This document shows, one piece after another, positions 1 through 64,000 of a DNA stretch of 64,000 nucleotides. Under the pieces are notes generated by a model that was not told the DNA's origin, did no database searches, and saw nothing but the letters and a program-made list of their open reading frames with translations. A program made the translations under genes and the position numbers. The stretch spans positions 248,001 to 312,000 of the forward strand of contig NZ_MDVN01000022.1 in assembly GCF_002741945.1 (NCBI RefSeq). The letters are read 5' to 3'. Numbering within the stretch: position 1 is the stretch's first letter; the number at the start of each line of letters is the position of its first letter. This stretch comes from Gaetbulibacter sp. 4G1. Its GTDB lineage: Bacteria; Bacteroidota; Bacteroidia; Flavobacteriales; Flavobacteriaceae.

Positions 1-817
1 CATCAAAATAATCAATTACCGCTTTACTATAGCTTTCTTTAATTGAATCTGCATACAAATTAATATGCTCTCCTGTTTCTACATCAATAAAGCGTTTAGG
101 CTTATTATCAAAATCAAACTTTAATTCTTTGTCTTTATCAATTACATGAAATAAAATAACTTCATGTTTATTATATTTTAAATGTCTTAGCGCTTCAAAA
201 AGCTTAGTTTGATCTTCTAAAGTTTGAAACATATCTGTAAACAAAAAAATCATCGACCTTCTATGAATCTTTTCTGCTATTTGGTGTAAATACTTATACG
301 TTTCAGTAGTCTTATTTAAAGGTTTAGAAACTACAGCATCACTTAGTTTATTTAATAACATTTGATGATGCCGCTCGCTACCCTTTTCTGGAGCATAAAA
401 ATCGTAATCATCACTATAAATACTTAAGCCTACAGCGTCGCGTTGTTTTTTAAGCATATGCATTAACGAAGCCGAAGCCAGTGCCGAAAAACCTATTTTA
501 TTTAGATTATCTATTGAAAAACTATCCATTTCAGGATAATGCATTGAACTACTATTATCTAAAATAATATGACAGCGCAAATTAGTTTCATCATCATACC
601 GCTTAGTATAAAGCTTATCTGTTTTAGCAAACAGTTTCCAATCTATATGTCGTGTACTTTCGCCTTGATTGTATATTTTATGCTCAGCAAATTCTGCTGA
701 AAACCCATGAAACGGACTTTTATGCATTCCTGCAATAAAACCCTCCACAACTTGTTTAGCAAGTAATTCTAAGTTTTTAAACCCGCTTGCCTTATTAAGT
801 TCGTGCTGTAAATTCAT
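1..817 (-). CDS. DUF58 domain-containing protein (3' end outside window)
   Basis: The reading frame starts at the ATG at 815-817 (MNLQHELNKASGFKNLELL) and stays open to the window edge, so about 272 residues are visible and the C-terminus is missing. It contains the DUF58 signature near residue 50, with HIDWKLFAKTDKLY, followed by a von Willebrand A-like segment with a MIDAS-type DNSSSM motif. Proteins of this family usually sit beside MoxR AAA+ ATPases and are thought to act in envelope or metalloenzyme assembly; the MoxR partner would be expected beyond position 1. It starts 15 bp after the ClpP-family gene and is probably co-transcribed with it. The family call is firm, the cellular role is not. 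Confidence 0.85.
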   Translation of the reverse strand, partial: MNLQHELNKASGFKNLELLAKQVVEGFIAGMHKSPFHGFSAEFAEHKIYNQGESTRHIDWKLFAKTDKLYTKRYDDETNLRCHIILDNSSSMHYPEMDSFSIDNLNKIGFSALASASLMHMLKKQRDAVGLSIYSDDYDFYAPEKGSERHHQMLLNKLSDAVVSKPLNKTTETYKYLHQIAEKIHRRSMIFLFTDMFQTLEDQTKLFEALRHLKYNKHEVILFHVIDKDKELKFDFDNKPKRFIDVETGEHINLYADSIKESYSKAVIDYFD

Positions 818-832
818 GGCTTTTAAATATAC

Positions 833-1375
833 TTATTTTAAAACGGCATCAACAATACCATAAGCAACAGATTCATCTGCACCCATCCAATGGTCGCGAT
901 TAAAATCTTTCATTATTTTATCAAAAGTTTGCCCACAATTATCAGCTAATATTTGTGCACTTAATTCTTTAGTTAACACAATTTCCTTTGCAGTAATTTC
1001 AATATCACTTGCCTGCCCACGAGCACCACCACTAGGTTGGTGTATCATAACACGAGCATGCGGTTGTATAAATCGTTTTCCTTTTTCTCCAGCAGATAGT
1101 ATAATTGACCCCATTGAAGCTGCAAATCCAGTACAAATTGTAGACACTGGACTTTTAATAGATTTCATACAATCGTAAATGGCAAACCCAGATGTTACAT
1201 AGCCTCCAGGGCTATTAACATATAAATGTATAGTTTCATTAGACAAAGCATCTAAATACAATAATCTATCAACAACATGTTTTGCAGAATCATCATCAAC
1301 CTGCCCCCATAAAAACACTTTACGTTCTTCAATTAATTTGCTATCAATAGCGTTTTGAACTTTATTTTCACTCAT
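833..1375 (-). CDS. ClpP-family ATP-dependent protease subunit, short form
   Basis: This 180-residue protein has the full ClpP fold signature and a complete catalytic triad: Ser87 in GFAASMGS, His112 in MIHQPSGG and Asp161 in NRDHW, matching Ser97/His122/Asp171 of processed E. coli ClpP. ClpP forms tetradecameric barrels that degrade substrates unfolded by ClpX or ClpA/C. It is shorter than the roughly 200-220 residues usual for ClpP and ends almost directly after the last helix (VDAVLK), so it lacks a C-terminal tail. No clpX or trigger factor gene is adjacent, whereas DUF58 and thioredoxin genes are. It may therefore be an accessory paralogue rather than the housekeeping subunit; the rest of the genome would have to show this. 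Confidence 0.88.
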   Translation of the reverse strand: MSENKVQNAIDSKLIEERKVFLWGQVDDDSAKHVVDRLLYLDALSNETIHLYVNSPGGYVTSGFAIYDCMKSIKSPVSTICTGFAASMGSIILSAGEKGKRFIQPHARVMIHQPSGGARGQASDIEITAKEIVLTKELSAQILADNCGQTFDKIMKDFNRDHWMGADESVAYGIVDAVLK

Positions 1376-1401
1376 AATAATTATTTTGCATCTAAAATAA
1401 A

Positions 1402-1431
1402 AAAAGGTTCACCATAAATGGCAAACCTTTT
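1402..1431 (-). terminator. Intrinsic terminator of the thioredoxin gene
   Basis: Arms AAAAGGTT (1402-1409) and AACCTTTT (1424-1431) form an 8-bp stem with a 14-nt loop. Read on the minus strand the stem is followed by a run of T, directly after the trxA stop codon and before the clpP start. Confidence 0.7.
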
Positions 1432-1453
1432 CATTTTTCTTTTTAATTATCTA

Positions 1454-1771
1454 CTACAAAAGCGCATCTATAGCTTCAGTATAAGCATTTTTAGGTGCAA
1501 CACCTACTTGTCTACCAACAACTTCTCCGTTTTGAAAAACTAAAACAGTAGGGATGTTACGTACACCATATTTTGCAGCAAACTCTTGGTTAGCATCAAC
1601 ATCTACTTTCCCTACAACAGCTTTACCATCATATTCACCACTTATTTCTTCAATAATAGGTCCAACCATTCTACATGGTCCGCACCAAGCTGCCCAAAAG
1701 TCAACCAAAACTGGTTTATCGCTTTTTAATACTGTTTCTTCAAACGTTGCATCCGTTATTTCTAATGCCAT
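1454..1771 (-). CDS. trxA: Thioredoxin
   Basis: A 105-residue single-domain thioredoxin with the canonical active site WCGPC (around residues 29-33), the buried Asp in VLVDFWA and the cis-proline in RNIPTVLVF. It is a cytoplasmic dithiol-disulfide oxidoreductase reduced by thioredoxin reductase. There is no signal peptide and the length is typical. It is followed by its own terminator, and a plausible -7 box lies about 40 bp upstream of its start, so it looks monocistronic. Confidence 0.96.
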   Translation of the reverse strand: MALEITDATFEETVLKSDKPVLVDFWAAWCGPCRMVGPIIEEISGEYDGKAVVGKVDVDANQEFAAKYGVRNIPTVLVFQNGEVVGRQVGVAPKNAYTEAIDALL

Positions 1772-1811
1772 AATATTATATTTTAATCTGTTTTACTTTA
1801 AATTTATTTAC

Positions 1812-1819
1812 AAACTTAG
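1812..1819 (-). promoter_or_regulatory. Candidate -7 promoter box of trxA
   Basis: CAAACTTA on the plus strand reads TAAGTTTG on the minus strand and fits the Bacteroidota -7 consensus TAnnTTTG. It lies 40 bp before the trxA start. A TTG that could serve as the -33 element is about 22 bp further upstream, which is at the long end of the usual spacing. Confidence 0.45.
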
Positions 1820-1894
1820 TCAAAATATTTTCTATAGCTTACAACCAAACTATTTGTTTTATTTATATCCTTATTGTTTAAGGTTATTTTTGTA

Positions 1895-2058
1895 TTTGGG
1901 CGTATCATTTTAATAAAAATGTCAGGCTATCCGCTATATCTTTCTTGTGCTTAAAATACTTCATGTATCCCATAAAGTGTTTCCTCCTATCATAAAACAA
2001 ATTCCATCACACTTATTATTAAGCACAAAAAAGGATGCCGCTACTATCCTTTGCGCAA
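1895..2058 (+). repeat. Structured intergenic element, copy A
   Basis: The unit begins TTTGGGCGT (1895-1903), continues with GTCAGGCTATCCGCTATATC (1921-1940) and a 10-bp perfect stem TTGTGCTTAA (1945-1954) / TTAAGCACAA (2019-2028), and ends with AAGGATGCCGCTACTATCC (2031-2049) followed by TTTGCGCAAAT. The same ordered blocks recur at 28349-28518 (minus strand) and 44861-44947. The 64-nt interior of the stem is not conserved. It does not encode a protein that could be supported. Confidence 0.75.
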
Positions 2059-2073
2059 ATTCACATTAATTTT

Positions 2074-2093
2074 ACGCAACCAAAAAGTTGCGT
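2074..2093 (+). promoter_or_regulatory. Dyad 1 upstream of the SRPBCC/ArsR operon
   Basis: ACGCAAC (2074-2080), spacer CAAAAA and GTTGCGT (2087-2093) form a perfect 7-bp inverted repeat. Together with dyad 2, whose centre is 42 bp away, it is a candidate operator for the ArsR-family regulator encoded at 2579. Confidence 0.55.
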
Positions 2094-2117
2094 ATTTAAA
2101 ATATTTATTTTAGTTTA

Positions 2118-2133
2118 GCAACCGAAAAGTTGC
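2118..2133 (+). promoter_or_regulatory. Dyad 2 upstream of the SRPBCC/ArsR operon
   Basis: GCAAC (2118-2122), spacer CGAAAA and GTTGC (2129-2133) repeat the core of dyad 1 with the same 6-bp spacer. It ends 24 bp before the ATG at 2158, a position from which a bound repressor could block transcription. Confidence 0.55.
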
Positions 2134-2157
2134 ATATTAACTAAAAAACAAATAATT

Positions 2158-2589
2158 ATGAATGATGTTATTAAAAAAGAAACCGTTTTAAATCATGCTA
2201 TAGATGTGGTTTGGAATGCTATTACAAAAGCCGAAGAAATCTCTACCTGGTTTATCCCAGCAGATTTTAAAGCAGAAAAGGGTTATAAGTATACATTTAC
2301 GTCTCCTCCAAACGAAAAAGGTTGTACAGTAATAAGTGGTGAGGTTAAAAATGCAAGTCCTTATGTACTTATATACACATGGATAGTTGCCGATACAAAA
2401 GTTGAAACTACTGTTAAATGGGAACTAGAAACAACAAGTAATGGCACTAAATTATCTTTGGAGCATTCCGATATTTCTAACTATGCAGGAGAAACAGCAG
2501 TTGCTATGTTTGAAAGCTTTAACGGCGGATGGGATAATTGTATTTCTGGTTTAACAAGCTATTTAAAACAAGAAGTTAATGCAGGATAA
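2158..2589 (+). CDS. SRPBCC/AHSA1 domain protein
   Basis: A 143-residue single-domain protein of the START-like SRPBCC superfamily, AHSA1 type, recognisable from the N-terminal strand with AIDVVWNAITKAEEISTWF, the central VKWELE strand and the long C-terminal helix GGWDNCISGLTSYL. The fold forms a hydrophobic ligand pocket; the ligand cannot be read from sequence. The 3' end overlaps the ArsR gene start by 11 bp, so the two are translationally coupled. Pairing of an AHSA1 protein with an ArsR regulator is a common bacterial cassette, often with the SRPBCC product of unknown function. Confidence 0.85.
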   Translation: MNDVIKKETVLNHAIDVVWNAITKAEEISTWFIPADFKAEKGYKYTFTSPPNEKGCTVISGEVKNASPYVLIYTWIVADTKVETTVKWELETTSNGTKLSLEHSDISNYAGETAVAMFESFNGGWDNCISGLTSYLKQEVNAG

Positions 2590-2905
2590 AATAACAAGAC
2601 TATTTAAAGCCATTGCAGATCCAACAAGGCGTGATATTTTTCACGCCTTAGTGATTGCAACTTCAGCATTGTCTATCACTCAAATATCCAATCAATTTGA
2701 TATCACAAGGCAAGGTGTTACTAAACATATAAAAACTTTAGAAGAGGCTGGTTTGGTTTATATTAACACACAAGGAAGAGAACGTTTTTGTAATGCCAAT
2801 GCAAAACCACTTAAGGAAGTTAATAAGTGGATTAAGTTTTACGAACAATTCTGGGATGATAAGCTTCAGAATTTAGAAGATTTCTTAAACACAAAAAACA
2901 GCTAG
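2579..2905 (+). CDS. ArsR-family winged-helix regulator
   Basis: The 108 residues make one winged helix-turn-helix domain: KAIADPTRRDIFHALV (about 9-24), a recognition helix in FDITRQGVTKHIKTLEEAGLV and a wing in INTQGRERFCNANA. The metal-binding ELCVCDL-type motif of classical ArsR/SmtB repressors is absent, so this belongs to the metal-independent ArsR branch that accompanies SRPBCC genes. It lies between two SRPBCC genes, overlapping the first and abutting the second, and two matching dyads in front of the operon are its likely binding sites (inference from position). Confidence 0.88.
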   Translation: MQDKITRLFKAIADPTRRDIFHALVIATSALSITQISNQFDITRQGVTKHIKTLEEAGLVYINTQGRERFCNANAKPLKEVNKWIKFYEQFWDDKLQNLEDFLNTKNS

Positions 2906-3319
2906 ATGATTGATTCAAGAACAAACTATTCTCATCAAATTGAATTTTCTTCAAGCCCTAAACAAGTTTTTTATGCTTTAAATGACGGCATTCATAACTG
3001 GTGGGGAAAAAAAAGTAATTCTCAATTTAAAACTGGTGGCGAATTTACTATTACTTTTGAAAATGAATATTGGTGGACATTTAAAATTCTTGAATACACC
3101 CCAAACAAAGAGTTGGTTTGGAAATGTATTGGTGGCGAACCTAATTTTAATAAAGAATGGGTTGGGCATGTGTTACATTGGCAAATAGAAGAAAAAGAAA
3201 CCAAAACTATTCTTAATTTCAATCAGATTGGTTTAACACCAGAGCTTCATTGTTTTGATGTTTGTTCCTCAACATGGGATATGTTTATAACCCAAAAACT
3301 AAGGGCGTTTTTAACCTAA
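2906..3319 (+). CDS. SRPBCC domain protein, third gene of the ArsR operon
   Basis: The ATG follows the ArsR stop codon with no gap. The 137-residue protein has the SRPBCC layout: N-terminal strand HQIEFSSSPKQVFYAL, a helix with the HNWWG signature common in this subgroup, strands EFTITFENEYWWTFKILEY and ELVWKCIGG, and a C-terminal helix containing SSTWDMFITQKLRAFL. It is only distantly similar to the first SRPBCC protein of the operon, so the two probably bind different ligands. No signal peptide is present. Function unknown beyond the fold. Confidence 0.82.
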   Translation: MIDSRTNYSHQIEFSSSPKQVFYALNDGIHNWWGKKSNSQFKTGGEFTITFENEYWWTFKILEYTPNKELVWKCIGGEPNFNKEWVGHVLHWQIEEKETKTILNFNQIGLTPELHCFDVCSSTWDMFITQKLRAFLT

Positions 3320-3372
3320 ACAGTTGTCAATTTTTAATGGTTAATTCAAAAAAGTTAATAAAATATTTTAAT

Positions 3373-3391
3373 TAGTTAGGATTCCTTACTA
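3373..3391 (+). promoter_or_regulatory. MarR-type operator site 1
   Basis: TAGTTAGGA-T-TCCTTACTA is a 19-bp palindrome with one mismatched pair. It overlaps the space between the -33 and -7 elements of the promoter of the thioredoxin-like gene at 3426. Two related sites lie at 3674-3692 and 4698-4716. Confidence 0.65.
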
Positions 3392-3397
3392 TATTTG
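3390..3397 (+). promoter_or_regulatory. -7 promoter box of the CPVC thioredoxin-like gene
   Basis: TATATTTG matches the Bacteroidota -7 consensus TAnnTTTG exactly and lies 29 bp before the ATG at 3426. It overlaps the right arm of the palindromic operator, so regulator binding would exclude the sigma factor. Confidence 0.6.
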
Positions 3398-3425
3398 TAT
3401 CATAATTAATTTAAAACATAACATT

Positions 3426-3659
3426 ATGAGTAAATCAGTTTTTTATCACGCAGGGTGCCCTGTATGTATTAGTGCAGAACACGACATTATTGAACTAATA
3501 GGCAAAGACAACGTCGACATTGTGCATTTTGGAGAAGACAATTCAAGAATTAACGAAGCAGAAAATGCTGGTGTAAAATCAGTTCCAGCTTTGGTAACGC
3601 CAAACGGAAATGTGCTGCATATTAATTTTGGAGCTTCAATGGAAGCCGTAAAAGGATAA
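3426..3659 (+). CDS. Small thioredoxin/glutaredoxin-like protein (CPVC)
   Basis: At 77 residues this is a minimal thioredoxin fold: FYHAGCPVCISAEHDII with the redox motif C11-P-V-C14 at the start of helix 1, and the cis-proline loop KSVPAL at 52-57. No signal peptide is visible, so it should be cytoplasmic. It is the first gene of a set sharing one palindromic operator and ending in a cysteine-rich MarR regulator, which points to a thiol, metal or oxidant response. The substrate cannot be deduced. The start is supported by the -7 box 29 bp upstream. Confidence 0.82.
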   Translation: MSKSVFYHAGCPVCISAEHDIIELIGKDNVDIVHFGEDNSRINEAENAGVKSVPALVTPNGNVLHINFGASMEAVKG

Positions 3660-3673
3660 TTTTATTTCACAAT

Positions 3674-3692
3674 TAGTTAGGAATCCTAATTT
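3674..3692 (+). promoter_or_regulatory. MarR-type operator site 2
   Basis: TAGTTAGGA-A-TCCTAATTT has a perfect inner 13-bp palindrome TTAGGAATCCTAA. It lies 18 bp before the ATG of the lipoprotein gene at 3710. A clear -7 box is not present here, so it may act on read-through from the upstream gene or on a poor promoter. Confidence 0.6.
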
Positions 3693-3709
3693 ATAAAACA
3701 TATCATATT

Positions 3710-4429
3710 ATGAAATCAATAGTATTATTTGTAGTAACCCTATTTCTATTCACAGTAAGTTGTATAAGTCAAAGTAATGAATATCAAAACGATAATTTCT
3801 CAATTACAACCACCAAGATTACCCATGATTCAAATTTAGGAATTACAGTTTGGGAGATCGCTGTAAAAGGTAACGCAGGCGAAACAGTCCCTAAAAAAGC
3901 AGGCCAATTAGATGGAGCTCCCGTTTTGGGTTACGTATTCCCTACAAGTTTAAAGCCAACTGACGTAGGTTTCAATCAAACCGAAGGTATTGTTGCGCTT
4001 GCGCTAACTTCGCATCCAGATTTTGATGATACACCGCTTTGGGATGAAAATTCAGATTCAACCTACGATAATGATGGCGTAATTTGGCATCCGCATTGGG
4101 TAGTTTTAGTTGAAGATAAGCGTGTAAAAGGGGGGCTTTCGGTAAAACAGTTTAATAAAGGCGACAAATCTGTAGTATTACCGCCTACAAACCCTGGAAT
4201 GCCAATGTATATGGATTCTCCTGGTTACTCCGTAATTACAAAAGCTAACTCGATTAAAGTAATTATTCCAGATTATAGGATAAATCATAAAACCGATTTT
4301 AATTTTGATGCCGTAACAGCTTTTATGAAAGTTAACACGAGTAAAGAAACCTTTCCAATGCTCGGGGTCTATGAAGTTTTTACCGTTGCAAGTGGCGATT
4401 TATCATTACCTTATAAAGTAAAGCAATAA
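3710..4429 (+). CDS. Lipoprotein of unknown function in the MarR regulon
   Basis: The 239-residue product begins with a lipoprotein signal peptide ending in the lipobox TVSC (Cys about 18), so it is anchored in an envelope membrane. The mature part is rich in beta strands. It has a polar WDENSDSTYDNDG segment followed by an IWHPHWVVLVED stretch that could bind metal, and a PTNPGMPMYMDSPGY loop. I do not recognise the family with confidence. It is preceded by the operator palindrome and followed after 2 bp by the DUF2024 gene, so it is probably co-regulated with the CPVC thioredoxin-like protein and MarR. Confidence 0.75.
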   Translation: MKSIVLFVVTLFLFTVSCISQSNEYQNDNFSITTTKITHDSNLGITVWEIAVKGNAGETVPKKAGQLDGAPVLGYVFPTSLKPTDVGFNQTEGIVALALTSHPDFDDTPLWDENSDSTYDNDGVIWHPHWVVLVEDKRVKGGLSVKQFNKGDKSVVLPPTNPGMPMYMDSPGYSVITKANSIKVIIPDYRINHKTDFNFDAVTAFMKVNTSKETFPMLGVYEVFTVASGDLSLPYKVKQ

Positions 4430-4431
4430 TT

Positions 4432-4695
4432 ATGAAAGTTTCAGTTTGGGATACATACGTAAAAAGAGAAAATGGTAAACTAATGCATTTTGATATTTTA
4501 GTTCCAAATAAGTTAAATGATGAGCAAATCATTTTAAATTTTGGTACAACTTATTTAGAAAGTAAAACTTTTAAAACAGAACGGATATCATCAAAAATAT
4601 GCAAGTTTTGTCATATTGAACAAGCTACAGATGCTATTATAAATGATATTAAAAATAAAGGCTTTTCAATTATTGAAATGGAAAATTGTGACTAA
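4432..4695 (+). CDS. DUF2024 family protein
   Basis: An 87-residue cytoplasmic protein that matches the DUF2024 pattern: N-terminal VWDTYVKRENGKLMHFDILVP, a middle helix, then SSKICKFCHIEQAT and a C-terminal IIEMENCD. It carries Cys57-x2-Cys60-His61 and Cys86, a cluster that could bind metal or react with thiols. The biochemical function of the family is not known to me. It starts 2 bp after the lipoprotein gene and ends just before the MarR operator/promoter, and is followed by a hairpin terminator at 4718. Confidence 0.75.
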   Translation: MKVSVWDTYVKRENGKLMHFDILVPNKLNDEQIILNFGTTYLESKTFKTERISSKICKFCHIEQATDAIINDIKNKGFSIIEMENCD

Positions 4696-4697
4696 TT

Positions 4698-4716
4698 TAA
4701 TTAGGATTACTAACTT
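4698..4716 (+). promoter_or_regulatory. MarR-type operator site 3 (autoregulation)
   Basis: TAATTAGGA-T-TACTAACTT is the third copy of the palindrome, with 7 of 9 pairs kept relative to the consensus. It directly overlaps the -7 box TAACTTTG of the marR-family gene, consistent with negative autoregulation. Confidence 0.6.
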
Positions 4717-4718
4717 TG
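4711..4718 (+). promoter_or_regulatory. -7 promoter box of the MarR gene
   Basis: TAACTTTG fits TAnnTTTG and shares six bases with operator site 3. Transcription should start around 4725, giving a leader of about 25 nt before the ATG at 4750. Confidence 0.55.
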
Positions 4719-4749
4719 CCTGTCGATACCATTCGGCAGGCTTTTATTT
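4718..4749 (+). terminator. Terminator of the DUF2024 transcript
   Basis: GCCTGTCG (4718-4725) pairs with CGGCAGGC (4734-4741) over 8 bp including one G-T pair, with loop ATACCATT, followed by TTTTATTT running up to the next ATG. Transcripts that start at the MarR promoter would begin inside the left arm and so would not form the full hairpin. Confidence 0.65.
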
Positions 4750-5367
4750 ATGAGTGATAGTATTTTTAATCCCAATCATCAAGAAATTGATATTTCCAGT
4801 AAAATTGTAGCTGGTTTGGAACGTATTTCTGAAGCCTTTAAGGTTTTGCTTTGGGAAAAGGCTAAACTGTTAGGCTTAAGCCCTATTCAAATTCAAATAC
4901 TCATCTTTATAAGCTATCATAAACTTGAGTTTTGCAATGTAAGCCATCTTGCTAAAGAATTCAACATTACTAAACCCACAATAAGCGATGCTGTTAAAGT
5001 TTTAGTTAAAAAAGAATTAATTAAAAAAGTATTTTCTTCATCAGATAGTAGAAGTTATGCAATACAATTATCAAATTCTGGTAAAGTTATAGTTTCTGAA
5101 ACCGAAAATTTTGCACAGCCATTAAAAAAACAATTAACTGCCATTGATAATGGAAGTTTAGAATCTACTTTTAATACGCTTAGTAAACTCATTTACAAAC
5201 TAAATCAAATAGGTGTTTTAACGGTTCAACGTACATGCTATGGTTGTAAATTTTATCAAAAAAACGCTAATCAACACTTTTGTAATTTATTAGAAAAAGA
5301 ATTAAAAAACTCTGAAATCCGTATTGATTGTGTTGAGTTTGAAGAAAAAACTCAGAATGCGGTTTGA
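4750..5367 (+). CDS. MarR-family regulator with four-cysteine C-terminal extension
   Basis: Residues about 20-150 form a MarR winged helix domain (SPIQIQILIFI, HLAKEFNITKPTISDAVKVLVKKELIKKV, then the DSRSYAIQLS wing). The protein is 205 residues long, whereas MarR proteins are usually about 140-160; the extra C-terminus contains Cys163-x2-Cys166-x11-Cys178-x15-Cys194. That spacing suggests a bound Zn or Fe-S cluster, so the regulator may sense redox state, iron or NO (inference). Its own promoter is overlapped by a palindrome that also precedes the CPVC protein and lipoprotein genes. It ends 6 bp from the convergent dnaE gene. Confidence 0.88.
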   Translation: MSDSIFNPNHQEIDISSKIVAGLERISEAFKVLLWEKAKLLGLSPIQIQILIFISYHKLEFCNVSHLAKEFNITKPTISDAVKVLVKKELIKKVFSSSDSRSYAIQLSNSGKVIVSETENFAQPLKKQLTAIDNGSLESTFNTLSKLIYKLNQIGVLTVQRTCYGCKFYQKNANQHFCNLLEKELKNSEIRIDCVEFEEKTQNAV

Positions 5368-5373
5368 TGAATA

Positions 5374-8300
5374 TCAATTTAACTTAAACCTAACATCTTG
5401 TGTTTCCAGCGCATCTAAAAGCTCTTGAGACACTTTTACTTTTTGCTTTCTACTTGGCATTGTTAATTTTATTTTCTCTTTTGTATCGTACACTAAAAAA
5501 TTAAGCATTTGGTTTCCTGGATGCATATTTAACAAATCCTTTAAAGCCATTATCTTCTGTTCGTTTAAGTCTTTTATATCTACTTGAATGGATAATTTTT
5601 TTGCATAATTTTCCATCACATCGTGCAACAATTGAAAACTATTAAACTGCAATCGCGGATCGCTTTTCTTACCTGTATCTTTATTCACCCATCCTTCTCG
5701 GACAAAAGTTTTAACGAAAACAAAGTTGTTTTTCATTAAAAAATGACGAAACTTTAAGTATTCCTCTCCAAAAATTCTAAACTCAAAACTATCAGTATAA
5801 TCTTCAACCGTAAATAATGCCCAACCTTTTCCTTGTTTACTTACACGGTGTTGTACATCGGTTACTACACCCCCAAAAACAAGTTCTCTATTTACATAAG
5901 GCTCTAAACCATTAAACATCGCCAATGCTGCATTGCAAAAAGTTTTCATTTCGGTTTTAAAATCATCTAGTGGGTGACCAGATATATAAACTCCAACAAC
6001 TTCACGTTCTTTACTCAGTTTCTCCATAGTACCCCACTCTTCACAAGGTGGCACTTCTGGTTCTGCTATCTGAACGTCGCTAGCTTCGCCAAACAAACTT
6101 ACTTGTGCAGAGTTTTCGTTTTCTTGATGTTTATGTGCATACTTTATTGCTTTTTCTAAAAAAGTAATTCCATCACCATCATCATGAAAATATTGTGCTC
6201 TATGCGTGTCGGCCAAACCATCAAAACCACCTGCCAAAGCTAAATTTTCAAAAGCTTTTTTATTAGCAGCTCGTAAGTCTATTCGTTTTGCGAAATCGAA
6301 AATCGATTTATAATGCCCATCTTTTTTCCTGTTTTCAACAATAGTCATAACAGCTCCATGTCCAACACCTTTTATAGCTCCCATACCAAAACGCACAGCA
6401 TAATCTTTGTTTACCGAAAACTTGTAAAAAGATTCGTTAACATCAGGACCTAAAACATCTAATTTCATGCGCTTACACTCTTCCATAAAAAAGGTTACCG
6501 ATTTGATATCGTTCATATTATTTGACAAAACCGCTGCCATATATTCAGCAGGATAATGCGCTTTTAAATAGGCCGTTTGATAAGCTATCCAAGCATAACA
6601 TGTTGAGTGAGATTTATTAAAAGCATAACTTGCAAAAGCTTCCCAATCTTTCCATACCTTCTCTAAAACCTTTGCGTCATGACCATTAGCACTTGCCTGT
6701 TCAACAAATTTAGGCTTCATTTTATCAAGTACAGCAATCTGTTTTTTTCCCATCGCCTTACGCAAAACATCAGCTTCACCTTTGGTGAAATCTGCCAGCT
6801 TTTGCGACAATAGCATTACTTGCTCTTGATATACTGTAATTCCATAAGTTTCTTTTAAATACTCTTCCATCGCGGGTAAATCGTATTCAATATCTTCATC
6901 GCCATGCTTTCTACGTACAAAACTTGGAATATATTCCATTGGCCCAGGGCGATACAACGCATTCATTGCTATTAAATCTTCAAAAACGGTAGGTTTTAAA
7001 TCTTTTAGATGTTTTTGCATTCCAGGAGATTCATATTGGAAAACACCAACTGTTTCTCCCTTTTGAAAAAGCTCATAAGTCTTTTCGTCATCTAATGGAA
7101 AATTATCTGGATCGAGTAAAATACCATGTTTAGCTTTTACAATTTTTACCGTGTCTTTAATTAGAGTTAATGTTTTTAAACCCAAGAAATCCATTTTCAA
7201 TAATCCGGCATCTTCTACCACAGAGTTGTCAAACTGCGTAACATACAAATCAGAGTCTTTTGCTACAGATACGGGAACGAATTTGGTAATATCATCTGGG
7301 GTAATAATAACTCCACAGGCATGAATACCAGTATTTCTTACCGACCCCTCAAGTGCTCTCGCCGTATTAACCGTTTCGGCTTCTAAATCGTCTCCTTCAG
7401 ATATATTTAAAAGCTGATTCACTTTTTCTAAATCTTCAGCTCTAAATTTTTTGCTTAATTCTTTTTCATCTAAACCAAAAATTTTCCCGAGTTTAGACAT
7501 TGTAGGAATTAATTTGGCAATTCTATCAGCATCAAACAAAGGCAAATCAAGTACTCTAGCGGTATCTCGAATAGAAGATTTGGCTGCCATTGTACCGTAG
7601 GTAATAATTTGAGCTACCTGATTGCTTCCATATTTTTCAATCACATAATCCATCACACGGCTTCGACCTTCATCATCAAAGTCAATATCAATATCTGGCA
7701 TACTAATACGATCTGGATTTAAAAAACGCTCAAAAAGTAAATCGTACTTTAATGGGTCTATATTAGTAATCCAAAGACAATATGCTGCTACGGAACCGGC
7801 AGCCGAACCTCGACCAGGTCCAACAGAGACATCCATATTTCGAGCCTCACGAATAAAATCTTCAACAATTAAAAAATATCCTGGATAACCTGTGTTTTCT
7901 ATAACGCTTAACTCAAAATCTAAACGCTCTGTAACTTCCTCAGTAAGTATTTCTCCATAACGTTTTTTTGCACCTTCATAAACCAGATGTTTTAAATAGG
8001 CATTTTCACCTCGTTTACCTCCGTCTGCTAAATCTTCATCATGCATAAACTCCTCTGGAATATCAAAAGCTGGCAATAATACGTCTCGAGCTAATTGATA
8101 CGCTTCTACTTTATCAATAACTTCTTTTACATTTAAAATCGCTTCAGGAACATCTTGAAACAATTTTTTCATACTATCTGATGACTTAAAATAATACTCT
8201 TGATTGGGTAATCCGTAACGATATCCTCGACCTCGTCCTATAGGTGTAGCTTGTTTTTCTCCATCTTTTACACAAAGCAAAATATCATGTGCGTTAGCAT

Positions 8301-9762
8301 CTTCTTGCTTTTGGTAATAGGTATTGTTGGTAGCGACCAACTTAACATTATGCTTTTTTGCTAATTGTATTAAAGTAGGATTTACTCGATTTTCATCTTC
8401 TTGGTTATGGCGCATTAATTCGACATACAAATCATTTCCAAACTCATTCTTCCACCAAAGCAAAGCTTCTTCAGCTTGATTTTCGCCAATATTTAAAACT
8501 TTACTTGGAACTTCTCCATATAAATTTCCAGTTAGCACTATTAAATCTTCTTTATACTGCTGAATTAGTTTTTTATCAATTCGAGGTAAATAATAAAAAC
8601 CGTCAACAAAAGCATGTGATGATAACTTTGCTAGGTTATGGTATCCGTTTTTATTTTTAGCTAACAGTACAATTTGGTAACCGTTATCTTTTCTTGTTTT
8701 ATCTAAGTGGTTTTCGCATACAAAAAACTCACAGCCAATAATCGGTTTTATTTCTTTGTCTACAACTATTTCTCCTGTTTCTTCTGCAGATTTAATTTTT
8801 GTTTTAACACCGCTATTGTGTTTGTTTACTGCATTTACAAAATGAAAAGCCCCCATCATATTTGCATGATCTGTTAATGCTACTGCGGGCATGTTGTATT
8901 CGGCTGCTGCCGAAACAATATCAGACACACTCATAGTAGATTGTAGTACAGAAAATTGTGAATGATTATGCAAGTGAACAAAATCAGCATCAGCTAAATC
9001 AGAGACGTTTTGCTCAATTTCTTCCGAAGAAATATTAGTTATTTGAGCCTTTTGTAATCGTTCATTAATCTTAGCACTTTCTTTTTTAAGATTGATGTGC
9101 TTTAACCCTATAAGCTGAATAGTTTCAGGGTTGGATTCCTTAAATTTTTGAAAAAAATCAGGCTCAACATCAAGTTGTTCTTTTGTATATTCTCCTAAAC
9201 GGATTAATTCTAAAAAACATCGCGTTGTCGCCTCAACATCGGCAGTAGCATTATGTGCTTCAGCAAAAGGCGTGTTAAATAAAAACTCGTGAAGCTCGGT
9301 CAATGTTGGCAACTTAAATTTACCGTAACGGCCTCCAGGAATTTGACATAAACTAGCAGTATACTCAGTACAAGTATCTAAAACCGGTAATTCTTGTAAT
9401 GGATTAGCGACATCTCCCCTCACAAATTCGGCACCCATAATATTCAAATCAAACTTTACATTTTGCCCAACTACAAATTTGGTTTTGCTTAATGCATCAT
9501 TAAATTTTTCTAAAACTTCAGCCAAAGGCACTCCTTGTTCTTGTGCTAGTTCGGTAGAGATTCCATGAATTTTTTCTGCATCATAAGGAATATTAAACCC
9601 TTCTGGTTGTACTAAATAATCTTGATGGTCAATACAATTTCCCATAGCATCATGCAATTGCCACGCAATTTGTATACACCTTGGCCAATTATCAGTATCG
9701 GTAATTGGTGCATCCCAACGCTTTGGTAATCCGGTAGTTTCTGTATCGAAAATTAAGTACAT
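5374..9762 (-). CDS. dnaE: DNA polymerase III alpha subunit with N-terminal 3'-5' exonuclease domain
   Basis: This 1462-residue replicative polymerase has three parts. Residues 1-190 are a DEDDh proofreading exonuclease with all acidic residues in place (Asp6, Glu8, Asp105, His170, Asp175), normally a separate DnaQ subunit. A PHP domain starts at about 259 with VHLHNHSQFS. The C-family polymerase core has MPDIDID (Asp690, Asp692) and the third carboxylate Asp858 in KMDFLGLK; a helix-hairpin-helix region and an OB fold follow near the C-terminus. The exonuclease fusion to a DnaE-type enzyme is typical of Bacteroidota, as far as I know. It is monocistronic, convergent with the MarR gene. Confidence 0.96.
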   Translation of the reverse strand: MYLIFDTETTGLPKRWDAPITDTDNWPRCIQIAWQLHDAMGNCIDHQDYLVQPEGFNIPYDAEKIHGISTELAQEQGVPLAEVLEKFNDALSKTKFVVGQNVKFDLNIMGAEFVRGDVANPLQELPVLDTCTEYTASLCQIPGGRYGKFKLPTLTELHEFLFNTPFAEAHNATADVEATTRCFLELIRLGEYTKEQLDVEPDFFQKFKESNPETIQLIGLKHINLKKESAKINERLQKAQITNISSEEIEQNVSDLADADFVHLHNHSQFSVLQSTMSVSDIVSAAAEYNMPAVALTDHANMMGAFHFVNAVNKHNSGVKTKIKSAEETGEIVVDKEIKPIIGCEFFVCENHLDKTRKDNGYQIVLLAKNKNGYHNLAKLSSHAFVDGFYYLPRIDKKLIQQYKEDLIVLTGNLYGEVPSKVLNIGENQAEEALLWWKNEFGNDLYVELMRHNQEDENRVNPTLIQLAKKHNVKLVATNNTYYQKQEDANAHDILLCVKDGEKQATPIGRGRGYRYGLPNQEYYFKSSDSMKKLFQDVPEAILNVKEVIDKVEAYQLARDVLLPAFDIPEEFMHDEDLADGGKRGENAYLKHLVYEGAKKRYGEILTEEVTERLDFELSVIENTGYPGYFLIVEDFIREARNMDVSVGPGRGSAAGSVAAYCLWITNIDPLKYDLLFERFLNPDRISMPDIDIDFDDEGRSRVMDYVIEKYGSNQVAQIITYGTMAAKSSIRDTARVLDLPLFDADRIAKLIPTMSKLGKIFGLDEKELSKKFRAEDLEKVNQLLNISEGDDLEAETVNTARALEGSVRNTGIHACGVIITPDDITKFVPVSVAKDSDLYVTQFDNSVVEDAGLLKMDFLGLKTLTLIKDTVKIVKAKHGILLDPDNFPLDDEKTYELFQKGETVGVFQYESPGMQKHLKDLKPTVFEDLIAMNALYRPGPMEYIPSFVRRKHGDEDIEYDLPAMEEYLKETYGITVYQEQVMLLSQKLADFTKGEADVLRKAMGKKQIAVLDKMKPKFVEQASANGHDAKVLEKVWKDWEAFASYAFNKSHSTCYAWIAYQTAYLKAHYPAEYMAAVLSNNMNDIKSVTFFMEECKRMKLDVLGPDVNESFYKFSVNKDYAVRFGMGAIKGVGHGAVMTIVENRKKDGHYKSIFDFAKRIDLRAANKKAFENLALAGGFDGLADTHRAQYFHDDGDGITFLEKAIKYAHKHQENENSAQVSLFGEASDVQIAEPEVPPCEEWGTMEKLSKEREVVGVYISGHPLDDFKTEMKTFCNAALAMFNGLEPYVNRELVFGGVVTDVQHRVSKQGKGWALFTVEDYTDSFEFRIFGEEYLKFRHFLMKNNFVFVKTFVREGWVNKDTGKKSDPRLQFNSFQLLHDVMENYAKKLSIQVDIKDLNEQKIMALKDLLNMHPGNQMLNFLVYDTKEKIKLTMPSRKQKVKVSQELLDALETQDVRFKLN

Positions 9763-9932
9763 TCTTTGTGTTTATTTATTGATGCGGTTATTTGTAGAGT
9801 CGCAAATAATGAGCTTATAAAAATACATATAAAAATGAGTTTGTTAAAGTGAAGTTATAAACAGTTGTAAACAAGTTTCGTGATTAGTAATCAATAAAAT
9901 TATTCTATTTTAGAGGTTTTAAAAACTTACCC

Positions 9933-10997
9933 ATGAAATTTAAAATGTGCATATTCCTTTTTTCAGTTTGTTTACTAAATTGTTCAAAACCAAAAAACTC
10001 TACTTTATATGTTGGTACTTATACCAATGGTGATAGCGAAGGTGTTTATCAATTTCAATTTAATTCTGAAACTGGCGAGCTAAACAAAAAGCAACTAGCA
10101 TCTGTCTCCGAAAACCCTTCTTTTATAGCATATTCACCAGACAAAAAATATATTTATGCTGTTAATGAAAATCAAGAGGGCGCTATATCTGCATTTAAAG
10201 TTGAAGATGACAAAAACTTAACTTTTATAAATAAGGTTAAAACCAATGGGGCACATCCGTGTCATGTAGCAATCAATAAACAAGGAGATAAAGCTGTAGT
10301 TTCTAATTATACTGGCGGAAATTTCTCATTATATAATATAAAAACTGATAGTGCTTTATCAGATGCTTTTCAGATAATAGATCATAAAACCGATAGCCTT
10401 ATTTCCCATGCACATTCGGCTCAGTTTTTTAAAGACGATTTGTATGTCGCAGATTTAGGGCTAAATGCTGTTTATCAATACAAGTTAAATGACACCAATT
10501 ATAAATTGGAGGATTCTTCTATTGTAAAAATGCCACATAATGCGGGTCCTCGGCATTTCTCTTTAACTAAAGATGGTCAATTTATATATATAATAAACGA
10601 GTACTCAAATACAGTTACTTCAGCTAAAAAAACAGAAAATGGATTTGAGTTTATAGAAAATGTTTCAACACTTGCTGATGATTTCAAAGAAAAAAGTTAC
10701 TGTGCAGATATTCATTTATCTAGTGATGAGAAGTTTTTATACGGCTCAAACCGTGGCGAAAACTCTATTGTTGTTTTTAAAAGAGACATAACTACAGGTA
10801 AACTTGATAAAGTTCAGAACATAAGTGTTCATGGAGATTGGCCTCGTAATTTCACTATAGATCCCTCAGGTAAATTCTTATTGGTTGCCAATCAAAAAAG
10901 TCATAATATTTCTGTTTTTAAAATTGATGATATTAATGGAACTCTTACCTTTTTACATTCAATAGAACTCCCTTCTCCAGTATGCTTATTATTCTAA
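9933..10997 (+). CDS. Lactonase-family beta-propeller lipoprotein
   Basis: The 354-residue protein has a lipoprotein signal peptide (lipobox LLNC, Cys17) followed by a seven-bladed propeller of the 6-phosphogluconolactonase/Lactonase_7 family: repeated blades such as NPSFIAYSPDKKYIYAVNE, HPCHVAINKQGDKAVVSNY, GPRHFSLTKDGQFIYIINE and WPRNFTIDPSGKFLLVANQ. Cytoplasmic members hydrolyse 6-phosphogluconolactone, but a surface or periplasmic lipoprotein cannot easily meet that substrate, so a different lactone or a binding role is possible. It precedes rpsP with its own promoter and is not obviously in an operon. Confidence 0.85.
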   Translation: MKFKMCIFLFSVCLLNCSKPKNSTLYVGTYTNGDSEGVYQFQFNSETGELNKKQLASVSENPSFIAYSPDKKYIYAVNENQEGAISAFKVEDDKNLTFINKVKTNGAHPCHVAINKQGDKAVVSNYTGGNFSLYNIKTDSALSDAFQIIDHKTDSLISHAHSAQFFKDDLYVADLGLNAVYQYKLNDTNYKLEDSSIVKMPHNAGPRHFSLTKDGQFIYIINEYSNTVTSAKKTENGFEFIENVSTLADDFKEKSYCADIHLSSDEKFLYGSNRGENSIVVFKRDITTGKLDKVQNISVHGDWPRNFTIDPSGKFLLVANQKSHNISVFKIDDINGTLTFLHSIELPSPVCLLF

Positions 10998-11027
10998 TAT
11001 AAAATATTGATAATTAAAAAAATATAG

Positions 11028-11035
11028 TATCTTTG
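11028..11035 (+). promoter_or_regulatory. rpsP promoter
   Basis: TATCTTTG is an exact TAnnTTTG -7 box with a TTG at 11007-11009 at normal -33 spacing (18 bp). It lies 48 bp before the rpsP start codon, and the GCGCCCTC after it resembles leaders of highly expressed Flavobacteriia genes. Confidence 0.7.
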
Positions 11036-11082
11036 CGCCCTCATTAATAACCGAGGTCGAGAACCTCAAATAATTAATTATT

Positions 11083-11601
11083 ATGCCAGTAAAAATTAGA
11101 TTACAAAGACACGGTAAAAAAGGGAAACCTTACTATTGGATAGTTGCAGCAGATGCACGTTCAAAAAGAGATGGTAAATACTTAGAGAAATTAGGTGCTT
11201 ACAATCCAAACACAAACCCAGCAACTGTTGAATTAGACGTTGATGGTGCTGTAAAATGGCTACAGAATGGTGCACAACCAACTGATACAGCTAAAAACTT
11301 ATTATCTTATAAAGGCGCTTTACTAAAAAATCATCTTGTAGGTGGTGTAAGAAAAGGAGCTTTAACTGAAGAGCAAGCAGAAGCAAAATTTACTGCTTGG
11401 TTAGAAGAAAAAACAAGCAAAGTACAAGCTAAAGCTGACGGTTTATCTGAAGCAGAAGCTAAAGCTAAAGCTGAGGCATTAGCAGCTGAAAAAGCTGTTA
11501 ACGAAGCAAGAATAGCAGCGGCTGCTCCTGTTGTTGAAGAAGAAGTAGCTGAAGAAGCTGCTCCTGCTGTTGAGGCTGAAGCTTCAAACGAAGAAGAATA
11601 A
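11083..11601 (+). CDS. rpsP: 30S ribosomal protein S16 with acidic C-terminal extension
   Basis: Residues 1-80 are canonical S16 (MPVKIRLQRHGKKGKPYYWIVAADARSKRDG is its start, then LEKLGAYNPN), which helps fold the 5' domain of 16S rRNA. The remaining roughly 90 residues are an Ala/Glu/Lys-rich tail ending in a strongly acidic segment, making the protein 172 rather than the usual 80-90 residues. Such tails are common in Bacteroidota S16. It has a strong promoter and a 12-bp-stem terminator, followed by rimM, whose product matures the 30S head region. Confidence 0.96.
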   Translation: MPVKIRLQRHGKKGKPYYWIVAADARSKRDGKYLEKLGAYNPNTNPATVELDVDGAVKWLQNGAQPTDTAKNLLSYKGALLKNHLVGGVRKGALTEEQAEAKFTAWLEEKTSKVQAKADGLSEAEAKAKAEALAAEKAVNEARIAAAAPVVEEEVAEEAAPAVEAEASNEEE

Positions 11602-11625
11602 AAACATTTATTTTTTTATACTTTT

Positions 11626-11656
11626 AAACTCCGATAGCTACTATCGGAGTTTTTTA
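11626..11656 (+). terminator. rpsP terminator
   Basis: AAACTCCGATAG (11626-11637), loop CTA and CTATCGGAGTTT (11641-11652) make a perfect 12-bp stem followed by T residues. It separates rpsP from rimM, at least partly. Confidence 0.85.
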
Positions 11657-11667
11657 TATCCAAAAAT

Positions 11668-11731
11668 GTCACATAGAGCGCAGTCGAGATACAATCAACC
11701 TGACATTTAAATAGTTCTCGATTGCACTCGA
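11668..11731 (+). repeat. REP-like imperfect palindromic repeat
   Basis: GAGCGCAGTCGAGA (11676-11689) and TCTCGATTGCACTC (11716-11729) are inverted copies matching at 12 of 14 positions. Outside them TGTCA and TGACA sequences also recur. The GAGCGCAGTCGA core is a motif I associate with short dispersed palindromes of Flavobacteriaceae; only one copy is in this window. Confidence 0.55.
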
Positions 11732-11746
11732 ACAGATAAATTCAAA

Positions 11747-12277
11747 ATGAAAAAAGAAGATTGTTTTTATTTAGGAAAAATTGTAAAAAAATACAGTTTT
11801 AAAGGTGAGGTTTTAGCAAAATTAGATACCGATCAGCCAGGTATTTATGAACATTTAGATGCTATTTTTTTAGACTTGCGACATAATCTAGTGCCCTTTT
11901 TTGTTGAAAGTTCGCAACTACATAAGTCTGAATTGCTACGTATTAAATTTGAAGATGTAGATACTGAAGCCGATGCCGATGCTATTATGAAAAGTCATTT
12001 ATATTTACCATTAAATTTGCTTCCTAAACTTGAAGGTGATAAGTTTTATTTTCATGAAGTTATTGGATTTACTATTGAAGATAAAAACTTCGGTGAAGTT
12101 GGTATATTAAAAAGCATTAATGATTCTACAGCACAATCTCTTTTTGAAATTGACAGAAGTGGCATTGAGATTTTAATACCCATGAATGATGAGTTTATTT
12201 TAAAAGTAGACCGAGAAAACAAAACTATTTTGGTTGAAACTCCAGAAGGACTGATAGATTTATATTTAGAAAAATAG
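11747..12277 (+). CDS. rimM: 16S rRNA processing protein RimM
   Basis: The 176-residue protein has the N-terminal RimM barrel (FYLGKIVKKYSFKGEVLAKLDTD) and a C-terminal PRC-barrel (FYFHEVIGFTIEDKNFGEVGILKSI and the conserved EILIPMNDEFILKVDRENKTILVETPEGLIDL region, here near residues 135-170). RimM binds the 30S head and S19 during late assembly. It is downstream of rpsP and upstream of trmN6 by 2 bp, a conserved RNA-maturation gene order in this phylum. Confidence 0.94.
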   Translation: MKKEDCFYLGKIVKKYSFKGEVLAKLDTDQPGIYEHLDAIFLDLRHNLVPFFVESSQLHKSELLRIKFEDVDTEADADAIMKSHLYLPLNLLPKLEGDKFYFHEVIGFTIEDKNFGEVGILKSINDSTAQSLFEIDRSGIEILIPMNDEFILKVDRENKTILVETPEGLIDLYLEK

Positions 12278-12279
12278 CA

Positions 12280-12996
12280 GTGCAAAAAAAGCCATTTACT
12301 TTTAAAGAGTTTAAAGTACATCAAGACCAATGTGCCATGAAAATTGGAACAGATAGTGTTTTACTTGGAGCATGGGCTTCATTAGAAAGCAATCCTTTTT
12401 CTATACTAGATATTGGTGCTGGAACAGGTATTATTGCGCTTATGTTAGCGCAACGCAGTTATGCAGAACTAATAGATGCTGTTGAAATTGATGATAGTGC
12501 ATACGAACAATGTGTTGATAATTTTGAACAATCTCCATGGGGAGATAGATTATTTTGTTATCATGCTTCGCTTGAAGAATTTGCAAATGAAATAGAAGAG
12601 AAATACGATCTTATTATTTCTAATCCGCCTTTTTACTCTGAGGATTATAAAACTGAAAACAATCAACGTGATTTAGCACGTTTTCAAGATGCAATGCCAT
12701 TTAATCACTTAATTGAAAGCGTTTCAAAATTACTTTCTGAAAACGGAATATTCTCTATCATTATTCCTTTTAAAGAAGAAGCTTCATTTATTAAATTAGC
12801 TTCAGGATTTGATTTATTCGCAAATAGAATATTACAAGTTAAAGGACATCCAACCTCAGAAATTAAGCGAAGCCTAATAGAATTTTCTTTTCGCGAAAGC
12901 GACATAATAACTGATGTGTTGATTATAGAAACAGGAAGACATCAATACACCCAAGACTATATAAACCTTACTAAAGATTTCTACTTAAAAATGTAA
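12280..12996 (+). CDS. trmN6: tRNA1(Val) (adenine(37)-N6)-methyltransferase
   Basis: A 238-residue class I SAM methyltransferase: QCAMKIGTDSVLLGAW at 17-32, SAM-binding motif I DIGAGTGI (44-51) and the N6-adenine catalytic NPPF at 115-118. These features, including the KIGTDSVLLGAW segment, identify the YfiC/TrmN6 family that methylates A37 of tRNA-Val. The likely start is GTG at 12280, only 2 bp after the rimM stop; the next in-frame ATG at residue 20 would delete part of the conserved N-terminus. The gene ends 14 bp before a convergent gene. Confidence 0.87.
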   Translation: MQKKPFTFKEFKVHQDQCAMKIGTDSVLLGAWASLESNPFSILDIGAGTGIIALMLAQRSYAELIDAVEIDDSAYEQCVDNFEQSPWGDRLFCYHASLEEFANEIEEKYDLIISNPPFYSEDYKTENNQRDLARFQDAMPFNHLIESVSKLLSENGIFSIIIPFKEEASFIKLASGFDLFANRILQVKGHPTSEIKRSLIEFSFRESDIITDVLIIETGRHQYTQDYINLTKDFYLKM

Positions 12997-13010
12997 TTTC
13001 AAATAAGTCA

Positions 13011-14387
13011 TTACTCACCAGTAATAATATTTATTTGAGGCAAAGAGTCTTTAATTTTTAATATTCCTTTTTCAGAAATATTTGTTTTCCAAAGGTATAA
13101 TTTTTTCAATTTTGAAAGCTTTTGAAGGCTTTCAACACTAACATCACTAATTGGGTTTCCGTAAACATTTAAATATTCTAAATGTGTTAATTGCGTTAAT
13201 TGTTTTACGCCTTTATCTGTAATTTCAGAATTATTGACCCTAAGTTCTGTAAGGTTTTCTAATTGCCCTATTGTAGAAATAAAGTTTTCATGCATGGGTA
13301 ATCTAGAAAAATCTGCCCAAATAATGTTTTCTTTTGCGCTTAACAAAATATCCATTTTATCTTGATTTAATGGGGTTTTATTATATGCTGAATATTTAAC
13401 TTCAAGTAAAGTACTTTTATTTACAATCGGTTTAATTTTAAATCCCTCTGCTTTAATTGAATCCAAAATATTTTCATCTACTTCAGGCAAATTTAAGCTT
13501 CCTATAAATGTTCTTTTTAAACCAATACCTACCTCTTGCAAATACCCCTTAATTCTGTCAGTAAGATTAAGTTCTACAATTTTTTTATCAAAAGCTAGTC
13601 CTTCATTAATCCACCATTTAATCAATAATGTTTCTTCGTTAGTAAGAGGCGTTCTGCCTTCGGTAGGCATAAACTCTTTATGATTTGGATCTAAAGTAAT
13701 ACGTCTATATAATTCGCTTTTAGATGCATTTCCAGAAATTACTACCTTACCATTCTCTCCGCCTTTTAATATACTTTCTGAATCGACCAACAACAAACCT
13801 CCTTTAGCCTTATCATTATTATGACATACATTACATTTCTTTTCAAAAATAACATGGATTACATCTTCATAAACTAAAGCAGAATCTAAAATTGTTATTC
13901 TTTCTCTAACTGGTTTTATTCCTGCCATCGCTCTAATTGAAGCTGGCGCATGCTCAAATAAATAGTTTGAACCATGTGTTAAATTCCCCCCGTAATGTCC
14001 TGCAATTGATAATAAAATTACAACCAAAGCCATCATTACTGGGTATATCTTTTTAACCCAAAGTATAGTCTCTTTCTTTTTACTTAGAAAAAATAAAAGA
14101 AATGCTACTATAGTTGTAGATATTCCAGTCCACTTATGAAGATTTAAGGTATCTATATTATAACCTCCATCTGATGCTAACATAAGACCTAAAACAACGG
14201 CAATAACTCCAAATAATGCTCCTATTAAAAGAGCATATGATATTGCTAATTTTAAGTCTATCTTTTTTTTCCAGGCAAGGCATTCAAAAATTACAGCTAA
14301 AATTATAAACCCAATGGGTAAATGTACTACTAGGGCATGGAACCTACCAAAAAACTGCCCCAAGTTGGCTTCTAGGAATATTATCAT
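13011..14387 (-). CDS. DUF2231 membrane protein with cytochrome c-like domain and leucine-rich repeats
   Basis: Three modules can be read in 458 residues. Residues 1-130 hold four membrane helices of the DUF2231 type (FHALVVHLPIGFIILAVIFE, histidines that could hold haem). Residues about 170-270 are a planctomycete-type cytochrome domain with haem motif C185-N-V-C-H189 and distal FMPTEGRTPLTNEE. Residues about 320-455 are leucine-rich repeats (LTELRVNNSEITDKGVKQLTQLTHLEYLNVYGNPISD is their core, shortened here in meaning only). It is the last gene of a four-gene minus-strand cluster. It likely anchors electron transfer for the exported partners, an inference from the shared cytochrome domains. 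Confidence 0.82.
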   Translation of the reverse strand: MIIFLEANLGQFFGRFHALVVHLPIGFIILAVIFECLAWKKKIDLKLAISYALLIGALFGVIAVVLGLMLASDGGYNIDTLNLHKWTGISTTIVAFLLFFLSKKKETILWVKKIYPVMMALVVILLSIAGHYGGNLTHGSNYLFEHAPASIRAMAGIKPVRERITILDSALVYEDVIHVIFEKKCNVCHNNDKAKGGLLLVDSESILKGGENGKVVISGNASKSELYRRITLDPNHKEFMPTEGRTPLTNEETLLIKWWINEGLAFDKKIVELNLTDRIKGYLQEVGIGLKRTFIGSLNLPEVDENILDSIKAEGFKIKPIVNKSTLLEVKYSAYNKTPLNQDKMDILLSAKENIIWADFSRLPMHENFISTIGQLENLTELRVNNSEITDKGVKQLTQLTHLEYLNVYGNPISDVSVESLQKLSKLKKLYLWKTNISEKGILKIKDSLPQINIITGE

Positions 14388-14414
14388 ATGCGGTTTTCTA
14401 TCATAAAGAATTAA

Positions 14415-15326
14415 TTATAAATATCTTTTTCTCCATTCATGCATCATATGTACATTAATAGCCCACTGATTTGCCAACGGCTGTCTAGTATATGGCATGG
14501 TCCACATATAATTAGCTGGACCAAACTCGGTTGTCATCGTAAGTACTTCTCCATTTTCTTTCTTCTGATTCACAACAGCATCCCACCATGTATAATGTGC
14601 TTCAACAGCATTTTTCCATTCTGGAGCTCTTGGCTCACTAACTTGAGCCCCCTCTTCATGACCAATTCGAGAATGTATGTGTGATGTGCGTTCTAGGGCT
14701 TTTACTACAGTTTCTTTTTGATCGTCCAATAAGCTTTCAGCTACAGCACACCAATGTGAAATATCTAAAGTTAACTTCAACTCTGAAAACGCATCTATAA
14801 AACGACTGCAAACATGAGGTGCAAATAGCATACGCCCCCTATGAGTTTCTTGATATATTGGTATACCAGAGGTTTTTGATTGTTGAATAGCAAAATCTAT
14901 AAGTAGTTTATTTTCTTCAAATGAAAAAAAATCTTTTCCAGCATGGCAGTTTATAAAATCTGGTTTTCTAGATAATGCTCTAAACAAATTTTCACCGTAA
15001 CTTTTTTTATGCTCTGCAAAATTTTTACCACTACTTCCTGCCAAAGCACCATAACTTAAATTATACTTATCTAAAGCTTCATATAATATTTCTTCATCAG
15101 CTATATTATTAGGAAACCAATCTTCAATTCCGTCATAGCCTTCTGCTTTAACTTGTTTACAAAAGGCATCCATAGTACCTTTAAAACCCCACCGTGTAGC
15201 ATAAATTTTAAGAGCAAAACCTTTTTTTGGTGTCACCTTCTCTAGTGGTGCACCCATGCTGGATAAAAGTAATCCTGCGCTAGCTGCTCCTGCTGTTGTT
15301 AAAAATTGACGTCTGGTTTGGTTCAT
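14415..15326 (-). CDS. Tat-exported sugar phosphate isomerase/epimerase-like TIM-barrel protein
   Basis: I choose the ATG at 15326 because it gives a clean twin-arginine signal peptide, MNQTRRQFLTTAGAASAGLL; a longer frame from 15350 would overlap the upstream gene. The mature protein of about 275 residues has the xylose isomerase-like TIM-barrel pattern: GYDGIEDWFPN, PDFINCHAGKDFF, IPIYQETHRGRMLFAPH, LTLDISHWCAVAES and HIHSRIGHEEGAQVSEP, with His/Glu/Asp residues suited to a divalent metal. The substrate is unknown, presumably a sugar outside the cytoplasm. It sits between the DUF1501 gene and the DUF2231-cytochrome gene. Confidence 0.82.
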   Translation of the reverse strand: MNQTRRQFLTTAGAASAGLLLSSMGAPLEKVTPKKGFALKIYATRWGFKGTMDAFCKQVKAEGYDGIEDWFPNNIADEEILYEALDKYNLSYGALAGSSGKNFAEHKKSYGENLFRALSRKPDFINCHAGKDFFSFEENKLLIDFAIQQSKTSGIPIYQETHRGRMLFAPHVCSRFIDAFSELKLTLDISHWCAVAESLLDDQKETVVKALERTSHIHSRIGHEEGAQVSEPRAPEWKNAVEAHYTWWDAVVNQKKENGEVLTMTTEFGPANYMWTMPYTRQPLANQWAINVHMMHEWRKRYL

Positions 15327-15342
15327 GTGTCTATATTTTAAT

Positions 15343-16809
15343 TTACACAAATAAATCTTTAATTACTCTACCGTGTACATCGGTAAGTCTAAAGTCTCTG
15401 CCTTGAAAATTATATGTGAATTTTTCATGATTTATTCCCAACTGATTTAATATTGTGGCCTGTAAATCATGAATATGTACTTTATCCTTAATACCATAAT
15501 ATCCTATTTCATCAGTTTCTCCATAAGATATTCCGCCTTTTATACCTCCTCCGGCCATCCAAATGGTATAAGCTTCGGTATGATGGTCTCTCCCGTAATA
15601 TGGCATTATAATGCCTCCTCTATTTTCGCGCATAGGCGTACGCCCAAACTCGCCTCCCCAAACAATCAATGTATCATCTAAAAGCCCTCTTTGTTTTAAA
15701 TCTTTAACTAAAGCCGTCATCGATTGGTCTACCTCTTCACATTTTGTTTTTAATCCTTCATTTAAAGAACCCGCTTTACTATCTCCGTGCATATCCCACC
15801 CCCAATGATATAGTTGTACAAATCGTACGCCTTGTTCAACCAATCGACGTGCCAACAAACAATTGTTAGCAAAAGAAGCCTCACCTTGCTTTGCACCATA
15901 CATGTCTCTAATGTAGTCAGGTTCTTTAGAAACATCCATAACATCTGGAACTGAGATTTGCATTTTAAAAGCCATTTCATATTGAGAAATACGTGATAAG
16001 GTTTCATCATCGTTAAATTCCTTATGTTGGCTTTCGTTAATTTCTTTTATAGCCTTTAATGATTTTTTACGAATATCCCTACTCATACCATTAGGGTTAG
16101 ATACATATAAAATTGGATCACCTGAATTACGACATTGCACGCCTTGATATTCTGACGGAAGAAATCCGCTTCCCCATGCGTTTTTTCCAGCACTAGGGTT
16201 TTTTCCTCCTGAAACTAAAACCATATATCCTGGTAAGTTTTCATTTTCTGACCCTAATCCATAAGTTACCCAGGCTCCCATACTTGGTCTTCCTGATCGA
16301 GCACTTCCTGTTTGTAATAACAATTGAGCTGGTGCATGATTAAATTCATCTGTATGCATTGATTTCACAATAGCAACCTCATCTACAATACTACTAAAAT
16401 GAGGTAAAGCATCTGAAATATACGTTCCTGACTGACCATATTGCTTAAAATCAAATTGAGGACCTAACATTTTGGGGGTACCTTGTATAAATGCAAATCG
16501 TTTTCCTTCTAATAACGATTGTGGACAGTCTAAATCATGCAATTTCTTTAAGGCTGGTTTGTAATCAAATAGTTCTAATTGAGATGGCGCTCCAGCCATA
16601 TGTAAATAAATAACTCGCTTTGCTTTAGGCAAAAAATGTGGCAGAGTACCAGGATCTAAACTATTACTTACATTCCCGCCAAATACATTTTGGGGGCCTA
16701 TTAATGATGATAATGCAATACCGCCTAAACCTGTAGTACATTGTTTAAGAAAATGTCTTCTTGTTGTAAATTCTAATTTTCTTTTCTGTGCTTCGTTATA
16801 CAAATCCAT
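15343..16809 (-). CDS. DUF1501 family protein with Tat signal
   Basis: The 488-residue protein carries a twin-arginine signal (TTRRHFLKQCTTGLGGIALSSL) and the DUF1501 fold, related to alkaline phosphatase/sulfatase enzymes: VIYLHMAGAPSQLELFDYKP, HSMHTDEFNHAPAQ-like segment, LPGYMVLVSGG and TLIVWGGEFGRTPMRENRGG, DHHTEAYTIWMAGGG. DUF1501 proteins almost always pair with DUF1549/DUF1553 cytochromes, as here: the partner ends 10 bp upstream. The combination is frequent in Planctomycetes and present in some Bacteroidota; the reaction is not known. The periplasm or cell surface is the expected location. Confidence 0.88.
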   Translation of the reverse strand: MDLYNEAQKRKLEFTTRRHFLKQCTTGLGGIALSSLIGPQNVFGGNVSNSLDPGTLPHFLPKAKRVIYLHMAGAPSQLELFDYKPALKKLHDLDCPQSLLEGKRFAFIQGTPKMLGPQFDFKQYGQSGTYISDALPHFSSIVDEVAIVKSMHTDEFNHAPAQLLLQTGSARSGRPSMGAWVTYGLGSENENLPGYMVLVSGGKNPSAGKNAWGSGFLPSEYQGVQCRNSGDPILYVSNPNGMSRDIRKKSLKAIKEINESQHKEFNDDETLSRISQYEMAFKMQISVPDVMDVSKEPDYIRDMYGAKQGEASFANNCLLARRLVEQGVRFVQLYHWGWDMHGDSKAGSLNEGLKTKCEEVDQSMTALVKDLKQRGLLDDTLIVWGGEFGRTPMRENRGGIIMPYYGRDHHTEAYTIWMAGGGIKGGISYGETDEIGYYGIKDKVHIHDLQATILNQLGINHEKFTYNFQGRDFRLTDVHGRVIKDLFV

Positions 16810-16819
16810 TTGAACCAGT

Positions 16820-19522
16820 TTAGTTTTTTACAAGAAATTCATCCATATTCATTAAAGTATTTACCATAACTGTAAGTGACGCTAATTCTAAATCATCTGA
16901 TTTTATTAGCTGAAAGGCCTCTTCTTGATGCTTTAAGTAGTAAGCTTCTGTTTCACTAAGCAAATCATACAGTATGTCAGACTTTTCAGTACTAATGCTT
17001 TTACCCATTACTTTTCTGTAAGCTAAATCTACTTTTTCTTTTTTTCCTCCTTCAGTTTCATCAACTTGTTTTGCCAAATTTATAGCAGCCTCAAAATACA
17101 CAGGATCATTTAAAGTTATTAATGCCTGAAGTGGTGTATTCGTATTAATTCTTCGTGACAAACAAGTTTCTCTTTCCGATGCATCAAAACTTATAAACGA
17201 AGGATAGGGGCTAGACCTTCTTAAATAGGTATAGAGCCCTCTGCGGTAAGCATCTTCACCTTCACTAGTTTTCCATTGATCATTATTATAAACCACTGTC
17301 CAAACACCATCAGGTTGATGTGGCATCACACTAGGGCCATACATTTTGTCGCTTAACAAGCCAGATACTACTAAAGCTTGGTCTCTTATTTGTTCAGCAG
17401 ACAAACGAACTCTTGGGCTTCTTGCCAACCATTGATTATGAGCATCTTTACTTTTTGCCTCTTTTGAAACTACAGAGCTTTGCTTATACGTATCTGACAT
17501 TACTATCGTTTTCAATAGTTTTTTGATACTCCAATCCCAATTTTTTGAAAAACTAAGCGCCAACCAATCTAGTAATTCTGGATGTGTTGGCCTATCTCCT
17601 AAGGTTCCAAAGTCTTCTGAAGTCATTACAATTCCTTTTCCAAATATTTTTGCCCAAAACCTATTTGTAATAACTCTTCCTGTTAAATAATTATCTTCGC
17701 TTACTAACCATTTTGCAAAATCTAATCTGTTCTTAAATTGTTCTTCTTTTGAATTAAATAACTTAGGAATTGATGCTGTTACCGTATCCGTTTCTACCAA
17801 CCAATTACCTCTATCAAAAACCCTAGTTATACGACTAAAGTCCTTTGGCTTTTCTACCATTACTGGTGTGGTATATTTTGGGCGTATATTTAATAGTTCA
17901 TCTATCTTGCTATAGATATTATCATATTCTTCATTTTTTTCAGAAGGTAATTTTTCGCCAATTAAAAATCCATCAATAAAACACTTATAATCTTTCGAAT
18001 TACTTTTAAATTGAATATATAAATCTGCAAATTTAGATTCTGTTTTGATTTTTATAGGCACATTATTAAACCCATGTGTTTTATACAATTCTAATTCACC
18101 TATTATTGCTCCATTGATACTATCCGTTTTTACTAATAGTTTTCCTTTTAATTTTCCTCCTTGGCTATAGTTTAAATATATTCTGTCTACATTACTTAAC
18201 GAAACGCCTTTTAACTTAATATAGGCATCATTACTAACCATCATATAATCTTGATTAGACCTATTATAATGCGTAGTTTTTTGAGTTTCACTAAAATCTT
18301 CTGGCCTTATTTTAGGTTCTTGGATATGAATAAATTGCTCCCATTTATTAGTTTCAGTTTCAGAAGAAACATTAGAAATCCATTTTTTAACACCCTCTAA
18401 TTCTATTTGATTAATACTATCAAATTCTCTGTATATTGGATGTTCGGTTGGCACATCCCAATCAGAAGTATTATTAAAAAAAGCAAAAGAAGTATAATAT
18501 TCTTTATGCTTAATAGGATCGTAAGGATGACTATGGCATTGTACGCAACTCATTGTAGTAGACTGCCATATTTCCCAAGTGGTATTTACACGATCTATAA
18601 CAGCTGATATTCGATACTCTTCATTATCTGTACCTCCTTCTCCATTATTTAGTGTATTTCTATGAAATGCTGTTGCAATTAATTGTTCTTTTGTAGGGTT
18701 GGGAAGTAAATCTCCTGCTAATTGCTCTATAGTAAATTGATTAAATGGCATATCTTCATTTAAAGCCTTAATCACCCAATCTCTATACTTCCAAATTTCC
18801 CTTCCTCTATCTGCTTCATATCCTTTAGAATCGGCATATCTAGCTAAGTCTAGCCACATGCTCGCCCAATGCTCACCAAACTTAGGAGATTCCAAAAGTG
18901 AATCAATTAGCTTCTCATATTTTTTTTCAGATGTATCTTTTATAAACTCACCTATTTGCTTAGTTGTAGGTGGCAATCCAATTAAATCAAGATATACACG
19001 TCTTACCAAATCATAAGGATCAGCCTCTGCATTTGGTAAAAGATTATGTTCTTCCATTTTTTTATGTGTAAAAACATCAATCTCATTATAACCCCAATCT
19101 GATTCTAAATTCGATATCTCAGGGCTTTTAGGTTCTAAATACGCCCAGTGTTCTTCCCATTCAGCACCTTGCTCTATCCATTTAGTTAACGTTTTTATTT
19201 CATCATCGCTTAAAGGTTCTCTTTCAAGAGGCATTCTCATTTCTGGGTTTTTATGGGTAATTCTGGAAATCATTTCGCTTTTCTTTGGCTGACCAGGGAA
19301 AATTCCGATTTTACCATTCGCCGTTTCTCCTAATGCATTTTCTCTAAAAACTAATCCAAACCCACCAGATTGCTTTACTCCTCCATGACAGCTAATGCAA
19401 TTTTTGTTGAGGATAGGTCGAACTTGAGTATTAAAATCTATCCTTTCTTCTTTGCATGATGTAAAAACAAAAAATATTAAAAAATAAAATCTTATGTATT
19501 TGCAATTATGCATATTTATCAT
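16820..19522 (-). CDS. Planctomycete-type cytochrome c, DUF1549 and DUF1553 lipoprotein
   Basis: This 900-residue protein starts with a lipoprotein signal (lipobox FTSC, Cys23). A PSCyt1 domain with haem motif C42-I-S-C-H46 follows and ends in MRMPLEREPLSDDE. DUF1549/PSCyt2 (about 145-345) has LIGLPPT, HWASMWLDLARYADSKGY and a second CxxCH at 326-330 followed by SHPYDP. Residues about 420-540 resemble a carbohydrate-binding beta domain. DUF1553/PSD1 fills the C-terminus (TNRFWAKIFGKGIV, GDRPTHPELLDWLA, LSAEQIRDQALVVSGLL). It is the first gene of the cluster and probably an extracytoplasmic haem redox enzyme acting on a carbohydrate-like substrate; the substrate is not known. Confidence 0.88.
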   Translation of the reverse strand: MINMHNCKYIRFYFLIFFVFTSCKEERIDFNTQVRPILNKNCISCHGGVKQSGGFGLVFRENALGETANGKIGIFPGQPKKSEMISRITHKNPEMRMPLEREPLSDDEIKTLTKWIEQGAEWEEHWAYLEPKSPEISNLESDWGYNEIDVFTHKKMEEHNLLPNAEADPYDLVRRVYLDLIGLPPTTKQIGEFIKDTSEKKYEKLIDSLLESPKFGEHWASMWLDLARYADSKGYEADRGREIWKYRDWVIKALNEDMPFNQFTIEQLAGDLLPNPTKEQLIATAFHRNTLNNGEGGTDNEEYRISAVIDRVNTTWEIWQSTTMSCVQCHSHPYDPIKHKEYYTSFAFFNNTSDWDVPTEHPIYREFDSINQIELEGVKKWISNVSSETETNKWEQFIHIQEPKIRPEDFSETQKTTHYNRSNQDYMMVSNDAYIKLKGVSLSNVDRIYLNYSQGGKLKGKLLVKTDSINGAIIGELELYKTHGFNNVPIKIKTESKFADLYIQFKSNSKDYKCFIDGFLIGEKLPSEKNEEYDNIYSKIDELLNIRPKYTTPVMVEKPKDFSRITRVFDRGNWLVETDTVTASIPKLFNSKEEQFKNRLDFAKWLVSEDNYLTGRVITNRFWAKIFGKGIVMTSEDFGTLGDRPTHPELLDWLALSFSKNWDWSIKKLLKTIVMSDTYKQSSVVSKEAKSKDAHNQWLARSPRVRLSAEQIRDQALVVSGLLSDKMYGPSVMPHQPDGVWTVVYNNDQWKTSEGEDAYRRGLYTYLRRSSPYPSFISFDASERETCLSRRINTNTPLQALITLNDPVYFEAAINLAKQVDETEGGKKEKVDLAYRKVMGKSISTEKSDILYDLLSETEAYYLKHQEEAFQLIKSDDLELASLTVMVNTLMNMDEFLVKN

Positions 19523-19916
19523 GTTAAAAGGACATTGAATTTCTAACTATAAAACACTCATTGAAGAATAGCTGTTATTAATTATACGCAATTTTTACAA
19601 TCTCTCCCCTATTCAAGTTTTGAAATTTTTATATAAACTCAAACTGAAACAAATCATAATTTACTAATAATCAGTCAATACCAAATATAATTACACAAAT
19701 CGATATTATTGTTTGATTTTAATCAATGAAAAAAATTAAACAATGATAATGGACTCATAATATTTCATCAAACCAAAGAATATTTCTATCTCTTAAATAA
19801 TGATTTATATCTTAAATTTTCTCAACTGATTTAATTAAATTTGACCAATTATTACTTTTTTAATAAAAAAAGAGTCAATAATTTCTCAAAAACACAATTT
19901 TAAAAATATCAACTGA
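19523..19916. other. 394-bp divergent intergenic region
   Basis: Very AT-rich sequence between the DUF1549/DUF1553 gene and the acyl-CoA dehydrogenase gene. It holds a -7 box for the rightward gene (19836-19843) and a weaker minus-strand match CAAATATA at 19682-19689 that could serve the leftward cluster with a leader of about 150 nt. No coding sequence, repeat or RNA gene is evident. Confidence 0.5.
19836..19843 (+). promoter_or_regulatory. Candidate -7 promoter box of the acyl-CoA dehydrogenase gene
   Basis: TAAATTTG fits TAnnTTTG and lies 74 bp before the ATG at 19917. No convincing TTG -33 element is seen at the right distance. Confidence 0.4.
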
Positions 19917-21095
19917 ATGAAACCTGATTTATTCGAAGCTCCTGATTATTATAATTTAGATGAATTACTAACTGATGAGCATAAATTAGTTCGCGATGCT
20001 GCCAGAGAATGGGTAAAACGTGACGTATCGCCTATAATTGAAGAATATGCGCAAAAAGCAGAATTTCCAACTCAAATTGTAAACGGATTAGCTGAAATTG
20101 GCGCTTTTGGTCCTTACATTCCTGAGGAATATGGAGGCGCTGGATTAGACCAAATTTCTTATGGCTTAATCATGCAAGAAATTGAACGAGGAGATTCTGG
20201 AGTACGAAGTACAGCATCAGTACAATCGTCTCTAGTTATGTATCCTATTTGGAAATATGGTAACGAAGAACAACGTCAAAAATATTTACCAAAACTAGCT
20301 AGTGGAGAATGGATTGGATGTTTTGGATTAACAGAACCTGATCATGGCAGTAACCCAAGTGGTATGGTTACCAACTACAAAGATATGGGTGACCATTACC
20401 TTTTAAACGGAGCTAAAATGTGGATTAGCAATGCGCCTTTTGCACAAGTTGCTGTAGTTTGGGCTAAAAATGAAGAAGGTAGAATTCATGGTCTTATTGT
20501 TGAACGTGGAATGGAAGGGTTTTCGACACCTGAAACTCATAACAAATGGTCGCTTCGTGCAAGTGCTACGGGTGAATTAATTTTTGATAATGTTAAAGTG
20601 CCTAAAGAAAATTTATTACCTAATAAATCTGGATTAGGAGCTCCACTTGGTTGTTTAGATTCTGCACGTTATGGTATAGCATGGGGAGCTATTGGTGCTG
20701 CCATGGATTGTTATGACACCGCACTTCGCTATAGCAAAGAACGTATACAGTTTGGAAAACCAATTGGACAGTTCCAGCTACAACAAAAGAAACTGGCAGA
20801 AATGATTACCGAAATTACCAAAGCGCAGCTTTTAACTTGGAGGCTTGGTGTTTTACGTAATGATGGTAAAGCAACATCTGCCCAAATATCTATGGCCAAG
20901 CGTAACAATGTAGATATGGCTATAAACATTGCTCGTGAAGCAAGACAAATGCTAGGAGGTATGGGCATTACTGGAGAATACTCTATTATGCGCCATTCTA
21001 TGAATTTAGAAAGCGTCATTACTTATGAAGGAACTCATGATATTCATTTATTAATTACCGGTTTAGATGTTACTGGATTAAATGCTTTTAAGTAA
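19917..21095 (+). CDS. gcdH: Glutaryl-CoA dehydrogenase-type acyl-CoA dehydrogenase
   Basis: The 392-residue protein shows the acyl-CoA dehydrogenase order: N-terminal helical domain with GAFGPYIPEEYGGAGLDQISYG, FAD-binding middle strands (GCFGLTEPDHGSNPSGM, GAKMWISNAPFA) and a C-terminal helical domain with ERIQFGKPIGQFQLQQKKLA, ARQMLGGMGITGEYSI and the catalytic base Glu in TYEGTHDIH. The RSTASVQSSLVMYPI stretch and placement of the Glu match the glutaryl-CoA dehydrogenase branch, which oxidises and decarboxylates glutaryl-CoA to crotonyl-CoA in lysine/tryptophan breakdown. A general short-chain role cannot be ruled out. The gene is followed by a terminator. Confidence 0.88.
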   Translation: MKPDLFEAPDYYNLDELLTDEHKLVRDAAREWVKRDVSPIIEEYAQKAEFPTQIVNGLAEIGAFGPYIPEEYGGAGLDQISYGLIMQEIERGDSGVRSTASVQSSLVMYPIWKYGNEEQRQKYLPKLASGEWIGCFGLTEPDHGSNPSGMVTNYKDMGDHYLLNGAKMWISNAPFAQVAVVWAKNEEGRIHGLIVERGMEGFSTPETHNKWSLRASATGELIFDNVKVPKENLLPNKSGLGAPLGCLDSARYGIAWGAIGAAMDCYDTALRYSKERIQFGKPIGQFQLQQKKLAEMITEITKAQLLTWRLGVLRNDGKATSAQISMAKRNNVDMAINIAREARQMLGGMGITGEYSIMRHSMNLESVITYEGTHDIHLLITGLDVTGLNAFK

Positions 21096-21119
21096 AGCCT
21101 TTCGCAATAACATAAAACA

Positions 21120-21151
21120 AAAAATGCTCCTTGATTATAGGAGCATTTTTT
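21120..21151 (+). terminator. Terminator of the acyl-CoA dehydrogenase gene
   Basis: AAAAATGCTCC (21120-21130) and GGAGCATTTTT (21140-21150) form an 11-bp stem with a 9-nt loop and a T run. It ends 39 bp before the SGNH lipoprotein start. Confidence 0.8.
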
Positions 21152-21189
21152 GTTTTATAAAATCCGTATATTTATGTAAAAAGTTGAAA

Positions 21190-21915
21190 ATGAAAAAGAT
21201 TGTTTATTTAATAGTAATTTGTACTACAATAAATTTAAGTTGTACTGTTGAAAAATCTGTTTTTAATCAAGAAGAAATTCAACCTAACCAAACAGTATTT
21301 GAAAATCAAGACACATATAAAATATTAGCTTTGGGTGATAGCTACACCATTGGAGAAAGTGTTTGCCAATCTTGCCGTTTTCCTGAGCAATTAAAAGATA
21401 ATTTAAAACTAGAGTTTGAGTCTAGTAAGGAATTCAAATTAAAAATTATAGCCAGAACAGGATGGACAACCTCAAACTTACTCACCGCGATAGATACCGA
21501 AAAGCCTTCAAAAGATTACGATTTGGTGACCTTGCTTATTGGTGTTAACAATCAATATCAAGGTAAACCTTTTAATGTTTACAAAAAGGAATTCATTCAA
21601 CTTACAAATAAAGCCATCGAATGTGCAAAAGGAAATAAAAAAGACATTATAATCATTTCTATTCCAGACTATGCATATACACCATTTGGCAATGGGAATC
21701 AAAATGTTTCAAAAGACATTGATAGATATAATGATTTTGCTAAAAACTATTGTGGCACAAATAACCTAACTTATGTAAACATTACAGATATAACTAGAAA
21801 AGGCTTGCAGGATAGTAACCTAGTAGCTTCAGATGGTCTTCACCCTTCAAAACTTGCTTACTCAAAATTTGTTGAACGATTATTACCAATTGCCTTAGAC
21901 AAACTTAAAAATTAA
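21190..21915 (+). CDS. SGNH/GDSL hydrolase lipoprotein
   Basis: I take the ATG at 21190 (MKKIVYLIVICTTINLSC), which yields a lipoprotein signal with Cys18 and lies after the upstream terminator; an in-frame ATG at 21082 would run through that terminator and the upstream gene. The mature protein of about 220 residues has the SGNH blocks: LALGDSYTIGE with nucleophile Ser51, TLLIGVNNQYQ (block III Asn) and SDGLHPSKLAY with Asp and His of the triad. It is an esterase/lipase or acetylhydrolase in the envelope; the substrate is unknown. Its terminator hairpin at 21919 overlaps the next promoter. Confidence 0.87.
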   Translation: MKKIVYLIVICTTINLSCTVEKSVFNQEEIQPNQTVFENQDTYKILALGDSYTIGESVCQSCRFPEQLKDNLKLEFESSKEFKLKIIARTGWTTSNLLTAIDTEKPSKDYDLVTLLIGVNNQYQGKPFNVYKKEFIQLTNKAIECAKGNKKDIIIISIPDYAYTPFGNGNQNVSKDIDRYNDFAKNYCGTNNLTYVNITDITRKGLQDSNLVASDGLHPSKLAYSKFVERLLPIALDKLKN

Positions 21916-21918
21916 TAC

Positions 21919-21945
21919 AGCGTTTATATTTGAAACGCTTTTTTG
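21919..21945 (+). terminator. Terminator of the SGNH gene, with nested promoter
   Basis: AGCGTTT (21919-21925) and AAACGCT (21933-21939) form a 7-bp stem closed by a short loop and followed by T6. The loop and the first stem base contain the -7 box of the next gene. Confidence 0.7.
21925..21932 (+). promoter_or_regulatory. -7 promoter box of the metallophosphoesterase gene
   Basis: TATATTTG is an exact TAnnTTTG match inside the loop of the upstream terminator. It predicts a start of transcription near 21940 and supports translation from the ATG at 21961 rather than from the TTG at 21943. Confidence 0.55.
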
Positions 21946-21960
21946 TTTACATTTACTCCT

Positions 21961-22860
21961 ATGTTTTCAGCTAAAAAAAGATTGGATTACGCTTACAAAA
22001 ACGCGAATGTCATTGATTTTGATGATGATAGTAAATTTATTCTTTTTAGTGATTGTCACCGTGGAGATAATAGCTTTGCTGACGATTTTGCCAATAATAG
22101 AAATATTTACTTCCATGCCTTAAAGCATTATTATGCTGAAGGTTTTCAATATTGCGAGATTGGTGATGGTGATGAGCTATGGGAAAATCTATCATTTACC
22201 TCCATATTAAACGCTCACAAAAACGTATATATGCTTATGAAATTGTTTCATAAGGCTGATAAGTTACATATGATATGGGGAAATCACGATATGGTTTATA
22301 GAAATCCTGATTATGTAAAAAAACATTTATCAACTTATTTTGATGCAAAAACGGGAGAAGATGTTGAGTTATTTAAAGATATAAAGTACCACGAAGCTAT
22401 AGTTTTAAAGCATTGTTTAACTGGTCAAGAATTATTTTTAACCCATGGGCATCAAGCCGATTGGTGGAACTATCTGTTTTGGAAATGGAGTCGTTTTATG
22501 GTTCGCGTTCTTTGGAAACCTTTAAATGTAATGGGGATTGCAGATCCAACAAGTCCTGCGAAAAACTACAAAGAGCTTATTAAAGTTGAGCGTAGAATAA
22601 AAAAATGGATTTCAGAAAACAATAATTTGTTAACTATTGTTGGGCATACGCATAGACCACGTTTTCCTGAACCTGGAGATATTGCTTTCTTTAACGATGG
22701 TAGCTGTGTACACCCTCGCAGTATAACTGGTATTGAAATTGAAAAAGGCGAAATATCACTTATTAAATGGCAAATAGCCACTAAAGAAGATGGAACACTA
22801 CAAATAGTAAGAAGCCTCCTTGAAGGTCCTATAAAATTAATAGACTATAAAACAGAATAA
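21961..22860 (+). CDS. Calcineurin-like metallophosphoesterase
   Basis: Starting at the ATG at 21961 the protein has 299 residues and a complete set of metallophosphatase motifs: Asp31-x-His33 (FSDCHRGD), Gly-Asp69 (EIGDGDELWE), GNHD at 107-110, His162-Gly-His164 and GHTH at 228-231. These coordinate two metal ions for phosphoester hydrolysis. The layout is close to the LpxH/UDP-2,3-diacylglucosamine hydrolase-like branch but with a long insertion and no sure assignment. No signal peptide is present. The GH18 lipoprotein gene follows after 22 bp and may be co-transcribed. Confidence 0.85.
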   Translation: MFSAKKRLDYAYKNANVIDFDDDSKFILFSDCHRGDNSFADDFANNRNIYFHALKHYYAEGFQYCEIGDGDELWENLSFTSILNAHKNVYMLMKLFHKADKLHMIWGNHDMVYRNPDYVKKHLSTYFDAKTGEDVELFKDIKYHEAIVLKHCLTGQELFLTHGHQADWWNYLFWKWSRFMVRVLWKPLNVMGIADPTSPAKNYKELIKVERRIKKWISENNNLLTIVGHTHRPRFPEPGDIAFFNDGSCVHPRSITGIEIEKGEISLIKWQIATKEDGTLQIVRSLLEGPIKLIDYKTE

Positions 22861-22882
22861 ATCAACTAATAAAAAATTCGAA

Positions 22883-24082
22883 ATGGCATATTTAAAAAAT
22901 TATTGTTCTCTGATTATCATTTTTACTATTACCATAAATAGTTTTAGCTGCAAAAAATCTACCAGCCAAAAAGAGAATAATATTGCTGTTATGGCTTATT
23001 ATGTACCTGAGAAAGATTATAAACCAGAAACGCTTCCATTAAACCAATTAACGCATATTATATATTCATTTACTAAGGTTATAGATAATGAAATGAAATT
23101 TAATAATGCAGAGCATGATAAGAAACTTAAACAATTGGTAGAGCAAAGAAAAAACCATCCAGATCTTAAGTTTATGATTGCTTGTGGCGGTTGGGGTTCT
23201 AAAGGGTTTTCAGATATGTCTTTCTCTCCCGAAAACAGAAAGAAATTTGTAAAAAGTGTGGTTAAATTTATTAAAGAATATGAATTAGATGGCTTGGATA
23301 TAGATTGGGAATACCCTTGTATTCCAGCTGCTAATACTAAAGCAAGACCAGAAGATAAGCAGAATTTTACCTTTTTAATGAAAGAACTCCGACAAGCTTT
23401 AAACACTTTAGATAGAAAACAAACACTAACCTTTGCATCTGCTGGCTGGAAGCCTTATTATAAAAATATAGAAACTACAGAGGTGATGAAGTATGTAGAT
23501 TATATGAATATTATGACTTATGATCAGATAAGTGGGAATTCACCATTTACTGGACATCATACGCCTTTAGGATGGATTAAAAATGAACATTTAAAAGATT
23601 CGCTGGTTTCTGATTTTTATGAAGAAATGACAAAAAGGAGCGCCGACTATGGTGTTGAATATGAGCCAGGTTCTGCTGAAATGATTGTTGATTACTGCAT
23701 CGCCCAAGGTGTAAATCCTAAGCAAATTGTAATTGGCGCAGCTTTTTATGGTAAAGCTTGGAAAGGAGTATCTTCAGCTAATGATGGATTATATCAAGCT
23801 AATAAAGGAGCACATGCAACGGATTCTTATAGAGATATTAGAAAAAAATACGAAAGCAATAATAATTATAAAAGATATTGGGATTCTATAGCAAAAGCTC
23901 CGTATTTATTTAGTGCAACTGACAGTATTTTTATAACTTATGATGATACTGTGTCTGTTAAACTTAAAACTGAATATACTATTAAGAATAGATTAGGCGG
24001 TATAATGTTTTGGCAACTTGGGCATGACGTCAAAGAAAAAAACAGCCTTTTAAATGCTATTTATAATGCGAGTGAAAATTAA
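22883..24082 (+). CDS. Glycoside hydrolase family 18 lipoprotein (chitinase-like)
   Basis: The 399-residue protein has a lipoprotein signal (NSFSC, Cys23) and a GH18 TIM barrel with the diagnostic DxxDxDxE motif DGLDIDWE at 136-143; Glu143 is the catalytic acid and the motif is intact. Other GH18 strands are IAVMAYYVPE at the start, KFMIACGGWG, YVDYMNIMTYDQ and GGIMFWQLGHD at the end. It should hydrolyse a beta-1,4-linked N-acetylglucosamine polymer such as chitin or a related glycan at the cell surface; endo-N-acetylglucosaminidase activity is also possible. The last 4 bp overlap the convergent ferredoxin gene. Confidence 0.91.
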   Translation: MAYLKNYCSLIIIFTITINSFSCKKSTSQKENNIAVMAYYVPEKDYKPETLPLNQLTHIIYSFTKVIDNEMKFNNAEHDKKLKQLVEQRKNHPDLKFMIACGGWGSKGFSDMSFSPENRKKFVKSVVKFIKEYELDGLDIDWEYPCIPAANTKARPEDKQNFTFLMKELRQALNTLDRKQTLTFASAGWKPYYKNIETTEVMKYVDYMNIMTYDQISGNSPFTGHHTPLGWIKNEHLKDSLVSDFYEEMTKRSADYGVEYEPGSAEMIVDYCIAQGVNPKQIVIGAAFYGKAWKGVSSANDGLYQANKGAHATDSYRDIRKKYESNNNYKRYWDSIAKAPYLFSATDSIFITYDDTVSVKLKTEYTIKNRLGGIMFWQLGHDVKEKNSLLNAIYNASEN

Positions 24083-24411
24083 CTTTCAGGTGCTAATTCA
24101 ACCTCTAATCCTTCCATATTTGGGGTCATTTGTATTTGGCAACCTAAACGACTATTATCTTTTACATCAAAAGCTTCAGATAACATTGCTTCTTCATCAT
24201 CGCTCATTTCTGGTAATTCGTGATTTGAATTCACATAGCATTGGCACGAAGCACACATGGCCATTCCTCCACAAATACCAATAGTTCCTTCTGGTGCAAG
24301 CTCATAAGATCTTACAACTTCCATAAGATTCATTGCCATATCTGTAGGCGCAACTACATCGTGTATTACACCATCTCTATCGGTTATTTTTATATTTATG
24401 TCTTGTTCCAT
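24079..24411 (-). CDS. fdx: Adrenodoxin-type 2Fe-2S ferredoxin
   Basis: A 110-residue ferredoxin with Cys47-x5-Cys53-x2-Cys56 and a fourth ligand Cys91 (SRLGCQIQM), the spacing of ISC-type/vertebrate-type ferredoxins. These donate electrons in Fe-S cluster assembly and some oxygenase reactions. It lies just downstream of nfu and mrp, which fits a role in cluster biogenesis, though 119 bp and a likely own promoter separate it from nfu. A glutamate-rich C-terminus is typical. Confidence 0.92.
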   Translation of the reverse strand: MEQDINIKITDRDGVIHDVVAPTDMAMNLMEVVRSYELAPEGTIGICGGMAMCASCQCYVNSNHELPEMSDDEEAMLSEAFDVKDNSRLGCQIQMTPNMEGLEVELAPES

Positions 24412-24459
24412 AATTCAATTTATACTTACGTTAATAAACGTATATCACAATTTATGCAG

Positions 24460-24467
24460 CAAAAATA
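24460..24467 (-). promoter_or_regulatory. Candidate -7 promoter box of the ferredoxin gene
   Basis: CAAAAATA on the plus strand reads TATTTTTG on the minus strand, matching TAnnTTTG, 48 bp before the ferredoxin start. Confidence 0.45.
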
Positions 24468-24530
24468 AGCTTTCTGAATTATTTAGAAATAAGTTTCTCT
24501 ATTATTTTAGTAGGAATTAAAAAAGAAAGG

Positions 24531-24773
24531 TTACGCATCAATATTAATGACTTGTTCTATTTGAGGTGCATATTTTTTTATCGTCATCTCAACACCAGAT
24601 TTAAGTGTCATTTGATTTACACTACAACCCACACACGCGCCCTGAAGCTGCACTTTAACAAGGTTGTCGTTTTCAATAGCTAGTAGCGAAATATCACCGC
24701 CATCACTTTGTAAAAACGGACGAATTTCTTCTAATGCTTTTTCCACATTTAATTTAAGTTCTTCTGATGTCAT
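24531..24773 (-). CDS. nfuA: NifU C-terminal-like Fe-S scaffold protein
   Basis: The 80-residue protein is a stand-alone Nfu domain with the cluster-binding Cys47-x2-Cys50 (GACVGCSVNQMTLKSG). Two such subunits hold one 4Fe-4S cluster between them and pass it to target proteins. It starts 2 bp after the mrp stop codon and is translationally coupled to it. The A-type N-terminal domain of E. coli NfuA is absent, so the symbol is used in the broad sense. Confidence 0.92.
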   Translation of the reverse strand: MTSEELKLNVEKALEEIRPFLQSDGGDISLLAIENDNLVKVQLQGACVGCSVNQMTLKSGVEMTIKKYAPQIEQVINIDA

Positions 24774-24775
24774 AA

Positions 24776-25921
24776 CTATTTTTTAACTGCTGAACATCCA
24801 GCCATTGTTGTAATTTTTATTGCTTCGGTTGGAGGCAAATTGCCATTTCGTCTTACCACTTCTTCTACTACATTTTGAGTTAATTTCTCAAAAGCTTGTT
24901 CTAACGGTGTTGCCGTTTGCAATGCTGCTGGACGACCAGCGTCACCTGCCTCACGAATACTTTGCACTAATGGCAGCTCACCTAAAAAGGGTACTTTTAA
25001 ATCTTCCGAAAGGTTTTGTGCCCCTTCTTTTCCAAAGATAAAATATTTATTATCAGGCAGTTCTGCAGGTGTAAAATAAGCCATATTTTCTATAATACCT
25101 AAAACTGGCACGTTAATACTGTCTTGTTGGAACATAGCCACTCCTTTTTTAGCATCAGCCAATGCTACATTTTGAGGGGTGCTAACAACTACAGCGCCAG
25201 TTATTGGAAGCGATTGCATAATGCTTAAATGAATATCGCCAGTTCCTGGTGGTAAATCAATTAGCATAAAATCAAGTTCTCCCCAATGCGCATCAAAAAT
25301 CATTTGATTTAATGCCTTAGCCGCCATTGGTCCTCGCCAAACTACGGCTTGATCAGGTTTTGTAAAAAACCCAATTGATAATACCTTAACACCATAATTC
25401 TCTACCGGTTTCATTTTAGATTTTCCTTCAATGTTTACAGCCAACGGTCGTTCGCTTTCAACATCAAACATAATAGGAATCGATGGTCCATAAATGTCTG
25501 CATCTAAAACACCTACTTTAAACCCCATTTTAGCTAAAGTCACAGCTAAATTAGCAGTAACTGTAGATTTCCCAACACCTCCTTTTCCAGAGGCAACAGC
25601 TACAATATTTTGTATTCCAGGGATTGGATTACCCTTTATAACATTTGCTTTAGGTTTTGCTGGCGCATCAACCTTAACATTAATCGTAATTTTGGCCTTC
25701 TCATATACTTGCTCATGAATGGTTTTAAGGATATCAACCTCAACACGCTTTTTTGCTTGTAAACTTGGGTTTGTAATTGTAATATCTACTATAACCTCGT
25801 CTCCAAAAGTGATAACATTTTTTACAGCTTTACTCTCAATCATATTCATTCCTTCTCCAGGAACGGTAATAGATTCGAGTGCTTTTAATATATCTTGTTT
25901 ATTTAACTTCACTATATTCAA
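24776..25921 (-). CDS. mrp: Mrp/ApbC-family P-loop ATPase for Fe-S cluster delivery
   Basis: Residues 1-85 form a MIP18/DUF59 domain and 100-370 a ParA/MinD-type NTPase with the deviant Walker A SGKGGVGKST (111-120) and GVLDADIYGPSIPIM. Mrp proteins carry 4Fe-4S clusters on a CxxC motif that normally follows the ENMAYF segment; here that stretch reads ENMAYFTPAELPDNKYFIFG and has no cysteines. A single Cys remains in the C-terminal MAGCSAVKK. It heads an operon with nfu, and a -7 box sits just upstream. The family call is secure, its cluster-binding mode is not. Confidence 0.93.
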   Translation of the reverse strand: MNIVKLNKQDILKALESITVPGEGMNMIESKAVKNVITFGDEVIVDITITNPSLQAKKRVEVDILKTIHEQVYEKAKITINVKVDAPAKPKANVIKGNPIPGIQNIVAVASGKGGVGKSTVTANLAVTLAKMGFKVGVLDADIYGPSIPIMFDVESERPLAVNIEGKSKMKPVENYGVKVLSIGFFTKPDQAVVWRGPMAAKALNQMIFDAHWGELDFMLIDLPPGTGDIHLSIMQSLPITGAVVVSTPQNVALADAKKGVAMFQQDSINVPVLGIIENMAYFTPAELPDNKYFIFGKEGAQNLSEDLKVPFLGELPLVQSIREAGDAGRPAALQTATPLEQAFEKLTQNVVEEVVRRNGNLPPTEAIKITTMAGCSAVKK

Positions 25922-26245
25922 TTTAGATTTATTCTAAAGTACAAATATACAGTGAATTGTTTAGAATTTAAAGTGGTTTAATTGAAATGATTTATGTGGT
26001 AATTGGGTTTATTTATATAGTAAAAGTTCATTTTAACGGTAAGCATTTTTTAAATATTTTAAAAGAAAGAAGTATTATCCTACATGAAAAAAAATTCAAC
26101 AAATATTTTATTGATTAAATAGCTAAAATGCAATTTAATACGCTGAAACACTGTGTGTGAAGCACTTACTGTGACTTTGGCATTGATATTGTTTCTTAAC
26201 ACTATATAATCTTCTTGGTTTTTAATCAAGATTAAATTAAAAAAG
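25922..26245. other. 324-bp divergent intergenic region
   Basis: The left end holds the mrp promoter. The middle is AT-rich without a clear motif; ACTGTG occurs twice 18 bp apart (26150-26155 and 26168-26173) before the hypothetical gene at 26246. A minus-strand open frame covering 26080-26292 is AT-rich, has no recognisable domain and overlaps the plus-strand gene start, so I do not regard it as coding. Confidence 0.45.
25942..25949 (-). promoter_or_regulatory. -7 promoter box of mrp
   Basis: CAAATATA on the plus strand is TATATTTG on the minus strand, an exact TAnnTTTG match 20 bp before the mrp ATG, giving a leader of only 10-15 nt. Confidence 0.5.
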
Positions 26246-26635
26246 ATGTTTTCATTTAAGAAAAAAGCAATGAAGGAAGATGCAAAATTCATTATTGATA
26301 TTGTATCAAACTATTCTAGTAATGAATCTATTAAAAAGCTAATATCTCCAATATCTGACGAATATTTTTTAATAGATCGAAAAAACAAAATATCTATTTG
26401 TATTAGTGATGGTGAAGTAACCCTATCTAATCACACTTTTTTATATAAAAAACTGTTCAATTTATCGTTCACAGATAGGCTTAAAAAGCAAATAAAAGAA
26501 CACATGGAACAAGAAATGCAACTTTTAAAGCAATCTCTTTTTAAAAATGAGACAGAATTACTTTCAAAAATTTTAACTATTACAAATAAAAAGACAAAGC
26601 CTGTTATTATAAAGCATAATTTTAAATCAAGCTAA
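26246..26635 (+). CDS. Small hypothetical protein
   Basis: A 129-residue, lysine-rich (basic) protein with no signal peptide, membrane segment or domain that I recognise. It starts MFSFKKKAMKEDAK, has a central beta-like stretch EYFLIDRKNKISICISDGEVTLSNHTFLYKK and a C-terminal helical part with LKKQIKEHMEQEMQLLKQSLF. Composition and codon use resemble the neighbours, and it has an ATG after an A-rich leader, so it is probably a genuine gene. It ends 3 bp before the convergent alkyltransferase-like gene. Confidence 0.6.
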   Translation: MFSFKKKAMKEDAKFIIDIVSNYSSNESIKKLISPISDEYFLIDRKNKISICISDGEVTLSNHTFLYKKLFNLSFTDRLKKQIKEHMEQEMQLLKQSLFKNETELLSKILTITNKKTKPVIIKHNFKSS

Positions 26636-26638
26636 TAA

Positions 26639-26968
26639 TTACTTTAATTCGTTTGGGTCCCAATATACACTTTCAAGGTTCTGGATTTGATTATCAACAA
26701 CTTCTATACCTTCACTTTCCAAAAGCTGTTGCATTAAGTTAGTACCGTCAAAATGATGCTTCCCAGTCAACAAGCCTTTCCTGTTAACAACACGATGTGC
26801 AGGCACATCTTTACCTCCAGACCCATTCATAGCATAACCAACCATACGCGCGCTTCTAGCTGCTCCTAAATACCTTGCAATAGCTCCATAGCTTGTTACT
26901 TTTCCGTAAGGTATTAATCGAGCAACTTCGTAAACTTTATCAAAAAAATTTAAAGTTTCTGGTTTCAT
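26639..26968 (-). CDS. Alkyltransferase-like (ATL) DNA-binding protein, MGMT fold without catalytic Cys
   Basis: The 109-residue protein has the DNA-binding domain of O6-alkylguanine-DNA alkyltransferase: helix-turn-helix YGKVTSYGAIARYLGAARSARMVGYAM (core, residues 21-47) and the active-site loop. The catalytic PCHRV motif reads P56-A-H-R-V60, so the acceptor cysteine is replaced by alanine. ATL proteins bind O6-alkylguanine and flag it for nucleotide excision repair instead of repairing it. It lies 1 bp downstream of the LysE-family gene on the same strand, an operon of unrelated function. Confidence 0.88.
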   Translation of the reverse strand: MKPETLNFFDKVYEVARLIPYGKVTSYGAIARYLGAARSARMVGYAMNGSGGKDVPAHRVVNRKGLLTGKHHFDGTNLMQQLLESEGIEVVDNQIQNLESVYWDPNELK

Positions 26969-26969
26969 T

Positions 26970-27599
26970 TTACAATTCTTTAATGATGTTTATAAGGGTT
27001 ATTATCGAAATCACTCCTGTAATGCCTCCAATAATATAATTCATACTTCTTTGAGATGTAAACGACTTTTGCTTGATTTTATCAAAAAAGAAAATATACA
27101 TATATAGCATTACAAAAGTGCCAGAAGCTGCACCTGCAACATATGATATAATACTTATTTGATCGAATTTTAACCACTCGAAAGAGGCTAAAGTAATAGT
27201 CATGTATGCTTGATATGGTATAGGAAACACATTTATTGAAGACAAGAATAGGCCTTGAAAAAAACGACTGTGTTTGCTTCTTATTTTAGGTTCTATCTGC
27301 TGTTTGGGTTGCTTTTTAGCTATAAACAAAAAATAAATTGTGATTAAAATAAAAATAACTAATGCTACACGCTGAAGAATATCTATAACTTCAGGATGAT
27401 TACTTAAATATCTTGCGAAAATAGCAGCAATATAAGTTTGGGCAATTACAATAACACAAACGCCAATGGAAAATACAATACCCCTAGAATGCCCTTCTTT
27501 TAAGCTTATTTTGGCTGCCGTCATATTTAACAAGCCAGGTGGAATAACTCCAACTAATGCTATAAATAATCCTAAAAAAAAGATAAAAGTAATATCCAC
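26970..27599 (-). CDS. LysE/RhtB-family transporter
   Basis: This 209-residue protein has about six membrane helices with the family signature near the N-terminus, ALVGVIPPGLLNMTAAKISLKEG split over residues 15-37, where the PPG/PGP motif lies in the first loop. LysE/RhtB proteins export amino acids or related compounds. The substrate cannot be assigned. The start codon overlaps the trmB stop by 1 bp and the gene is followed by the ATL gene, so the three are probably transcribed together. Confidence 0.82.
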   Translation of the reverse strand: MDITFIFFLGLFIALVGVIPPGLLNMTAAKISLKEGHSRGIVFSIGVCVIVIAQTYIAAIFARYLSNHPEVIDILQRVALVIFILITIYFLFIAKKQPKQQIEPKIRSKHSRFFQGLFLSSINVFPIPYQAYMTITLASFEWLKFDQISIISYVAGAASGTFVMLYMYIFFFDKIKQKSFTSQRSMNYIIGGITGVISIITLINIIKEL

Positions 27600-28276
27600 T
27601 AACCTTTAATTTTAAACCTAATATACGTAATTGGTTTGTTTTGCTCTAAATATTGTGATTCATAATACGTTTGAATGCTAGTAACTTCTTCTGGACTCCC
27701 TTCTTGTTTATACACATTATGGTTTGCATAAAGTACCTCGTGTCCAGCTCCGTGCAACAGCCCAAGTGTATAACCATGCATAAACTCGCTATCGGTTTTT
27801 AAATTAACTACGCCTTCTGGTTTTAAAATGGTTCTATAACGTTTTAAAAAGGTCGCATTAGTCATGCGATGTTTTGTACGCTTGTATTTTATTTGAGGAT
27901 CGGGGAAGGTAATCCAGATTTCATCTACTTCGTTTTCTGCAAAGGCATAATCTATAAGTTCAATTTGCGTACGTAAAAACGCTACGTTTTCTATTTCGTC
28001 TTCAATAGCTGTTTTTGCACCTCTCCAAAAACGAGCTCCCTTTATATCTATTCCAATAAAATTTTTATTGGGATATTTTTGAGCTAAAGCTACGCTGTAT
28101 TCTCCTTTGCCACACCCTAATTCTAAAACTAACGGATTATTGTTTTTGAAAACCGCTTTTTGCCAATTGCCTTTTAAATCGAAATTTGAGTTTACTAACT
28201 CATCTCTTGTTGGTTGAAACACATTAGCAAAGGTTTCGTTTTCTTTAAATCTTTTAAGTTTATTTTTGCTTCCCAC
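27599..28276 (-). CDS. trmB: tRNA (guanine(46)-N7)-methyltransferase
   Basis: A 225-residue SAM methyltransferase with the TrmB signatures: LVLELGCGKGEYSVALAQKYPNKNFIGIDIKGARFWRGAKTA (motif I region near residues 49-90), the conserved IWITFPDPQIKYKRTKHRMT with catalytic Asp, and a C-terminal TYYESQYLEQNKPITYIRF. It forms m7G46 in the variable loop of tRNAs. It heads a minus-strand run with the LysE and ATL genes. Confidence 0.95.
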   Translation of the reverse strand: MGSKNKLKRFKENETFANVFQPTRDELVNSNFDLKGNWQKAVFKNNNPLVLELGCGKGEYSVALAQKYPNKNFIGIDIKGARFWRGAKTAIEDEIENVAFLRTQIELIDYAFAENEVDEIWITFPDPQIKYKRTKHRMTNATFLKRYRTILKPEGVVNLKTDSEFMHGYTLGLLHGAGHEVLYANHNVYKQEGSPEEVTSIQTYYESQYLEQNKPITYIRFKIKG

Positions 28277-28348
28277 TATTATTTAAAATTTTGGTAAAAT
28301 TAAGGAAATATACGCGAGTGTTTATATGCTTATCTTTGATTTTAATGA

Positions 28349-28518
28349 AAATTTGCGTGAGGGATTGATACGACATCCTTTTTTGTGCAGACTAAGGTCA
28401 GTTGATTGAAAATATGATTATAATGTATTTACGCATTTGGTGAGATACTGAAACAAGTTCTGCACAAGAAAAGATAAAGTGGAAAGCCCGACTTGAGTTC
28501 GCGAAAGGCACGCCCAAA
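28349..28518 (-). repeat. Structured intergenic element, copy B
   Basis: Read on the minus strand it starts TTTTGGGCGTG (around 28518), contains GTCGGGCTTTCCACTTTATC, a perfect 9-bp stem TTGTGCAGA / TCTGCACAA (28459-28467 with 28383-28391) around about 67 nt, and ends AAGGATGTCGTATCAATCCC followed by TCACGCAAAT. Block order and orientation match copy A, but the distal half of the stem has a different sequence on both arms. It fills the gap between trmB and the glycosyltransferase gene. Confidence 0.75.
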
Positions 28519-28526
28519 ATATTACA

Positions 28527-29582
28527 ATGAAAAAACGAATACTAATAGCGCCGCTAAATTGGGGTTTGGGTCATGCTACTAGATGCATCCCTATTATTAA
28601 TGCTCTTATTGATTATGGTTTTGAACCCGTTTTAGCAAGTGATGGAAATGCTTTGTTACTTTTACAAAAGGAGTTTCCTAACCTTTCCTCTGTTGAATTA
28701 CCATCGTATAATATTACTTATGCTAAAAGTGGAAAGCTTTTTAAATTGAAATTATTAAAAGATTCTCCAAAACTTATTAAGGCTATTAAATCTGAAAAAA
28801 AAGTACTAAAAGAAGTTATTGAAAATAATAATATTTCAGGAGTTATTTCAGATAACCGATTGGGTATATACAGCAAAAAAGTTCCATCTGTTTTCATTAC
28901 GCATCAATTAAATGTTTTAAGTGGGAACACAACATGGTTAAGCACAAAAATGCATCAAAAATTTATACACAAATTTGATATTTGCTGGGTTCCTGACATA
29001 GAAGACAGCACCAATTTAAGTGGAAAATTAGGGCATGCCGACTCGCTTAAGATTTCTAAAAAATATATTGGTCCTTTAAGCAGGTTTAAAAGAGAAAGCT
29101 TAAACATAGTAAATGATATTTTGGTTTTACTTTCTGGTCCTGAACCACAACGAACTTTGCTTGAAGAAAAGTTACTAGTTGAATTAAAAAACTATAATGG
29201 GAAAATTATTTTTGTAAAAGGTGTACTTGAAAAAAAACAAGCCAGAAAAAGAATTGGTAACATGGTTATTTATAATTTTATGACTTCTGAATTACTCGAA
29301 AAAACTATAAATGAAAGTGCTTTAGTAATAGCTAGATCTGGTTATACTACAATAATGGATTTAGCGAAGCTTAATAAAAAAGCCTTCTTTATACCAACTC
29401 CAGGGCAATTTGAACAAGAATATTTAGCCAAAAGATTAGCCCGTTTAAATTTAGTTCCTAGTTGTAGTCAAAATGATTTTACAATAGAGAAACTTAAAAA
29501 AACAGACCACTTTAAAGGTTTAGAATCTTTTGATAACTGCGAGGATTTTAAAGATTTATTCGGCCTTTTCGAGCGTGAATGA
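28527..29582 (+). CDS. MurG-like glycosyltransferase
   Basis: The 351-residue protein has a two-domain GT-B layout. The N-terminal domain starts with ILIAPLNWGLGHATRCIPIINALI, a glycine/histidine motif like that of MurG/GT28 enzymes. The C-terminal domain holds SALVIARSGYTTIMDLAKLNKKAFFIPTPGQFEQEYLAKRL in its nucleotide-sugar binding region (around residues 265-310). No signal peptide or membrane helix is visible. The acceptor is unknown; it is not next to cell-wall genes. Its last 27 bp overlap the convergent histidine kinase gene. Confidence 0.8.
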   Translation: MKKRILIAPLNWGLGHATRCIPIINALIDYGFEPVLASDGNALLLLQKEFPNLSSVELPSYNITYAKSGKLFKLKLLKDSPKLIKAIKSEKKVLKEVIENNNISGVISDNRLGIYSKKVPSVFITHQLNVLSGNTTWLSTKMHQKFIHKFDICWVPDIEDSTNLSGKLGHADSLKISKKYIGPLSRFKRESLNIVNDILVLLSGPEPQRTLLEEKLLVELKNYNGKIIFVKGVLEKKQARKRIGNMVIYNFMTSELLEKTINESALVIARSGYTTIMDLAKLNKKAFFIPTPGQFEQEYLAKRLARLNLVPSCSQNDFTIEKLKKTDHFKGLESFDNCEDFKDLFGLFERE

Positions 29583-30593
29583 AAACTCGCTACCTACACC
29601 AATTTCACTTTCTACATATATTTTTTCGTCGTGAGCTTCAATAATATGTTTTACAATTGATAAGCCTAAGCCTGAACCTCCAACTTTTCTATTTCCTGTT
29701 TTATCTACTCTAAAAAAACGTTCAAACAAACGAGGTAAGTGCTTACTATCAATACCTTCGCCATTATCAGTTACTCTAACAATAACCTTGTTTTTTATTA
29801 AATTCTCTACACTAATCTCAGTTGTTCCTTTTTCTTGACCATATTTTATAGAATTTACAAATAAGTTTGCCAATACCTGCTGGATACGTTCCTTATCTGC
29901 TTTAACCAAAATAGGTGTTGTATAATCCGTATCAAAAGTGAGTGTAATACGTTTTTTATGAGCTCGCATTTCAAACATATCAAAAACACTTTTTACAAGC
30001 TCTACTATATCAAATGTTTCTATATTTAAGCTTAAATCTCCAACTTCTAATTTGGTAATCATATCCAAATCTTTTACAATGTAACTTAGTCTTTCAACTC
30101 CTTTATTGGCTCTTTCTAGATATTTTTTCCTTATAGTTTCATCATCTAAAGCACCATCTAATAGTGTTAAAATGTAGCCTTGAACTGTAAATAAAGGTGT
30201 TTTTAATTCGTGGGAGATATTGCCTAAAAACTCTTTTCTGTATTTCTCTCTAACTTTTAGTGTTTCAATTTCTAGCTTTTTATCACGTGCAAACTTATCT
30301 ATCTCTTCAGTAAGCGTTCCCATATCAGTAGTAATAGAACCTCTAGTTAAACTTGCAGACTCTAAAAGCGTTAAGTCATCATATATTTTTTTAACTCGTT
30401 TATATATAAAGCGTTCAACTCTTAATTGAATAACTATAAACGAAAACAAGTAACAAGTTATGGCAAACGCTATAATTAGCACCCAATTAATCGAATAAAA
30501 CATATATAAAAAAACACTCATCAAGAGCGTTATAAAAAGTGTTATATACAGCGATGTTTTAATCGCAAAACGATATGTTCTTTTTAATTTCAT
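29556..30593 (-). CDS. phoR: PhoR-type sensor histidine kinase
   Basis: The 345-residue kinase has two N-terminal membrane helices (about 11-55) with almost no periplasmic loop, a HAMP-like linker, an H-box with the phosphorylatable His128 in FLGNISHELKTPLFTVQGYI, an N-box ANLFVNSIKYG and G-boxes DNGEGID and GGSGLGLSIVKHII. It lies 90 bp downstream of the PhoB-type regulator gene on the same strand. The absence of a sensor domain fits PhoR-like control by partner proteins. The phosphate link rests on regulator type and the tandem sites described separately. Confidence 0.85.
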   Translation of the reverse strand: MKLKRTYRFAIKTSLYITLFITLLMSVFLYMFYSINWVLIIAFAITCYLFSFIVIQLRVERFIYKRVKKIYDDLTLLESASLTRGSITTDMGTLTEEIDKFARDKKLEIETLKVREKYRKEFLGNISHELKTPLFTVQGYILTLLDGALDDETIRKKYLERANKGVERLSYIVKDLDMITKLEVGDLSLNIETFDIVELVKSVFDMFEMRAHKKRITLTFDTDYTTPILVKADKERIQQVLANLFVNSIKYGQEKGTTEISVENLIKNKVIVRVTDNGEGIDSKHLPRLFERFFRVDKTGNRKVGGSGLGLSIVKHIIEAHDEKIYVESEIGVGSEFSFTLEKAE

Positions 30594-30625
30594 CTGTTAT
30601 AACAAATGTTATTTAGCGGTCAGAG

Positions 30626-30653
30626 TAACATTAATTTAACCTCAATTAATCTT
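30626..30653 (-). promoter_or_regulatory. Tandem 11-bp-phased half-sites before the kinase gene
   Basis: On the plus strand TAAC (30626-30629), TAAC (30637-30640) and AATC (30648-30651) have their C residues exactly 11 bp apart. Read on the minus strand they are GATT, GTTA and GTTA half-sites. They match the array before the response regulator and resemble PhoP/PhoB box periodicity. Confidence 0.45.
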
Positions 30654-30683
30654 TCAAAGTTCGGTAATGTATACTTCCTTTTG

Positions 30684-31367
30684 CTAATCTACAAATTTAT
30701 ACCCAACACCTTTAACTGTTTTAAAACTATCGTTTCCTATTTTTTCTCTTAACTTCCTAATATGAACATCAATAGTTCTTCCTCCAACCACAACTTCATT
30801 TCCCCATACTTTATCAAGAATTTCGTCTCGTTTAAAAACTTTTCCTGGTTTTGAAGTTAATAAAGATAATAATTCAAATTCCTTTCTAGGTAAAAGAATT
30901 TCTTTTCCTTTTAAAATAATTTTATATTCATCTCTATCAATAACTAAATCTCCTATTTTTACAACATTTTCTTTCTTTTCATCCTCTTTATAGCGTCTTA
31001 AAAGTGCTTTTACTTTACTTACTAACACTTTTGGCTTAATTGGTTTTGTAATGTAATCATCTGCGCCAGCTTCAAACCCTGCAAGTTGAGAGTAATCTTC
31101 TCCTCTGGCAGTTAAAAAAGTAATGGTAACATCTTTTAACTCTGGTATAATTCTAATTTGTTCACAAGCTTCAATACCATCCATTTCAGGCATCATTACA
31201 TCCAAAATAATTAAATGGGGTAATTCTTTTTTAGCTTTTTTAACGGCTTCAACACCATTCTCTGCTGTAATTATTTGATAGCCTTCATTTGACAAATTAT
31301 AACCAACAATTTCTAAAATATCTGGCTCATCATCTACTAATAAAATTTTAATATCTTTTTTATTCAT
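30684..31367 (-). CDS. phoB: OmpR/PhoB-family response regulator
   Basis: A 227-residue response regulator: receiver domain with Asp12/Asp13 and phospho-acceptor Asp56 (LIILDVMMP), conserved Lys in DDYITKPIKP, then a winged-helix trans_reg_C domain (LPRKEFELLSLLTSKPGKVFKRDEI core, ending in KTVKGVGYKFVD). It is the closest in type to PhoB/PhoP and is followed by a PhoR-like kinase. Four 11-bp-spaced half-sites lie upstream of it and three between it and the kinase, which fits autoregulation. The gene symbol is a best guess from architecture. Confidence 0.87.
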   Translation of the reverse strand: MNKKDIKILLVDDEPDILEIVGYNLSNEGYQIITAENGVEAVKKAKKELPHLIILDVMMPEMDGIEACEQIRIIPELKDVTITFLTARGEDYSQLAGFEAGADDYITKPIKPKVLVSKVKALLRRYKEDEKKENVVKIGDLVIDRDEYKIILKGKEILLPRKEFELLSLLTSKPGKVFKRDEILDKVWGNEVVVGGRTIDVHIRKLREKIGNDSFKTVKGVGYKFVD

Positions 31368-31445
31368 TGTAAAATATACAGTTTCTATCTTTCTTGAGTA
31401 AAGATAAAACTAATAACATAATTTTATTAAAAACCTAAAACAAAA

Positions 31446-31482
31446 TAACATTAAGGTAACGTACAACTTACACTTAATTAAC
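31446..31482 (-). promoter_or_regulatory. Array of four 11-bp-phased half-sites upstream of the response regulator
   Basis: On the plus strand TAAC (31446-31449), TAAC (31457-31460), TTAC (31468-31471) and TAAC (31479-31482) recur with exactly 11-bp spacing. On the minus strand, in the direction of the regulator gene, this reads GTTA, GTAA, GTTA, GTTA. The array lies 79-115 bp upstream of the start codon. Confidence 0.5.
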
Positions 31483-31569
31483 CTTTCGATAAAATGTACA
31501 AATCTTTAACACTTTTTTTGGTATAACTTTTGAAGTAATTTATTACTTTTATATCAGCGAAAGTTTAAT

Positions 31570-31911
31570 ATGAGAAAAAACTACTTTTTAACTACATTTT
31601 TGGCTTTAATGTTTTTTGTAACCCAACAAGGGTTTACACAAGCAGACATTAATAATGTCCCTGTGCAACAAAACATTGAAGGACTTTCTATTTACCCAAA
31701 CCCTGTTAATAACGGTAAACAGTTTATATATATTACTTCAAAAAAGAATTTTACTAAAAAAATTGAAATCTTTAATCCTTTAGGAAAACAAATTTTGTCA
31801 ACTATTTTAATAGGAAAAGAGTTAAATATAGCGAAATTAAGTACAGGTGTTTACATTTTAAAGATTACCGAAAATAATATTAGTGAAACACGAAAATTGG
31901 TTATTAAATAG
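31570..31911 (+). CDS. Miniature secreted protein consisting of a T9SS type A sorting domain
   Basis: The 113-residue product has a Sec signal peptide (to about residue 22, ending GFTQA) and then, after roughly 15 residues, a complete T9SS type A C-terminal sorting domain: LSIYPNPVNNGKQFIYI, IEIFNPLGKQI, LSTGVYILKI and a basic KLVIK end. Normally this domain is a transport tag on large enzymes or adhesins; here there is almost no cargo. It could be a decoy, a regulator of the secretion machine or a decayed gene, but the frame is intact. It has a terminator of its own. Confidence 0.82.
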   Translation: MRKNYFLTTFLALMFFVTQQGFTQADINNVPVQQNIEGLSIYPNPVNNGKQFIYITSKKNFTKKIEIFNPLGKQILSTILIGKELNIAKLSTGVYILKITENNISETRKLVIK

Positions 31912-31936
31912 AAATAATACACTTATAATATATTTT

Positions 31937-31967
31937 AAAAGCGTTGCTAATAGTAACGCTTTTTTAT
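31937..31967 (+). terminator. Terminator of the miniature T9SS gene
   Basis: AAAAGCGTT (31937-31945) and AACGCTTTT (31955-31963) form a 9-bp stem with a 9-nt loop, followed by more T residues. Confidence 0.75.
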
Positions 31968-31972
31968 TTTTA

Positions 31973-31980
31973 TACTTTTG
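31973..31980 (+). promoter_or_regulatory. -7 promoter box of the LuxE-like gene
   Basis: TACTTTTG fits TAnnTTTG and directly follows the upstream terminator, 53 bp before the ATG at 32034. Confidence 0.5.
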
Positions 31981-32033
31981 CCAACGTTACAGATATAAAC
32001 ACAAAACTGTTTTTTTGAACCGATTATAGCTTA

Positions 32034-33014
32034 ATGATAGACAGTAATACCATTTTTAATATTAATAATCAAACAGAGTTTGAAGATTTAGCAATACAAG
32101 TTTTCAATTATCAGTTTAAAAACAACCGTGTTTATCGATCATTTTGCGACTTACTTTATAAACATCCAAGCGATGTTAAAACCATAAAGGATATTCCTTT
32201 TTTACCTATTCAATTTTTTAAGTCACACGAGATATTAAGTTCTAAAAATAAAGCTGAAACCATTTTTACAAGTTCTGGCACTACAGGAAGCAAAACAAGT
32301 AAGCATTATGTAACAGATTTAAAAATTTATAAGCAAAGTTTTACTAAAGGCTTTTTACAGTTTTATGACAATATTGAAGACTATGTAGTTTTAGCTGTAT
32401 TGCCTTCGTATTTAGAACGCGAAGGTTCATCATTAGTCTATATGGTTAGTGAAATGATTTCACAGTCTAAACACCCTGAAAGTGGGTTTTATCTCAATAA
32501 TTTTTCTGAATTAAAAGACACTTTAATTTCTGTTGATTCACAAAATAGAAAAGTATTACTTATTGGGGTATCGTTTGCTCTATTAGACTTAGTTGAAACC
32601 TACCAATTCAACCTTAATAATACTATTATTATGGAAACAGGGGGTATGAAGGGTAGAAGAAAAGAATTAATTAGAGCCGATTTACACAAAAACTTAAAAG
32701 CTGGTTTTGGTGTTGAAAATATACATAGCGAATATGGTATGACAGAACTTTTGAGTCAAGCATACTCTAATGGAAATGGTATATTTAATTGTCCCAATTG
32801 GATGCGTATATTAACACGAGATACAGAAGATGCCTTAAGTATTCAACCATCAGGAAAAACAGGTGGAATAAATGTTATCGATTTGGCGAATATTAATTCC
32901 TGCTCATTTATAGCTACTCAAGACTTAGGAAGAACCTTCAAAAATGGTTCTTTTGAAGTTATTGGTCGTTTCGATAATTCTGATATTCGAGGTTGTAATT
33001 TAATGGTTTTATAG
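32034..33014 (+). CDS. LuxE/PaaK-family acyl-protein synthetase-like protein
   Basis: This 326-residue protein has the ANL-type adenylation signatures of the LuxE acyl-protein synthetase branch: ETIFTSSGTTGSKTSKHY (P-loop-like), then a HSEYGMTELLSQAY motif and a final TQDLGRTFKNGSFEVIGRFDNSDIRGC. In luminous bacteria LuxE activates fatty acids for reductase LuxC; no luxC, luxA or luxB is here. In Bacteroidota this stand-alone gene may activate a carboxylic acid for transfer in lipid or cell-wall metabolism. Function is otherwise unknown. It has a promoter directly after an upstream terminator. Confidence 0.8.
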   Translation: MIDSNTIFNINNQTEFEDLAIQVFNYQFKNNRVYRSFCDLLYKHPSDVKTIKDIPFLPIQFFKSHEILSSKNKAETIFTSSGTTGSKTSKHYVTDLKIYKQSFTKGFLQFYDNIEDYVVLAVLPSYLEREGSSLVYMVSEMISQSKHPESGFYLNNFSELKDTLISVDSQNRKVLLIGVSFALLDLVETYQFNLNNTIIMETGGMKGRRKELIRADLHKNLKAGFGVENIHSEYGMTELLSQAYSNGNGIFNCPNWMRILTRDTEDALSIQPSGKTGGINVIDLANINSCSFIATQDLGRTFKNGSFEVIGRFDNSDIRGCNLMVL

Positions 33015-33053
33015 CAAACTGTAAGATGTTTAATAGTTTTCGACTTACATTTT

Positions 33054-33500
33054 ATGAGAAACTTAATATTTATTTTTCTATTTACAGTAACGTCCTCTTT
33101 TTCTCAAACCAAAGATTATAATATTAAAAAGGGCTACGTAGCTAATGGTTATGATGTTGTTGCCTATTTTGAAAACAAGATTACTGAAGGAAACAAGGAA
33201 TTTATAGCAAAATTTGAAGGTGTTAAATACAAATTCTCTTCTCAAAAAAATCTAAACACTTTTAACGAAAATCCAAGCAAATATGCCCCTCAATATGGAG
33301 GTTACTGTGCTTATGCCATTGCCATTAAATCCGATAAAGTTTCTATCAATCCGAAAGCTTTTGAAATTAGAGACGGTAAACTTTATCTGTTTTATAATGC
33401 TTGGGGAACAAATACTTTAAAATTATGGCAAAAAGAAAAACCTGAAGCCCTAATTAAGAAAGCAGATAAAAACTGGGAAATAATAAAATTTTTAAAATAA
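33054..33500 (+). CDS. Secreted YHS domain protein
   Basis: A 148-residue protein with a Sec signal peptide (MRNLIFIFLFTVTSSFSQ) and one YHS domain: GYDVVAYFENKITEGNKEF, YKFSSQKNLNTFNENPSKYAPQYGGYCAYA and an NPKAFEIRDGKLYLFYN end. YHS domains often occur in metal-handling proteins (for example at the end of heavy metal ATPases). It lies 39 bp after the LuxE-like gene and shares a terminator with the convergent tyrS. Specific function unknown. Confidence 0.82.
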   Translation: MRNLIFIFLFTVTSSFSQTKDYNIKKGYVANGYDVVAYFENKITEGNKEFIAKFEGVKYKFSSQKNLNTFNENPSKYAPQYGGYCAYAIAIKSDKVSINPKAFEIRDGKLYLFYNAWGTNTLKLWQKEKPEALIKKADKNWEIIKFLK

Positions 33501-33590
33501 AATTCTATATCTGTAAGATTAGAAAAACCATTTCGACAAAACACTCAGCTAAGAAAAAGAAAAATTAGTTTTTTAGTTGGTTGGTTAAAA

Positions 33591-33618
33591 AAAAGCCTGA
33601 GTTAAAACTCAGGCTTTT
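33591..33618. terminator. Bidirectional terminator between the YHS gene and tyrS
   Basis: AAAAGCCTGAGTT, loop AA and AACTCAGGCTTTT form a perfect 13-bp stem with A tract on one side and T tract on the other, so it can end transcription from both convergent genes. Confidence 0.88.
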
Positions 33619-33619
33619 A

Positions 33620-34915
33620 CTATTTTATTGATAAAACAAAGTAATTCTTTTTACCTCGTTGTAGTAAAACAAACTTATTATTAATTAAATCTTTAGATGT
33701 AATTTTATAATCTTCTTTAACCTTTTCTTTATTCACAGATATAGAGTTTTCTTTTAAAGCACGACGCGCTTCTCCATTCGATTTTAAGAAACCTCCCTTT
33801 TCTGCTAATGCAGCAATAATATCTAATCCGTTTTCAATATCAGATTTTAGCACTTCGGTTTGTGGTACGCCATCAAAAACATCTAAAAATGTTTGTTCAT
33901 TTAATTGCTTTAAGTCGTCACTTGTTGATTTTCCAAATAAAATAGCGCTCGCTTTTACAGCATTATCTAGATCTTCTTTAGAATGAACCATCGTTGTTAT
34001 TTCTTCAGCTAAACGCTTTTGCAAAACACGTAAATGCGGCGCTTCATTATGTTCTTTTACTAAGCTTTTTATATCTTCTTCATTTAAAAAAGTAAATATT
34101 TTAATATACTTTTCTGCATCCTCATCACTTGAATTTAGCCAGTATTGATAAAATTTATATGGTGATGTTCTATTAGCATCTAACCAAACATTTCCCCCTT
34201 CAGATTTACCAAATTTAGATCCATCAGATTTTGTTATTAATGGGCATGTAATTGCAAAACCTTTTCCGCCGCCAACTCTTCTTATTAATTCTGTACCTGT
34301 TGTAATATTACCCCATTGGTCGCTTCCACCCATTTGAATTGAACAATTGTTTTCTTTATATAAATGAAGAAAATCGTAACCTTGTACTAATTGATAAGTA
34401 AACTCGGTAAAACTCATACCTTCTGATGATTCAGATGAAATTCTGTTTTTTACAGAGTCTTTAGCCATCATATAATTAACGGTAATATGCTTACCAACAT
34501 CGCGAATAAATTCTAGAAAAGAAAAGTCTTTCATCCAATCGTAGTTATTCACCAAAATAGCTGCATTCTCAGCATCGCTTTCAAAATCTAAAAAATGAGC
34601 AAGCTGATTTTTTATAGATTCTTGATTATGCCTTAATGTTTTTTCATCTAATAAATTACGTTCATTTGATTTTCCTGACGGATCACCAATCATTCCAGTT
34701 GCGCCTCCAACCAAAGCAACAGGTCTGTGCCCGCAACGTTGGTAATGAGCCAGCAACATAATAGGTACCAAATTTCCAATGTGTAAAGAATCTGCAGTAG
34801 GATCGAAGCCGACATAAGCACTACGCATGCTCTCCATTAAATGTTCATCTGCTCCAGGCATAACGGTATGTATCATACCTCTCCAAGTTAATTCTTCAAC
34901 AAAATTCTTTATCAT
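33620..34915 (-). CDS. tyrS: Tyrosyl-tRNA synthetase
   Basis: The 431-residue class I synthetase has the HIGH-type motif HIGN at 45-48, the KMSKS-type motif KFGKS at 234-238, the tyrosine pocket residues in [13 protein letters not shown] and [11 protein letters not shown], and a C-terminal S4-like RNA-binding domain ([19 protein letters not shown]). It charges tRNA-Tyr. Full-length and standard; it is monocistronic with its own -7 box and the bidirectional terminator. Confidence 0.97.
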
Positions 34916-34941
34916 TATTTAATATTTTTAATAAACTGTAG

Positions 34942-34949
34942 CAAATATA
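34942..34949 (-). promoter_or_regulatory. -7 promoter box of tyrS
   Basis: CAAATATA on the plus strand reads TATATTTG on the minus strand, an exact match to TAnnTTTG 27 bp before the tyrS start. Confidence 0.5.
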
Positions 34950-35021
34950 AAAATACGTGAAGAATTACTAAGCTATTCATGATGATTCTTTAAATATTCT
35001 GAAAAAAACTAACGCAAATAC

Positions 35022-35927
35022 TTACATCCCTATCAATTCTATGCCCACAGGGTAATGATCAGACAAGTACCAGTTTGGTTGTTTATTGTATACTTGAGCG
35101 CTTACAAGTTTTTTACTCAATTGGGGTGAAACAAAAATATAGTCTATCCGCTCTAAGCGATTTATTAATTCTTCAACTGACTCAGAATTTATTTTCCCTA
35201 AAGGTCTTCCTGGAAAACTTCCACGCTCAGCCATACTATTTGAAAACTTTTGACAGGCATCAACAAGTGGAAAAGCCATAAAATTTGAAATTACTGAATA
35301 ATCCATTTCATTATTTGTTAGGTTCCCTTCTTCTCCTTTATTCTTGTTTGAAAGCCTTAGTCTATCTAATAAAATGTTATTCTTATATAAATCTGCATCC
35401 ATTGGCGAATGTGCATTAAAGTCGCCCATCACTAAATAATTTCGGTTACTTTTTGCCGCTATTCTCATTTTTTTTAGAATGATTTTGGCTTCTTTTTGCC
35501 TTTTTTTATAGCTAGATGGTGAAAAATGAACCACAAATACATCAAAACCTCCTGTTTTACAATGTAAAGCACCGTGGTGCATGCCTTCAAAAATGGTTTC
35601 CTTTACTTCTATCGGGAATTTAGAGGTTAAACCAACTGAATATCCATTTTCTTTTAGTAAAACAGAATACGAGTGCCCCCAATTTTTAGCATCTTCTTCT
35701 AATTTTTTTGGAGTATAATTGACTAGCTCTTGCAATCCAACAATGGTTGGTTCCTCAGAATCAACCCAATTAACTAAATCTCCTCTTCTTTTTTCATCTT
35801 TACCAAAATCATATCCATTCCAAATATTATAAGATATAATTTTAACTGTTTTATTTTTCTGTTGAGAGAAACTAAAAACTCCAATTAACAATGTTAGAGT
35901 AATACTGAAATAATACTTTCTTACCAT
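35022..35927 (-). CDS. Exported endonuclease/exonuclease/phosphatase family protein
   Basis: A 301-residue protein with a Sec signal peptide ending around FSFSQQ and the EEP fold: VKIISYNIWNGYDFGK, GLQELVNYTP (catalytic Glu), YLVMGDFNAHSP (Asp/Asn) and a final WYLSDHYPVGIELIGM with the general-base His. EEP members act on DNA, RNA or phospholipids/inositides; the secreted location favours an extracellular nuclease or phosphodiesterase. It is monocistronic and divergent from the epimerase gene. Confidence 0.85.
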   Translation of the reverse strand: MVRKYYFSITLTLLIGVFSFSQQKNKTVKIISYNIWNGYDFGKDEKRRGDLVNWVDSEEPTIVGLQELVNYTPKKLEEDAKNWGHSYSVLLKENGYSVGLTSKFPIEVKETIFEGMHHGALHCKTGGFDVFVVHFSPSSYKKRQKEAKIILKKMRIAAKSNRNYLVMGDFNAHSPMDADLYKNNILLDRLRLSNKNKGEEGNLTNNEMDYSVISNFMAFPLVDACQKFSNSMAERGSFPGRPLGKINSESVEELINRLERIDYIFVSPQLSKKLVSAQVYNKQPNWYLSDHYPVGIELIGM

Positions 35928-36017
35928 TTATGTTATTTCTTTAAATAGTAAAAATAGCAATTATATTCATGACGCAATATAAATGAAAGTAGTACAAATA
36001 TTTACTATTTTAGTCGC

Positions 36018-37025
36018 ATGATTTTAGTTACTGGTGGCACAGGTTTAGTTGGTGCGCATTTACTTTATAAACTTGTTAAAAACAACGAAACAGTTCGAGC
36101 TATTTATAGAACTGAGCGCAAACTTAACAATGTGAAAAATGTTTTTTCTTGTTATACTGATAACTATGAGTCGCTTTTTAAATCTATCCAATGGATACAA
36201 GCAGATTTATTAGACATTCCATTACTATCTGAAGCTTTTAAAGGTGTTACATATGTTTATCATTGTGCAGCTTTTGTTTCTTTTGAGCCTAATAAATATC
36301 ATCTTTTACGAAGAACCAATATTGAAGGTACTGCCAATATTGTTAATCTTTGCATTTCAAATGATATAGAAAAATTATGTTATGTAAGCTCAATTGCAAC
36401 TACAGGTAATTCTATAAATAACGAACCTATTACAGAGGACACTGAGTGGAATCCTGAAGGTGACAATAGTGTCTATGCTATTACAAAGTATGGTGCCGAA
36501 ATGGAAGTTTGGCGTGCTACACAAGAAGGCTTGGATGTAGTTATTATAAACCCTGGTGTTATTTTAGGCGCTGGTATTTGGCGCTACGGAACTGGTAATT
36601 TATTTAAAAAAGCGAATAAAGGTATTAAATATTACACAGCTGGTTCTATTGGATTGATTGATGTTAAAGATGTTGTTTCAATTATGGTAACTCTTTTGAA
36701 AAGTGACATTAAAAATGAACGCTTTATTTTAGTAGCAGAAAATTGGACTTACAAACAGTTTTTACAGGAAATAACTAAAGCTGTACATGCAAAATCACCT
36801 AAAAAAGAAGCAAAAGTATGGCAATTACAATTAGCTTGGAAATTAGATTGGTTAGCACATAAATTAACTGGAAAAAGAAGGCAATTAACAAGACAATTAG
36901 CCACATCTTTAAACTCAAAAACCAACTACAGTAGTACTAAAATTAAAAAAGCTATTGATTTTGAATTTACACCAATAGATGAAAGTATAACTACTGTTGG
37001 AAATCTATATCTGAAACAGGCGTAA
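36018..37025 (+). CDS. NAD-dependent epimerase/dehydratase (extended SDR)
   Basis: The 335-residue protein has the extended short-chain dehydrogenase pattern: nucleotide-binding VTGGTGLVGAHLL (GxxGxxG at 6-12), NIEGTANIVNLC, the catalytic Tyr153-x3-Lys157 (NSVYAITKYGAE) and NPGVILGAG. It is closest to the dihydroflavonol reductase/3-beta-hydroxysteroid dehydrogenase-like group, whose substrates vary. The start codon follows a TTTTAGTCGC sequence with a very short leader. The 3' end overlaps the convergent DUF4296 gene by 35 bp. Confidence 0.82.
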   Translation: MILVTGGTGLVGAHLLYKLVKNNETVRAIYRTERKLNNVKNVFSCYTDNYESLFKSIQWIQADLLDIPLLSEAFKGVTYVYHCAAFVSFEPNKYHLLRRTNIEGTANIVNLCISNDIEKLCYVSSIATTGNSINNEPITEDTEWNPEGDNSVYAITKYGAEMEVWRATQEGLDVVIINPGVILGAGIWRYGTGNLFKKANKGIKYYTAGSIGLIDVKDVVSIMVTLLKSDIKNERFILVAENWTYKQFLQEITKAVHAKSPKKEAKVWQLQLAWKLDWLAHKLTGKRRQLTRQLATSLNSKTNYSSTKIKKAIDFEFTPIDESITTVGNLYLKQA

Positions 37026-37611
37026 TTAATTCTTCTGTTTGTGCTCTTAACTTGAATTTGGTTACAGAGTCTTTTTTTATCAACATATTTAAAGAGTCCT
37101 TCATTTTTATTAACCGTATTGAATCTTTTTTAATTAATGATTTTACAGAGTCCTTTTTAACCAGTATATCAATATGGTCTTTTAGTTTTGAGATGCTCAT
37201 AGAATCTTTTTTTATAATACTTTGAATAGAATCTTTAAACTTTTTTTCCTTTTCTTCTTTAAATTGCAAGTCAGCGTACTTATTTTTTAAAGCCTCAAGA
37301 CTGTCTCTAACTTTTTGATAAATAGCTTCATAATCATCAACATAATAAGCATAATAATTATTGCTTAAAGCAAACTGCAAACTGTCAATATTATATTTTT
37401 TATAAATATAGGCTTCGGCTTGTAAATTATTTTTATCTAAAGTGGTTTTATTTTGTCCATTTGCAGAAGATAGTAATCTTACATCCATTATTATATCAAT
37501 CATTTTATCCTTTGGGATTAAATTCTCTGGCTTTTTAGGCTTGTCATATTTATAACAAGCGGTAGCCATTAATACAATAACAAAATATGCTAATAATCGT
37601 TTTAACATCAT
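36991..37611 (-). CDS. DUF4296 lipoprotein with Lys-Asp-Ser repeats
   Basis: The 206-residue protein has a lipoprotein signal (MATAC, Cys19) and the DUF4296 domain (IPKDKMIDIIMDVRLLSSANGQ to LQFALSNNYYAYYVDDYEAIYQKVRDSL). The remainder is a coiled-coil-like region with repeated KKDSM, KKDSV, KKDSI and MKDSL units at about 6-18 residue intervals. It overlaps the pyrC stop by 4 bp, so it is coupled to pyrC. Function unknown; DUF4296 is Bacteroidota-specific. The last 35 bp overlap the convergent epimerase gene. Confidence 0.83.
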   Translation of the reverse strand: MMLKRLLAYFVIVLMATACYKYDKPKKPENLIPKDKMIDIIMDVRLLSSANGQNKTTLDKNNLQAEAYIYKKYNIDSLQFALSNNYYAYYVDDYEAIYQKVRDSLEALKNKYADLQFKEEKEKKFKDSIQSIIKKDSMSISKLKDHIDILVKKDSVKSLIKKDSIRLIKMKDSLNMLIKKDSVTKFKLRAQTEELITPVSDIDFQQ

Positions 37612-38954
37612 CTATTAAAAGTTAATCGTTTTGCAGCATTGACGCTATAAAACTTAAAGTTTTTATATGATAAGCTTCCATTTACAAAGGTATGTGTAAT
37701 TCTCGATTTAAAAGTTGTTCCTTCAAAAGGAGACCAACCACATTTGTATAGAATATTATCTTTTTTTACCGTCCACGGATTATTTAAATCAACCAAAACC
37801 AAATCGGCAAAATAACCTTCTTTTATAAACCCTCTTTTTTCAACTTGAAATAATATAGCAGGATTATGGCACATTTTTTCTACTATTTTTTCCAATGAAA
37901 TTTTATTATTATGAAACATTTCTAACATAGCTGGCAAAGCATGTTGCACTAATGGCCCGCCAGAAGGTGCTTTTGTATAAACGTTTTCTTTTTCTTCAAT
38001 AGTATGTGGTGCATGATCGGTAGCTATAACGTCAATTCTATCATCAAGTAAAGCTTCCCATAATTGAGCCTTATCTGTTTTTGTTTTTACAGCAGGATTC
38101 CATTTAATAAATGTTCCTTTTTCATCGTAATCTTTATCTGTAAACCATAAATGATGAATACAAACTTCAGCAGTAATTTTTTTATCTTTTAAAGGAATAC
38201 TATTATCGAATAAGTTTGTTTCTTTTCCTGTTGATAAATGGAACACATGCAATCGTGCTCCAGTTTTTTTAGCTAATTCAATAGCTTTTGAAGACGACAG
38301 ATAGCAAGCTTCTTCGCTTCGTATTTCTGGATGATATTTAATAGGAATATCATCACCATACTTCTCTAAATAGGTTTCAAAATTGGCTTTAATAGTACCT
38401 TCGTCTTCACAGTGTACTGCTATTAACAAATTGGTTTTTGAGAAAATATTTTCTAAAACTTCAGGGTTATCAACTAGCATATTCCCTGTTGAAGAGCCTA
38501 AAAACAATTTTAGTGCTGCTACATTTTTAGCATCAACTTTTAAAATTTCATCTAAATTATCATTAGTTCCACCAAACATAAACGAATAATTAGCCGATGA
38601 TGTTTTTGAAGCAATATCAAACTTCTCTTCTAGCTTTTCTATAGTAGTGGTTTGCGGATTTGTATTTGGCATTTCTATAAACGAAGTAATTCCGCCAGCA
38701 ATAGCTGCTTTAGACTCAGTTTCTATATTTGCTTTGTGCGTTAGTCCTGGTTCTCTAAAATGCACTTGGTCGTCAATAACACCAGGTAATAGATACTTCC
38801 CTTCGGCATCAAATACATGCACATCAGCAGATTTGGCACTAATAGATTTGCTTATCTGTTTTATATATTCTCCTTCAATTAATATATCTCCATTAAAAAT
38901 CTCACCTTCATTTACAATGTTAGCGTTTTTAATAAGTGTTGTCTTTAATGTCAT
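37608..38954 (-). CDS. pyrC: Dihydroorotase
   Basis: A 448-residue amidohydrolase of the Bacteroidota dihydroorotase type, catalysing ring closure of carbamoyl-aspartate in pyrimidine synthesis. Metal/active-site landmarks: GVIDDQVHFREPGLTHKANI, ALKLFLGSSTGNML (candidate carboxylated Lys), IAVHCED, ARLHVFHLST and ATDHAPH. The first motif has Gln-Val-His where most type I enzymes have His-x-His; I recall the same Gln in other Bacteroidota enzymes, so it is probably lineage-specific. The gene is the second of an operon: GT2, pyrC, DUF4296, with gaps of 9 and -4 bp. Confidence 0.92.
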   Translation of the reverse strand: MTLKTTLIKNANIVNEGEIFNGDILIEGEYIKQISKSISAKSADVHVFDAEGKYLLPGVIDDQVHFREPGLTHKANIETESKAAIAGGITSFIEMPNTNPQTTTIEKLEEKFDIASKTSSANYSFMFGGTNDNLDEILKVDAKNVAALKLFLGSSTGNMLVDNPEVLENIFSKTNLLIAVHCEDEGTIKANFETYLEKYGDDIPIKYHPEIRSEEACYLSSSKAIELAKKTGARLHVFHLSTGKETNLFDNSIPLKDKKITAEVCIHHLWFTDKDYDEKGTFIKWNPAVKTKTDKAQLWEALLDDRIDVIATDHAPHTIEEKENVYTKAPSGGPLVQHALPAMLEMFHNNKISLEKIVEKMCHNPAILFQVEKRGFIKEGYFADLVLVDLNNPWTVKKDNILYKCGWSPFEGTTFKSRITHTFVNGSLSYKNFKFYSVNAAKRLTFNR

Positions 38955-38963
38955 TTTTTACTT

Positions 38964-39686
38964 TTATTTTTTAAATAAACTTTTCAGCTTCATTGTAATT
39001 ACTCCAAAAACAGCTTCAGAAATAATTCCTGAACTTAGCTTTGATTCGCCCTGTGTTCTATCCGTAAATATTACTGGAACCTCAATTATTTTGAATTTTT
39101 TTAAATAGGCTTTAAATTTCATTTCTATTTGAAATGCATATCCTATAAATTTAATTTTACTCAAATCTATAGTTTCTAGTACTTGCCTTTTATAACAAAC
39201 AAAACCTGCAGTAGTATCATGAATGCGCATTCCTGTAATTACACGAACATATTTTGATGCTAAATAAGACATAAGCACACGTGCCATTGGCCAATTTACA
39301 ACATTAACTCCTGTTACATAACGCGAACCTATAGCTAGATCTGCACCATCATCTTTACATGCTTGATAAAGTTTAACTAAATCTTTTGGGTTATGTGAAA
39401 AATCGGCATCCATTTCAAAAATAAATTGGTACGATTTATTTAGGCTCCAATTAAATCCATGTATATACGCAGTACCTAATCCTGCCTTTTCTTTACGTAT
39501 TTCTAAAAATAGTCTATTAGAAAACTCTTCATGAAGTTCTTTTACTTTTAAAGCTGTCAAATCTGGCGAGTTATCATCTACTATAAGGATGTGAATGTTA
39601 TCCGATTGAGAAAAAACAGCTCTTATAATAGCTTCTATATTCTCTATTTCATTGTAAGTTGGAATTATAACAACCGTATCTTGCAT
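38964..39686 (-). CDS. Polyprenol monophosphomannose synthase-like GT2 glycosyltransferase
   Basis: A 240-residue GT2 enzyme resembling dolichol/polyprenol phosphate mannosyltransferase: VVIIPTYNEIENIEAIIRAVF, HILIVDDNSPDLTALKV, the metal-binding EMDADFSHNPKDLVKLY, IGSRYVTGVNVVNWP and QIEMKFKA. There are no C-terminal membrane helices, as in bacterial DPM1-type proteins. It likely makes a lipid-linked mannose (or glucose) donor on the inner side of the cytoplasmic membrane. It is the first gene of the pyrC operon and has its own -7 box. Confidence 0.88.
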   Translation of the reverse strand: MQDTVVIIPTYNEIENIEAIIRAVFSQSDNIHILIVDDNSPDLTALKVKELHEEFSNRLFLEIRKEKAGLGTAYIHGFNWSLNKSYQFIFEMDADFSHNPKDLVKLYQACKDDGADLAIGSRYVTGVNVVNWPMARVLMSYLASKYVRVITGMRIHDTTAGFVCYKRQVLETIDLSKIKFIGYAFQIEMKFKAYLKKFKIIEVPVIFTDRTQGESKLSSGIISEAVFGVITMKLKSLFKK

Positions 39687-39718
39687 TTGCTAATATATTG
39701 TAATCGTCATATTTTTAG

Positions 39719-39726
39719 CAAATGTA
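39719..39726 (-). promoter_or_regulatory. -7 promoter box of the GT2-pyrC-DUF4296 operon
   Basis: CAAATGTA on the plus strand reads TACATTTG on the minus strand, matching TAnnTTTG, 33 bp before the GT2 start. Confidence 0.5.
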
Positions 39727-39806
39727 CATCATTTAAAAGTTTATTTTTTTTAAATATTCCTTAATAATTTTAACCAAAGTGTGAATATTTATAATAATTT
39801 TAAGGC

Positions 39807-40451
39807 ATGTATCGTAACATCATCTCAAACGAATTATTTACAGTATTAATTATTGCTAGTCTTATCATTATTGCAGCAGCAAAATTGGTAGCACCAAAAC
39901 GTTTTGGAGATTTTATTTATGTTTTAGGAAACTCTAAATATCTTAAAATATATGCTAGAGATCAGAAATTCTTAGACAAGTTTGACGCTTTGTTATTTTC
40001 AAACTTAGTTATTTCAGTATCCATTTTTAGCTATCTAGTTTACCAATACGTAACGGACACTAAGATTATTTCGGTAAATATTCTTTTTAAATTAGGTTTT
40101 GGTATTGGTACTTTTATTTTGATAAAAGTACTTATTGAACGCCTATTGGCTAGTCTTTTTGATATTGACAAATTAATAGACAAATACCTATTTCAAAAAA
40201 TAAGTTATAAAAATTATTTAGGTTTATTATTACTTCCAATAAATGCTATATTAATTTTTACAATTAAGCCTACGTTACCTATTATTTATGCTGTAGTTAT
40301 TTTATTATTAATTATTAATATAATGGGCGTAATTACTTCATTTAAAACACATCAAAACACAATAAAAAACAACTTGTTTTATTTTATTTTGTATCTTTGC
40401 GCTCTCGAAATCGCACCTTACATCATTTTATATAAGGTGTTTATTTCTTAA
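39807..40451 (+). CDS. DUF4271 membrane protein
   Basis: The 214-residue protein is hydrophobic with about five to six membrane helices (for example VLIIASLIIIAAAKLVA, LVISVSIFSYLVYQYV, LLLLPINAILIFTIK and LLIINIMGVITSF) and short charged loops. It fits DUF4271, a Bacteroidota family that is typically found just before hemD, as here. Function is not established; the linkage suggests a link to haem synthesis or the envelope. An internal promoter near its 3' end drives hemD. Confidence 0.8.
   Translation: MYRNIISNELFTVLIIASLIIIAAAKLVAPKRFGDFIYVLGNSKYLKIYARDQKFLDKFDALLFSNLVISVSIFSYLVYQYVTDTKIISVNILFKLGFGIGTFILIKVLIERLLASLFDIDKLIDKYLFQKISYKNYLGLLLLPINAILIFTIKPTLPIIYAVVILLLIINIMGVITSFKTHQNTIKNNLFYFILYLCALEIAPYIILYKVFIS
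40392..40399 (+). promoter_or_regulatory. Promoter of hemD inside the DUF4271 gene
   Basis: TATCTTTG matches TAnnTTTG, has GCGCTC after it like the rpsP promoter, and a TTG at 40374-40376. It lies inside the coding sequence of the upstream gene, 79 bp before the hemD ATG. Confidence 0.6.
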
Positions 40452-40477
40452 AGTAAGAAAACAAACTACTTGTGTAT

Positions 40478-41227
40478 ATGAAAGTGAAAACAATTTTAGT
40501 ATCTCAGCCAGAACCTAAAATAGAGAATTCTCCTTATTTTGATTTACAAGAAAAGCAAAAGGTAAAAATAGATTTTAGACCTTTTATTCATGTTGAAGGC
40601 GTTTCAGCAAAAGATATTAGACAACAAAAAGTAGACTTAAACAATTATACTGCTATTATTTTAACAAGTAGAAATGCAGTAGATCATTTTTTTAGAGTTG
40701 CTGAAGAAATGCGTTTTAAAGTTCCAGATGCGATGAAATATTTTTGTCAATCTGAAGCTGTTGCATACTACCTTCAAAAATATGTAGTTTACAGAAAACG
40801 TAAAATTTATGTTGGGAAACGTACATTTGCTGAACTTTCACCTTTAATTAAAAAATACAAAGACGAAAAATTCTTGTTACCAAATACTGACAAAGTAAAA
40901 CCTGCAGTACCAGAAACTTTGGATGCTTTAGGTGTAAACTGGAAACAAGCTACATTTTACAAAACAGTTGTTAGCGATCTTTCAGATTTAGAAAATGTAA
41001 CTTATGATGTACTTGTATTTTTTAGCCCGTCTGGAATAGAGTCATTATTTAAAAACTTTCCTGATTTTAAGCAAAATGAAACACGCATTGCCGTATTTGG
41101 AAATACAACTATTAAAGCTGTTGAAGAAAAAGGATTACGTGTAGATATTGCTGCACCAACCCCAGAAACACCTTCAATGACTATGGCATTACAAAAGTAT
41201 ATTGATAAAGCTAACAAGGGTAAGTAA
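40478..41227 (+). CDS. hemD: Uroporphyrinogen-III synthase
   Basis: A 249-residue HemD-family protein with two Rossmann-like lobes: KTILVSQPEPKIENSPYF at the start, IILTSRNAVDHFF, FCQSEAVAYYLQKY, YDVLVFFSPSGIESLF, IAVFGNTTIKAVEEKGLRVDIAAPTPETPSMTMAL. It cyclises hydroxymethylbilane to uroporphyrinogen III. I take the ATG at 40478; a GTG two codons upstream is possible. HemD is poorly conserved, but the FSPSG and APTPETPSM signatures are clear. It is followed by a strong bidirectional terminator. Confidence 0.88.
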   Translation: MKVKTILVSQPEPKIENSPYFDLQEKQKVKIDFRPFIHVEGVSAKDIRQQKVDLNNYTAIILTSRNAVDHFFRVAEEMRFKVPDAMKYFCQSEAVAYYLQKYVVYRKRKIYVGKRTFAELSPLIKKYKDEKFLLPNTDKVKPAVPETLDALGVNWKQATFYKTVVSDLSDLENVTYDVLVFFSPSGIESLFKNFPDFKQNETRIAVFGNTTIKAVEEKGLRVDIAAPTPETPSMTMALQKYIDKANKGK

Positions 41228-41250
41228 AAACTACTATATATAATAAACAA

Positions 41251-41280
41251 AAAGGGCCATTTTATAAAAATGGCCCTTTT
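41251..41280. terminator. Bidirectional terminator between hemD and pckA
   Basis: AAAGGGCCATTTT (41251-41263), loop ATA and AAAATGGCCCTTT (41267-41279) form a perfect 13-bp stem flanked by A and T tracts, positioned between the two convergent genes. Confidence 0.88.
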
Positions 41281-41304
41281 GCTTTTGAGTTAGTCACTCT
41301 TTTG

Positions 41305-42921
41305 TTAAAACGCATAGCGTTGTGGTCCGCCTCGTCTTATTTCTTCACTACAATGTTCTTCAAACTTTTTAAAGTTTTCTCTAAATGCATTGGTTAATTT
41401 AAATGCTGTTTTATAATAAGCATCGTCATCATTCCAAGTAGCTCGGGGGCTCAACACACTTGTTGGCACACCTGGACAAGTTCTTGGCTGCGCTACACCA
41501 AATACAGAGTGAATATGATAATCATCATAATTATACAATCCTAAATCACCGTTTAGCACTGCATTAATCATTGCACGTGTATATTTTAATTTCATTCTAG
41601 TACCAATTCCATAAGGCCCTCCGGTCCAGCCCGTATTAACTAACCAAACATTAACCCCAGATTCTTTCATCTTTTTGCTTAACATTTCAGCATACTTTGC
41701 TGGATGCAAGGGCATAAAAGGCGCTCCAAAACACGCTGAAAAAGAAGGCTGTGGCTCAACTACTCCAGCTTCAGTTCCAGCTACTTTTGCTGTATAACCA
41801 GAAATAAAATGGTAAGCGGCCTGACTTGGTGTTAATTTAGAAATTGGAGGCATTACACCAAAAGCATCAGCTGTTAAAAAGAATATATTTTTTGGGTTTT
41901 TCCCTATAGATGGTATTCTAATATTTTCAATATGATCTATCGGATAACTTACTCTAGTATTTTGTGTAATAGAAGTATCTTCAAAATTAACATGTCCATT
42001 TTCATCTAAAATTACATTTTCAAGAATAGCTCCCTTTTTAATGGCATCATATATTTCTGGTTCATTATCTCTCGATAAATTAATAACCTTAGCATAACAT
42101 CCACCTTCAAAATTAAACACTGTGTTTTCGTTGGTCCAACCGTGTTCATCATCCCCAATTAAACTTCTATTTGGGTCTGTAGATAAAGTGGTTTTTCCTG
42201 TACCAGATAATCCAAAGAAAATTGCAGTATCTTCATTTTTACCAACATTAGCACTACAGTGCATTGGTAATGTGTTTTTAAATACAGGAAGTATAAAGTT
42301 TAAAGCAGAGAAAATTCCTTTTTTTATTTCTCCAGTATAACCAGTACCTCCAATTAAAGCAATTTTTTTAGTAAAGTTTAAAATCGCAAAATTATGTTGA
42401 CGTGTACCATCTTCATCAGGAACCGCCATAAAACCAGGAGCATTAACTACTGTCCATTCTGGATTAAAATCTTTTAACTCATCTTCAGTTGGTCGTAAAA
42501 ACATGTTTGATGCAAATTGATTACTCCAAGCATATTCATTTACAACTCGAATGTTCAATTTATAATCTTCATCTGCGCAAGCAAAGCTATCTCTTACAAA
42601 AACCTCTTTGTTAGATAGATAGTTTACAACCTTATTATATAATGCATCAAACTTATCAGCATCAAAAGGAATGTTAATATCTCCCCACCAAATACGATCT
42701 TTGGTAATATCGTCTTTTACAATAAATCGATCTTTTGGAGACCGTCCTGTAAACTCGCCTGTATTAACTGCTAAAGCTCCAGAAGAGGCCTCTTTACCTT
42801 GCCCTTTTTCTATAGCAATATCATGAAGTTGATTTGGTGAAAGTTGATAATTTACTTTGGCATTTTTAATTCCGTATTCCTCTAACGAAATCGTTTTCGT
42901 AACTTGGTTGTTATTTACCAT
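41305..42921 (-). CDS. pckA: Phosphoenolpyruvate carboxykinase (ATP)
   Basis: The 538-residue ATP-type PEP carboxykinase converts oxaloacetate and ATP to PEP, CO2 and ADP (or the reverse during fermentation). The kinase P-loop GLSGTGKTTLS is at about 237-247, followed by the Mn/Mg-binding Asp pair in LIGDDEHGW; substrate-binding GEFTGRSPKDRF is near 55-66 and FLTADAFGVMPPISKL lies in the lid region. Length is typical. Monocistronic, with its own promoter and terminator. Confidence 0.97.
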   Translation of the reverse strand: MVNNNQVTKTISLEEYGIKNAKVNYQLSPNQLHDIAIEKGQGKEASSGALAVNTGEFTGRSPKDRFIVKDDITKDRIWWGDINIPFDADKFDALYNKVVNYLSNKEVFVRDSFACADEDYKLNIRVVNEYAWSNQFASNMFLRPTEDELKDFNPEWTVVNAPGFMAVPDEDGTRQHNFAILNFTKKIALIGGTGYTGEIKKGIFSALNFILPVFKNTLPMHCSANVGKNEDTAIFFGLSGTGKTTLSTDPNRSLIGDDEHGWTNENTVFNFEGGCYAKVINLSRDNEPEIYDAIKKGAILENVILDENGHVNFEDTSITQNTRVSYPIDHIENIRIPSIGKNPKNIFFLTADAFGVMPPISKLTPSQAAYHFISGYTAKVAGTEAGVVEPQPSFSACFGAPFMPLHPAKYAEMLSKKMKESGVNVWLVNTGWTGGPYGIGTRMKLKYTRAMINAVLNGDLGLYNYDDYHIHSVFGVAQPRTCPGVPTSVLSPRATWNDDDAYYKTAFKLTNAFRENFKKFEEHCSEEIRRGGPQRYAF

Positions 42922-42947
42922 TTTATGATGTAAAATTATTTATCTGG

Positions 42948-42955
42948 CAAAATTA
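42948..42955 (-). promoter_or_regulatory. -7 promoter box of pckA
   Basis: CAAAATTA on the plus strand reads TAATTTTG on the minus strand, matching TAnnTTTG, 27 bp before the pckA start. Confidence 0.45.
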
Positions 42956-42987
42956 AAACTTTATTTTAAAGTATCTACAAAATACTA

Positions 42988-43380
42988 CTATTTATCACCC
43001 TTATTTTTTGCGAAATCGATAATCAACAAAAACCACGCTATAATTAATAGTAATCCTCCTATTGGAGTTATAAAGGCAATACTTTTAAAATTGAATGCTG
43101 TTAATGTATTTGTTGCTAAACCATAAATAGAGCCCGAAAAGAAAAGCACACCTATTAATACAAAATAGAAAATAAAGCGTTTTGTTTTTTGAGATATAAT
43201 CGAGTTGCTGCCCACAAACAATAGTAGAATAGCATGATACATTTGATAACGCACACCAGTTTCAAAAGTTTGTAATGATTCTGTCGATATTAATTCCTTA
43301 AGTCCGTGCGCACCAAAAGCCCCAAAAACAACACTGGTTAAACCTAAAATAGATGCAGTAATTAAAATTTTCTTGTTCAT
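42988..43380 (-). CDS. DUF423 membrane protein
   Basis: A 130-residue protein with four predicted membrane helices and the DUF423 signature SVVFGAFGAHGLKELISTESLQTFETGVRYQMYHAILL (first helix through second, residues about 17-54). The family (YgdD/YwdK) is widespread and uncharacterised. It lies upstream of pckA on the same strand with 66 bp between and probably has an independent transcript. Confidence 0.87.
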   Translation of the reverse strand: MNKKILITASILGLTSVVFGAFGAHGLKELISTESLQTFETGVRYQMYHAILLLFVGSNSIISQKTKRFIFYFVLIGVLFFSGSIYGLATNTLTAFNFKSIAFITPIGGLLLIIAWFLLIIDFAKNKGDK

Positions 43381-43492
43381 AATTAATATAGATTATTCGT
43401 AAAAAATCGTTTTTATATTTATTAAATTCGCAAAATCAATCTGCTTTTTAGCATACTTAATTAAAAAACAAAATTACTCAACAAATCTCACT

Positions 43493-44857
43493 ATGCGAAA
43501 GATTTTAGTTATTGGTTCTGGAAAATCGACATCATATCTTATAAAATATTTATTAGATAAGTCTACATCTGAAAACCTGCACATTACCATTGGCGACTTA
43601 CATATAAAAAATGCTGAAAAGCTAATTGGCAATCATGAAAACGCTACAGCCATAACACTAGATGTGTTTAATGAAAATTCGCGTGTTGAGGCTATTAAAA
43701 ATGCTGACATTGTAGTATCTATGCTTCCTGCGCGTTTTCATATAGAAGTTGCAAAAAACTGCATTACCTATAAAAAACATATGGTAACGGCTTCATATGT
43801 AAGCCCAGAAATGCAAGCTTTACATGATGATGCCAAAGCAAACGGACTTGTTTTAATGAATGAAATTGGTGTAGATCCTGGTATAGACCATATGAGTGCT
43901 ATGCAAGTTTTAGATAATATTAGAAGTAAAGGAGGCAAAATTATTTTATTTGAATCTTTTACTGGCGGGCTTGTAGCACCAGAAAGTGATACTAATTTAT
44001 GGAACTATAAGTTTACATGGAATCCCAGAAATGTTGTTGTAGCTGGGCAAGGCAGTGCTGCAAAATTTTTACAAGAAGGCACTTATAAATATATACCGTA
44101 CAATCGTTTATTTAGACGTACCGAGTTTTTAGAAGTTGATGGTTTTGGTCGTTTTGAAGTATATGCTAATCGCGACTCTTTAAAGTATCAAAGCGTTTAT
44201 GGTTTAGATAATATTAAAACTTTATATCGAGGTACTATGCGTCGCGTTGGTTTTAGTCGTGCTTGGAATATTTTTGTAACCTTAGGAATGACTGATGACA
44301 GCTATACTATTGACGATAGTGAAAACATGAGTTACCGCGATTTTGTTAATGCTTTTTTAACTTATAGCCCTACTGACTCTGTAGAACTAAAATTAAGGCA
44401 TGCCCTTAAAATAGATCAAGACGATATTGTTTGGGATAAACTAGTTGAACTCGATATTTTTAATGATAAAAAACGAGTTGAACTAAAAAAGGCAACACCT
44501 GCCCAAATTCTTCAAAAAATATTAATGGATAGTTGGACATTAAAAGAAGACGATAAAGATATGATTGTTATGTACCATAAATTTGGGTACGAACTTAATG
44601 GCAAAAAACACCAAATAGATGCTACTATGGTTGCAGTAGGAGAAGATCAAACCTATACTGCTATGGCAAAAACCGTTGGCTTACCAGTTGCCATTGCTAC
44701 ACTTGCCATATTAAACAAAAAAATTACAACGCCTGGTGTACAAATGCCTATTACTAAAGAAGTTTATGAGCCTATTTTAGAAGAGCTAAAAGATTTTGGT
44801 GTTCAATTTAACGAAAAAGAAGTGCCTTATTTAGGTTACAATCCTTTAAATAATTAA
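43493..44857 (+). CDS. Saccharopine dehydrogenase family protein
   Basis: A 454-residue protein with an N-terminal Rossmann domain (KILVIGSGKSTSYLIKYLL, VVSMLPARFHIEVAKNCITYKKHMVTASYVSPEM, around residues 1-110) and the GVDPGIDHMSAMQVLD substrate-domain signature. It belongs to the glutamate-forming saccharopine reductase (LYS9) branch, which interconverts alpha-aminoadipate semialdehyde plus glutamate and saccharopine. With the glutaryl-CoA dehydrogenase-type enzyme at 19917 it would fit lysine degradation, although a partner lysine-forming half is not in the window. Confidence 0.87.
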   Translation: MRKILVIGSGKSTSYLIKYLLDKSTSENLHITIGDLHIKNAEKLIGNHENATAITLDVFNENSRVEAIKNADIVVSMLPARFHIEVAKNCITYKKHMVTASYVSPEMQALHDDAKANGLVLMNEIGVDPGIDHMSAMQVLDNIRSKGGKIILFESFTGGLVAPESDTNLWNYKFTWNPRNVVVAGQGSAAKFLQEGTYKYIPYNRLFRRTEFLEVDGFGRFEVYANRDSLKYQSVYGLDNIKTLYRGTMRRVGFSRAWNIFVTLGMTDDSYTIDDSENMSYRDFVNAFLTYSPTDSVELKLRHALKIDQDDIVWDKLVELDIFNDKKRVELKKATPAQILQKILMDSWTLKEDDKDMIVMYHKFGYELNGKKHQIDATMVAVGEDQTYTAMAKTVGLPVAIATLAILNKKITTPGVQMPITKEVYEPILEELKDFGVQFNEKEVPYLGYNPLNN

Positions 44858-44860
44858 TAT

Positions 44861-44947
44861 TTGGGCGTTACCACAAGGGTCGCGCTTTTTGTTGCAATCT
44901 TTTTTTCGTGCCTCAAAAAAAGGATTTCCACTACAATCGCTAACGCG
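44861..44947 (+). repeat. Structured intergenic element, copy C (short form)
   Basis: It starts TTGGGCGTTACC, continues GTCGCGCTTTTTGTTGCAAT, has a compact hairpin of T7 and A7 around CGTGCCTC (about 44900-44921), and ends AAGGATTTCCACTACAATCG followed by CTAACGCGGG. Block order and orientation equal copies A and B, but the internal stem is replaced by a short T/A stem. Confidence 0.72.
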
Positions 44948-44965
44948 GGAATTTGAAGGTTCGTT

Positions 44966-45099
44966 TAACGTTTATGTATAAGATTAGTGGCGTGGTTTGA
45001 CACCGATATTTAATAAACAAATACTTGCCAGCGAAAAATTCCGAAGGAATTTTCCAAGTAGGCTATAACCAAGCCATTAATTTTATACTTTGTTGCCAA
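44966..45099. repeat. Long inverted-repeat element with nested hairpin
   Basis: Two 22-nt arms at 44976-44997 and 45067-45088 are inverted copies with 19 Watson-Crick pairs, two G-T pairs and one mismatch. Nested inside is a perfect 8-bp hairpin AAAATTCC (45035-45042) / GGAATTTT (45046-45053) with loop GAA. It lies directly behind copy C and ahead of the 3' end of the T9SS gene. I associate the surrounding text (ATTAGTGGCGTGGTTTG, ACCAAGCCATTAATTTTATA) with dispersed repeats in Flavobacteriia, but only one copy is in this window. Confidence 0.65.
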
Positions 45100-45107
45100 T
45101 AGTATTT

Positions 45108-47606
45108 TTATTCTTTAATAAATTTTTTAATTTCTGAATTCCCTATTTCGTCTTTTATTTTTATAAAATATAGTCCAGTATTTAGTAAAGAAACATCAAT
45201 AGTGGTTTTATCAATTTGGTATACAACTATTTGCCCTAAATTATTATATATCTCTATTTCACTTATTCTTGATTTTGATTTAATGTTAAAGAGACCAACT
45301 GTTGGGTTCGGATATATTTGAAAACTTGATAATTCGGTTTTATTTATACTCAATGTATTAGCTATTTCTGTACTAACCGTATTAGTTATTATAGGTAAAT
45401 TAAAATCAAAGAAAATATCAGCTTTATTTAGCATAATATCTCCAATAGCAATACTTTCTTTTGGCTTTATTTTATAAGCTATAAATCCATGAGAGTTCGG
45501 TTCATCAGTAGTGCTATCTGGTAAATAAATACCATTAAAAATAAAAGACACTTGATTGCCATCTTTGATTTCAACACGGTTTGTATGGCTATAACTTTCT
45601 AATTGTATGGTATTCCAATCTAGATTGGGGTCTAAAATATTATCTACTCTAACATTAATTGCATCTGCTGTTCCTGTATTTTGAAAACGGATAATATAGT
45701 GTAAATATTCGTCAGTATCTTCTAGTAAAATTTCATTTCCCTCTAAAACAAGAATATCATTTGGATCATAAGAACCAATTACTGTTTGATTCAATTCAAA
45801 AACATTATCATCTTCTGTATAATCTTCTGAAACAGGGTTTATCAATGCTACAAAACTTAGAACATCGTTAATATTGGTTGTCGGAGGTGCTTTTACATTA
45901 AAATCTACATCTATAATTCTTGTTTCAAAAGGGTTTAAGCCAGTGTAATTAAAAGTAAGTGAATTGATTATTTGTTCAGAAGCAATCTCACTAGCAGTTA
46001 TAAAGCTTAGTTTTGAATCATCAAACTCTAATATTATGGTACCACTTAATTGATTTGTACCTACATTATTTAAAACTATTTGATAACTAGCATCAAAACC
46101 TGGCCTTGCTTGACTAGTTGGTAATAAACTTATGCTAACATCATTTATCTTTTGTGTAGGTGCTAGACAAAAATCTGCGGTGTCTGTATTACTAAGTCCT
46201 ACAAAATTAGAGCTATGAAAATCTGGACTTAAAGTATAAAATTCAGGAATTTTAGTAGTTATTGAAGTTGTAAAATCTCCAGGATTCGTATAAATTAAAT
46301 AGTTGCCGTTAGGTTGAGTAAAAGTTGAAAAACTATTCGTTCCATTGTCTGAAGTTACCATTATGGAGGGTGTCGATAAATCATTACTATCACAACCATT
46401 TAAATCTGTATCTGAAAGAATATTACCTTCGATAGTATTTCCTAAAAGACCTAAATTCTCAAACCAAACAACTTCATCATCAAGTCTAATTGGAATTACT
46501 ATGTCAATATCACCATCAAAATCAATATCACCTTTGCCTATTCCTTTTGGATAATTTAGTTCCGCATCAGCTATTTCTTGGCGAGCACCAAAATTTCCTT
46601 TTGCGTCAACATTTTCATACCAAAATATTTTCCTTTCGGAATATGATAGACAAATAATATCCTGATCACCATCATTATCAATGTCTATTGAAGTAGACCA
46701 ATAAAATGAGGTGTCGTTTACATCTATAACTTTTTCATCTCCAAAACTTCCTAATGAATCTTCATTTTCATACCAAACAATTCTATCATTTCTTCCTATA
46801 GAGCTAATTCCTGAAATAATGTCTCCATCTCCATCTTTGTCTATATCAGATATATAAATTTCAGTTGGTCTTTCATATATAGACCCACTTACTTCGTTAG
46901 TGATTATTTTTCTACCGGAAAAAGTTCCTAGCACTTCTAAGTTCTCAAATAAATAAACATCATGACGAAGAGTAACTATAACATCCAAATCATTATCATC
47001 ATCAATATCATAAGTTAGAATTTCATCAACAAAGTCATTAAACCCAGATATACCTCTCTCAAAAGACCATCCAAGAAATCCATATTGATTAATGCCTAAG
47101 TTTTTATGCCAAACTAAACCGTCATTGTTACCTCCGCTTCCTGAAGGTCTCATCGTAGCAACTACTACATCAAGAAGTCCATCTTTATCAATGTCTACAA
47201 CAGAGAATGATTCTCTAATACTATATTCTGTTGGAATAGTTATTTTATCAGAGAAATTCCCAAAACCATCGGTGTTTTCATAATAACTGAGTCTTCCAGA
47301 ACTAATTAAAATATCCATGTCACTATCATTATCAATATCAACTACTTTAATAACAGAAAACCCAGAACCCTCATCAATAATTTTTTCATTTGAAAATGAA
47401 CCCACTCCATCAATGTTTTCAAACCAAACTAACTTATTTGAGTTATTCGCAACGATGTCTAAATCACCATCGCTGTCTAAATCTACTGCCCGCGTAGATG
47501 ATGCTGATTCAAAGGTTGTCGATAAACTATGTTTTTGAAACCCAATTTGAGCATTGATATTTATAAACATTGTAATTGAGATGAGCTGAAGTAGTTTTTT
47601 TTTCAT
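45108..47606 (-). CDS. Secreted FG-GAP/VCBS repeat protein with T9SS sorting domain
   Basis: An 832-residue protein: Sec signal peptide (ends INA), at least seven FG-GAP/VCBS-like repeats with the calcium-binding pattern DxDxDGDxD (DLDSDGDLDIVANN, DIDNDSDMDILIS, DIDKDGLLDVVVA, DIDNDGDQDIICL) over about 30-385, a SD-repeat/CARDB-like beta region (about 480-640), a DUF11-like block (YIIRFQNTGTADAINVRVDNILDPNLDWNTI) and a T9SS type A sorting domain at the C-terminus (FQIYPNPTVGLFNIKS). It is exported by type IX secretion and probably acts as an adhesin or polysaccharide/cell-surface protein. Monocistronic. Confidence 0.87.
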   Translation of the reverse strand: MKKKLLQLISITMFININAQIGFQKHSLSTTFESASSTRAVDLDSDGDLDIVANNSNKLVWFENIDGVGSFSNEKIIDEGSGFSVIKVVDIDNDSDMDILISSGRLSYYENTDGFGNFSDKITIPTEYSIRESFSVVDIDKDGLLDVVVATMRPSGSGGNNDGLVWHKNLGINQYGFLGWSFERGISGFNDFVDEILTYDIDDDNDLDVIVTLRHDVYLFENLEVLGTFSGRKIITNEVSGSIYERPTEIYISDIDKDGDGDIISGISSIGRNDRIVWYENEDSLGSFGDEKVIDVNDTSFYWSTSIDIDNDGDQDIICLSYSERKIFWYENVDAKGNFGARQEIADAELNYPKGIGKGDIDFDGDIDIVIPIRLDDEVVWFENLGLLGNTIEGNILSDTDLNGCDSNDLSTPSIMVTSDNGTNSFSTFTQPNGNYLIYTNPGDFTTSITTKIPEFYTLSPDFHSSNFVGLSNTDTADFCLAPTQKINDVSISLLPTSQARPGFDASYQIVLNNVGTNQLSGTIILEFDDSKLSFITASEIASEQIINSLTFNYTGLNPFETRIIDVDFNVKAPPTTNINDVLSFVALINPVSEDYTEDDNVFELNQTVIGSYDPNDILVLEGNEILLEDTDEYLHYIIRFQNTGTADAINVRVDNILDPNLDWNTIQLESYSHTNRVEIKDGNQVSFIFNGIYLPDSTTDEPNSHGFIAYKIKPKESIAIGDIMLNKADIFFDFNLPIITNTVSTEIANTLSINKTELSSFQIYPNPTVGLFNIKSKSRISEIEIYNNLGQIVVYQIDKTTIDVSLLNTGLYFIKIKDEIGNSEIKKFIKE

Positions 47607-47837
47607 TTAAGTTGTATTCTTTTTGATATTATTGGTAATGTTTTTTTACGGATATGTGTCGTTTTAATAACTTATATCCGATGTTAAACGAAGTTAGCTA
47701 AATTTTCTGACAAAGTTAACTTCTATTCCGCACAAAGCATAGTTTCAATTTAAAACCAAATGATTACTTTTATGTTTTAAAACAAAACAGAATAACAAAA
47801 TTCCCTTCTTCAAGGAAATGACATAAATAATTTATTA

Positions 47838-48308
47838 ATGAAAGTTATAAATCAAAACATACACATTGATGGTATTGATAAAAAGATACTTAGAGCTTTA
47901 ATGGGAGATGCCCGAACTCCAATTCTAGAAATAGCCAGAAATGTTGGTATTTCTGGAGCTGCCATTCATCAACGCTTACGTAAACTAGAAAAATCTGGAT
48001 TAATTTCTGGCTCTAAATTTGTAATCAACCCAAAAGTGTTGGGCTATACTACTATGGCTTTTATTGGTATTTATTTAGATAAAGCCATCAGTAATCCTGA
48101 AGCTGTTAAACAACTTAAAAAAATACCTGAGGTTTTAGAATGCCATTATACTACTGGTAACTGGAGTGTTTTTATTAAAATACTGTGTAAAGACAACGAA
48201 CACTTAATGCATTTATTAAATAGAGAAATTCAATCTATCTCTGGTGTTTCGCGTACCGAAACTTTTATTTCTTTAGACCAACAAATTGATAGACAGATAA
48301 GTATATAG
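47838..48308 (+). CDS. Lrp/AsnC-family regulator
   Basis: A 156-residue regulator with an N-terminal helix-turn-helix (GIDKKILRALMGDARTPILEIARNVGISGAAIHQRLRKLEKSGLI, core residues 13-57) and a C-terminal RAM/ASNC_trans ligand domain (GYTTMAFIGIYLD, VLECHYTTGNWSVFIKILC). Such proteins sense amino acids and bind DNA as octamers or dimers. The next gene, 95 bp downstream, carries a 22-bp palindrome in front of it that could be its target (inference). Confidence 0.9.
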   Translation: MKVINQNIHIDGIDKKILRALMGDARTPILEIARNVGISGAAIHQRLRKLEKSGLISGSKFVINPKVLGYTTMAFIGIYLDKAISNPEAVKQLKKIPEVLECHYTTGNWSVFIKILCKDNEHLMHLLNREIQSISGVSRTETFISLDQQIDRQISI

Positions 48309-48357
48309 AAAATATTTTTTAATCAAATTTATTATAAGATTTTATTTATTCTTGGAA

Positions 48358-48379
48358 TGGTTATTGTAAAAAATAACCA
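48358..48379 (+). promoter_or_regulatory. 22-bp palindrome upstream of the outer-membrane protein gene
   Basis: TGGTTATT, spacer GTAAAA and AATAACCA form a perfect 8-bp inverted repeat between the lrp-family gene and the ATG at 48404 (25 bp away). It could be an operator for the Lrp-type regulator; no T tract follows, so it is unlikely to be a terminator. Confidence 0.45.
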
Positions 48380-48403
48380 AATCAATTTAAAAAACATAAT
48401 CTT

Positions 48404-48952
48404 ATGAAAAAAGCTTACTTACTATTACTAGTTGCAATTTTATTATCTACATCTTTATTCTCTCAAGAAGAAACAAATGATGAAACCATTTCTTCTGAAA
48501 ATTTTAATGAATTTAAACTCAATGGCCTTTACCTTGTTCTTGGTGCTTTTGATGTTACCTACGAACGAACTATTAACGAAGAGTCTGCTTTTGGTTTAAA
48601 TGTATTTCTTCCTTTTGATGATGACGTAAATGATGATGTTAACTACTATATTTCGCCTTATTATCGTTTTTATTTTGGCAATAAATACGCTGCAGGTTTT
48701 TTTGTAGAAGGGTTTGGAATGTTAAACTCTATAAATGATTACAGACTTTCTAGTGATGGATTTGATACCATTTTGCAAGAAGAAAATATTACTGATTTTG
48801 CTTTAGGAATTGGTTTAGGTGGAAAATGGATTACTAATAGTGGATTTATTGGAGAGCTAAACTTAGGCTTTGGTAGAAACCTATTCAATAATGACAGATA
48901 CGATTACGAAATTATTGGCAAAATAGGTATTAGTGTTGGTTATAGATTCTAA
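48404..48952 (+). CDS. Outer-membrane beta-barrel protein
   Basis: A 182-residue protein with a Sec signal peptide (MKKAYLLLLVAILLSTSLFSQEE) followed by alternating hydrophobic beta strands typical of small outer-membrane barrels: LNGLYLVLGAFDVTYERTI, YYISPYYRFYFGNKYAAGFFVEGFGML, DFALGIGLGGKWITNSGFIGELNLGFGRNLF and a final aromatic IGKIGISVGYRF. Size and pattern fit a DUF3575-like family protein; I am not sure of the family name. It may be regulated by the upstream Lrp protein. A strong terminator follows. Confidence 0.72.
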   Translation: MKKAYLLLLVAILLSTSLFSQEETNDETISSENFNEFKLNGLYLVLGAFDVTYERTINEESAFGLNVFLPFDDDVNDDVNYYISPYYRFYFGNKYAAGFFVEGFGMLNSINDYRLSSDGFDTILQEENITDFALGIGLGGKWITNSGFIGELNLGFGRNLFNNDRYDYEIIGKIGISVGYRF

Positions 48953-48958
48953 TAAATA

Positions 48959-48990
48959 ACAAAAACCCAAGCTAAAGCTTGGGTTTTTGT
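48959..48990. terminator. Bidirectional terminator between the barrel gene and glyQS
   Basis: Arms at 48959-48973 and 48976-48990 (core ACCCAAGCT / AGCTTGGGT) form a perfect 15-bp stem with loop AA and flanking A/T runs, serving both convergent genes. Confidence 0.88.
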
Positions 48991-49020
48991 TTAATTTAAA
49001 TATTCTAGTATTATAAAGAA

Positions 49021-50562
49021 CTACATCTTCATTAACCAAGAACGCACATCTACTTCTTGTTTAATAATATGGCGTAAATCTTCAATCTTTACACGCTCTT
49101 GTTCCATAGAGTCTCTATGGCGAATCGTTACAGTGTTATCTTCTATAGTATCATGATCAACAGTAATACAAAATGGTGTTCCGTTGGCATCTTGTCTTCT
49201 ATAACGTCTTCCAACTGCATCTTTTTCATCATATATTACATTAAAATCCCATTTCAAATCTTCTACAATTTTACGTGCTATTTCTGGTAATCCGTCTCTT
49301 TTAATTAAAGGTAAAATCGCTGCTTTTACTGGCGCTAAAACACTTGGTAGTTTTAGTACGGTACGCGTTGTACCATTTTCCAGTTCTTCTTCTTGTAAAG
49401 CGTTTGAGAACACTGCTAAAAACATACGATCCAAACCAATTGAAGTTTCTAACACGTAAGGCGTATAACTTGCATTTTCTTCATGGTCGAAATATTGTAA
49501 TTTCTTTCCAGAATATTCTTCGTGCGCTTTTAAATCGAAATCGGTTCTTGAGTGAATGCCTTCCAATTCTTTAAATCCAAATGGGAATTTGAATTCAATA
49601 TCAGCAGCAGCATCAGCATAATGAGCCAATTTTTCATGGTCATGAAAACGGTATTTATCTTCACCCATTCCTAAAGACAAATGCCATTTCATTCTAGCTT
49701 CTTTCCAATGCTCGTACCATTTTTGTTGAGTTCCTGGTTTTATAAAAAACTGCATCTCCATTTGTTCAAACTCGCGCATTCTAAAAATAAATTGTCTTGC
49801 AACAATCTCATTCCTAAAAGCTTTACCTGTTTGCGCAATACCGAACGGAATTTTCATTCTCCCCGTTTTTTGCACATTTAAAAAGTTTACAAAAATACCT
49901 TGAGCGGTTTCTGGACGTAAATATAAATCCATCGCACTTTCGGCAGAAGCGCCAAGCTTGGTTCCAAACATTAAATTAAATTGCTTAACATCTGTCCAGT
50001 TTTTACTTCCTGTTAATGGGTCTGCAATTTCTAATTCTTCAATTAGTGCTTTAACATCAGCTAAATCTTCATTCTCCAAAGATTTTGCCATCCGCGAAAG
50101 CGTAGCTTTTATTTTTTCTTGATATCCAACAACACGCCCGTTAGTAGAAACAAACTCTTCTTTATTAAAAGCATCGCCAAAACGTTTTGCAGCTTTTTTA
50201 ACCTCTTTATCTATTTTAGCTTCAATTTTGGCACAATAGTCTTCAATTAAAACATCAGCGCGATAACGCTTTTTAGAATCTTTATTATCAATTAACGGAT
50301 CGTTAAACGCATCAACGTGCCCCGAGGCTTTCCATGTGGTTGGGTGCATAAATATAGCTGCATCAATACCTACTATATTTTCATTCATTTGCACCATGGC
50401 TTTCCACCAATAGTCGCGTATATTTTTCTTTAACTCTGCTCCGTTTTGTGCATAGTCATAAACTGCACTTAAACCGTCATAAATTTCACTGCTTTGAAAT
50501 ACATATCCGTATTCCTTTGCATGCGAAACCACCTTCTTAAATTGATCATCTTGATTTGCCAT
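49021..50562 (-). CDS. glyS: Glycyl-tRNA synthetase (alpha2 type)
   Basis: The 513-residue class II synthetase is the dimeric type: MANQDDQFKKVVSHAKEYG at the start, motif 2 in AQTGKAFRNEIVARQFIFRMREFEQMEMQFF, motif 3 with YVLETSIGLDRMFLA, and a C-terminal anticodon-binding domain ending YRRQDANGTPFCITVDHDTIEDNTVTIRHRDS. It charges tRNA-Gly. A -7 promoter box ends only 5 bp before the start codon, so the mRNA may be nearly leaderless. Monocistronic. Confidence 0.97.
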   Translation of the reverse strand: MANQDDQFKKVVSHAKEYGYVFQSSEIYDGLSAVYDYAQNGAELKKNIRDYWWKAMVQMNENIVGIDAAIFMHPTTWKASGHVDAFNDPLIDNKDSKKRYRADVLIEDYCAKIEAKIDKEVKKAAKRFGDAFNKEEFVSTNGRVVGYQEKIKATLSRMAKSLENEDLADVKALIEELEIADPLTGSKNWTDVKQFNLMFGTKLGASAESAMDLYLRPETAQGIFVNFLNVQKTGRMKIPFGIAQTGKAFRNEIVARQFIFRMREFEQMEMQFFIKPGTQQKWYEHWKEARMKWHLSLGMGEDKYRFHDHEKLAHYADAAADIEFKFPFGFKELEGIHSRTDFDLKAHEEYSGKKLQYFDHEENASYTPYVLETSIGLDRMFLAVFSNALQEEELENGTTRTVLKLPSVLAPVKAAILPLIKRDGLPEIARKIVEDLKWDFNVIYDEKDAVGRRYRRQDANGTPFCITVDHDTIEDNTVTIRHRDSMEQERVKIEDLRHIIKQEVDVRSWLMKM

Positions 50563-50566
50563 GGTG

Positions 50567-50574
50567 CAAAAATA
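50567..50574 (-). promoter_or_regulatory. -7 promoter box directly before glyS
   Basis: CAAAAATA on the plus strand reads TATTTTTG on the minus strand, fitting TAnnTTTG. It ends 5 bp before the glyS ATG, which would put the transcription start at or next to the start codon. Confidence 0.45.
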
Positions 50575-50690
50575 AAAAACCGTTTAAATTCAGTACTATA
50601 CATTCGTTATTTATTATCGAATTTTATAAAGTTTTTAATGAATTAGATTTTAAATTATAAATCGTTAATTTTATTGTAGATAATTAATTT

Positions 50691-51371
50691 ATGGGGCTTC
50701 AATCTGTTATAAATCTTTTCTTTCCCAAAGTATGCTATGCTTGTCTTAATTTACTAGATGATAATGCAGATACTATTTGTATAGATTGCAGACACGATTT
50801 ACCAGTTACTAACTTCCATTTTGATGGTAATGATGCAGTTAAAAAAGTGCTTTATGGTCGTGCAAAAGTTGAAAACGGAACTGCTCTTTTTAGGTTTGAA
50901 AAAAAAGGATTGGTACAACAACTTATTCACGGATTAAAATACAAAGGCCATGAAAACATTGGATTTGTTTTGGGTAATTGGCTTGGTGGAGAATTAAAAG
51001 ATGTTGAAGCATACCATACCATTGACATCGTTATTCCTGTACCGCTGCATAAAAAGAAATTGAAAAAAAGAGGTTTTAATCAAGTTGCCAAATTTGGACA
51101 ACAAATTGCAAAAATTATAGATGCAGAGTTTAAAGATGATGTTCTAGTAAAAATTACAAATACAAAATCGCAAACTACAAAAAGTCGTTTTACTCGATGG
51201 ACTAATAGTAGTGAATTATTTGCGCTTAAAAATATGGACGCTATTGAAAACAAACATATTTTATTGGTTGACGACATTATTACAACAGGAGCAACTTTAG
51301 AAGCCTGCATAAATGTTTTAAACCAAGTAGGAAATATAAAAATTAGTATTGCCACTATGGCAATAGCTTAA
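50691..51371 (+). CDS. comF: ComF-family amidophosphoribosyltransferase-like protein
   Basis: A 226-residue protein with the ComF N-terminal zinc-ribbon (CYACLNLLDDNADTICIDCRHDLP) and a type I phosphoribosyltransferase domain with GRAKVENGTALFRFEKKGLVQQLIHGLKYKG, PVPLHKKKLKKRGFNQVAKFGQQIA and the PRPP-binding motif VLLVDDIITTGAT. ComF proteins are linked to DNA uptake in competence; the enzymatic activity is unclear. Monocistronic. Confidence 0.9.
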   Translation: MGLQSVINLFFPKVCYACLNLLDDNADTICIDCRHDLPVTNFHFDGNDAVKKVLYGRAKVENGTALFRFEKKGLVQQLIHGLKYKGHENIGFVLGNWLGGELKDVEAYHTIDIVIPVPLHKKKLKKRGFNQVAKFGQQIAKIIDAEFKDDVLVKITNTKSQTTKSRFTRWTNSSELFALKNMDAIENKHILLVDDIITTGATLEACINVLNQVGNIKISIATMAIA

Positions 51372-51567
51372 TGTATTGTTCGTTATGTTTAGAAACCCAA
51401 AATAGATTTTATAATATATAATTTGTGTTAAATTATGTAGGTTTCTTCAGTAAAATTAAATTTTGCTCAAAAAAATACAAAATTTAGTTTCACTTTAGTA
51501 ATCGCTTCGCTAGTACATAAATTTTTTCATTCCGTTTTTTGTTAATTTCAGAACGAAAAAATTCACG

Positions 51568-51575
51568 TACTTTTG
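51568..51575 (+). promoter_or_regulatory. -7 promoter box of the Big_5 lipoprotein gene
   Basis: TACTTTTG fits TAnnTTTG and lies 21 bp before the ATG at 51596. It supports that start over the in-frame upstream ATG at 51539, which precedes the box. Confidence 0.55.
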
Positions 51576-51595
51576 CTAAAAATTTAAAATTTTTG

Positions 51596-53212
51596 ATGAA
51601 TAAATCCCTTTCTAACTTTATTTTTATAGCGTTTATATGCTTGGTTTTTATTAATTGCGCAAATCGAGGCACACCTGGTGGTGGACCAAAAGACGAAACC
51701 CCTCCTAGTATTGAGAGTTCATCCCCTGATAATTATTCTACTAATTTTAAAGGGAATGAAATCAAGATTGCTTTCAATGAATATATTAAGATAAAAGACA
51801 TACAAAAACAGCTTATTATTTCGCCTCCAATGAAATGGCAACCAGACATATCACCCGTTGGTAGTGCCAGCAAAGAAATTAGAATTAAGATTAATGATAC
51901 ACTACCACCAAATACTACTTATGCATTTAACTTTGGAAATAGTATTAGTGATAATAATGAAGGCAACCCGTTTCCTTACTATAGATATGTACTATCAACC
52001 GGTGATTATATAGATTCCTTAACCGTAAAAGGGCAAATTGTTGACGCTACAAAAAGGCAGCCTGAAACATTTGTATCTGTTGCTTTATACGAAGTGGACT
52101 CTACATTCAATGACTCTATAATTTACAAAGAAGTTCCAAAATATATTACCAATACATTAGATAGTCTTACTACGTTTTCTATTGAAAATATTAAAGCTGG
52201 AAAATATATGCTTATGGCTTTAAAAGATGGAAATGAGGATAATAAATACCAACAAAAAACAGATCAAATAGCGTTTCACCAAGAGTTTATTAACGTCACA
52301 CCAACAGATTCTACATTTTATACCTTAAAATTGTTTTCTGAAGAACCCGATTTTAAAGCTATAAGACCGCGTTTAATATCTGGAGAAAAAATTGCTTTTG
52401 GTTATGAAGGAGATTATAAAAATATGGATATTAAAATAACTTCTGAAATTCCAGAAGATTTTACTCATAGAATCACCAAAGACGAAAAAACAGACACCCT
52501 TTATTACTGGTATAAACCTAGGTTAAAAGTAGACTCCTTACTCTTTAAAGTATCGCATCCAACCTTTGAAAAAGATTTTACAGCACGAATTAGTAAGCAA
52601 GAAAGAGACTCATTAATAATTAAAGCTGAGCCTTCTGGTAATATCAGTAAAGAGGCTCCATTTAAAATTTTTGCAAACACTCCATTTACTGCCTTTGATG
52701 ACTCGAAAATAAGTATAATGGATAAAGATTCTACTGGTGTAGATTTTTCTACTGAATACGATTCTATTGCTAATACTTATAATTTAAACTTTGAAAAAAC
52801 CGAAGATAATAATTATAGAATTCAAGTATTACCTGACGCCTTTGTTGACTTTTTTGATAACAAAAATGATACTTTAAAATTTTCGGTTAGCACAAAAAAA
52901 GAATCCGATTTTGGTTACGTACGTTTTTCACTAGCAAATGCAAAATACCCTATTATATTTCAATTAACTGACGCTAATGGTGAAGTTAAATATGAGCAAT
53001 ATTCCACAAAACCTGAAGCTTTAGATTTTTTAAATTTAGATTCTGGAAAATACTTTATTAGAGTTATTTTTGATACTAATGGGAATGGAAAATACGACAC
53101 TGGTAATTACCTTAAAAAGATTCAGCCTGAACGTGTAAGTCATTTTGAAATGGATGAAGAAGTAAGACCAGACTGGGGGCTAGTGCAAACTTTAAATTTT
53201 ATTGAAGAGTAA
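51596..53212 (+). CDS. Ig-like (Big_5) domain lipoprotein
   Basis: From the ATG at 51596 the protein has 538 residues and a clear lipoprotein signal (MNKSLSNFIFIAFICLVFINC, lipobox VFINC, Cys21). This is followed by the Gly-Pro segment RGTPGGGPKDETPP, typical of this Bacteroidota family, and a Big_5 domain (ESSSPDNYSTNFKGNEIKIAFNEYIKIKDI). The rest is beta-rich and ends RVIFDTNGNGKYDTGNYLKKIQPE. Probably a surface lipoprotein linked to the envelope; function unknown. It ends inside the convergent amidase gene (14 bp overlap). Confidence 0.86.
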   Translation: MNKSLSNFIFIAFICLVFINCANRGTPGGGPKDETPPSIESSSPDNYSTNFKGNEIKIAFNEYIKIKDIQKQLIISPPMKWQPDISPVGSASKEIRIKINDTLPPNTTYAFNFGNSISDNNEGNPFPYYRYVLSTGDYIDSLTVKGQIVDATKRQPETFVSVALYEVDSTFNDSIIYKEVPKYITNTLDSLTTFSIENIKAGKYMLMALKDGNEDNKYQQKTDQIAFHQEFINVTPTDSTFYTLKLFSEEPDFKAIRPRLISGEKIAFGYEGDYKNMDIKITSEIPEDFTHRITKDEKTDTLYYWYKPRLKVDSLLFKVSHPTFEKDFTARISKQERDSLIIKAEPSGNISKEAPFKIFANTPFTAFDDSKISIMDKDSTGVDFSTEYDSIANTYNLNFEKTEDNNYRIQVLPDAFVDFFDNKNDTLKFSVSTKKESDFGYVRFSLANAKYPIIFQLTDANGEVKYEQYSTKPEALDFLNLDSGKYFIRVIFDTNGNGKYDTGNYLKKIQPERVSHFEMDEEVRPDWGLVQTLNFIEE

Positions 53213-53978
53213 ACTGATCTCTATCATTTAAAAATTTAAGTTTATTTCTGTAAGCCGAAATGTGTCTTTTTTCTAAAGTAACTATTTCTGTCTGCTCCTT
53301 GTTAACTTCAAATGAGGTTAATAAATCTCCTAAAACATTATAAACAGCCGAATGACCTGAATATTCACTATTAACACCATCAATCCCTACACGGTTTACA
53401 CCAATACAATAACTCATGTTTTCAATAGCTCGTGCTTTTAATAATGCATCCCATGCAGAAACTCTTGGTTTTGGCCAATTAGCAACATATATTAGAACAT
53501 CGTAGTTTTCAGTATTTCTTGCCCAAACAGGAAAGCGCAAATCGTAACAAACTAAAGGGCAAATGCTCCAGCCTTTATACTCTATAATTACCTTTTCTTT
53601 TCCAGCAGCAAACACTTTATCCTCTCCTACCAATGTAAACGTGTGACGTTTATTATAAATAGTGATTTTACCACTAGGTTCAACAAATAACAAACGATTA
53701 TAATAAGCATCGTCCTCTAAAATAATAACACTTCCAACAATTGCGGCATTATGTTTTGAAGCTTCATATTTCATCCATTCTACCGTTTTACCTTCCATTT
53801 TTTCAGCAACTTCTGCGGCATTCATAGTAAAACCTGTTGTAAACATTTCTGGTAATATAATTATATCTACCTGCTCTGTTATATCTTTAATTTTTTCAGA
53901 AAAAGCCTTCCTGTTTAGTTCAGGTGCTTCCCAAACCAAATCTGATTGTACTAAAGCTACTTTTAATTCATCCTTCAT
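53199..53978 (-). CDS. Nitrilase-superfamily omega-amidase
   Basis: The 259-residue hydrolase has the Glu-Lys-Cys triad of the carbon-nitrogen hydrolases: Glu44 in IILPEMFTTGF, Lys110 in IYNKRHTFT and Cys144 in PLVCYDLRFPVW. It resembles E. coli YafV, an omega-amidase that deaminates 2-oxoglutaramate (from glutamine transamination). The nearby aminotransferase at 54524 on the same strand could supply that substrate. Not exported. The stop overlaps the convergent lipoprotein gene by 14 bp. Confidence 0.87.
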   Translation of the reverse strand: MKDELKVALVQSDLVWEAPELNRKAFSEKIKDITEQVDIIILPEMFTTGFTMNAAEVAEKMEGKTVEWMKYEASKHNAAIVGSVIILEDDAYYNRLLFVEPSGKITIYNKRHTFTLVGEDKVFAAGKEKVIIEYKGWSICPLVCYDLRFPVWARNTENYDVLIYVANWPKPRVSAWDALLKARAIENMSYCIGVNRVGIDGVNSEYSGHSAVYNVLGDLLTSFEVNKEQTEIVTLEKRHISAYRNKLKFLNDRDQFTLQ

Positions 53979-53984
53979 AAATGT

Positions 53985-54464
53985 CTAAACTCTTTTTAAC
54001 CTATTTTCAGCTTTTATATGAGCTTTTTTATATTTCTCAATCTTTTTAAGCCATCTCGCTTCGTCTTCAGGAGATAATTTACCTTTCTTTTTAAGCTTCT
54101 GGTATTTTTCTATAGCCTGTCTATGCTTTTTTACAGACTTATCAAAATTAGATTGAGCTTTTTGTTTTCGTTTTAGGGCTTTTTCTGCTTTATTTTGTCT
54201 CTTTTTTGCTGTTTTTTGTCCTTTTTCAGCCTTTTTTAACCTTTTTTGCTGTTTTTTAGATGCTTTGTCTAACTCCTTTTTTTTATTAAAAGCCAGCATA
54301 ATTTGCTCTTGCTCTTTTTTTGTTAGTGTATTAGTAACATCTGCTCCATCATTTAAAATACTTTCTCCTTTTACTGTGTAAGTATTTCCGTTAAAATTTA
54401 CCTCTTGAGCATTTATTGTAAAACTAAAGCTTAAAAATAATATTACAATCCAAAATTTCATCAT
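53985..54464 (-). CDS. Lys-rich secreted coiled-coil protein
   Basis: Starting at the ATG at 54464 (next ATG one codon on) the protein has 159 residues with a Sec signal peptide (MMKFWIVILFLSFSFTINAQ). A short beta part, EVNFNGNTYTVKGESILNDGADVT, is followed by about 100 residues of extremely lysine-rich helix (KKQQKRLKKAEKG, KKRQNKAEKALKRKQKAQ, KYQKLKKKGK) predicted to be coiled. A periplasmic or surface role through binding anionic polymers is possible. No family recognised. It lies between the omega-amidase and aminotransferase genes. Confidence 0.72.
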   Translation of the reverse strand: MMKFWIVILFLSFSFTINAQEVNFNGNTYTVKGESILNDGADVTNTLTKKEQEQIMLAFNKKKELDKASKKQQKRLKKAEKGQKTAKKRQNKAEKALKRKQKAQSNFDKSVKKHRQAIEKYQKLKKKGKLSPEDEARWLKKIEKYKKAHIKAENRLKRV

Positions 54465-54523
54465 TTCTAAATTTAAATTAATATTATTTTTTAGACACAA
54501 TGTTTTTTAAAAAGTTACTTATC

Positions 54524-55666
54524 TTAAATTCTATTTAAAATATCTGCAGCACGCTTTAGGGTATCGTCCTTTTTAGCAAAACAAAATCTGAGGATTTTAC
54601 TCTCTATTTTAGTATTGTAAAAAACTGATATGGGTATGGATGCTAATTTATTTTCAACGGTTAAACGCTTTGCAAAATCTACATCATTTTCTTTTGTAAT
54701 TTTTGAATAATCTAACAATTGAAAATATGTTCCTTTTGATGGTGTAAACTTAAATCGTGAATCTTTTATTAAACTTAAAAACAAGTCTCTTTTTTCTTGA
54801 TAGAAACCTGATAGTTCTAAATAATGGTTTTCATTTTCTAAATATTGTGACAATGCTTTTTGCGTTGGATGATTTACACAAAACACATTAAATTGATGCA
54901 CTTTTCGAAACTCATCCATAAGCTCTTTTGGAGCACAACAATAACCTGTACGCCAACCTGTATTATGAAATGTTTTTCCAAAAGAAGCAACTACAAAACT
55001 TCTGGATTTTAGCTCTGGGAACAAGCATGCACTTTGATGTTTTTCGCCATCAAATACAATATGTTCATAAACCTCATCACTCAATATTATAATATCTGTC
55101 CCTTTTGTTATGTCTTGTAATTGTAACATATCACTTTCAGAAAAAACGGTACCTATAGGGTTTTGTGGTGTATTAATAATGATCATTTTAGTTCGATTAT
55201 TAATTTGAGATTTCACCGCATTCCAATCCACTTTAAAGCTTGGAGATTCTAATCCTATTGAAACTGTTTTCCCTCCATTTAATTCTATTGCAGGGTCGTA
55301 ACAATCGTAAGCAGGTCTAAAAACAATAACTTCGTCATTTGGTTTTATAAATGCTGATATAATACTAAAAATGGCTTGAGTAGCACCAGCCGTTATTGTA
55401 ATTTCTGTTTCTGGATGATAGGTAGAATTATATAACAAATCAAACTTTTTAGCAATGGCTTCTCGTAATTCAAAACTCCCTTGCATGGGGGCATATTGAT
55501 TGTACCCTGTATGCATTGCTTTTGAAACCAAATCAATAAGTTGTTGATCCATTTTAAAGTCTGGAAAGCCTTGAGATAAATTTATAGCATTGTGCTTTTT
55601 TGCTAAAGCACCCATAACAGTAAAAATGGTTGTTCCTACTGTTGGAAGTTTAGAGATATGTTGCAT
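54524..55666 (-). CDS. Methionine/glutamine-type class I aminotransferase
   Basis: A 380-residue PLP enzyme of class I/II: NLSQGFPDFKMD near the start, GYNQYAPMQGSFELREAIA, the PLP-binding Tyr/Asp in NTPQNPIGTV and DIIILSDEVYEHIVF and the Schiff base Lys231 in SFGKTFHNTGWRTGY, with the final Arg for the substrate carboxylate. It is closest to YbdL/kynurenine aminotransferase-like enzymes, which use methionine and glutamine. With the omega-amidase of the same run it forms the expected pair of a glutamine transaminase pathway (inference). Confidence 0.87.
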   Translation of the reverse strand: MQHISKLPTVGTTIFTVMGALAKKHNAINLSQGFPDFKMDQQLIDLVSKAMHTGYNQYAPMQGSFELREAIAKKFDLLYNSTYHPETEITITAGATQAIFSIISAFIKPNDEVIVFRPAYDCYDPAIELNGGKTVSIGLESPSFKVDWNAVKSQINNRTKMIIINTPQNPIGTVFSESDMLQLQDITKGTDIIILSDEVYEHIVFDGEKHQSACLFPELKSRSFVVASFGKTFHNTGWRTGYCCAPKELMDEFRKVHQFNVFCVNHPTQKALSQYLENENHYLELSGFYQEKRDLFLSLIKDSRFKFTPSKGTYFQLLDYSKITKENDVDFAKRLTVENKLASIPISVFYNTKIESKILRFCFAKKDDTLKRAADILNRI

Positions 55667-55730
55667 GGGATAAAGATAGTGACTTCTTCATACAATTCGA
55701 AAACGACAATTTTTAAAAGGATCAACCTAA

Positions 55731-56423
55731 TTAAACCCCTAATACTTTTAGTAATTCCTGCTTATAAGTTCTCCCAATGGGGATTTTATTTTCTTTTATA
55801 AAAAGTGTATTTCCAGAGATTTTATCTATAAATTTTCTATTTATAATAAATGATTTGTGTACTTGTATAAATTGATTTTCTGGTAATTTAGTCGTCCAGT
55901 TCTTTAAAGAATCTATATACGATAATTTTTGTGTTTCTGTAACTACTGTAATATAATTTCTGTCAGACTCTATATAAAGTATTGTGTTTAAAGTGAGTTT
56001 GTGTAGTGTTTTATCTACATTCAAAAAAATGGTCTCTACTTCTTTTTCTTCATTACTACTTTTTGGTATTTCAATTCTGTCTTTCGCTTTATTAATCGCT
56101 TTTAAAAAGCGATCAAACGAAAAAGGTTTTACTAAATAATCTACTATAGTATCTAACTCAAAACTGTTGGCAGCATAATCTGGATAAGCAGTTGTCATTA
56201 TAATTGCTGGCGGTTTTTTAATGGTTTTAATAAAATCTAATCCAGATATATCTGGCAAATTAATATCCAAAAAAACTACATCAACCGTGTTTGTGTTTAA
56301 AAACGAATTAGCTTCTATAGCTGCTTTAAATGTGTCTACCAAATTAAGGTTAGGAATTTTGCCAATAAAATTCTTTAATACTCTTTGAGCAGGAATTTCG
56401 TCTTCAATTATAATACAATTCAT
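55731..56423 (-). CDS. LytTR-family response regulator
   Basis: The 230-residue protein has a receiver domain with acidic pocket Glu7-Asp8 and phospho-acceptor Asp53 (VVFLDINLPDISG), conserved Lys in YLVKPFSFDRF, and a C-terminal LytTR DNA-binding domain (ILYIESDRNYITVVTETQKL, QVHKSFIINRKFIDKIS). LytTR regulators bind direct repeats about two helical turns apart. It overlaps the kinase gene by 1 bp, with ATGA-type coupling. The candidate target is a 21-bp-phased repeat in front of this operon. Confidence 0.92.
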   Translation of the reverse strand: MNCIIIEDEIPAQRVLKNFIGKIPNLNLVDTFKAAIEANSFLNTNTVDVVFLDINLPDISGLDFIKTIKKPPAIIMTTAYPDYAANSFELDTIVDYLVKPFSFDRFLKAINKAKDRIEIPKSSNEEKEVETIFLNVDKTLHKLTLNTILYIESDRNYITVVTETQKLSYIDSLKNWTTKLPENQFIQVHKSFIINRKFIDKISGNTLFIKENKIPIGRTYKQELLKVLGV

Positions 56424-57391
56424 TATAGCTCTAATTTTAGATGCACTTTAAATGTTTCAGCTTTATCAATTGTAAAGGCATATTTATCTTTGTATATAAG
56501 TTCTAGTCGCTTTTCTAAGTTTTGCAAACCTATTTTAAAATCGGTTTCACTTACTTTCTCTTTATCAAAATCGTTCTCACAAGTACATATCAAAATATTA
56601 TCCTCTACAACTATATGTATAGAAATATCACTATTTAGAGTACTATGCTTAAAGGCATTTTCTATAATAGTTATTAAAAGTAACGGTGCAATTTTATAAT
56701 GAAACGAATTTATAGCTTTTGTATAATGAATCTGTTTTGTGCCTTCTGTTCTTAACTTCTGAAATTTCATGTAATTATCTATAAACTGAATTTCTTTTTC
56801 TAAAGAAATAGTTTCAGAATTACTTTCGTATAATACATGTTTTAAATTATCAGATAACATTAAAATAAGGTCGGCAGCTTCGTTTGGTTTTTCTAAAGTA
56901 TAAGAATAAATAGTGTTTAAGTTGTTAAAAAGCACATGCGGGTTTATTTGCGATTTTAAAAACTTAAGTTCCATTTCGGTATGCTCTTTTTTAATTTGCT
57001 CAACTTCTGCTTGCTTGTCTAAAAAACGATACAACATCCATATAAATGAGAAAAAAATAAGAGGTACTAAGGTTTGCCATAAATAATCACTTAAGCATTT
57101 CATTACAGAGCAGCCACATTGTGCAAACACATTACAGTACAATTGGGTAGCAAAAAAAGAGATGGCTGCAAATACAAAAACATATAAAATGTAGAGTCGC
57201 TTTTTGATAAAAAACGGAAGCAATATAAAATGATTTACATATACAATAACTACGAGTATAGAAAGGTATTGCAAAAATGGATTTTCGCGCCAATAAAAAT
57301 CTGAAAACAGAAAAAGTGACACAAACACGAACAGCATCCAAAATAAGATGTGTACTAAAATTTGCGAAGTGTGTTTTTGTAAAGTAATCAT
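56423..57391 (-). CDS. LytS/YehU-type sensor histidine kinase
   Basis: The 322-residue kinase has four N-terminal membrane helices (about 10-30, 40-58, 68-85, 103-122) and the His_kinase domain with the phospho-accepting His152 in KSQINPHVLFNNLN (most relatives have INPHFLFN), followed by an HATPase_c domain. It is the upstream gene of a two-gene operon with the LytTR regulator. The cysteine-rich loop QCGCSVMKC (about 91-99) between helices is unusual and could sense redox state or metal. Confidence 0.9.
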   Translation of the reverse strand: MITLQKHTSQILVHILFWMLFVFVSLFLFSDFYWRENPFLQYLSILVVIVYVNHFILLPFFIKKRLYILYVFVFAAISFFATQLYCNVFAQCGCSVMKCLSDYLWQTLVPLIFFSFIWMLYRFLDKQAEVEQIKKEHTEMELKFLKSQINPHVLFNNLNTIYSYTLEKPNEAADLILMLSDNLKHVLYESNSETISLEKEIQFIDNYMKFQKLRTEGTKQIHYTKAINSFHYKIAPLLLITIIENAFKHSTLNSDISIHIVVEDNILICTCENDFDKEKVSETDFKIGLQNLEKRLELIYKDKYAFTIDKAETFKVHLKLEL

Positions 57392-57484
57392 TTATTGCTG
57401 TTGAAAGTTAACAGAAATGCTTTAACCACCAAAAAATTATGTACAAAAAACCTTTATAGTATTGCAAACTACACAAATATTGAC

Positions 57485-57519
57485 GTTTGTTAATTTAAGT
57501 GTGTTGTTTGTAAACTTAA
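57485..57519. promoter_or_regulatory. 21-bp-phased direct repeat, candidate LytTR binding site
   Basis: GTTTGTTAATTTAA (57485-57498) and GTTTGTAAACTTAA (57506-57519) match at 12 of 14 positions with an offset of exactly 21 bp (two helical turns). It lies in the divergent region between the LytS/LytTR operon and the thioredoxin-TPR gene at 57578. Confidence 0.5.
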
Positions 57520-57577
57520 TTCGTATCACTTAAAAATCTGTTTTAGGTTTGACTTAACAATCAATCAGAGCCATCAC

Positions 57578-58480
57578 ATGAAACATCATCTCATCAAACG
57601 AACAGTTATTTTATCAATCCTTTTACTTAGCCTACATTTCGCGTTTTCTCAAACGCATAAAAAACTTACTACCGACAAAAAAGGTAATGAGCTTTTACTT
57701 GGAAAAATCACTAAATCTGACTTAACTAATAACACTTTCAATGCTTGGTTTTCAAAAAACCACAAGGGTTATTTAGTTAACAAAAGCATCATTAAGCAAT
57801 TAAAAGATTCATTAAATCAATATGAAATCAAAGCCTTTTTAGGCACTTGGTGCGGCGATAGTAAAAAGGAAGTTCCAAGGTTTTATAAGGTTTTGGAAGC
57901 TGCAAAATTCTCAGAAAACCAACTACATGTTATTGCAGTAAACAGAACTAAAGAGGCTTACAAACAAAGTCCTAATGGTGAAGAAAAGGGATTAAATATT
58001 CATCGAGTTCCTACTTTTATTTTTTATAAAAATGGAAAAGAAGTGAATAGAATTGTTGAGCATCCAAAAGAAACTTTAGAACGTGATATTTTAAATATTG
58101 TAACTAAAAACAAGTATACGCCTAACTATATGGCGGTAAAATACATCAATTATTTACTCAACTCAAAAACCATTGATAGCTTAAAGTTAGAAGAGTCCGT
58201 TTTAGTCTCAAGGCTAGCAGAGTTTGTAAAAGGCAGTAGAGAATTAAACACTTACGGATATTCGCTTTTACGTTCTAATCAAACGGAAAAAGCGTTATAT
58301 ATCTTCGATTTAAACACCAAAATATTTCCATACAAATACAATGTTTATGACAGTTTAGGCGAAGCTTATTTTGAAACAAAAAACTATACTGAAGCATTAA
58401 AAAACTATTATAAGGTATTGAGTTTAAAGCCCGATGATAAAAATGCAGAAAGCATGATTGAGAAAATAAAAAATATCTAA
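57578..58480 (+). CDS. Secreted thioredoxin-fold protein with TPR tail
   Basis: The 300-residue protein has a Sec signal peptide (to SQ at about 25). A thioredoxin fold follows with the active-site position reading W91-C-G-D94 (GTWCGDSKKEVP), so only one Cys of CxxC remains, and the cis-Pro145 in HRVPTFIF. TPR-like helices fill 210-300 (YNVYDSLGEAYFETKNYTEALKNYYKVLSLKPDD). A single Cys suggests a role in binding, peroxidase-like or thiol-transfer chemistry rather than classical disulfide exchange. It heads a three-gene run with gaps of 9 and -4 bp, divergent from the LytTR operon. Confidence 0.82.
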   Translation: MKHHLIKRTVILSILLLSLHFAFSQTHKKLTTDKKGNELLLGKITKSDLTNNTFNAWFSKNHKGYLVNKSIIKQLKDSLNQYEIKAFLGTWCGDSKKEVPRFYKVLEAAKFSENQLHVIAVNRTKEAYKQSPNGEEKGLNIHRVPTFIFYKNGKEVNRIVEHPKETLERDILNIVTKNKYTPNYMAVKYINYLLNSKTIDSLKLEESVLVSRLAEFVKGSRELNTYGYSLLRSNQTEKALYIFDLNTKIFPYKYNVYDSLGEAYFETKNYTEALKNYYKVLSLKPDDKNAESMIEKIKNI

Positions 58481-58489
58481 AATCATAAA

Positions 58490-58990
58490 ATGAAAAAGTT
58501 TATAGGTTTTGTAGTGATATTTTGCTTCTTACTTTGCTGTGATAAACCAAAAAGCTTAAAAGCTAATACTTATGAGAATCAAATAGGAGATACATCTTTT
58601 AACCCAAATTTAGATAATCGCAACTTTAAATTATGTGATTCAACTCAAGTACTACATAAACGTGCTTTAGTAAAATATAAAGGTGGTACAAAAGCATTAG
58701 AAAATGACCTTATTAGCCAGTTTAATTACAAATCTAAATATCAATCATTTAACGGTTATTTTTTTATTCGTTTTGTTGTAAACTGCAATGATGAGACAGG
58801 ACGATTTAGAATGCAAATTCTTGACCAAAACTTTAAATCTACAAATTGCCCTAAAGAGCTTGAAATACATATTCTTAAAATCACAAAAGCATTAAAAAAT
58901 TGGAATCATGCTTTTTATAAAGGCAAAGCTATGGATTGTTATAGGTTTTTAATTATTAAAATGGAAAAGGGTAAAATCATAAAAGCATGA
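58490..58990 (+). CDS. Lipoprotein of unknown function
   Basis: The 166-residue protein has a lipoprotein signal (FCFLLCC, Cys16 or Cys17) and a mature domain containing the pairs KYKGGTKALENDLISQF, NGYFFIRFVVNCNDETGRFRM and EIHILKITKALKNWNHAFY. The NGYFFIRFVVNCNDETGRF strand followed by a LxxxWxxA helix is similar to TonB C-terminal-like domains, but I cannot assign it. It overlaps the next gene by 4 bp. Confidence 0.68.
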   Translation: MKKFIGFVVIFCFLLCCDKPKSLKANTYENQIGDTSFNPNLDNRNFKLCDSTQVLHKRALVKYKGGTKALENDLISQFNYKSKYQSFNGYFFIRFVVNCNDETGRFRMQILDQNFKSTNCPKELEIHILKITKALKNWNHAFYKGKAMDCYRFLIIKMEKGKIIKA

Positions 58991-59808
58991 AAATAGTTCT
59001 ATTATTAATTTCATTTACATTTTGCTTTCAAACCGTTTACGGTCAAGTAAACTGTTATATTTATCCTGAAAACAGTGGAGAGAGAAAAGCTTGTGAGTTA
59101 TGTGATGAAGCCATAAAACACCCCCAAGGAAGTAAAGAATCACAGCTTCTATTTGATAAGGCGATAGCCATTGGTCCAAAATTTGATTGGGCATATTACC
59201 AAAAATCTGTCCCCTATTTTAAAAGAGGTTTTTTAATTGAGGGTCTTCAAATATTAAATGAAGCCATTAAACTGAATCCGCTTGAATATTTATGCTACAG
59301 AGCATACTGGTATTGGCAATACCGAAACTATAAACTTTGTATAAAAGACTTAGAAACCTATTATAGTATGCCTAAAGCTTATATACAATTTACTCCTGGA
59401 GGCGAAAAGGATATGCGAATTATTCTTGGTTTAGCTTACGCAAAAATGGGAGATTATACTAAAAGTATAAAAACCATAAAAGATTGTTTTGCTACTTATA
59501 AAGATTTAGATGATTTTGGGCTAGCTGATTACCATTCTTTAGGTGTAATATATGTGAAGAACAAACAATATGATGAAGCTATTAAGGTATTGAAAAAACA
59601 ACTAACTATAAACAAAGATATTGTAGATACTTACTATTATTTAGGGTTAGCAAACAAAGAAAAATCGAATAAATCTGAAGCAAAAAAGCAATTCAATAAT
59701 GCGCTTATAAAATTAAAAGACAAAAATCGTTATTATAATACTAATGCAGGGTATAATGTTTATGAATCAGACATTCAAGTAGAAATTGATAATTTACAAA
59801 TACACTGA
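58987..59808 (+). CDS. Secreted TPR protein
   Basis: The 273-residue protein has a Sec signal peptide (to YGQ at about 20) and at least five tetratricopeptide-like repeats: FDWAYYQKSVPYFKRGFLIEGLQILNEAIKLNP, the CYRAYWYWQYRNYKLCIKDLE unit, LGLAYAKMGDYTKSIKTI, LGVIYVKNKQYDEAIKVLKKQLTINKD and YYLGLANKEKSNKSEAKKQFNNALIKL. TPRs mediate protein contacts. It shares an operon with the thioredoxin-TPR protein and the lipoprotein and ends 4 bp before the convergent MutS-like gene. Confidence 0.8.
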   Translation: MKIVLLLISFTFCFQTVYGQVNCYIYPENSGERKACELCDEAIKHPQGSKESQLLFDKAIAIGPKFDWAYYQKSVPYFKRGFLIEGLQILNEAIKLNPLEYLCYRAYWYWQYRNYKLCIKDLETYYSMPKAYIQFTPGGEKDMRIILGLAYAKMGDYTKSIKTIKDCFATYKDLDDFGLADYHSLGVIYVKNKQYDEAIKVLKKQLTINKDIVDTYYYLGLANKEKSNKSEAKKQFNNALIKLKDKNRYYNTNAGYNVYESDIQVEIDNLQIH

Positions 59809-59812
59809 AGAA

Positions 59813-61582
59813 CTAAACAATATTCATTTTCTTTAATAAGAATGATGCATTCATGTTTTGGCAAATACCTTCCTTTAAAGTATAATCAAAATGAAGTTCG
59901 TCATTTATAATTTCTGCATCAAAATAATAGTTTTTAACATCGTCAAGTTCTTTTTCAATTTCACATAAACTTAAATCGTGAGTAGCAATAATTCCCGTTG
60001 CGTTTGAAGCTACTAGTTTTTCAACAAATTTTTTAGATCCAATAGCCTTATCGGTGCTATTTGTTCCTTTCAAAATTTCATCTAAAACAATAAAATAAGG
60101 CTCCTTAGCGATTGCATCAACAATGTATTTTAAACGTGTTAATTCTGAAAAGAAATACGAACTGTCATCGGTTAAAGAATCTGTGGTACGCATACTAGTA
60201 ATTAATTTTACTGGCGAATATTTACTCGACTTAGCACAAATTGGCAATCCCACGTTTGCCATAACAATATGCAATGAAACTGTTCTTAAAAATGTGCTTT
60301 TCCCTGCCATGTTTGCTCCGGTAACAATAAAAAATTGTTCATTTTCAATAGTTAAATTACTATCCACACGTTTGTTCTCATCCAATAAGGGATGTCCTAA
60401 ACTTTCAGCATTTATAACTGCCCCTTGAATATCTATTTTCGGAAAGATGAATTGCGGGTGGTTATATGTATAAGTTCCTAAAGAATTGTAAGCATCAAAA
60501 AAGGCTACAACTTCAAACCAATCTTTAACTTTATTGCCATATTGTTCAATCCATTTTTCAATACGATAACTATTCTTAATATCAGTTAAAAATAAACCGT
60601 TACCAAAAATGGCTCCAATAATATTATTTCTATTATCTAAGGCATCTAAAGATCTTGAAAGTTTTTTAAAGATAACTGAAGCTTTTTCTGTATCTAATTG
60701 AATTTTTTCTTGTTTTTGTTTTAATAATTCTGATGTAAAATTTTCATTTTCAATTAAATCTAGTAGTAAGGCATATTGGCGAAATGTATCTTTCACCCTA
60801 TCTGTTTTTGATGATAGTACATTCGTTTTTTTAACATATCGCCCCGTAATTCCAAGTCCTATTAACAGCCAATAACCAATTAAAGACATATCAATTAACT
60901 TAAAAAATGTAAGCGTAAATATTAACACCGAAAGTAATATAAATACCAGCGGTAGCCATTGCATTATTTTAGGAAGAAATGATTGATAAGTTTGTAACCA
61001 ATTAATAATATGTTTTGCAGGAGTTTCAACTTCAACTAAATTAGAAGTTGCCGAATAATACTGACGCCATTTAGGCTTAGTACTTAATTCTTTTATGGCT
61101 TCCTGACGTATAACAATGTTATCAATATTATTTGCTTTTAACGTATTAGCTAGTTGTTCTGTACCTTCTTTTATAGTTGTTCTATCTATAAATTGAAAAA
61201 AAGAGCCTCGCCCAAACAAATCGATATCTAAACTGTAAAAGTGATTTGGGTCTTGAAATTGCAATCCTTTATCTCGATCATAAAAATCTCCTGAAGCAAT
61301 TTTAATTTCATCTTTATTTATATTTACAAGTGCTTTATTAAAATTTCGTTGTGATTTTACATCGGTATATTTTGAAAGTAAAAAAACAAAAACACCAACA
61401 CCTATAACTCCAACTAGTACTGCAATTTGCCAATATTCAAAACTCAAATAAACTCCAAAACCAGTAGCTAAAAATACTAACAACCTAAGCGAGCTAAGAG
61501 CTGTCATTTTTTTGTACAGTTTTTCAACCTGAGTTTGATAAGTTGTTAAATGCTCCTGGTAATATGATAATGGATTACTCAT
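59813..61582 (-). CDS. Membrane-anchored MutS-like ATPase
   Basis: The 589-residue protein has the MutS core and ATPase domain: Walker A GANMAGKS (422-429), LITSMRTTDSLTDDSSYFFSEL and Walker B with LDEILKGTNSTDKAIGS, ending in the dimerisation TGIIATHDLSLCEIE segment. In place of the mismatch-binding and connector domains it has hydrophobic segments at about 27-70 (two helices) and 205-247 (two helices). The family (MutS-related, membrane type) is known in Bacteroidota, but its role is not mismatch repair as far as known. Monocistronic. Confidence 0.85.
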   Translation of the reverse strand: MSNPLSYYQEHLTTYQTQVEKLYKKMTALSSLRLLVFLATGFGVYLSFEYWQIAVLVGVIGVGVFVFLLSKYTDVKSQRNFNKALVNINKDEIKIASGDFYDRDKGLQFQDPNHFYSLDIDLFGRGSFFQFIDRTTIKEGTEQLANTLKANNIDNIVIRQEAIKELSTKPKWRQYYSATSNLVEVETPAKHIINWLQTYQSFLPKIMQWLPLVFILLSVLIFTLTFFKLIDMSLIGYWLLIGLGITGRYVKKTNVLSSKTDRVKDTFRQYALLLDLIENENFTSELLKQKQEKIQLDTEKASVIFKKLSRSLDALDNRNNIIGAIFGNGLFLTDIKNSYRIEKWIEQYGNKVKDWFEVVAFFDAYNSLGTYTYNHPQFIFPKIDIQGAVINAESLGHPLLDENKRVDSNLTIENEQFFIVTGANMAGKSTFLRTVSLHIVMANVGLPICAKSSKYSPVKLITSMRTTDSLTDDSSYFFSELTRLKYIVDAIAKEPYFIVLDEILKGTNSTDKAIGSKKFVEKLVASNATGIIATHDLSLCEIEKELDDVKNYYFDAEIINDELHFDYTLKEGICQNMNASFLLKKMNIV

Positions 61583-61613
61583 TTTAAATTTTAATTGACG
61601 CGTAAAGGAACAA

Positions 61614-61641
61614 AAAAGCCCTGAAATTACTCAGAGCTTTT
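61614..61641 (-). terminator. Terminator of the Bax inhibitor-like gene
   Basis: AAAAGCCCTGA (61614-61624) and TCAGAGCTTTT (61631-61641) form an 11-bp stem with one mismatch and a 6-nt loop. On the minus strand it is followed by T residues after the gene at 61661. Confidence 0.65.
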
Positions 61642-61660
61642 AATATATATTTTTTGAAAT

Positions 61661-62365
61661 TTAGTCTCTTGATAAGAAAATACTAAGCACATACCAAAAC
61701 AGTAACATTAAGGATGCAAATAAGCCTAATGCTGCTGGCACATATTGATCGATAGAATATTTATTTACCAAATTTGATGTTTGGTATAAAATTGATCCTC
61801 CAGCCAATAAACACATTCCTACAGAAAACCAAAGTCCTAAATTGAAGCCAAATAAAGTTCCAGCAATAATAAGCCCTATGGCTATAAAAAAACCAATGGT
61901 TAATCCTGATTTTAAAAACGAAAAGTCTTTTTTAGTAACAAAAACAATAGCCGATAATCCTGTAAATAATGCTAGAGTTACAATAGCCGCTTGATTTAAA
62001 ATTTCTGGACCTGAATCCATATAAAATGCAGCAATATAAATTAGAGGCACAAAAATGAATGCTTCGGCAAGAATATATAACCCAAATGCTAAATATTGCG
62101 TATTTCTATCTGGTGTTTTTAAAGTCATTTTTTCAGCATAATTGGTAATAAACATAAAACCTCCTAACATGATAAGCCATTTATACCCATCAGTCATAGA
62201 CAACATAAAATCAACAATTGTATCGCTTTGAAGCAATAAATATTCAAAAAGAATGAATACTAAAACCCCTCCCGCAACATGCGAATATGTTTTTTTATAA
62301 AAAGCTACTTTATCAACATCAGATAATTCACTTACCATCAGTTTATCTTGAATCATGTTTTCCAT
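61661..62365 (-). CDS. Bax inhibitor-1/YccA-family membrane protein
   Basis: A 234-residue protein with seven membrane helices and the BI-1 pattern: VAFYKKTYSHVAGGVLVFILFEYLLL, FGLYILAEAFIFVPLIYIA, AAIVTLALFTGLSAIVFVTKKDFSFLKSGLTIG, and FNLGLWFSVGMCLLAGGSILYQTSNLVNKY with the final pH-sensing Asp residue region. YccA/YetJ relatives modulate FtsH or act as calcium-leak channels. It is monocistronic with a terminator. Confidence 0.9.
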   Translation of the reverse strand: MENMIQDKLMVSELSDVDKVAFYKKTYSHVAGGVLVFILFEYLLLQSDTIVDFMLSMTDGYKWLIMLGGFMFITNYAEKMTLKTPDRNTQYLAFGLYILAEAFIFVPLIYIAAFYMDSGPEILNQAAIVTLALFTGLSAIVFVTKKDFSFLKSGLTIGFFIAIGLIIAGTLFGFNLGLWFSVGMCLLAGGSILYQTSNLVNKYSIDQYVPAALGLFASLMLLFWYVLSIFLSRD

Positions 62366-62411
62366 AAATAATTATATTATTTGTTTAAAGTCTAAATGTA
62401 CTAAAAAAAAG

Positions 62412-62447
62412 AAACCGAATTCTTACGTGTTGTATAAAATTCGGTTT
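62412..62447 (-). terminator. Terminator of the zinc metallopeptidase gene
   Basis: AAACCGAATT (62412-62421) and AATTCGGTTT (62438-62447) form a 10-bp stem; on the minus strand an eight-base T run follows. Confidence 0.8.
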
Positions 62448-62467
62448 TATAATGGTAAAAGTTATTT

Positions 62468-63166
62468 TTAATCTCTCGAACCTCCAAACACTTGAAGCGC
62501 CCAATACAATAAGGTTGCTAAAGATCCTATTGCAGCTACCAAATATGTTCTTGCTGCCCATTTAAGTGCATCTTCAGAACCCGCATACTCTTCTTGAGAC
62601 AGCATATTTTTATTTTTTAACCAAGCCAATGCACGGTTACTTGCATCATATTCAACAGGAAGTGTTATAAAACTAAATAAGGTTGCAAACCCCATCATAG
62701 CTACACCAGCAACAGCAACCCACCAACCTAAACCTAAGCCAGCAGCTCCACCTAGTATAAGGCCTCCAATAATTAACCATTGCGACATCCCTGATGATAC
62801 ACTTACAACTGGTACTAAAGTAGAACGCATTTGTAACCAGCTATAAGCCTTAGCATGTTGTACGGCGTGTCCACACTCGTGAGCTGCAACAGCGGCAGCG
62901 GCAGCATTTCTTTGGTTATAAACTCCCTCACTTAAATTAACAGTTTTATTTTTCGGATTGTAATGATCTGTTAAACGACCTGGAGTTGAAATAACTTCTA
63001 CATCTCTAATACCATGATCTGCCAACATTTTTTCAGCAATTTCAGCACCACTCATTCCGTTTCGTAGTTGCACTTTAGAATACGTTTCAAACTTGCGTTT
63101 AAGCTGATTACTTACCGCCCAACTTACAAGCCCAATAGCTCCTATTAATATATAATATCCAAACAT
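62468..63166 (-). CDS. YugP-type membrane zinc metallopeptidase
   Basis: The 232-residue protein has the YugP layout: an N-terminal membrane helix, the zinc motif HECGH (His96-Glu97-Cys-Gly-His100) in AAVAAHECGHAVQHAKAYSWLQMRSTLVPV, and three C-terminal helices containing GMSQWLIIGGLILGGAAGLGLGWWVAVAGVAMMGFATLF. It is an uncharacterised HExxH peptidase probably facing the cytosol. It has its own -7 box and a terminator. Confidence 0.92.
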   Translation of the reverse strand: MFGYYILIGAIGLVSWAVSNQLKRKFETYSKVQLRNGMSGAEIAEKMLADHGIRDVEVISTPGRLTDHYNPKNKTVNLSEGVYNQRNAAAAAVAAHECGHAVQHAKAYSWLQMRSTLVPVVSVSSGMSQWLIIGGLILGGAAGLGLGWWVAVAGVAMMGFATLFSFITLPVEYDASNRALAWLKNKNMLSQEEYAGSEDALKWAARTYLVAAIGSLATLLYWALQVFGGSRD

Positions 63167-63186
63167 TTTTTTAAATTTTAATTACA

Positions 63187-63194
63187 CAAATATA
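63187..63194 (-). promoter_or_regulatory. -7 promoter box of the zinc metallopeptidase gene
   Basis: CAAATATA on the plus strand reads TATATTTG on the minus strand, exactly TAnnTTTG, 20 bp before the start codon at 63166. Confidence 0.5.
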
Positions 63195-63245
63195 ATAGCA
63201 AAAAACAAGCCAAATAAAAGTTATGAAATTTTGTCAGATACTAAG

Positions 63246-63509
63246 CTATTTTTTTTGATACCTTATCTTAAAATAAATTAAGAAAAAAGAAGAAACTACG
63301 GTAATTGAATTAGCCATAATCATTGATGGACTATTTATATAAAACGCATAGATTAACCACAAAATAATTCCAGTAAAAAACATTAAAAGCATTGGTAATG
63401 AAAGCCCTGTTACGTCTTTTGTTTTCCATGTTTTATATACTTGTGGCAGAAAAGCAGCCGTTGTTAAAAACGCTGCAACAAAGCCTATAATTTCTATATT
63501 ATTATCCAA
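63246..63509 (-). CDS. SemiSWEET-type sugar transporter
   Basis: This 87-residue protein has three membrane helices and the PQ-loop/SemiSWEET motif: EIIGFVAAFLTTAAFLPQVYKTWKTKDVTGLSLPMLLMFF with the Pro-Gln pair and the GLS segment (residues about 5-46). Two subunits form one sugar pathway. The start codon lies inside the 3' end of leuS (8-bp overlap), so translation of the two is likely coupled. The substrate sugar is unknown. Confidence 0.9.
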   Translation of the reverse strand: MDNNIEIIGFVAAFLTTAAFLPQVYKTWKTKDVTGLSLPMLLMFFTGIILWLIYAFYINSPSMIMANSITVVSSFFLIYFKIRYQKK

Positions 63510-64000
63510 CTATATTTACAATTTTACCAGGAACAACAATCACTTTTTTAGGTATTCTTCCTCCCAATTGCTCTTGGGTTTTTTCGTTTGCTAAAACAGC
63601 TTTTTCGATATCATCCTTACTCATATCTAATGGTAGTTCCATAGTGAAACGCATTTTACCATTAAATGAAATCGGGTAATTCTTGCTACTTTCTATTAAA
63701 TGACTAGCATCAAATTTTGGAAAAGGTACTGTTGAAATAGACTCATTATTCCCTAGCTGATTCCATAATTCTTCCGCAATATGTGGTGCGTATGGTGAAA
63801 TTAAAACCAATAAGGGTTCTAAAATATCCTTACTTGTACATTTTTGAGCAGTTAGCTCATTAACCGCAATCATAAAAGTAGACACTGAGGTATTAAACGA
63901 GAAATTCTCAATATCTTCTTGAACTTTTTTAATAGTTTTATGTAACGTTTTTAAGTTGTCTTTAGTTGGTATGGCATCAGTAACTTTTAGCCCATTATCA
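63502..64000 (-). CDS. leuS: Leucyl-tRNA synthetase, C-terminal part (5' end outside window)
   Basis: The reading frame is open from the right edge of the window (first complete codon at 63999) to the stop at 63502, giving about 165 residues. It contains the anticodon-binding domain (TLHKTIKKVQEDIENFSFNT, ISPYAPHIAEELWNQLG) and the C-terminal domain of LeuRS, VPFPKFDASHLIES, LANEKTQEQLGG and the final IVNIVG. An internal Met at 63885 is not the start. The gene overlaps the SemiSWEET gene by 8 bp. Confidence 0.96.
   Translation of the reverse strand, partial: DNGLKVTDAIPTKDNLKTLHKTIKKVQEDIENFSFNTSVSTFMIAVNELTAQKCTSKDILEPLLVLISPYAPHIAEELWNQLGNNESISTVPFPKFDASHLIESSKNYPISFNGKMRFTMELPLDMSKDDIEKAVLANEKTQEQLGGRIPKKVIVVPGKIVNIVG

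Follow-up and report, generated by a model that had tools for sequence, protein, structure and literature searches.

The window analyzed here, a stretch of 64,000 nt from Gaetbulibacter sp. 4G1, carries three copies of a structured intergenic element, A, B and C, which are collected with their neighbors in Table 1; copy C starts 5 nt after the stop of the ORF at 43493-44857. A covariance-model scan of the whole window matched all three to the Rfam family RF01705 (Flavo-1), in each case on the strand opposite to that used in the preliminary description; below, the latter is called the element strand and the former the Rfam strand. Copy C scored 56.1 bits (E=1.7e-9), copy A 49.9 bits (E=8.7e-8) and copy B, with the full model, 41.6 bits (E=1.6e-5). 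A and C pass the gathering cut-off of 42 bits, and B, 0.4 bits under it, was found at the E-value threshold. That A, B and C are three copies of Flavo-1 is secure. Re-reading them confirmed the order of blocks that they had been said to have in common and, to within a few bases, the places given to them, with the GGGCG starts at 1898-1902 (plus strand), 28515-28511 (minus strand) and 44863-44867 (plus strand). Likewise, the stem changes on both of its sides between A and B as had been noted (TTGTGC-TTAA...TTAA-GCACAA versus TTGTGC-AGA...TCT-GCACAA), and the RF01705 E-values place the likeness of the copies far beyond chance. The element had been proposed to be either an unnamed structured RNA or a non-autonomous mobile repeat: the family is real, its pairing is maintained and both readings are live, but it is not unnamed, as Flavo-1 was catalogued in 2010 as probably an RNA and not cis-regulatory in Table 1 of PMC2864571.

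At the gathering level, an Rfam scan of the window returned only Flavo-1 (A and C) and S16-Flavobacteria, a ribosomal protein leader that scored 59.2 bits at 11043-11078, immediately before the ORF at 11083. Directly after copy C lies a repeat of ~150 bp (44967-45132), single in this window, which we take to resemble an integron attC site. In the related genome G150 the same repeat occurs 14 times on one strand (C5:411629-446543), just beyond an integron-integrase-like ORF (C5:409514-410302; TIGR02249, below cut-off). The Gaetbulibacter genome has an integron-integrase-like ORF of its own, of 371 aa (G000:C23:61105-61917), which TIGR02249 matches in pieces of 105 and 96 bits, below its cut-off, as it also does in all 14 control genomes. 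An attC site as the identity of the Flavo-1 core itself was set aside, since the end motifs, judged by what we take to be the attC end motif, point the other way.

Table 1. Flavo-1 copies of the window, their parsed parts and their neighbors
Feature	Position in window	Strand	Remarks
Copy A, type I, in element orientation	1898..2057	+	RF01705 match on minus strand, 2061-1916
Copy A neighbors: thioredoxin ORF; ORF	1454-1771; 2158-2589	-; +	Divergent gap
Copy A P3 5′ arm	1924..1940	+	Parsed arm
Copy A long P3 tip, 89 nt	1941..2029	+	Orthologous tip in G150, 21 nt
Copy A P3 3′ arm	2030..2050	+	Parsed arm
Copy B, type I	28355..28515	-	RF01705 match on plus strand, 28350-28497
Copy B neighbors: TrmB ORF; glycosyltransferase-like ORF	27599-28276; 28527-29582	-; +	Divergent gap
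Copy B long P3 tip, 91 nt	28382..28472	-	Orthologous tip in G150, 16 nt
GAACTTGTTTC inside copy B P3 tip	28450-28460		
Copy C, type I, short tip	44863..44946	+	RF01705 match on minus strand, 44954-44874
Copy C P3 arms and tip	44882..44940	+	Site in G150 has an 86-nt tip with a CGTCATTGCGA-type palindrome

Across the Gaetbulibacter genome, 44 matches to RF01705 were found at E<=0.001, 35 of them above the cut-off; copy B is missing from this list, and the genome therefore holds at least 45 copies. Among the Flavobacteriaceae a match at E<=0.001 is present in 96 of 149 genomes (above the cut-off in 90), while 38 of 296 genomes of the phylum Bacteroidota have one at E<=1e-6, 29 of these 38 belonging to the same order, Flavobacteriales. 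One genome, G127, carries many high-scoring copies that reach up to 82 bits. By covariance model, by the P3 hairpin core described below and by its Bacteroidota range, this is the family presented in the accessible text of PMC2864571, and the paired core of RF01705 with its symmetric internal mismatches is present in the window copies. The Rfam model differs from the element described here in its 76 positions, in lacking the stems P1 and P2, in its opposite strand and in being typed as an sRNA gene. The family was already known, and what is added here are the extra stems, the exchange of tips and the sites common to several genera, none of which we found in the open-access text of the Flavo-1 papers; those that our searches of this literature returned give no function for it.

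The Flavo-1 fold

The element occurs in two forms. Type I, to which A, B, C and most copies of the Gaetbulibacter genome belong, reads GGCGTTACC-[P2]-GGTC-ab-GCTxT..., and type II, whose ends resemble the Rfam consensus ends, reads GAAGCTATTTC-ab-GCTxT.... P3 is a long irregular hairpin, the short helices of which are split by symmetric mismatches. Type I has two parts that the Rfam model lacks: P1, a stem on the outside of the fold, and P2, a side hairpin that is less secure. Conserved pairing extends outward past the stem first noticed, into the outer stem GCGTT:AACGC and probably the side hairpin, and the GCGTTA of copy C counts as an insertion in the Rfam model. With P1 and a probable P2 beside P3, a three-way junction is likely.

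The pairing of P3 was counted in 144 rows that were parsed without requiring its five variable pairs (2 rows re-use a 3′ arm already counted). These pairs are standard in 143 (a), 137 (b), 143 (x), 140 (p) and 135 (y) of the rows, with several pair types at each position, the first pair occurring as GC, CG and AT, and in all 144 the two arms agree in having or lacking one extra base pair of P3. The 3′ arm still pairs where the search left it unconstrained, in the type II scan described below (x in 87, b in 86 and y in 85 of 88 loci). To assess the P1+P2+P3 structure, 56 type I copies with short tips were aligned from their sequences only (56 of 57 were taken, with L138, a type II copy, left out). 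Over the 15 pairs of the structure, 95.7% of the cells are paired, against 84.3% in shuffled alignments and at most 41.1% when the structure is slid, and the covariation score is 0.328 against 0.122 for the shuffled alignments; none of 500 shuffles reaches either the observed score or the observed percentage paired, and 10 of the 15 pairs have changes on both sides. P1, which RNAalifold finds unaided, has both-sided changes in four of its five pairs. P2 is the weakest part: 86.9% of its cells are paired, one of its three pairs has both-sided changes, and RNAalifold did not draw it in the type I alignment. Longer P2 inserts, for example those of L019, L166, L169 and L188, keep a matching hairpin when read by eye.

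G-U pairs are rare, making up 11 of 996 core cells (9 of the 11 wobble on the Rfam strand and 2 on the element strand), a count restricted to copies already selected for having 4 or more of 6 pairs, to which the 144-row and 56-copy counts are preferred as evidence. By folding energy neither strand folds clearly better in 145 copies: the mean z is -1.43 on the element strand and -1.13 on the Rfam strand, and the Rfam strand is lower in 89 of them. Further copies and covariation beyond chance, on which the preliminary description had let its case turn, were both found, and its claim stands. The covariation is thus very strong and goes further than the Rfam model, and that the fold is kept by selection is nearly secure.

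Turnover of the hairpin tips

The interior of the element had been regarded as unconserved, a view that has to be qualified, as the interiors of A and B align to those of other copies and part of the interior consists of a second repeat that recurs. The whole core of copy B, interior included, matches one other copy of its own genome and two in G150 at 76-78%; copy A matches two of these three partners at 77-78% and the third at 72%. Several such copies, in Gaetbulibacter and in other genera, share GAACTTGTTT plus flanking bases.

At the sites of A, B and C, tip length differs between Gaetbulibacter sp. 4G1 and its ~92%-identical relative G150, a long tip in one genome facing a short tip in the other: A and B are the long ones in the window and C the short one (Table 1). 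The flanks of 30 of 40 loci of the Gaetbulibacter genome, compared with 43 loci of G150, find a match there, which does not show the other 10 to be absent from G150. Among the 26 pairs parsed on both sides, plus B, the tip length class differs in 5 of 27, namely at A, B, C, L008 and L012. The two genomes also show both-sided differences at A (C:G versus T:A) and at L005 and L006 (A:T versus G:C), and L023 has a different P3 type in each. Both arms can be copied together from another copy, and such paired changes therefore show that pairing is kept, not which force keeps it. At fixed sites the fold keeps an inherited base, and its tips turn over.

Several tips hold palindromes of the GAACTTGTTTCAG, TTCGACTnCGCTCAG and CGTCATTGCGA types, which are found elsewhere outside Flavo-1 as well. 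Going by tag and stem, these seem to resemble the CGTC/TGTC-tagged REPs; such REPs are on record in Bacteroidetes, and REP dimers inside other palindromes are on record in other genera, according to the accessible part of PMC3733652. Paired opposite palindromes of the CTTCGACT type, ending in GTCAG or GTGACA-like tags, were also seen in intergenic positions at L324, L327, L328 and L339, loci that lie in G207, G165, G203 and G202. The idea of a constant tip length was dropped, since tips span 15 to 110 nt in the 73 type II scan copies with a recognized 3′ arm. The RF01705 matches are probably limited in length.

Sites shared among genera and placement behind genes

The proteins flanking the fetched loci cluster across genera, with type II copies at orthologous sites in 4-8 genera. 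Upstream of the element lie sufD in 8 genera (with sufS grouped downstream in 6), aroC in 8, a gene that we take from its sequence to be hmgA-like in 5 (hppD downstream in 4), a presumably PhoH-like gene in 5 (a presumably purC-like gene downstream in 4), and a metal-binding ABC lipoprotein gene in 4. SufD, SufS, AroC, HPPD and the metal lipoprotein have NCBIfam support, some of them as N-terminal fragments below whole-protein cut-offs. Throughout these cross-genus groups the element strand is sense and the Rfam strand antisense to the upstream gene. Stop and element are mostly <20 nt apart, with a wider gap at a few sites; behind aroC the stop can be the TAG of the element itself. The gene for the metal ABC transporter substrate-binding lipoprotein has Flavo-1 behind it in several genera (L033, L034, L098, L152, L220 and related loci), and a few of the shared sites lie near metal-dependent functions (the metal lipoprotein, suf and hppD).

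In the 150 fetched copies for which both neighbors were called, the 5′ side of the element faces a gene end 108 times and a gene start 42 times; 102 of the gaps are tandem, and in these the element strand is sense 76 times and antisense 26 times. When named genomes were scanned for the 5′ arm of type II, 100 loci were obtained (the 3′ arm was unrecognized in 12 of them); the scanned genomes partly overlap the fetched set, with families being a safer unit than copies. Of 96 of these loci, 81 have a sense gene upstream, and by upstream gene family 37 are sense, 12 antisense and one mixed. A stop lies within 0-15 nt in 37 of 67 loci with a sense upstream gene, against 2 of 11, 4 of 22 and 1 of 52 for the other neighbor types. 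This closeness and the tip lengths were counted on the first 80 of the 100 scan loci, and the orientations on all 100; the genes were called by a crude longest-ORF script, with 6 fetched and 4 scan copies falling inside a called ORF.

A hairpin close behind stop codons could be expected of a family of intrinsic transcription terminators, as could the 18 convergent gaps among the 88 scanned gaps in which both neighbors were called. However, 55 of these 88 lie between tandem sense genes, such as sufD and sufS, the copies read by eye have no consistent T-run after the closing stem, and a terminator scan of copy C found none there, all of which makes this reading highly improbable. The strand data bear on another possibility, namely that the copies are genes for trans-acting small RNAs transcribed from the Rfam strand, in keeping with the type (Gene; sRNA) and strand given by Rfam, with the rating in Table 1 of PMC2864571 and with the lean of the wobbles toward that strand (9 versus 2). 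We consider this improbable too: the copies number at least 45 in one genome, many of them placed by neighboring stops, and the Rfam strand is the antisense one at the cross-genus sites. Moreover, in the Flavobacterium psychrophilum transcriptome, as reported in the accessible part of PMC9723704, Flavo-1 matches are sense and antisense alike and many fall outside transcribed regions.

A universal 3′-UTR rule was rejected by 30 loci from the genus of G127, inferred to be Flavobacterium (one of the 30 comes from G127, a genome that the earlier sets also included): a sense stop is found within 100 nt at 11 of them, and at 15 there is an antisense gene start only. A 3′-UTR role is therefore not universal. 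The 19 copies of G127 are nearly neutral, with 11 gene ends and 8 gene starts on their 5′ side. The strand rule is thus either lineage-specific or a mark of older, retained copies.

Where a sense copy lies no more than 20 nt behind the upstream stop, its distance from that stop tends toward one residue class modulo 3, into which fall 50 of 69 type II copies (19 of 27 upstream families) and 22 of 34 type I copies (15 of 24 families). Type II favors -1, 8 and 11 nt and type I favors 0 and 6 nt; the commonest arrangements are gaps of 8 or 11 nt for type II and of 6 nt for type I, or a boundary TAG that doubles as the stop. In the favored class the boundary triplet T(A/T)G falls in frame. In the 100-locus scan, which includes 80 loci already counted, 35 of 48 copies belong to the same class, as do 17 of 22 families; in the genus of G127, 5 of 7 copies do. 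Insertion into coding ends as the cause was rejected for sufD: of 60 matched genomes 30 were read, and in these the SufD C-terminus (GFDL/GFNL + stop) is similar whether the element is present or not. A fixed stop in the element leader is likewise unsupported, stops at the 8-nt position being found in 29 of 70 sense copies and in 5 of 36 copies without a sense gene. It is conceivable, if unlikely, that Flavo-1 is a cis element coupled to translation termination, set at fixed codons behind the stop and with exchangeable tips that accept REP-like palindromes.

Gain, loss and the nature of the family

The Gaetbulibacter genome has no match to the Y1 transposase family PF01797, which is matched in 8 of 12 copy-bearing genomes and missing from the other 4, these being the Gaetbulibacter genome and three other copy-rich ones. 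Mobilization of the RAYT/IS200 type was therefore rejected for this genome and is not general, and no autonomous partner was found in a search that covered the Y1 family. One G127 copy was not found in five relatives in which both flanks matched (G204, G158 and G207 by alignment, G202 and G192 by pattern only); four more stretches are also without it, but may not cover the site. This distribution would fit acquisition by a single lineage. A second G127 site holds the element, with different tips, in 5 of 6 compared genomes (G127 included, and G154 by alignment only). Between sufD and sufS a recognizable core is present in 6 of 30 genomes of the family that were read, with decayed or altered remnants in some others, and loss is therefore common too; G034 lacks the core at this site, which fits a deletion between short repeats as well as it fits an empty site. 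Comparison with G149 and G006 did not yield clean empty sites at A, B or C: decayed relics are present in both genomes at A, and in G149 and perhaps G006 at B, while downstream synteny is lost in G006 at C. No clean insertion boundary or target duplication was resolved.

Flavo-1 is like the REP/BIME repeats, as the accessible part of PMC3733652 describes them, in being palindromic and present in many copies, mostly in tandem or convergent gaps and downstream of coding regions. It differs from them in its larger size, internal mismatches and extra stems, and in that its own genome is without a Y1 transposase. By eye, no unpaired GTAG/CGTC tag was found at the foot of the aligned or listed Flavo-1 cores; palindromes of the CGTC/TGTC type occur in some tips and outside the element, not in the core. 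MITEs are short, non-coding, dispersed elements with inverted ends that have been gained in some lineages, and Flavo-1 shares each of these traits when compared with that general description. Unlike MITEs, it has end repeats of only 5-6 nt, which themselves covary, and no target duplication was established.

The best-supported working model, which we put at about even odds, is that Flavo-1 is a dispersed repeat of a REP-like kind, conserved in its fold, and that many of its copies may act in cis at mRNA 3′ ends; it is from their retention across genera on the same strand close behind stops that we infer the cis action. Flavo-1 would then behave like the REP/BIME repeats of other bacteria. New copies would arise, in this genome, by a route without a Y1/RAYT transposase, existing ones would be edited by exchange with other copies, and those at gene 3′ ends would be retained because the folded transcript acts in cis as a 3′-end or between-cistron mRNA structure. 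A and B would be neutral or 5′-leader copies; their placement in divergent gaps, the rarity of G-U pairs and the retention of the suf core in only 6 of 30 genomes speak against this model, as do the 30 loci from the genus of G127, the near neutrality of the G127 copies, the F. psychrophilum matches and the lack of a clearly better-folding strand.

The main rival model has Flavo-1 as a non-autonomous DNA element, MITE- or REP-like, that is purely selfish. Its hairpin would be needed as DNA for a putative enzyme, with the 3′-end bias marking where insertions harm least. Such an element would account for the tens of copies in many genomes, including the many of up to 82 bits in G127, for the G127 copy not found in five flank-matched relatives, and for the scarcity of G-U pairs, which would be expected where the two DNA strands are both of importance. 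The indifference of the F. psychrophilum matches to strand, in the accessible account of PMC9723704, and the weak or absent strand bias in the high-copy genus of G127 also favor it. Nevertheless, we regard it as possible rather than probable, given the same-strand orthologous copies behind the same genes in 4-8 genera (and in more genera in the named-genome scan), the Y1_Tnp domain missing from 4 of 12 copy-bearing genomes including that of Gaetbulibacter, and the lack of a resolved insertion boundary or target duplication.

For the family as catalogued, these results suggest that its entry lacks one or two stems of type I and runs antisense to the upstream gene at the cross-genus sites. The positions between sufD and sufS, after aroC and upstream of hppD are concrete sites at which the function of Flavo-1 could be probed, and the element offers a clear case of a hairpin in which the base is inherited and the tips are exchanged.
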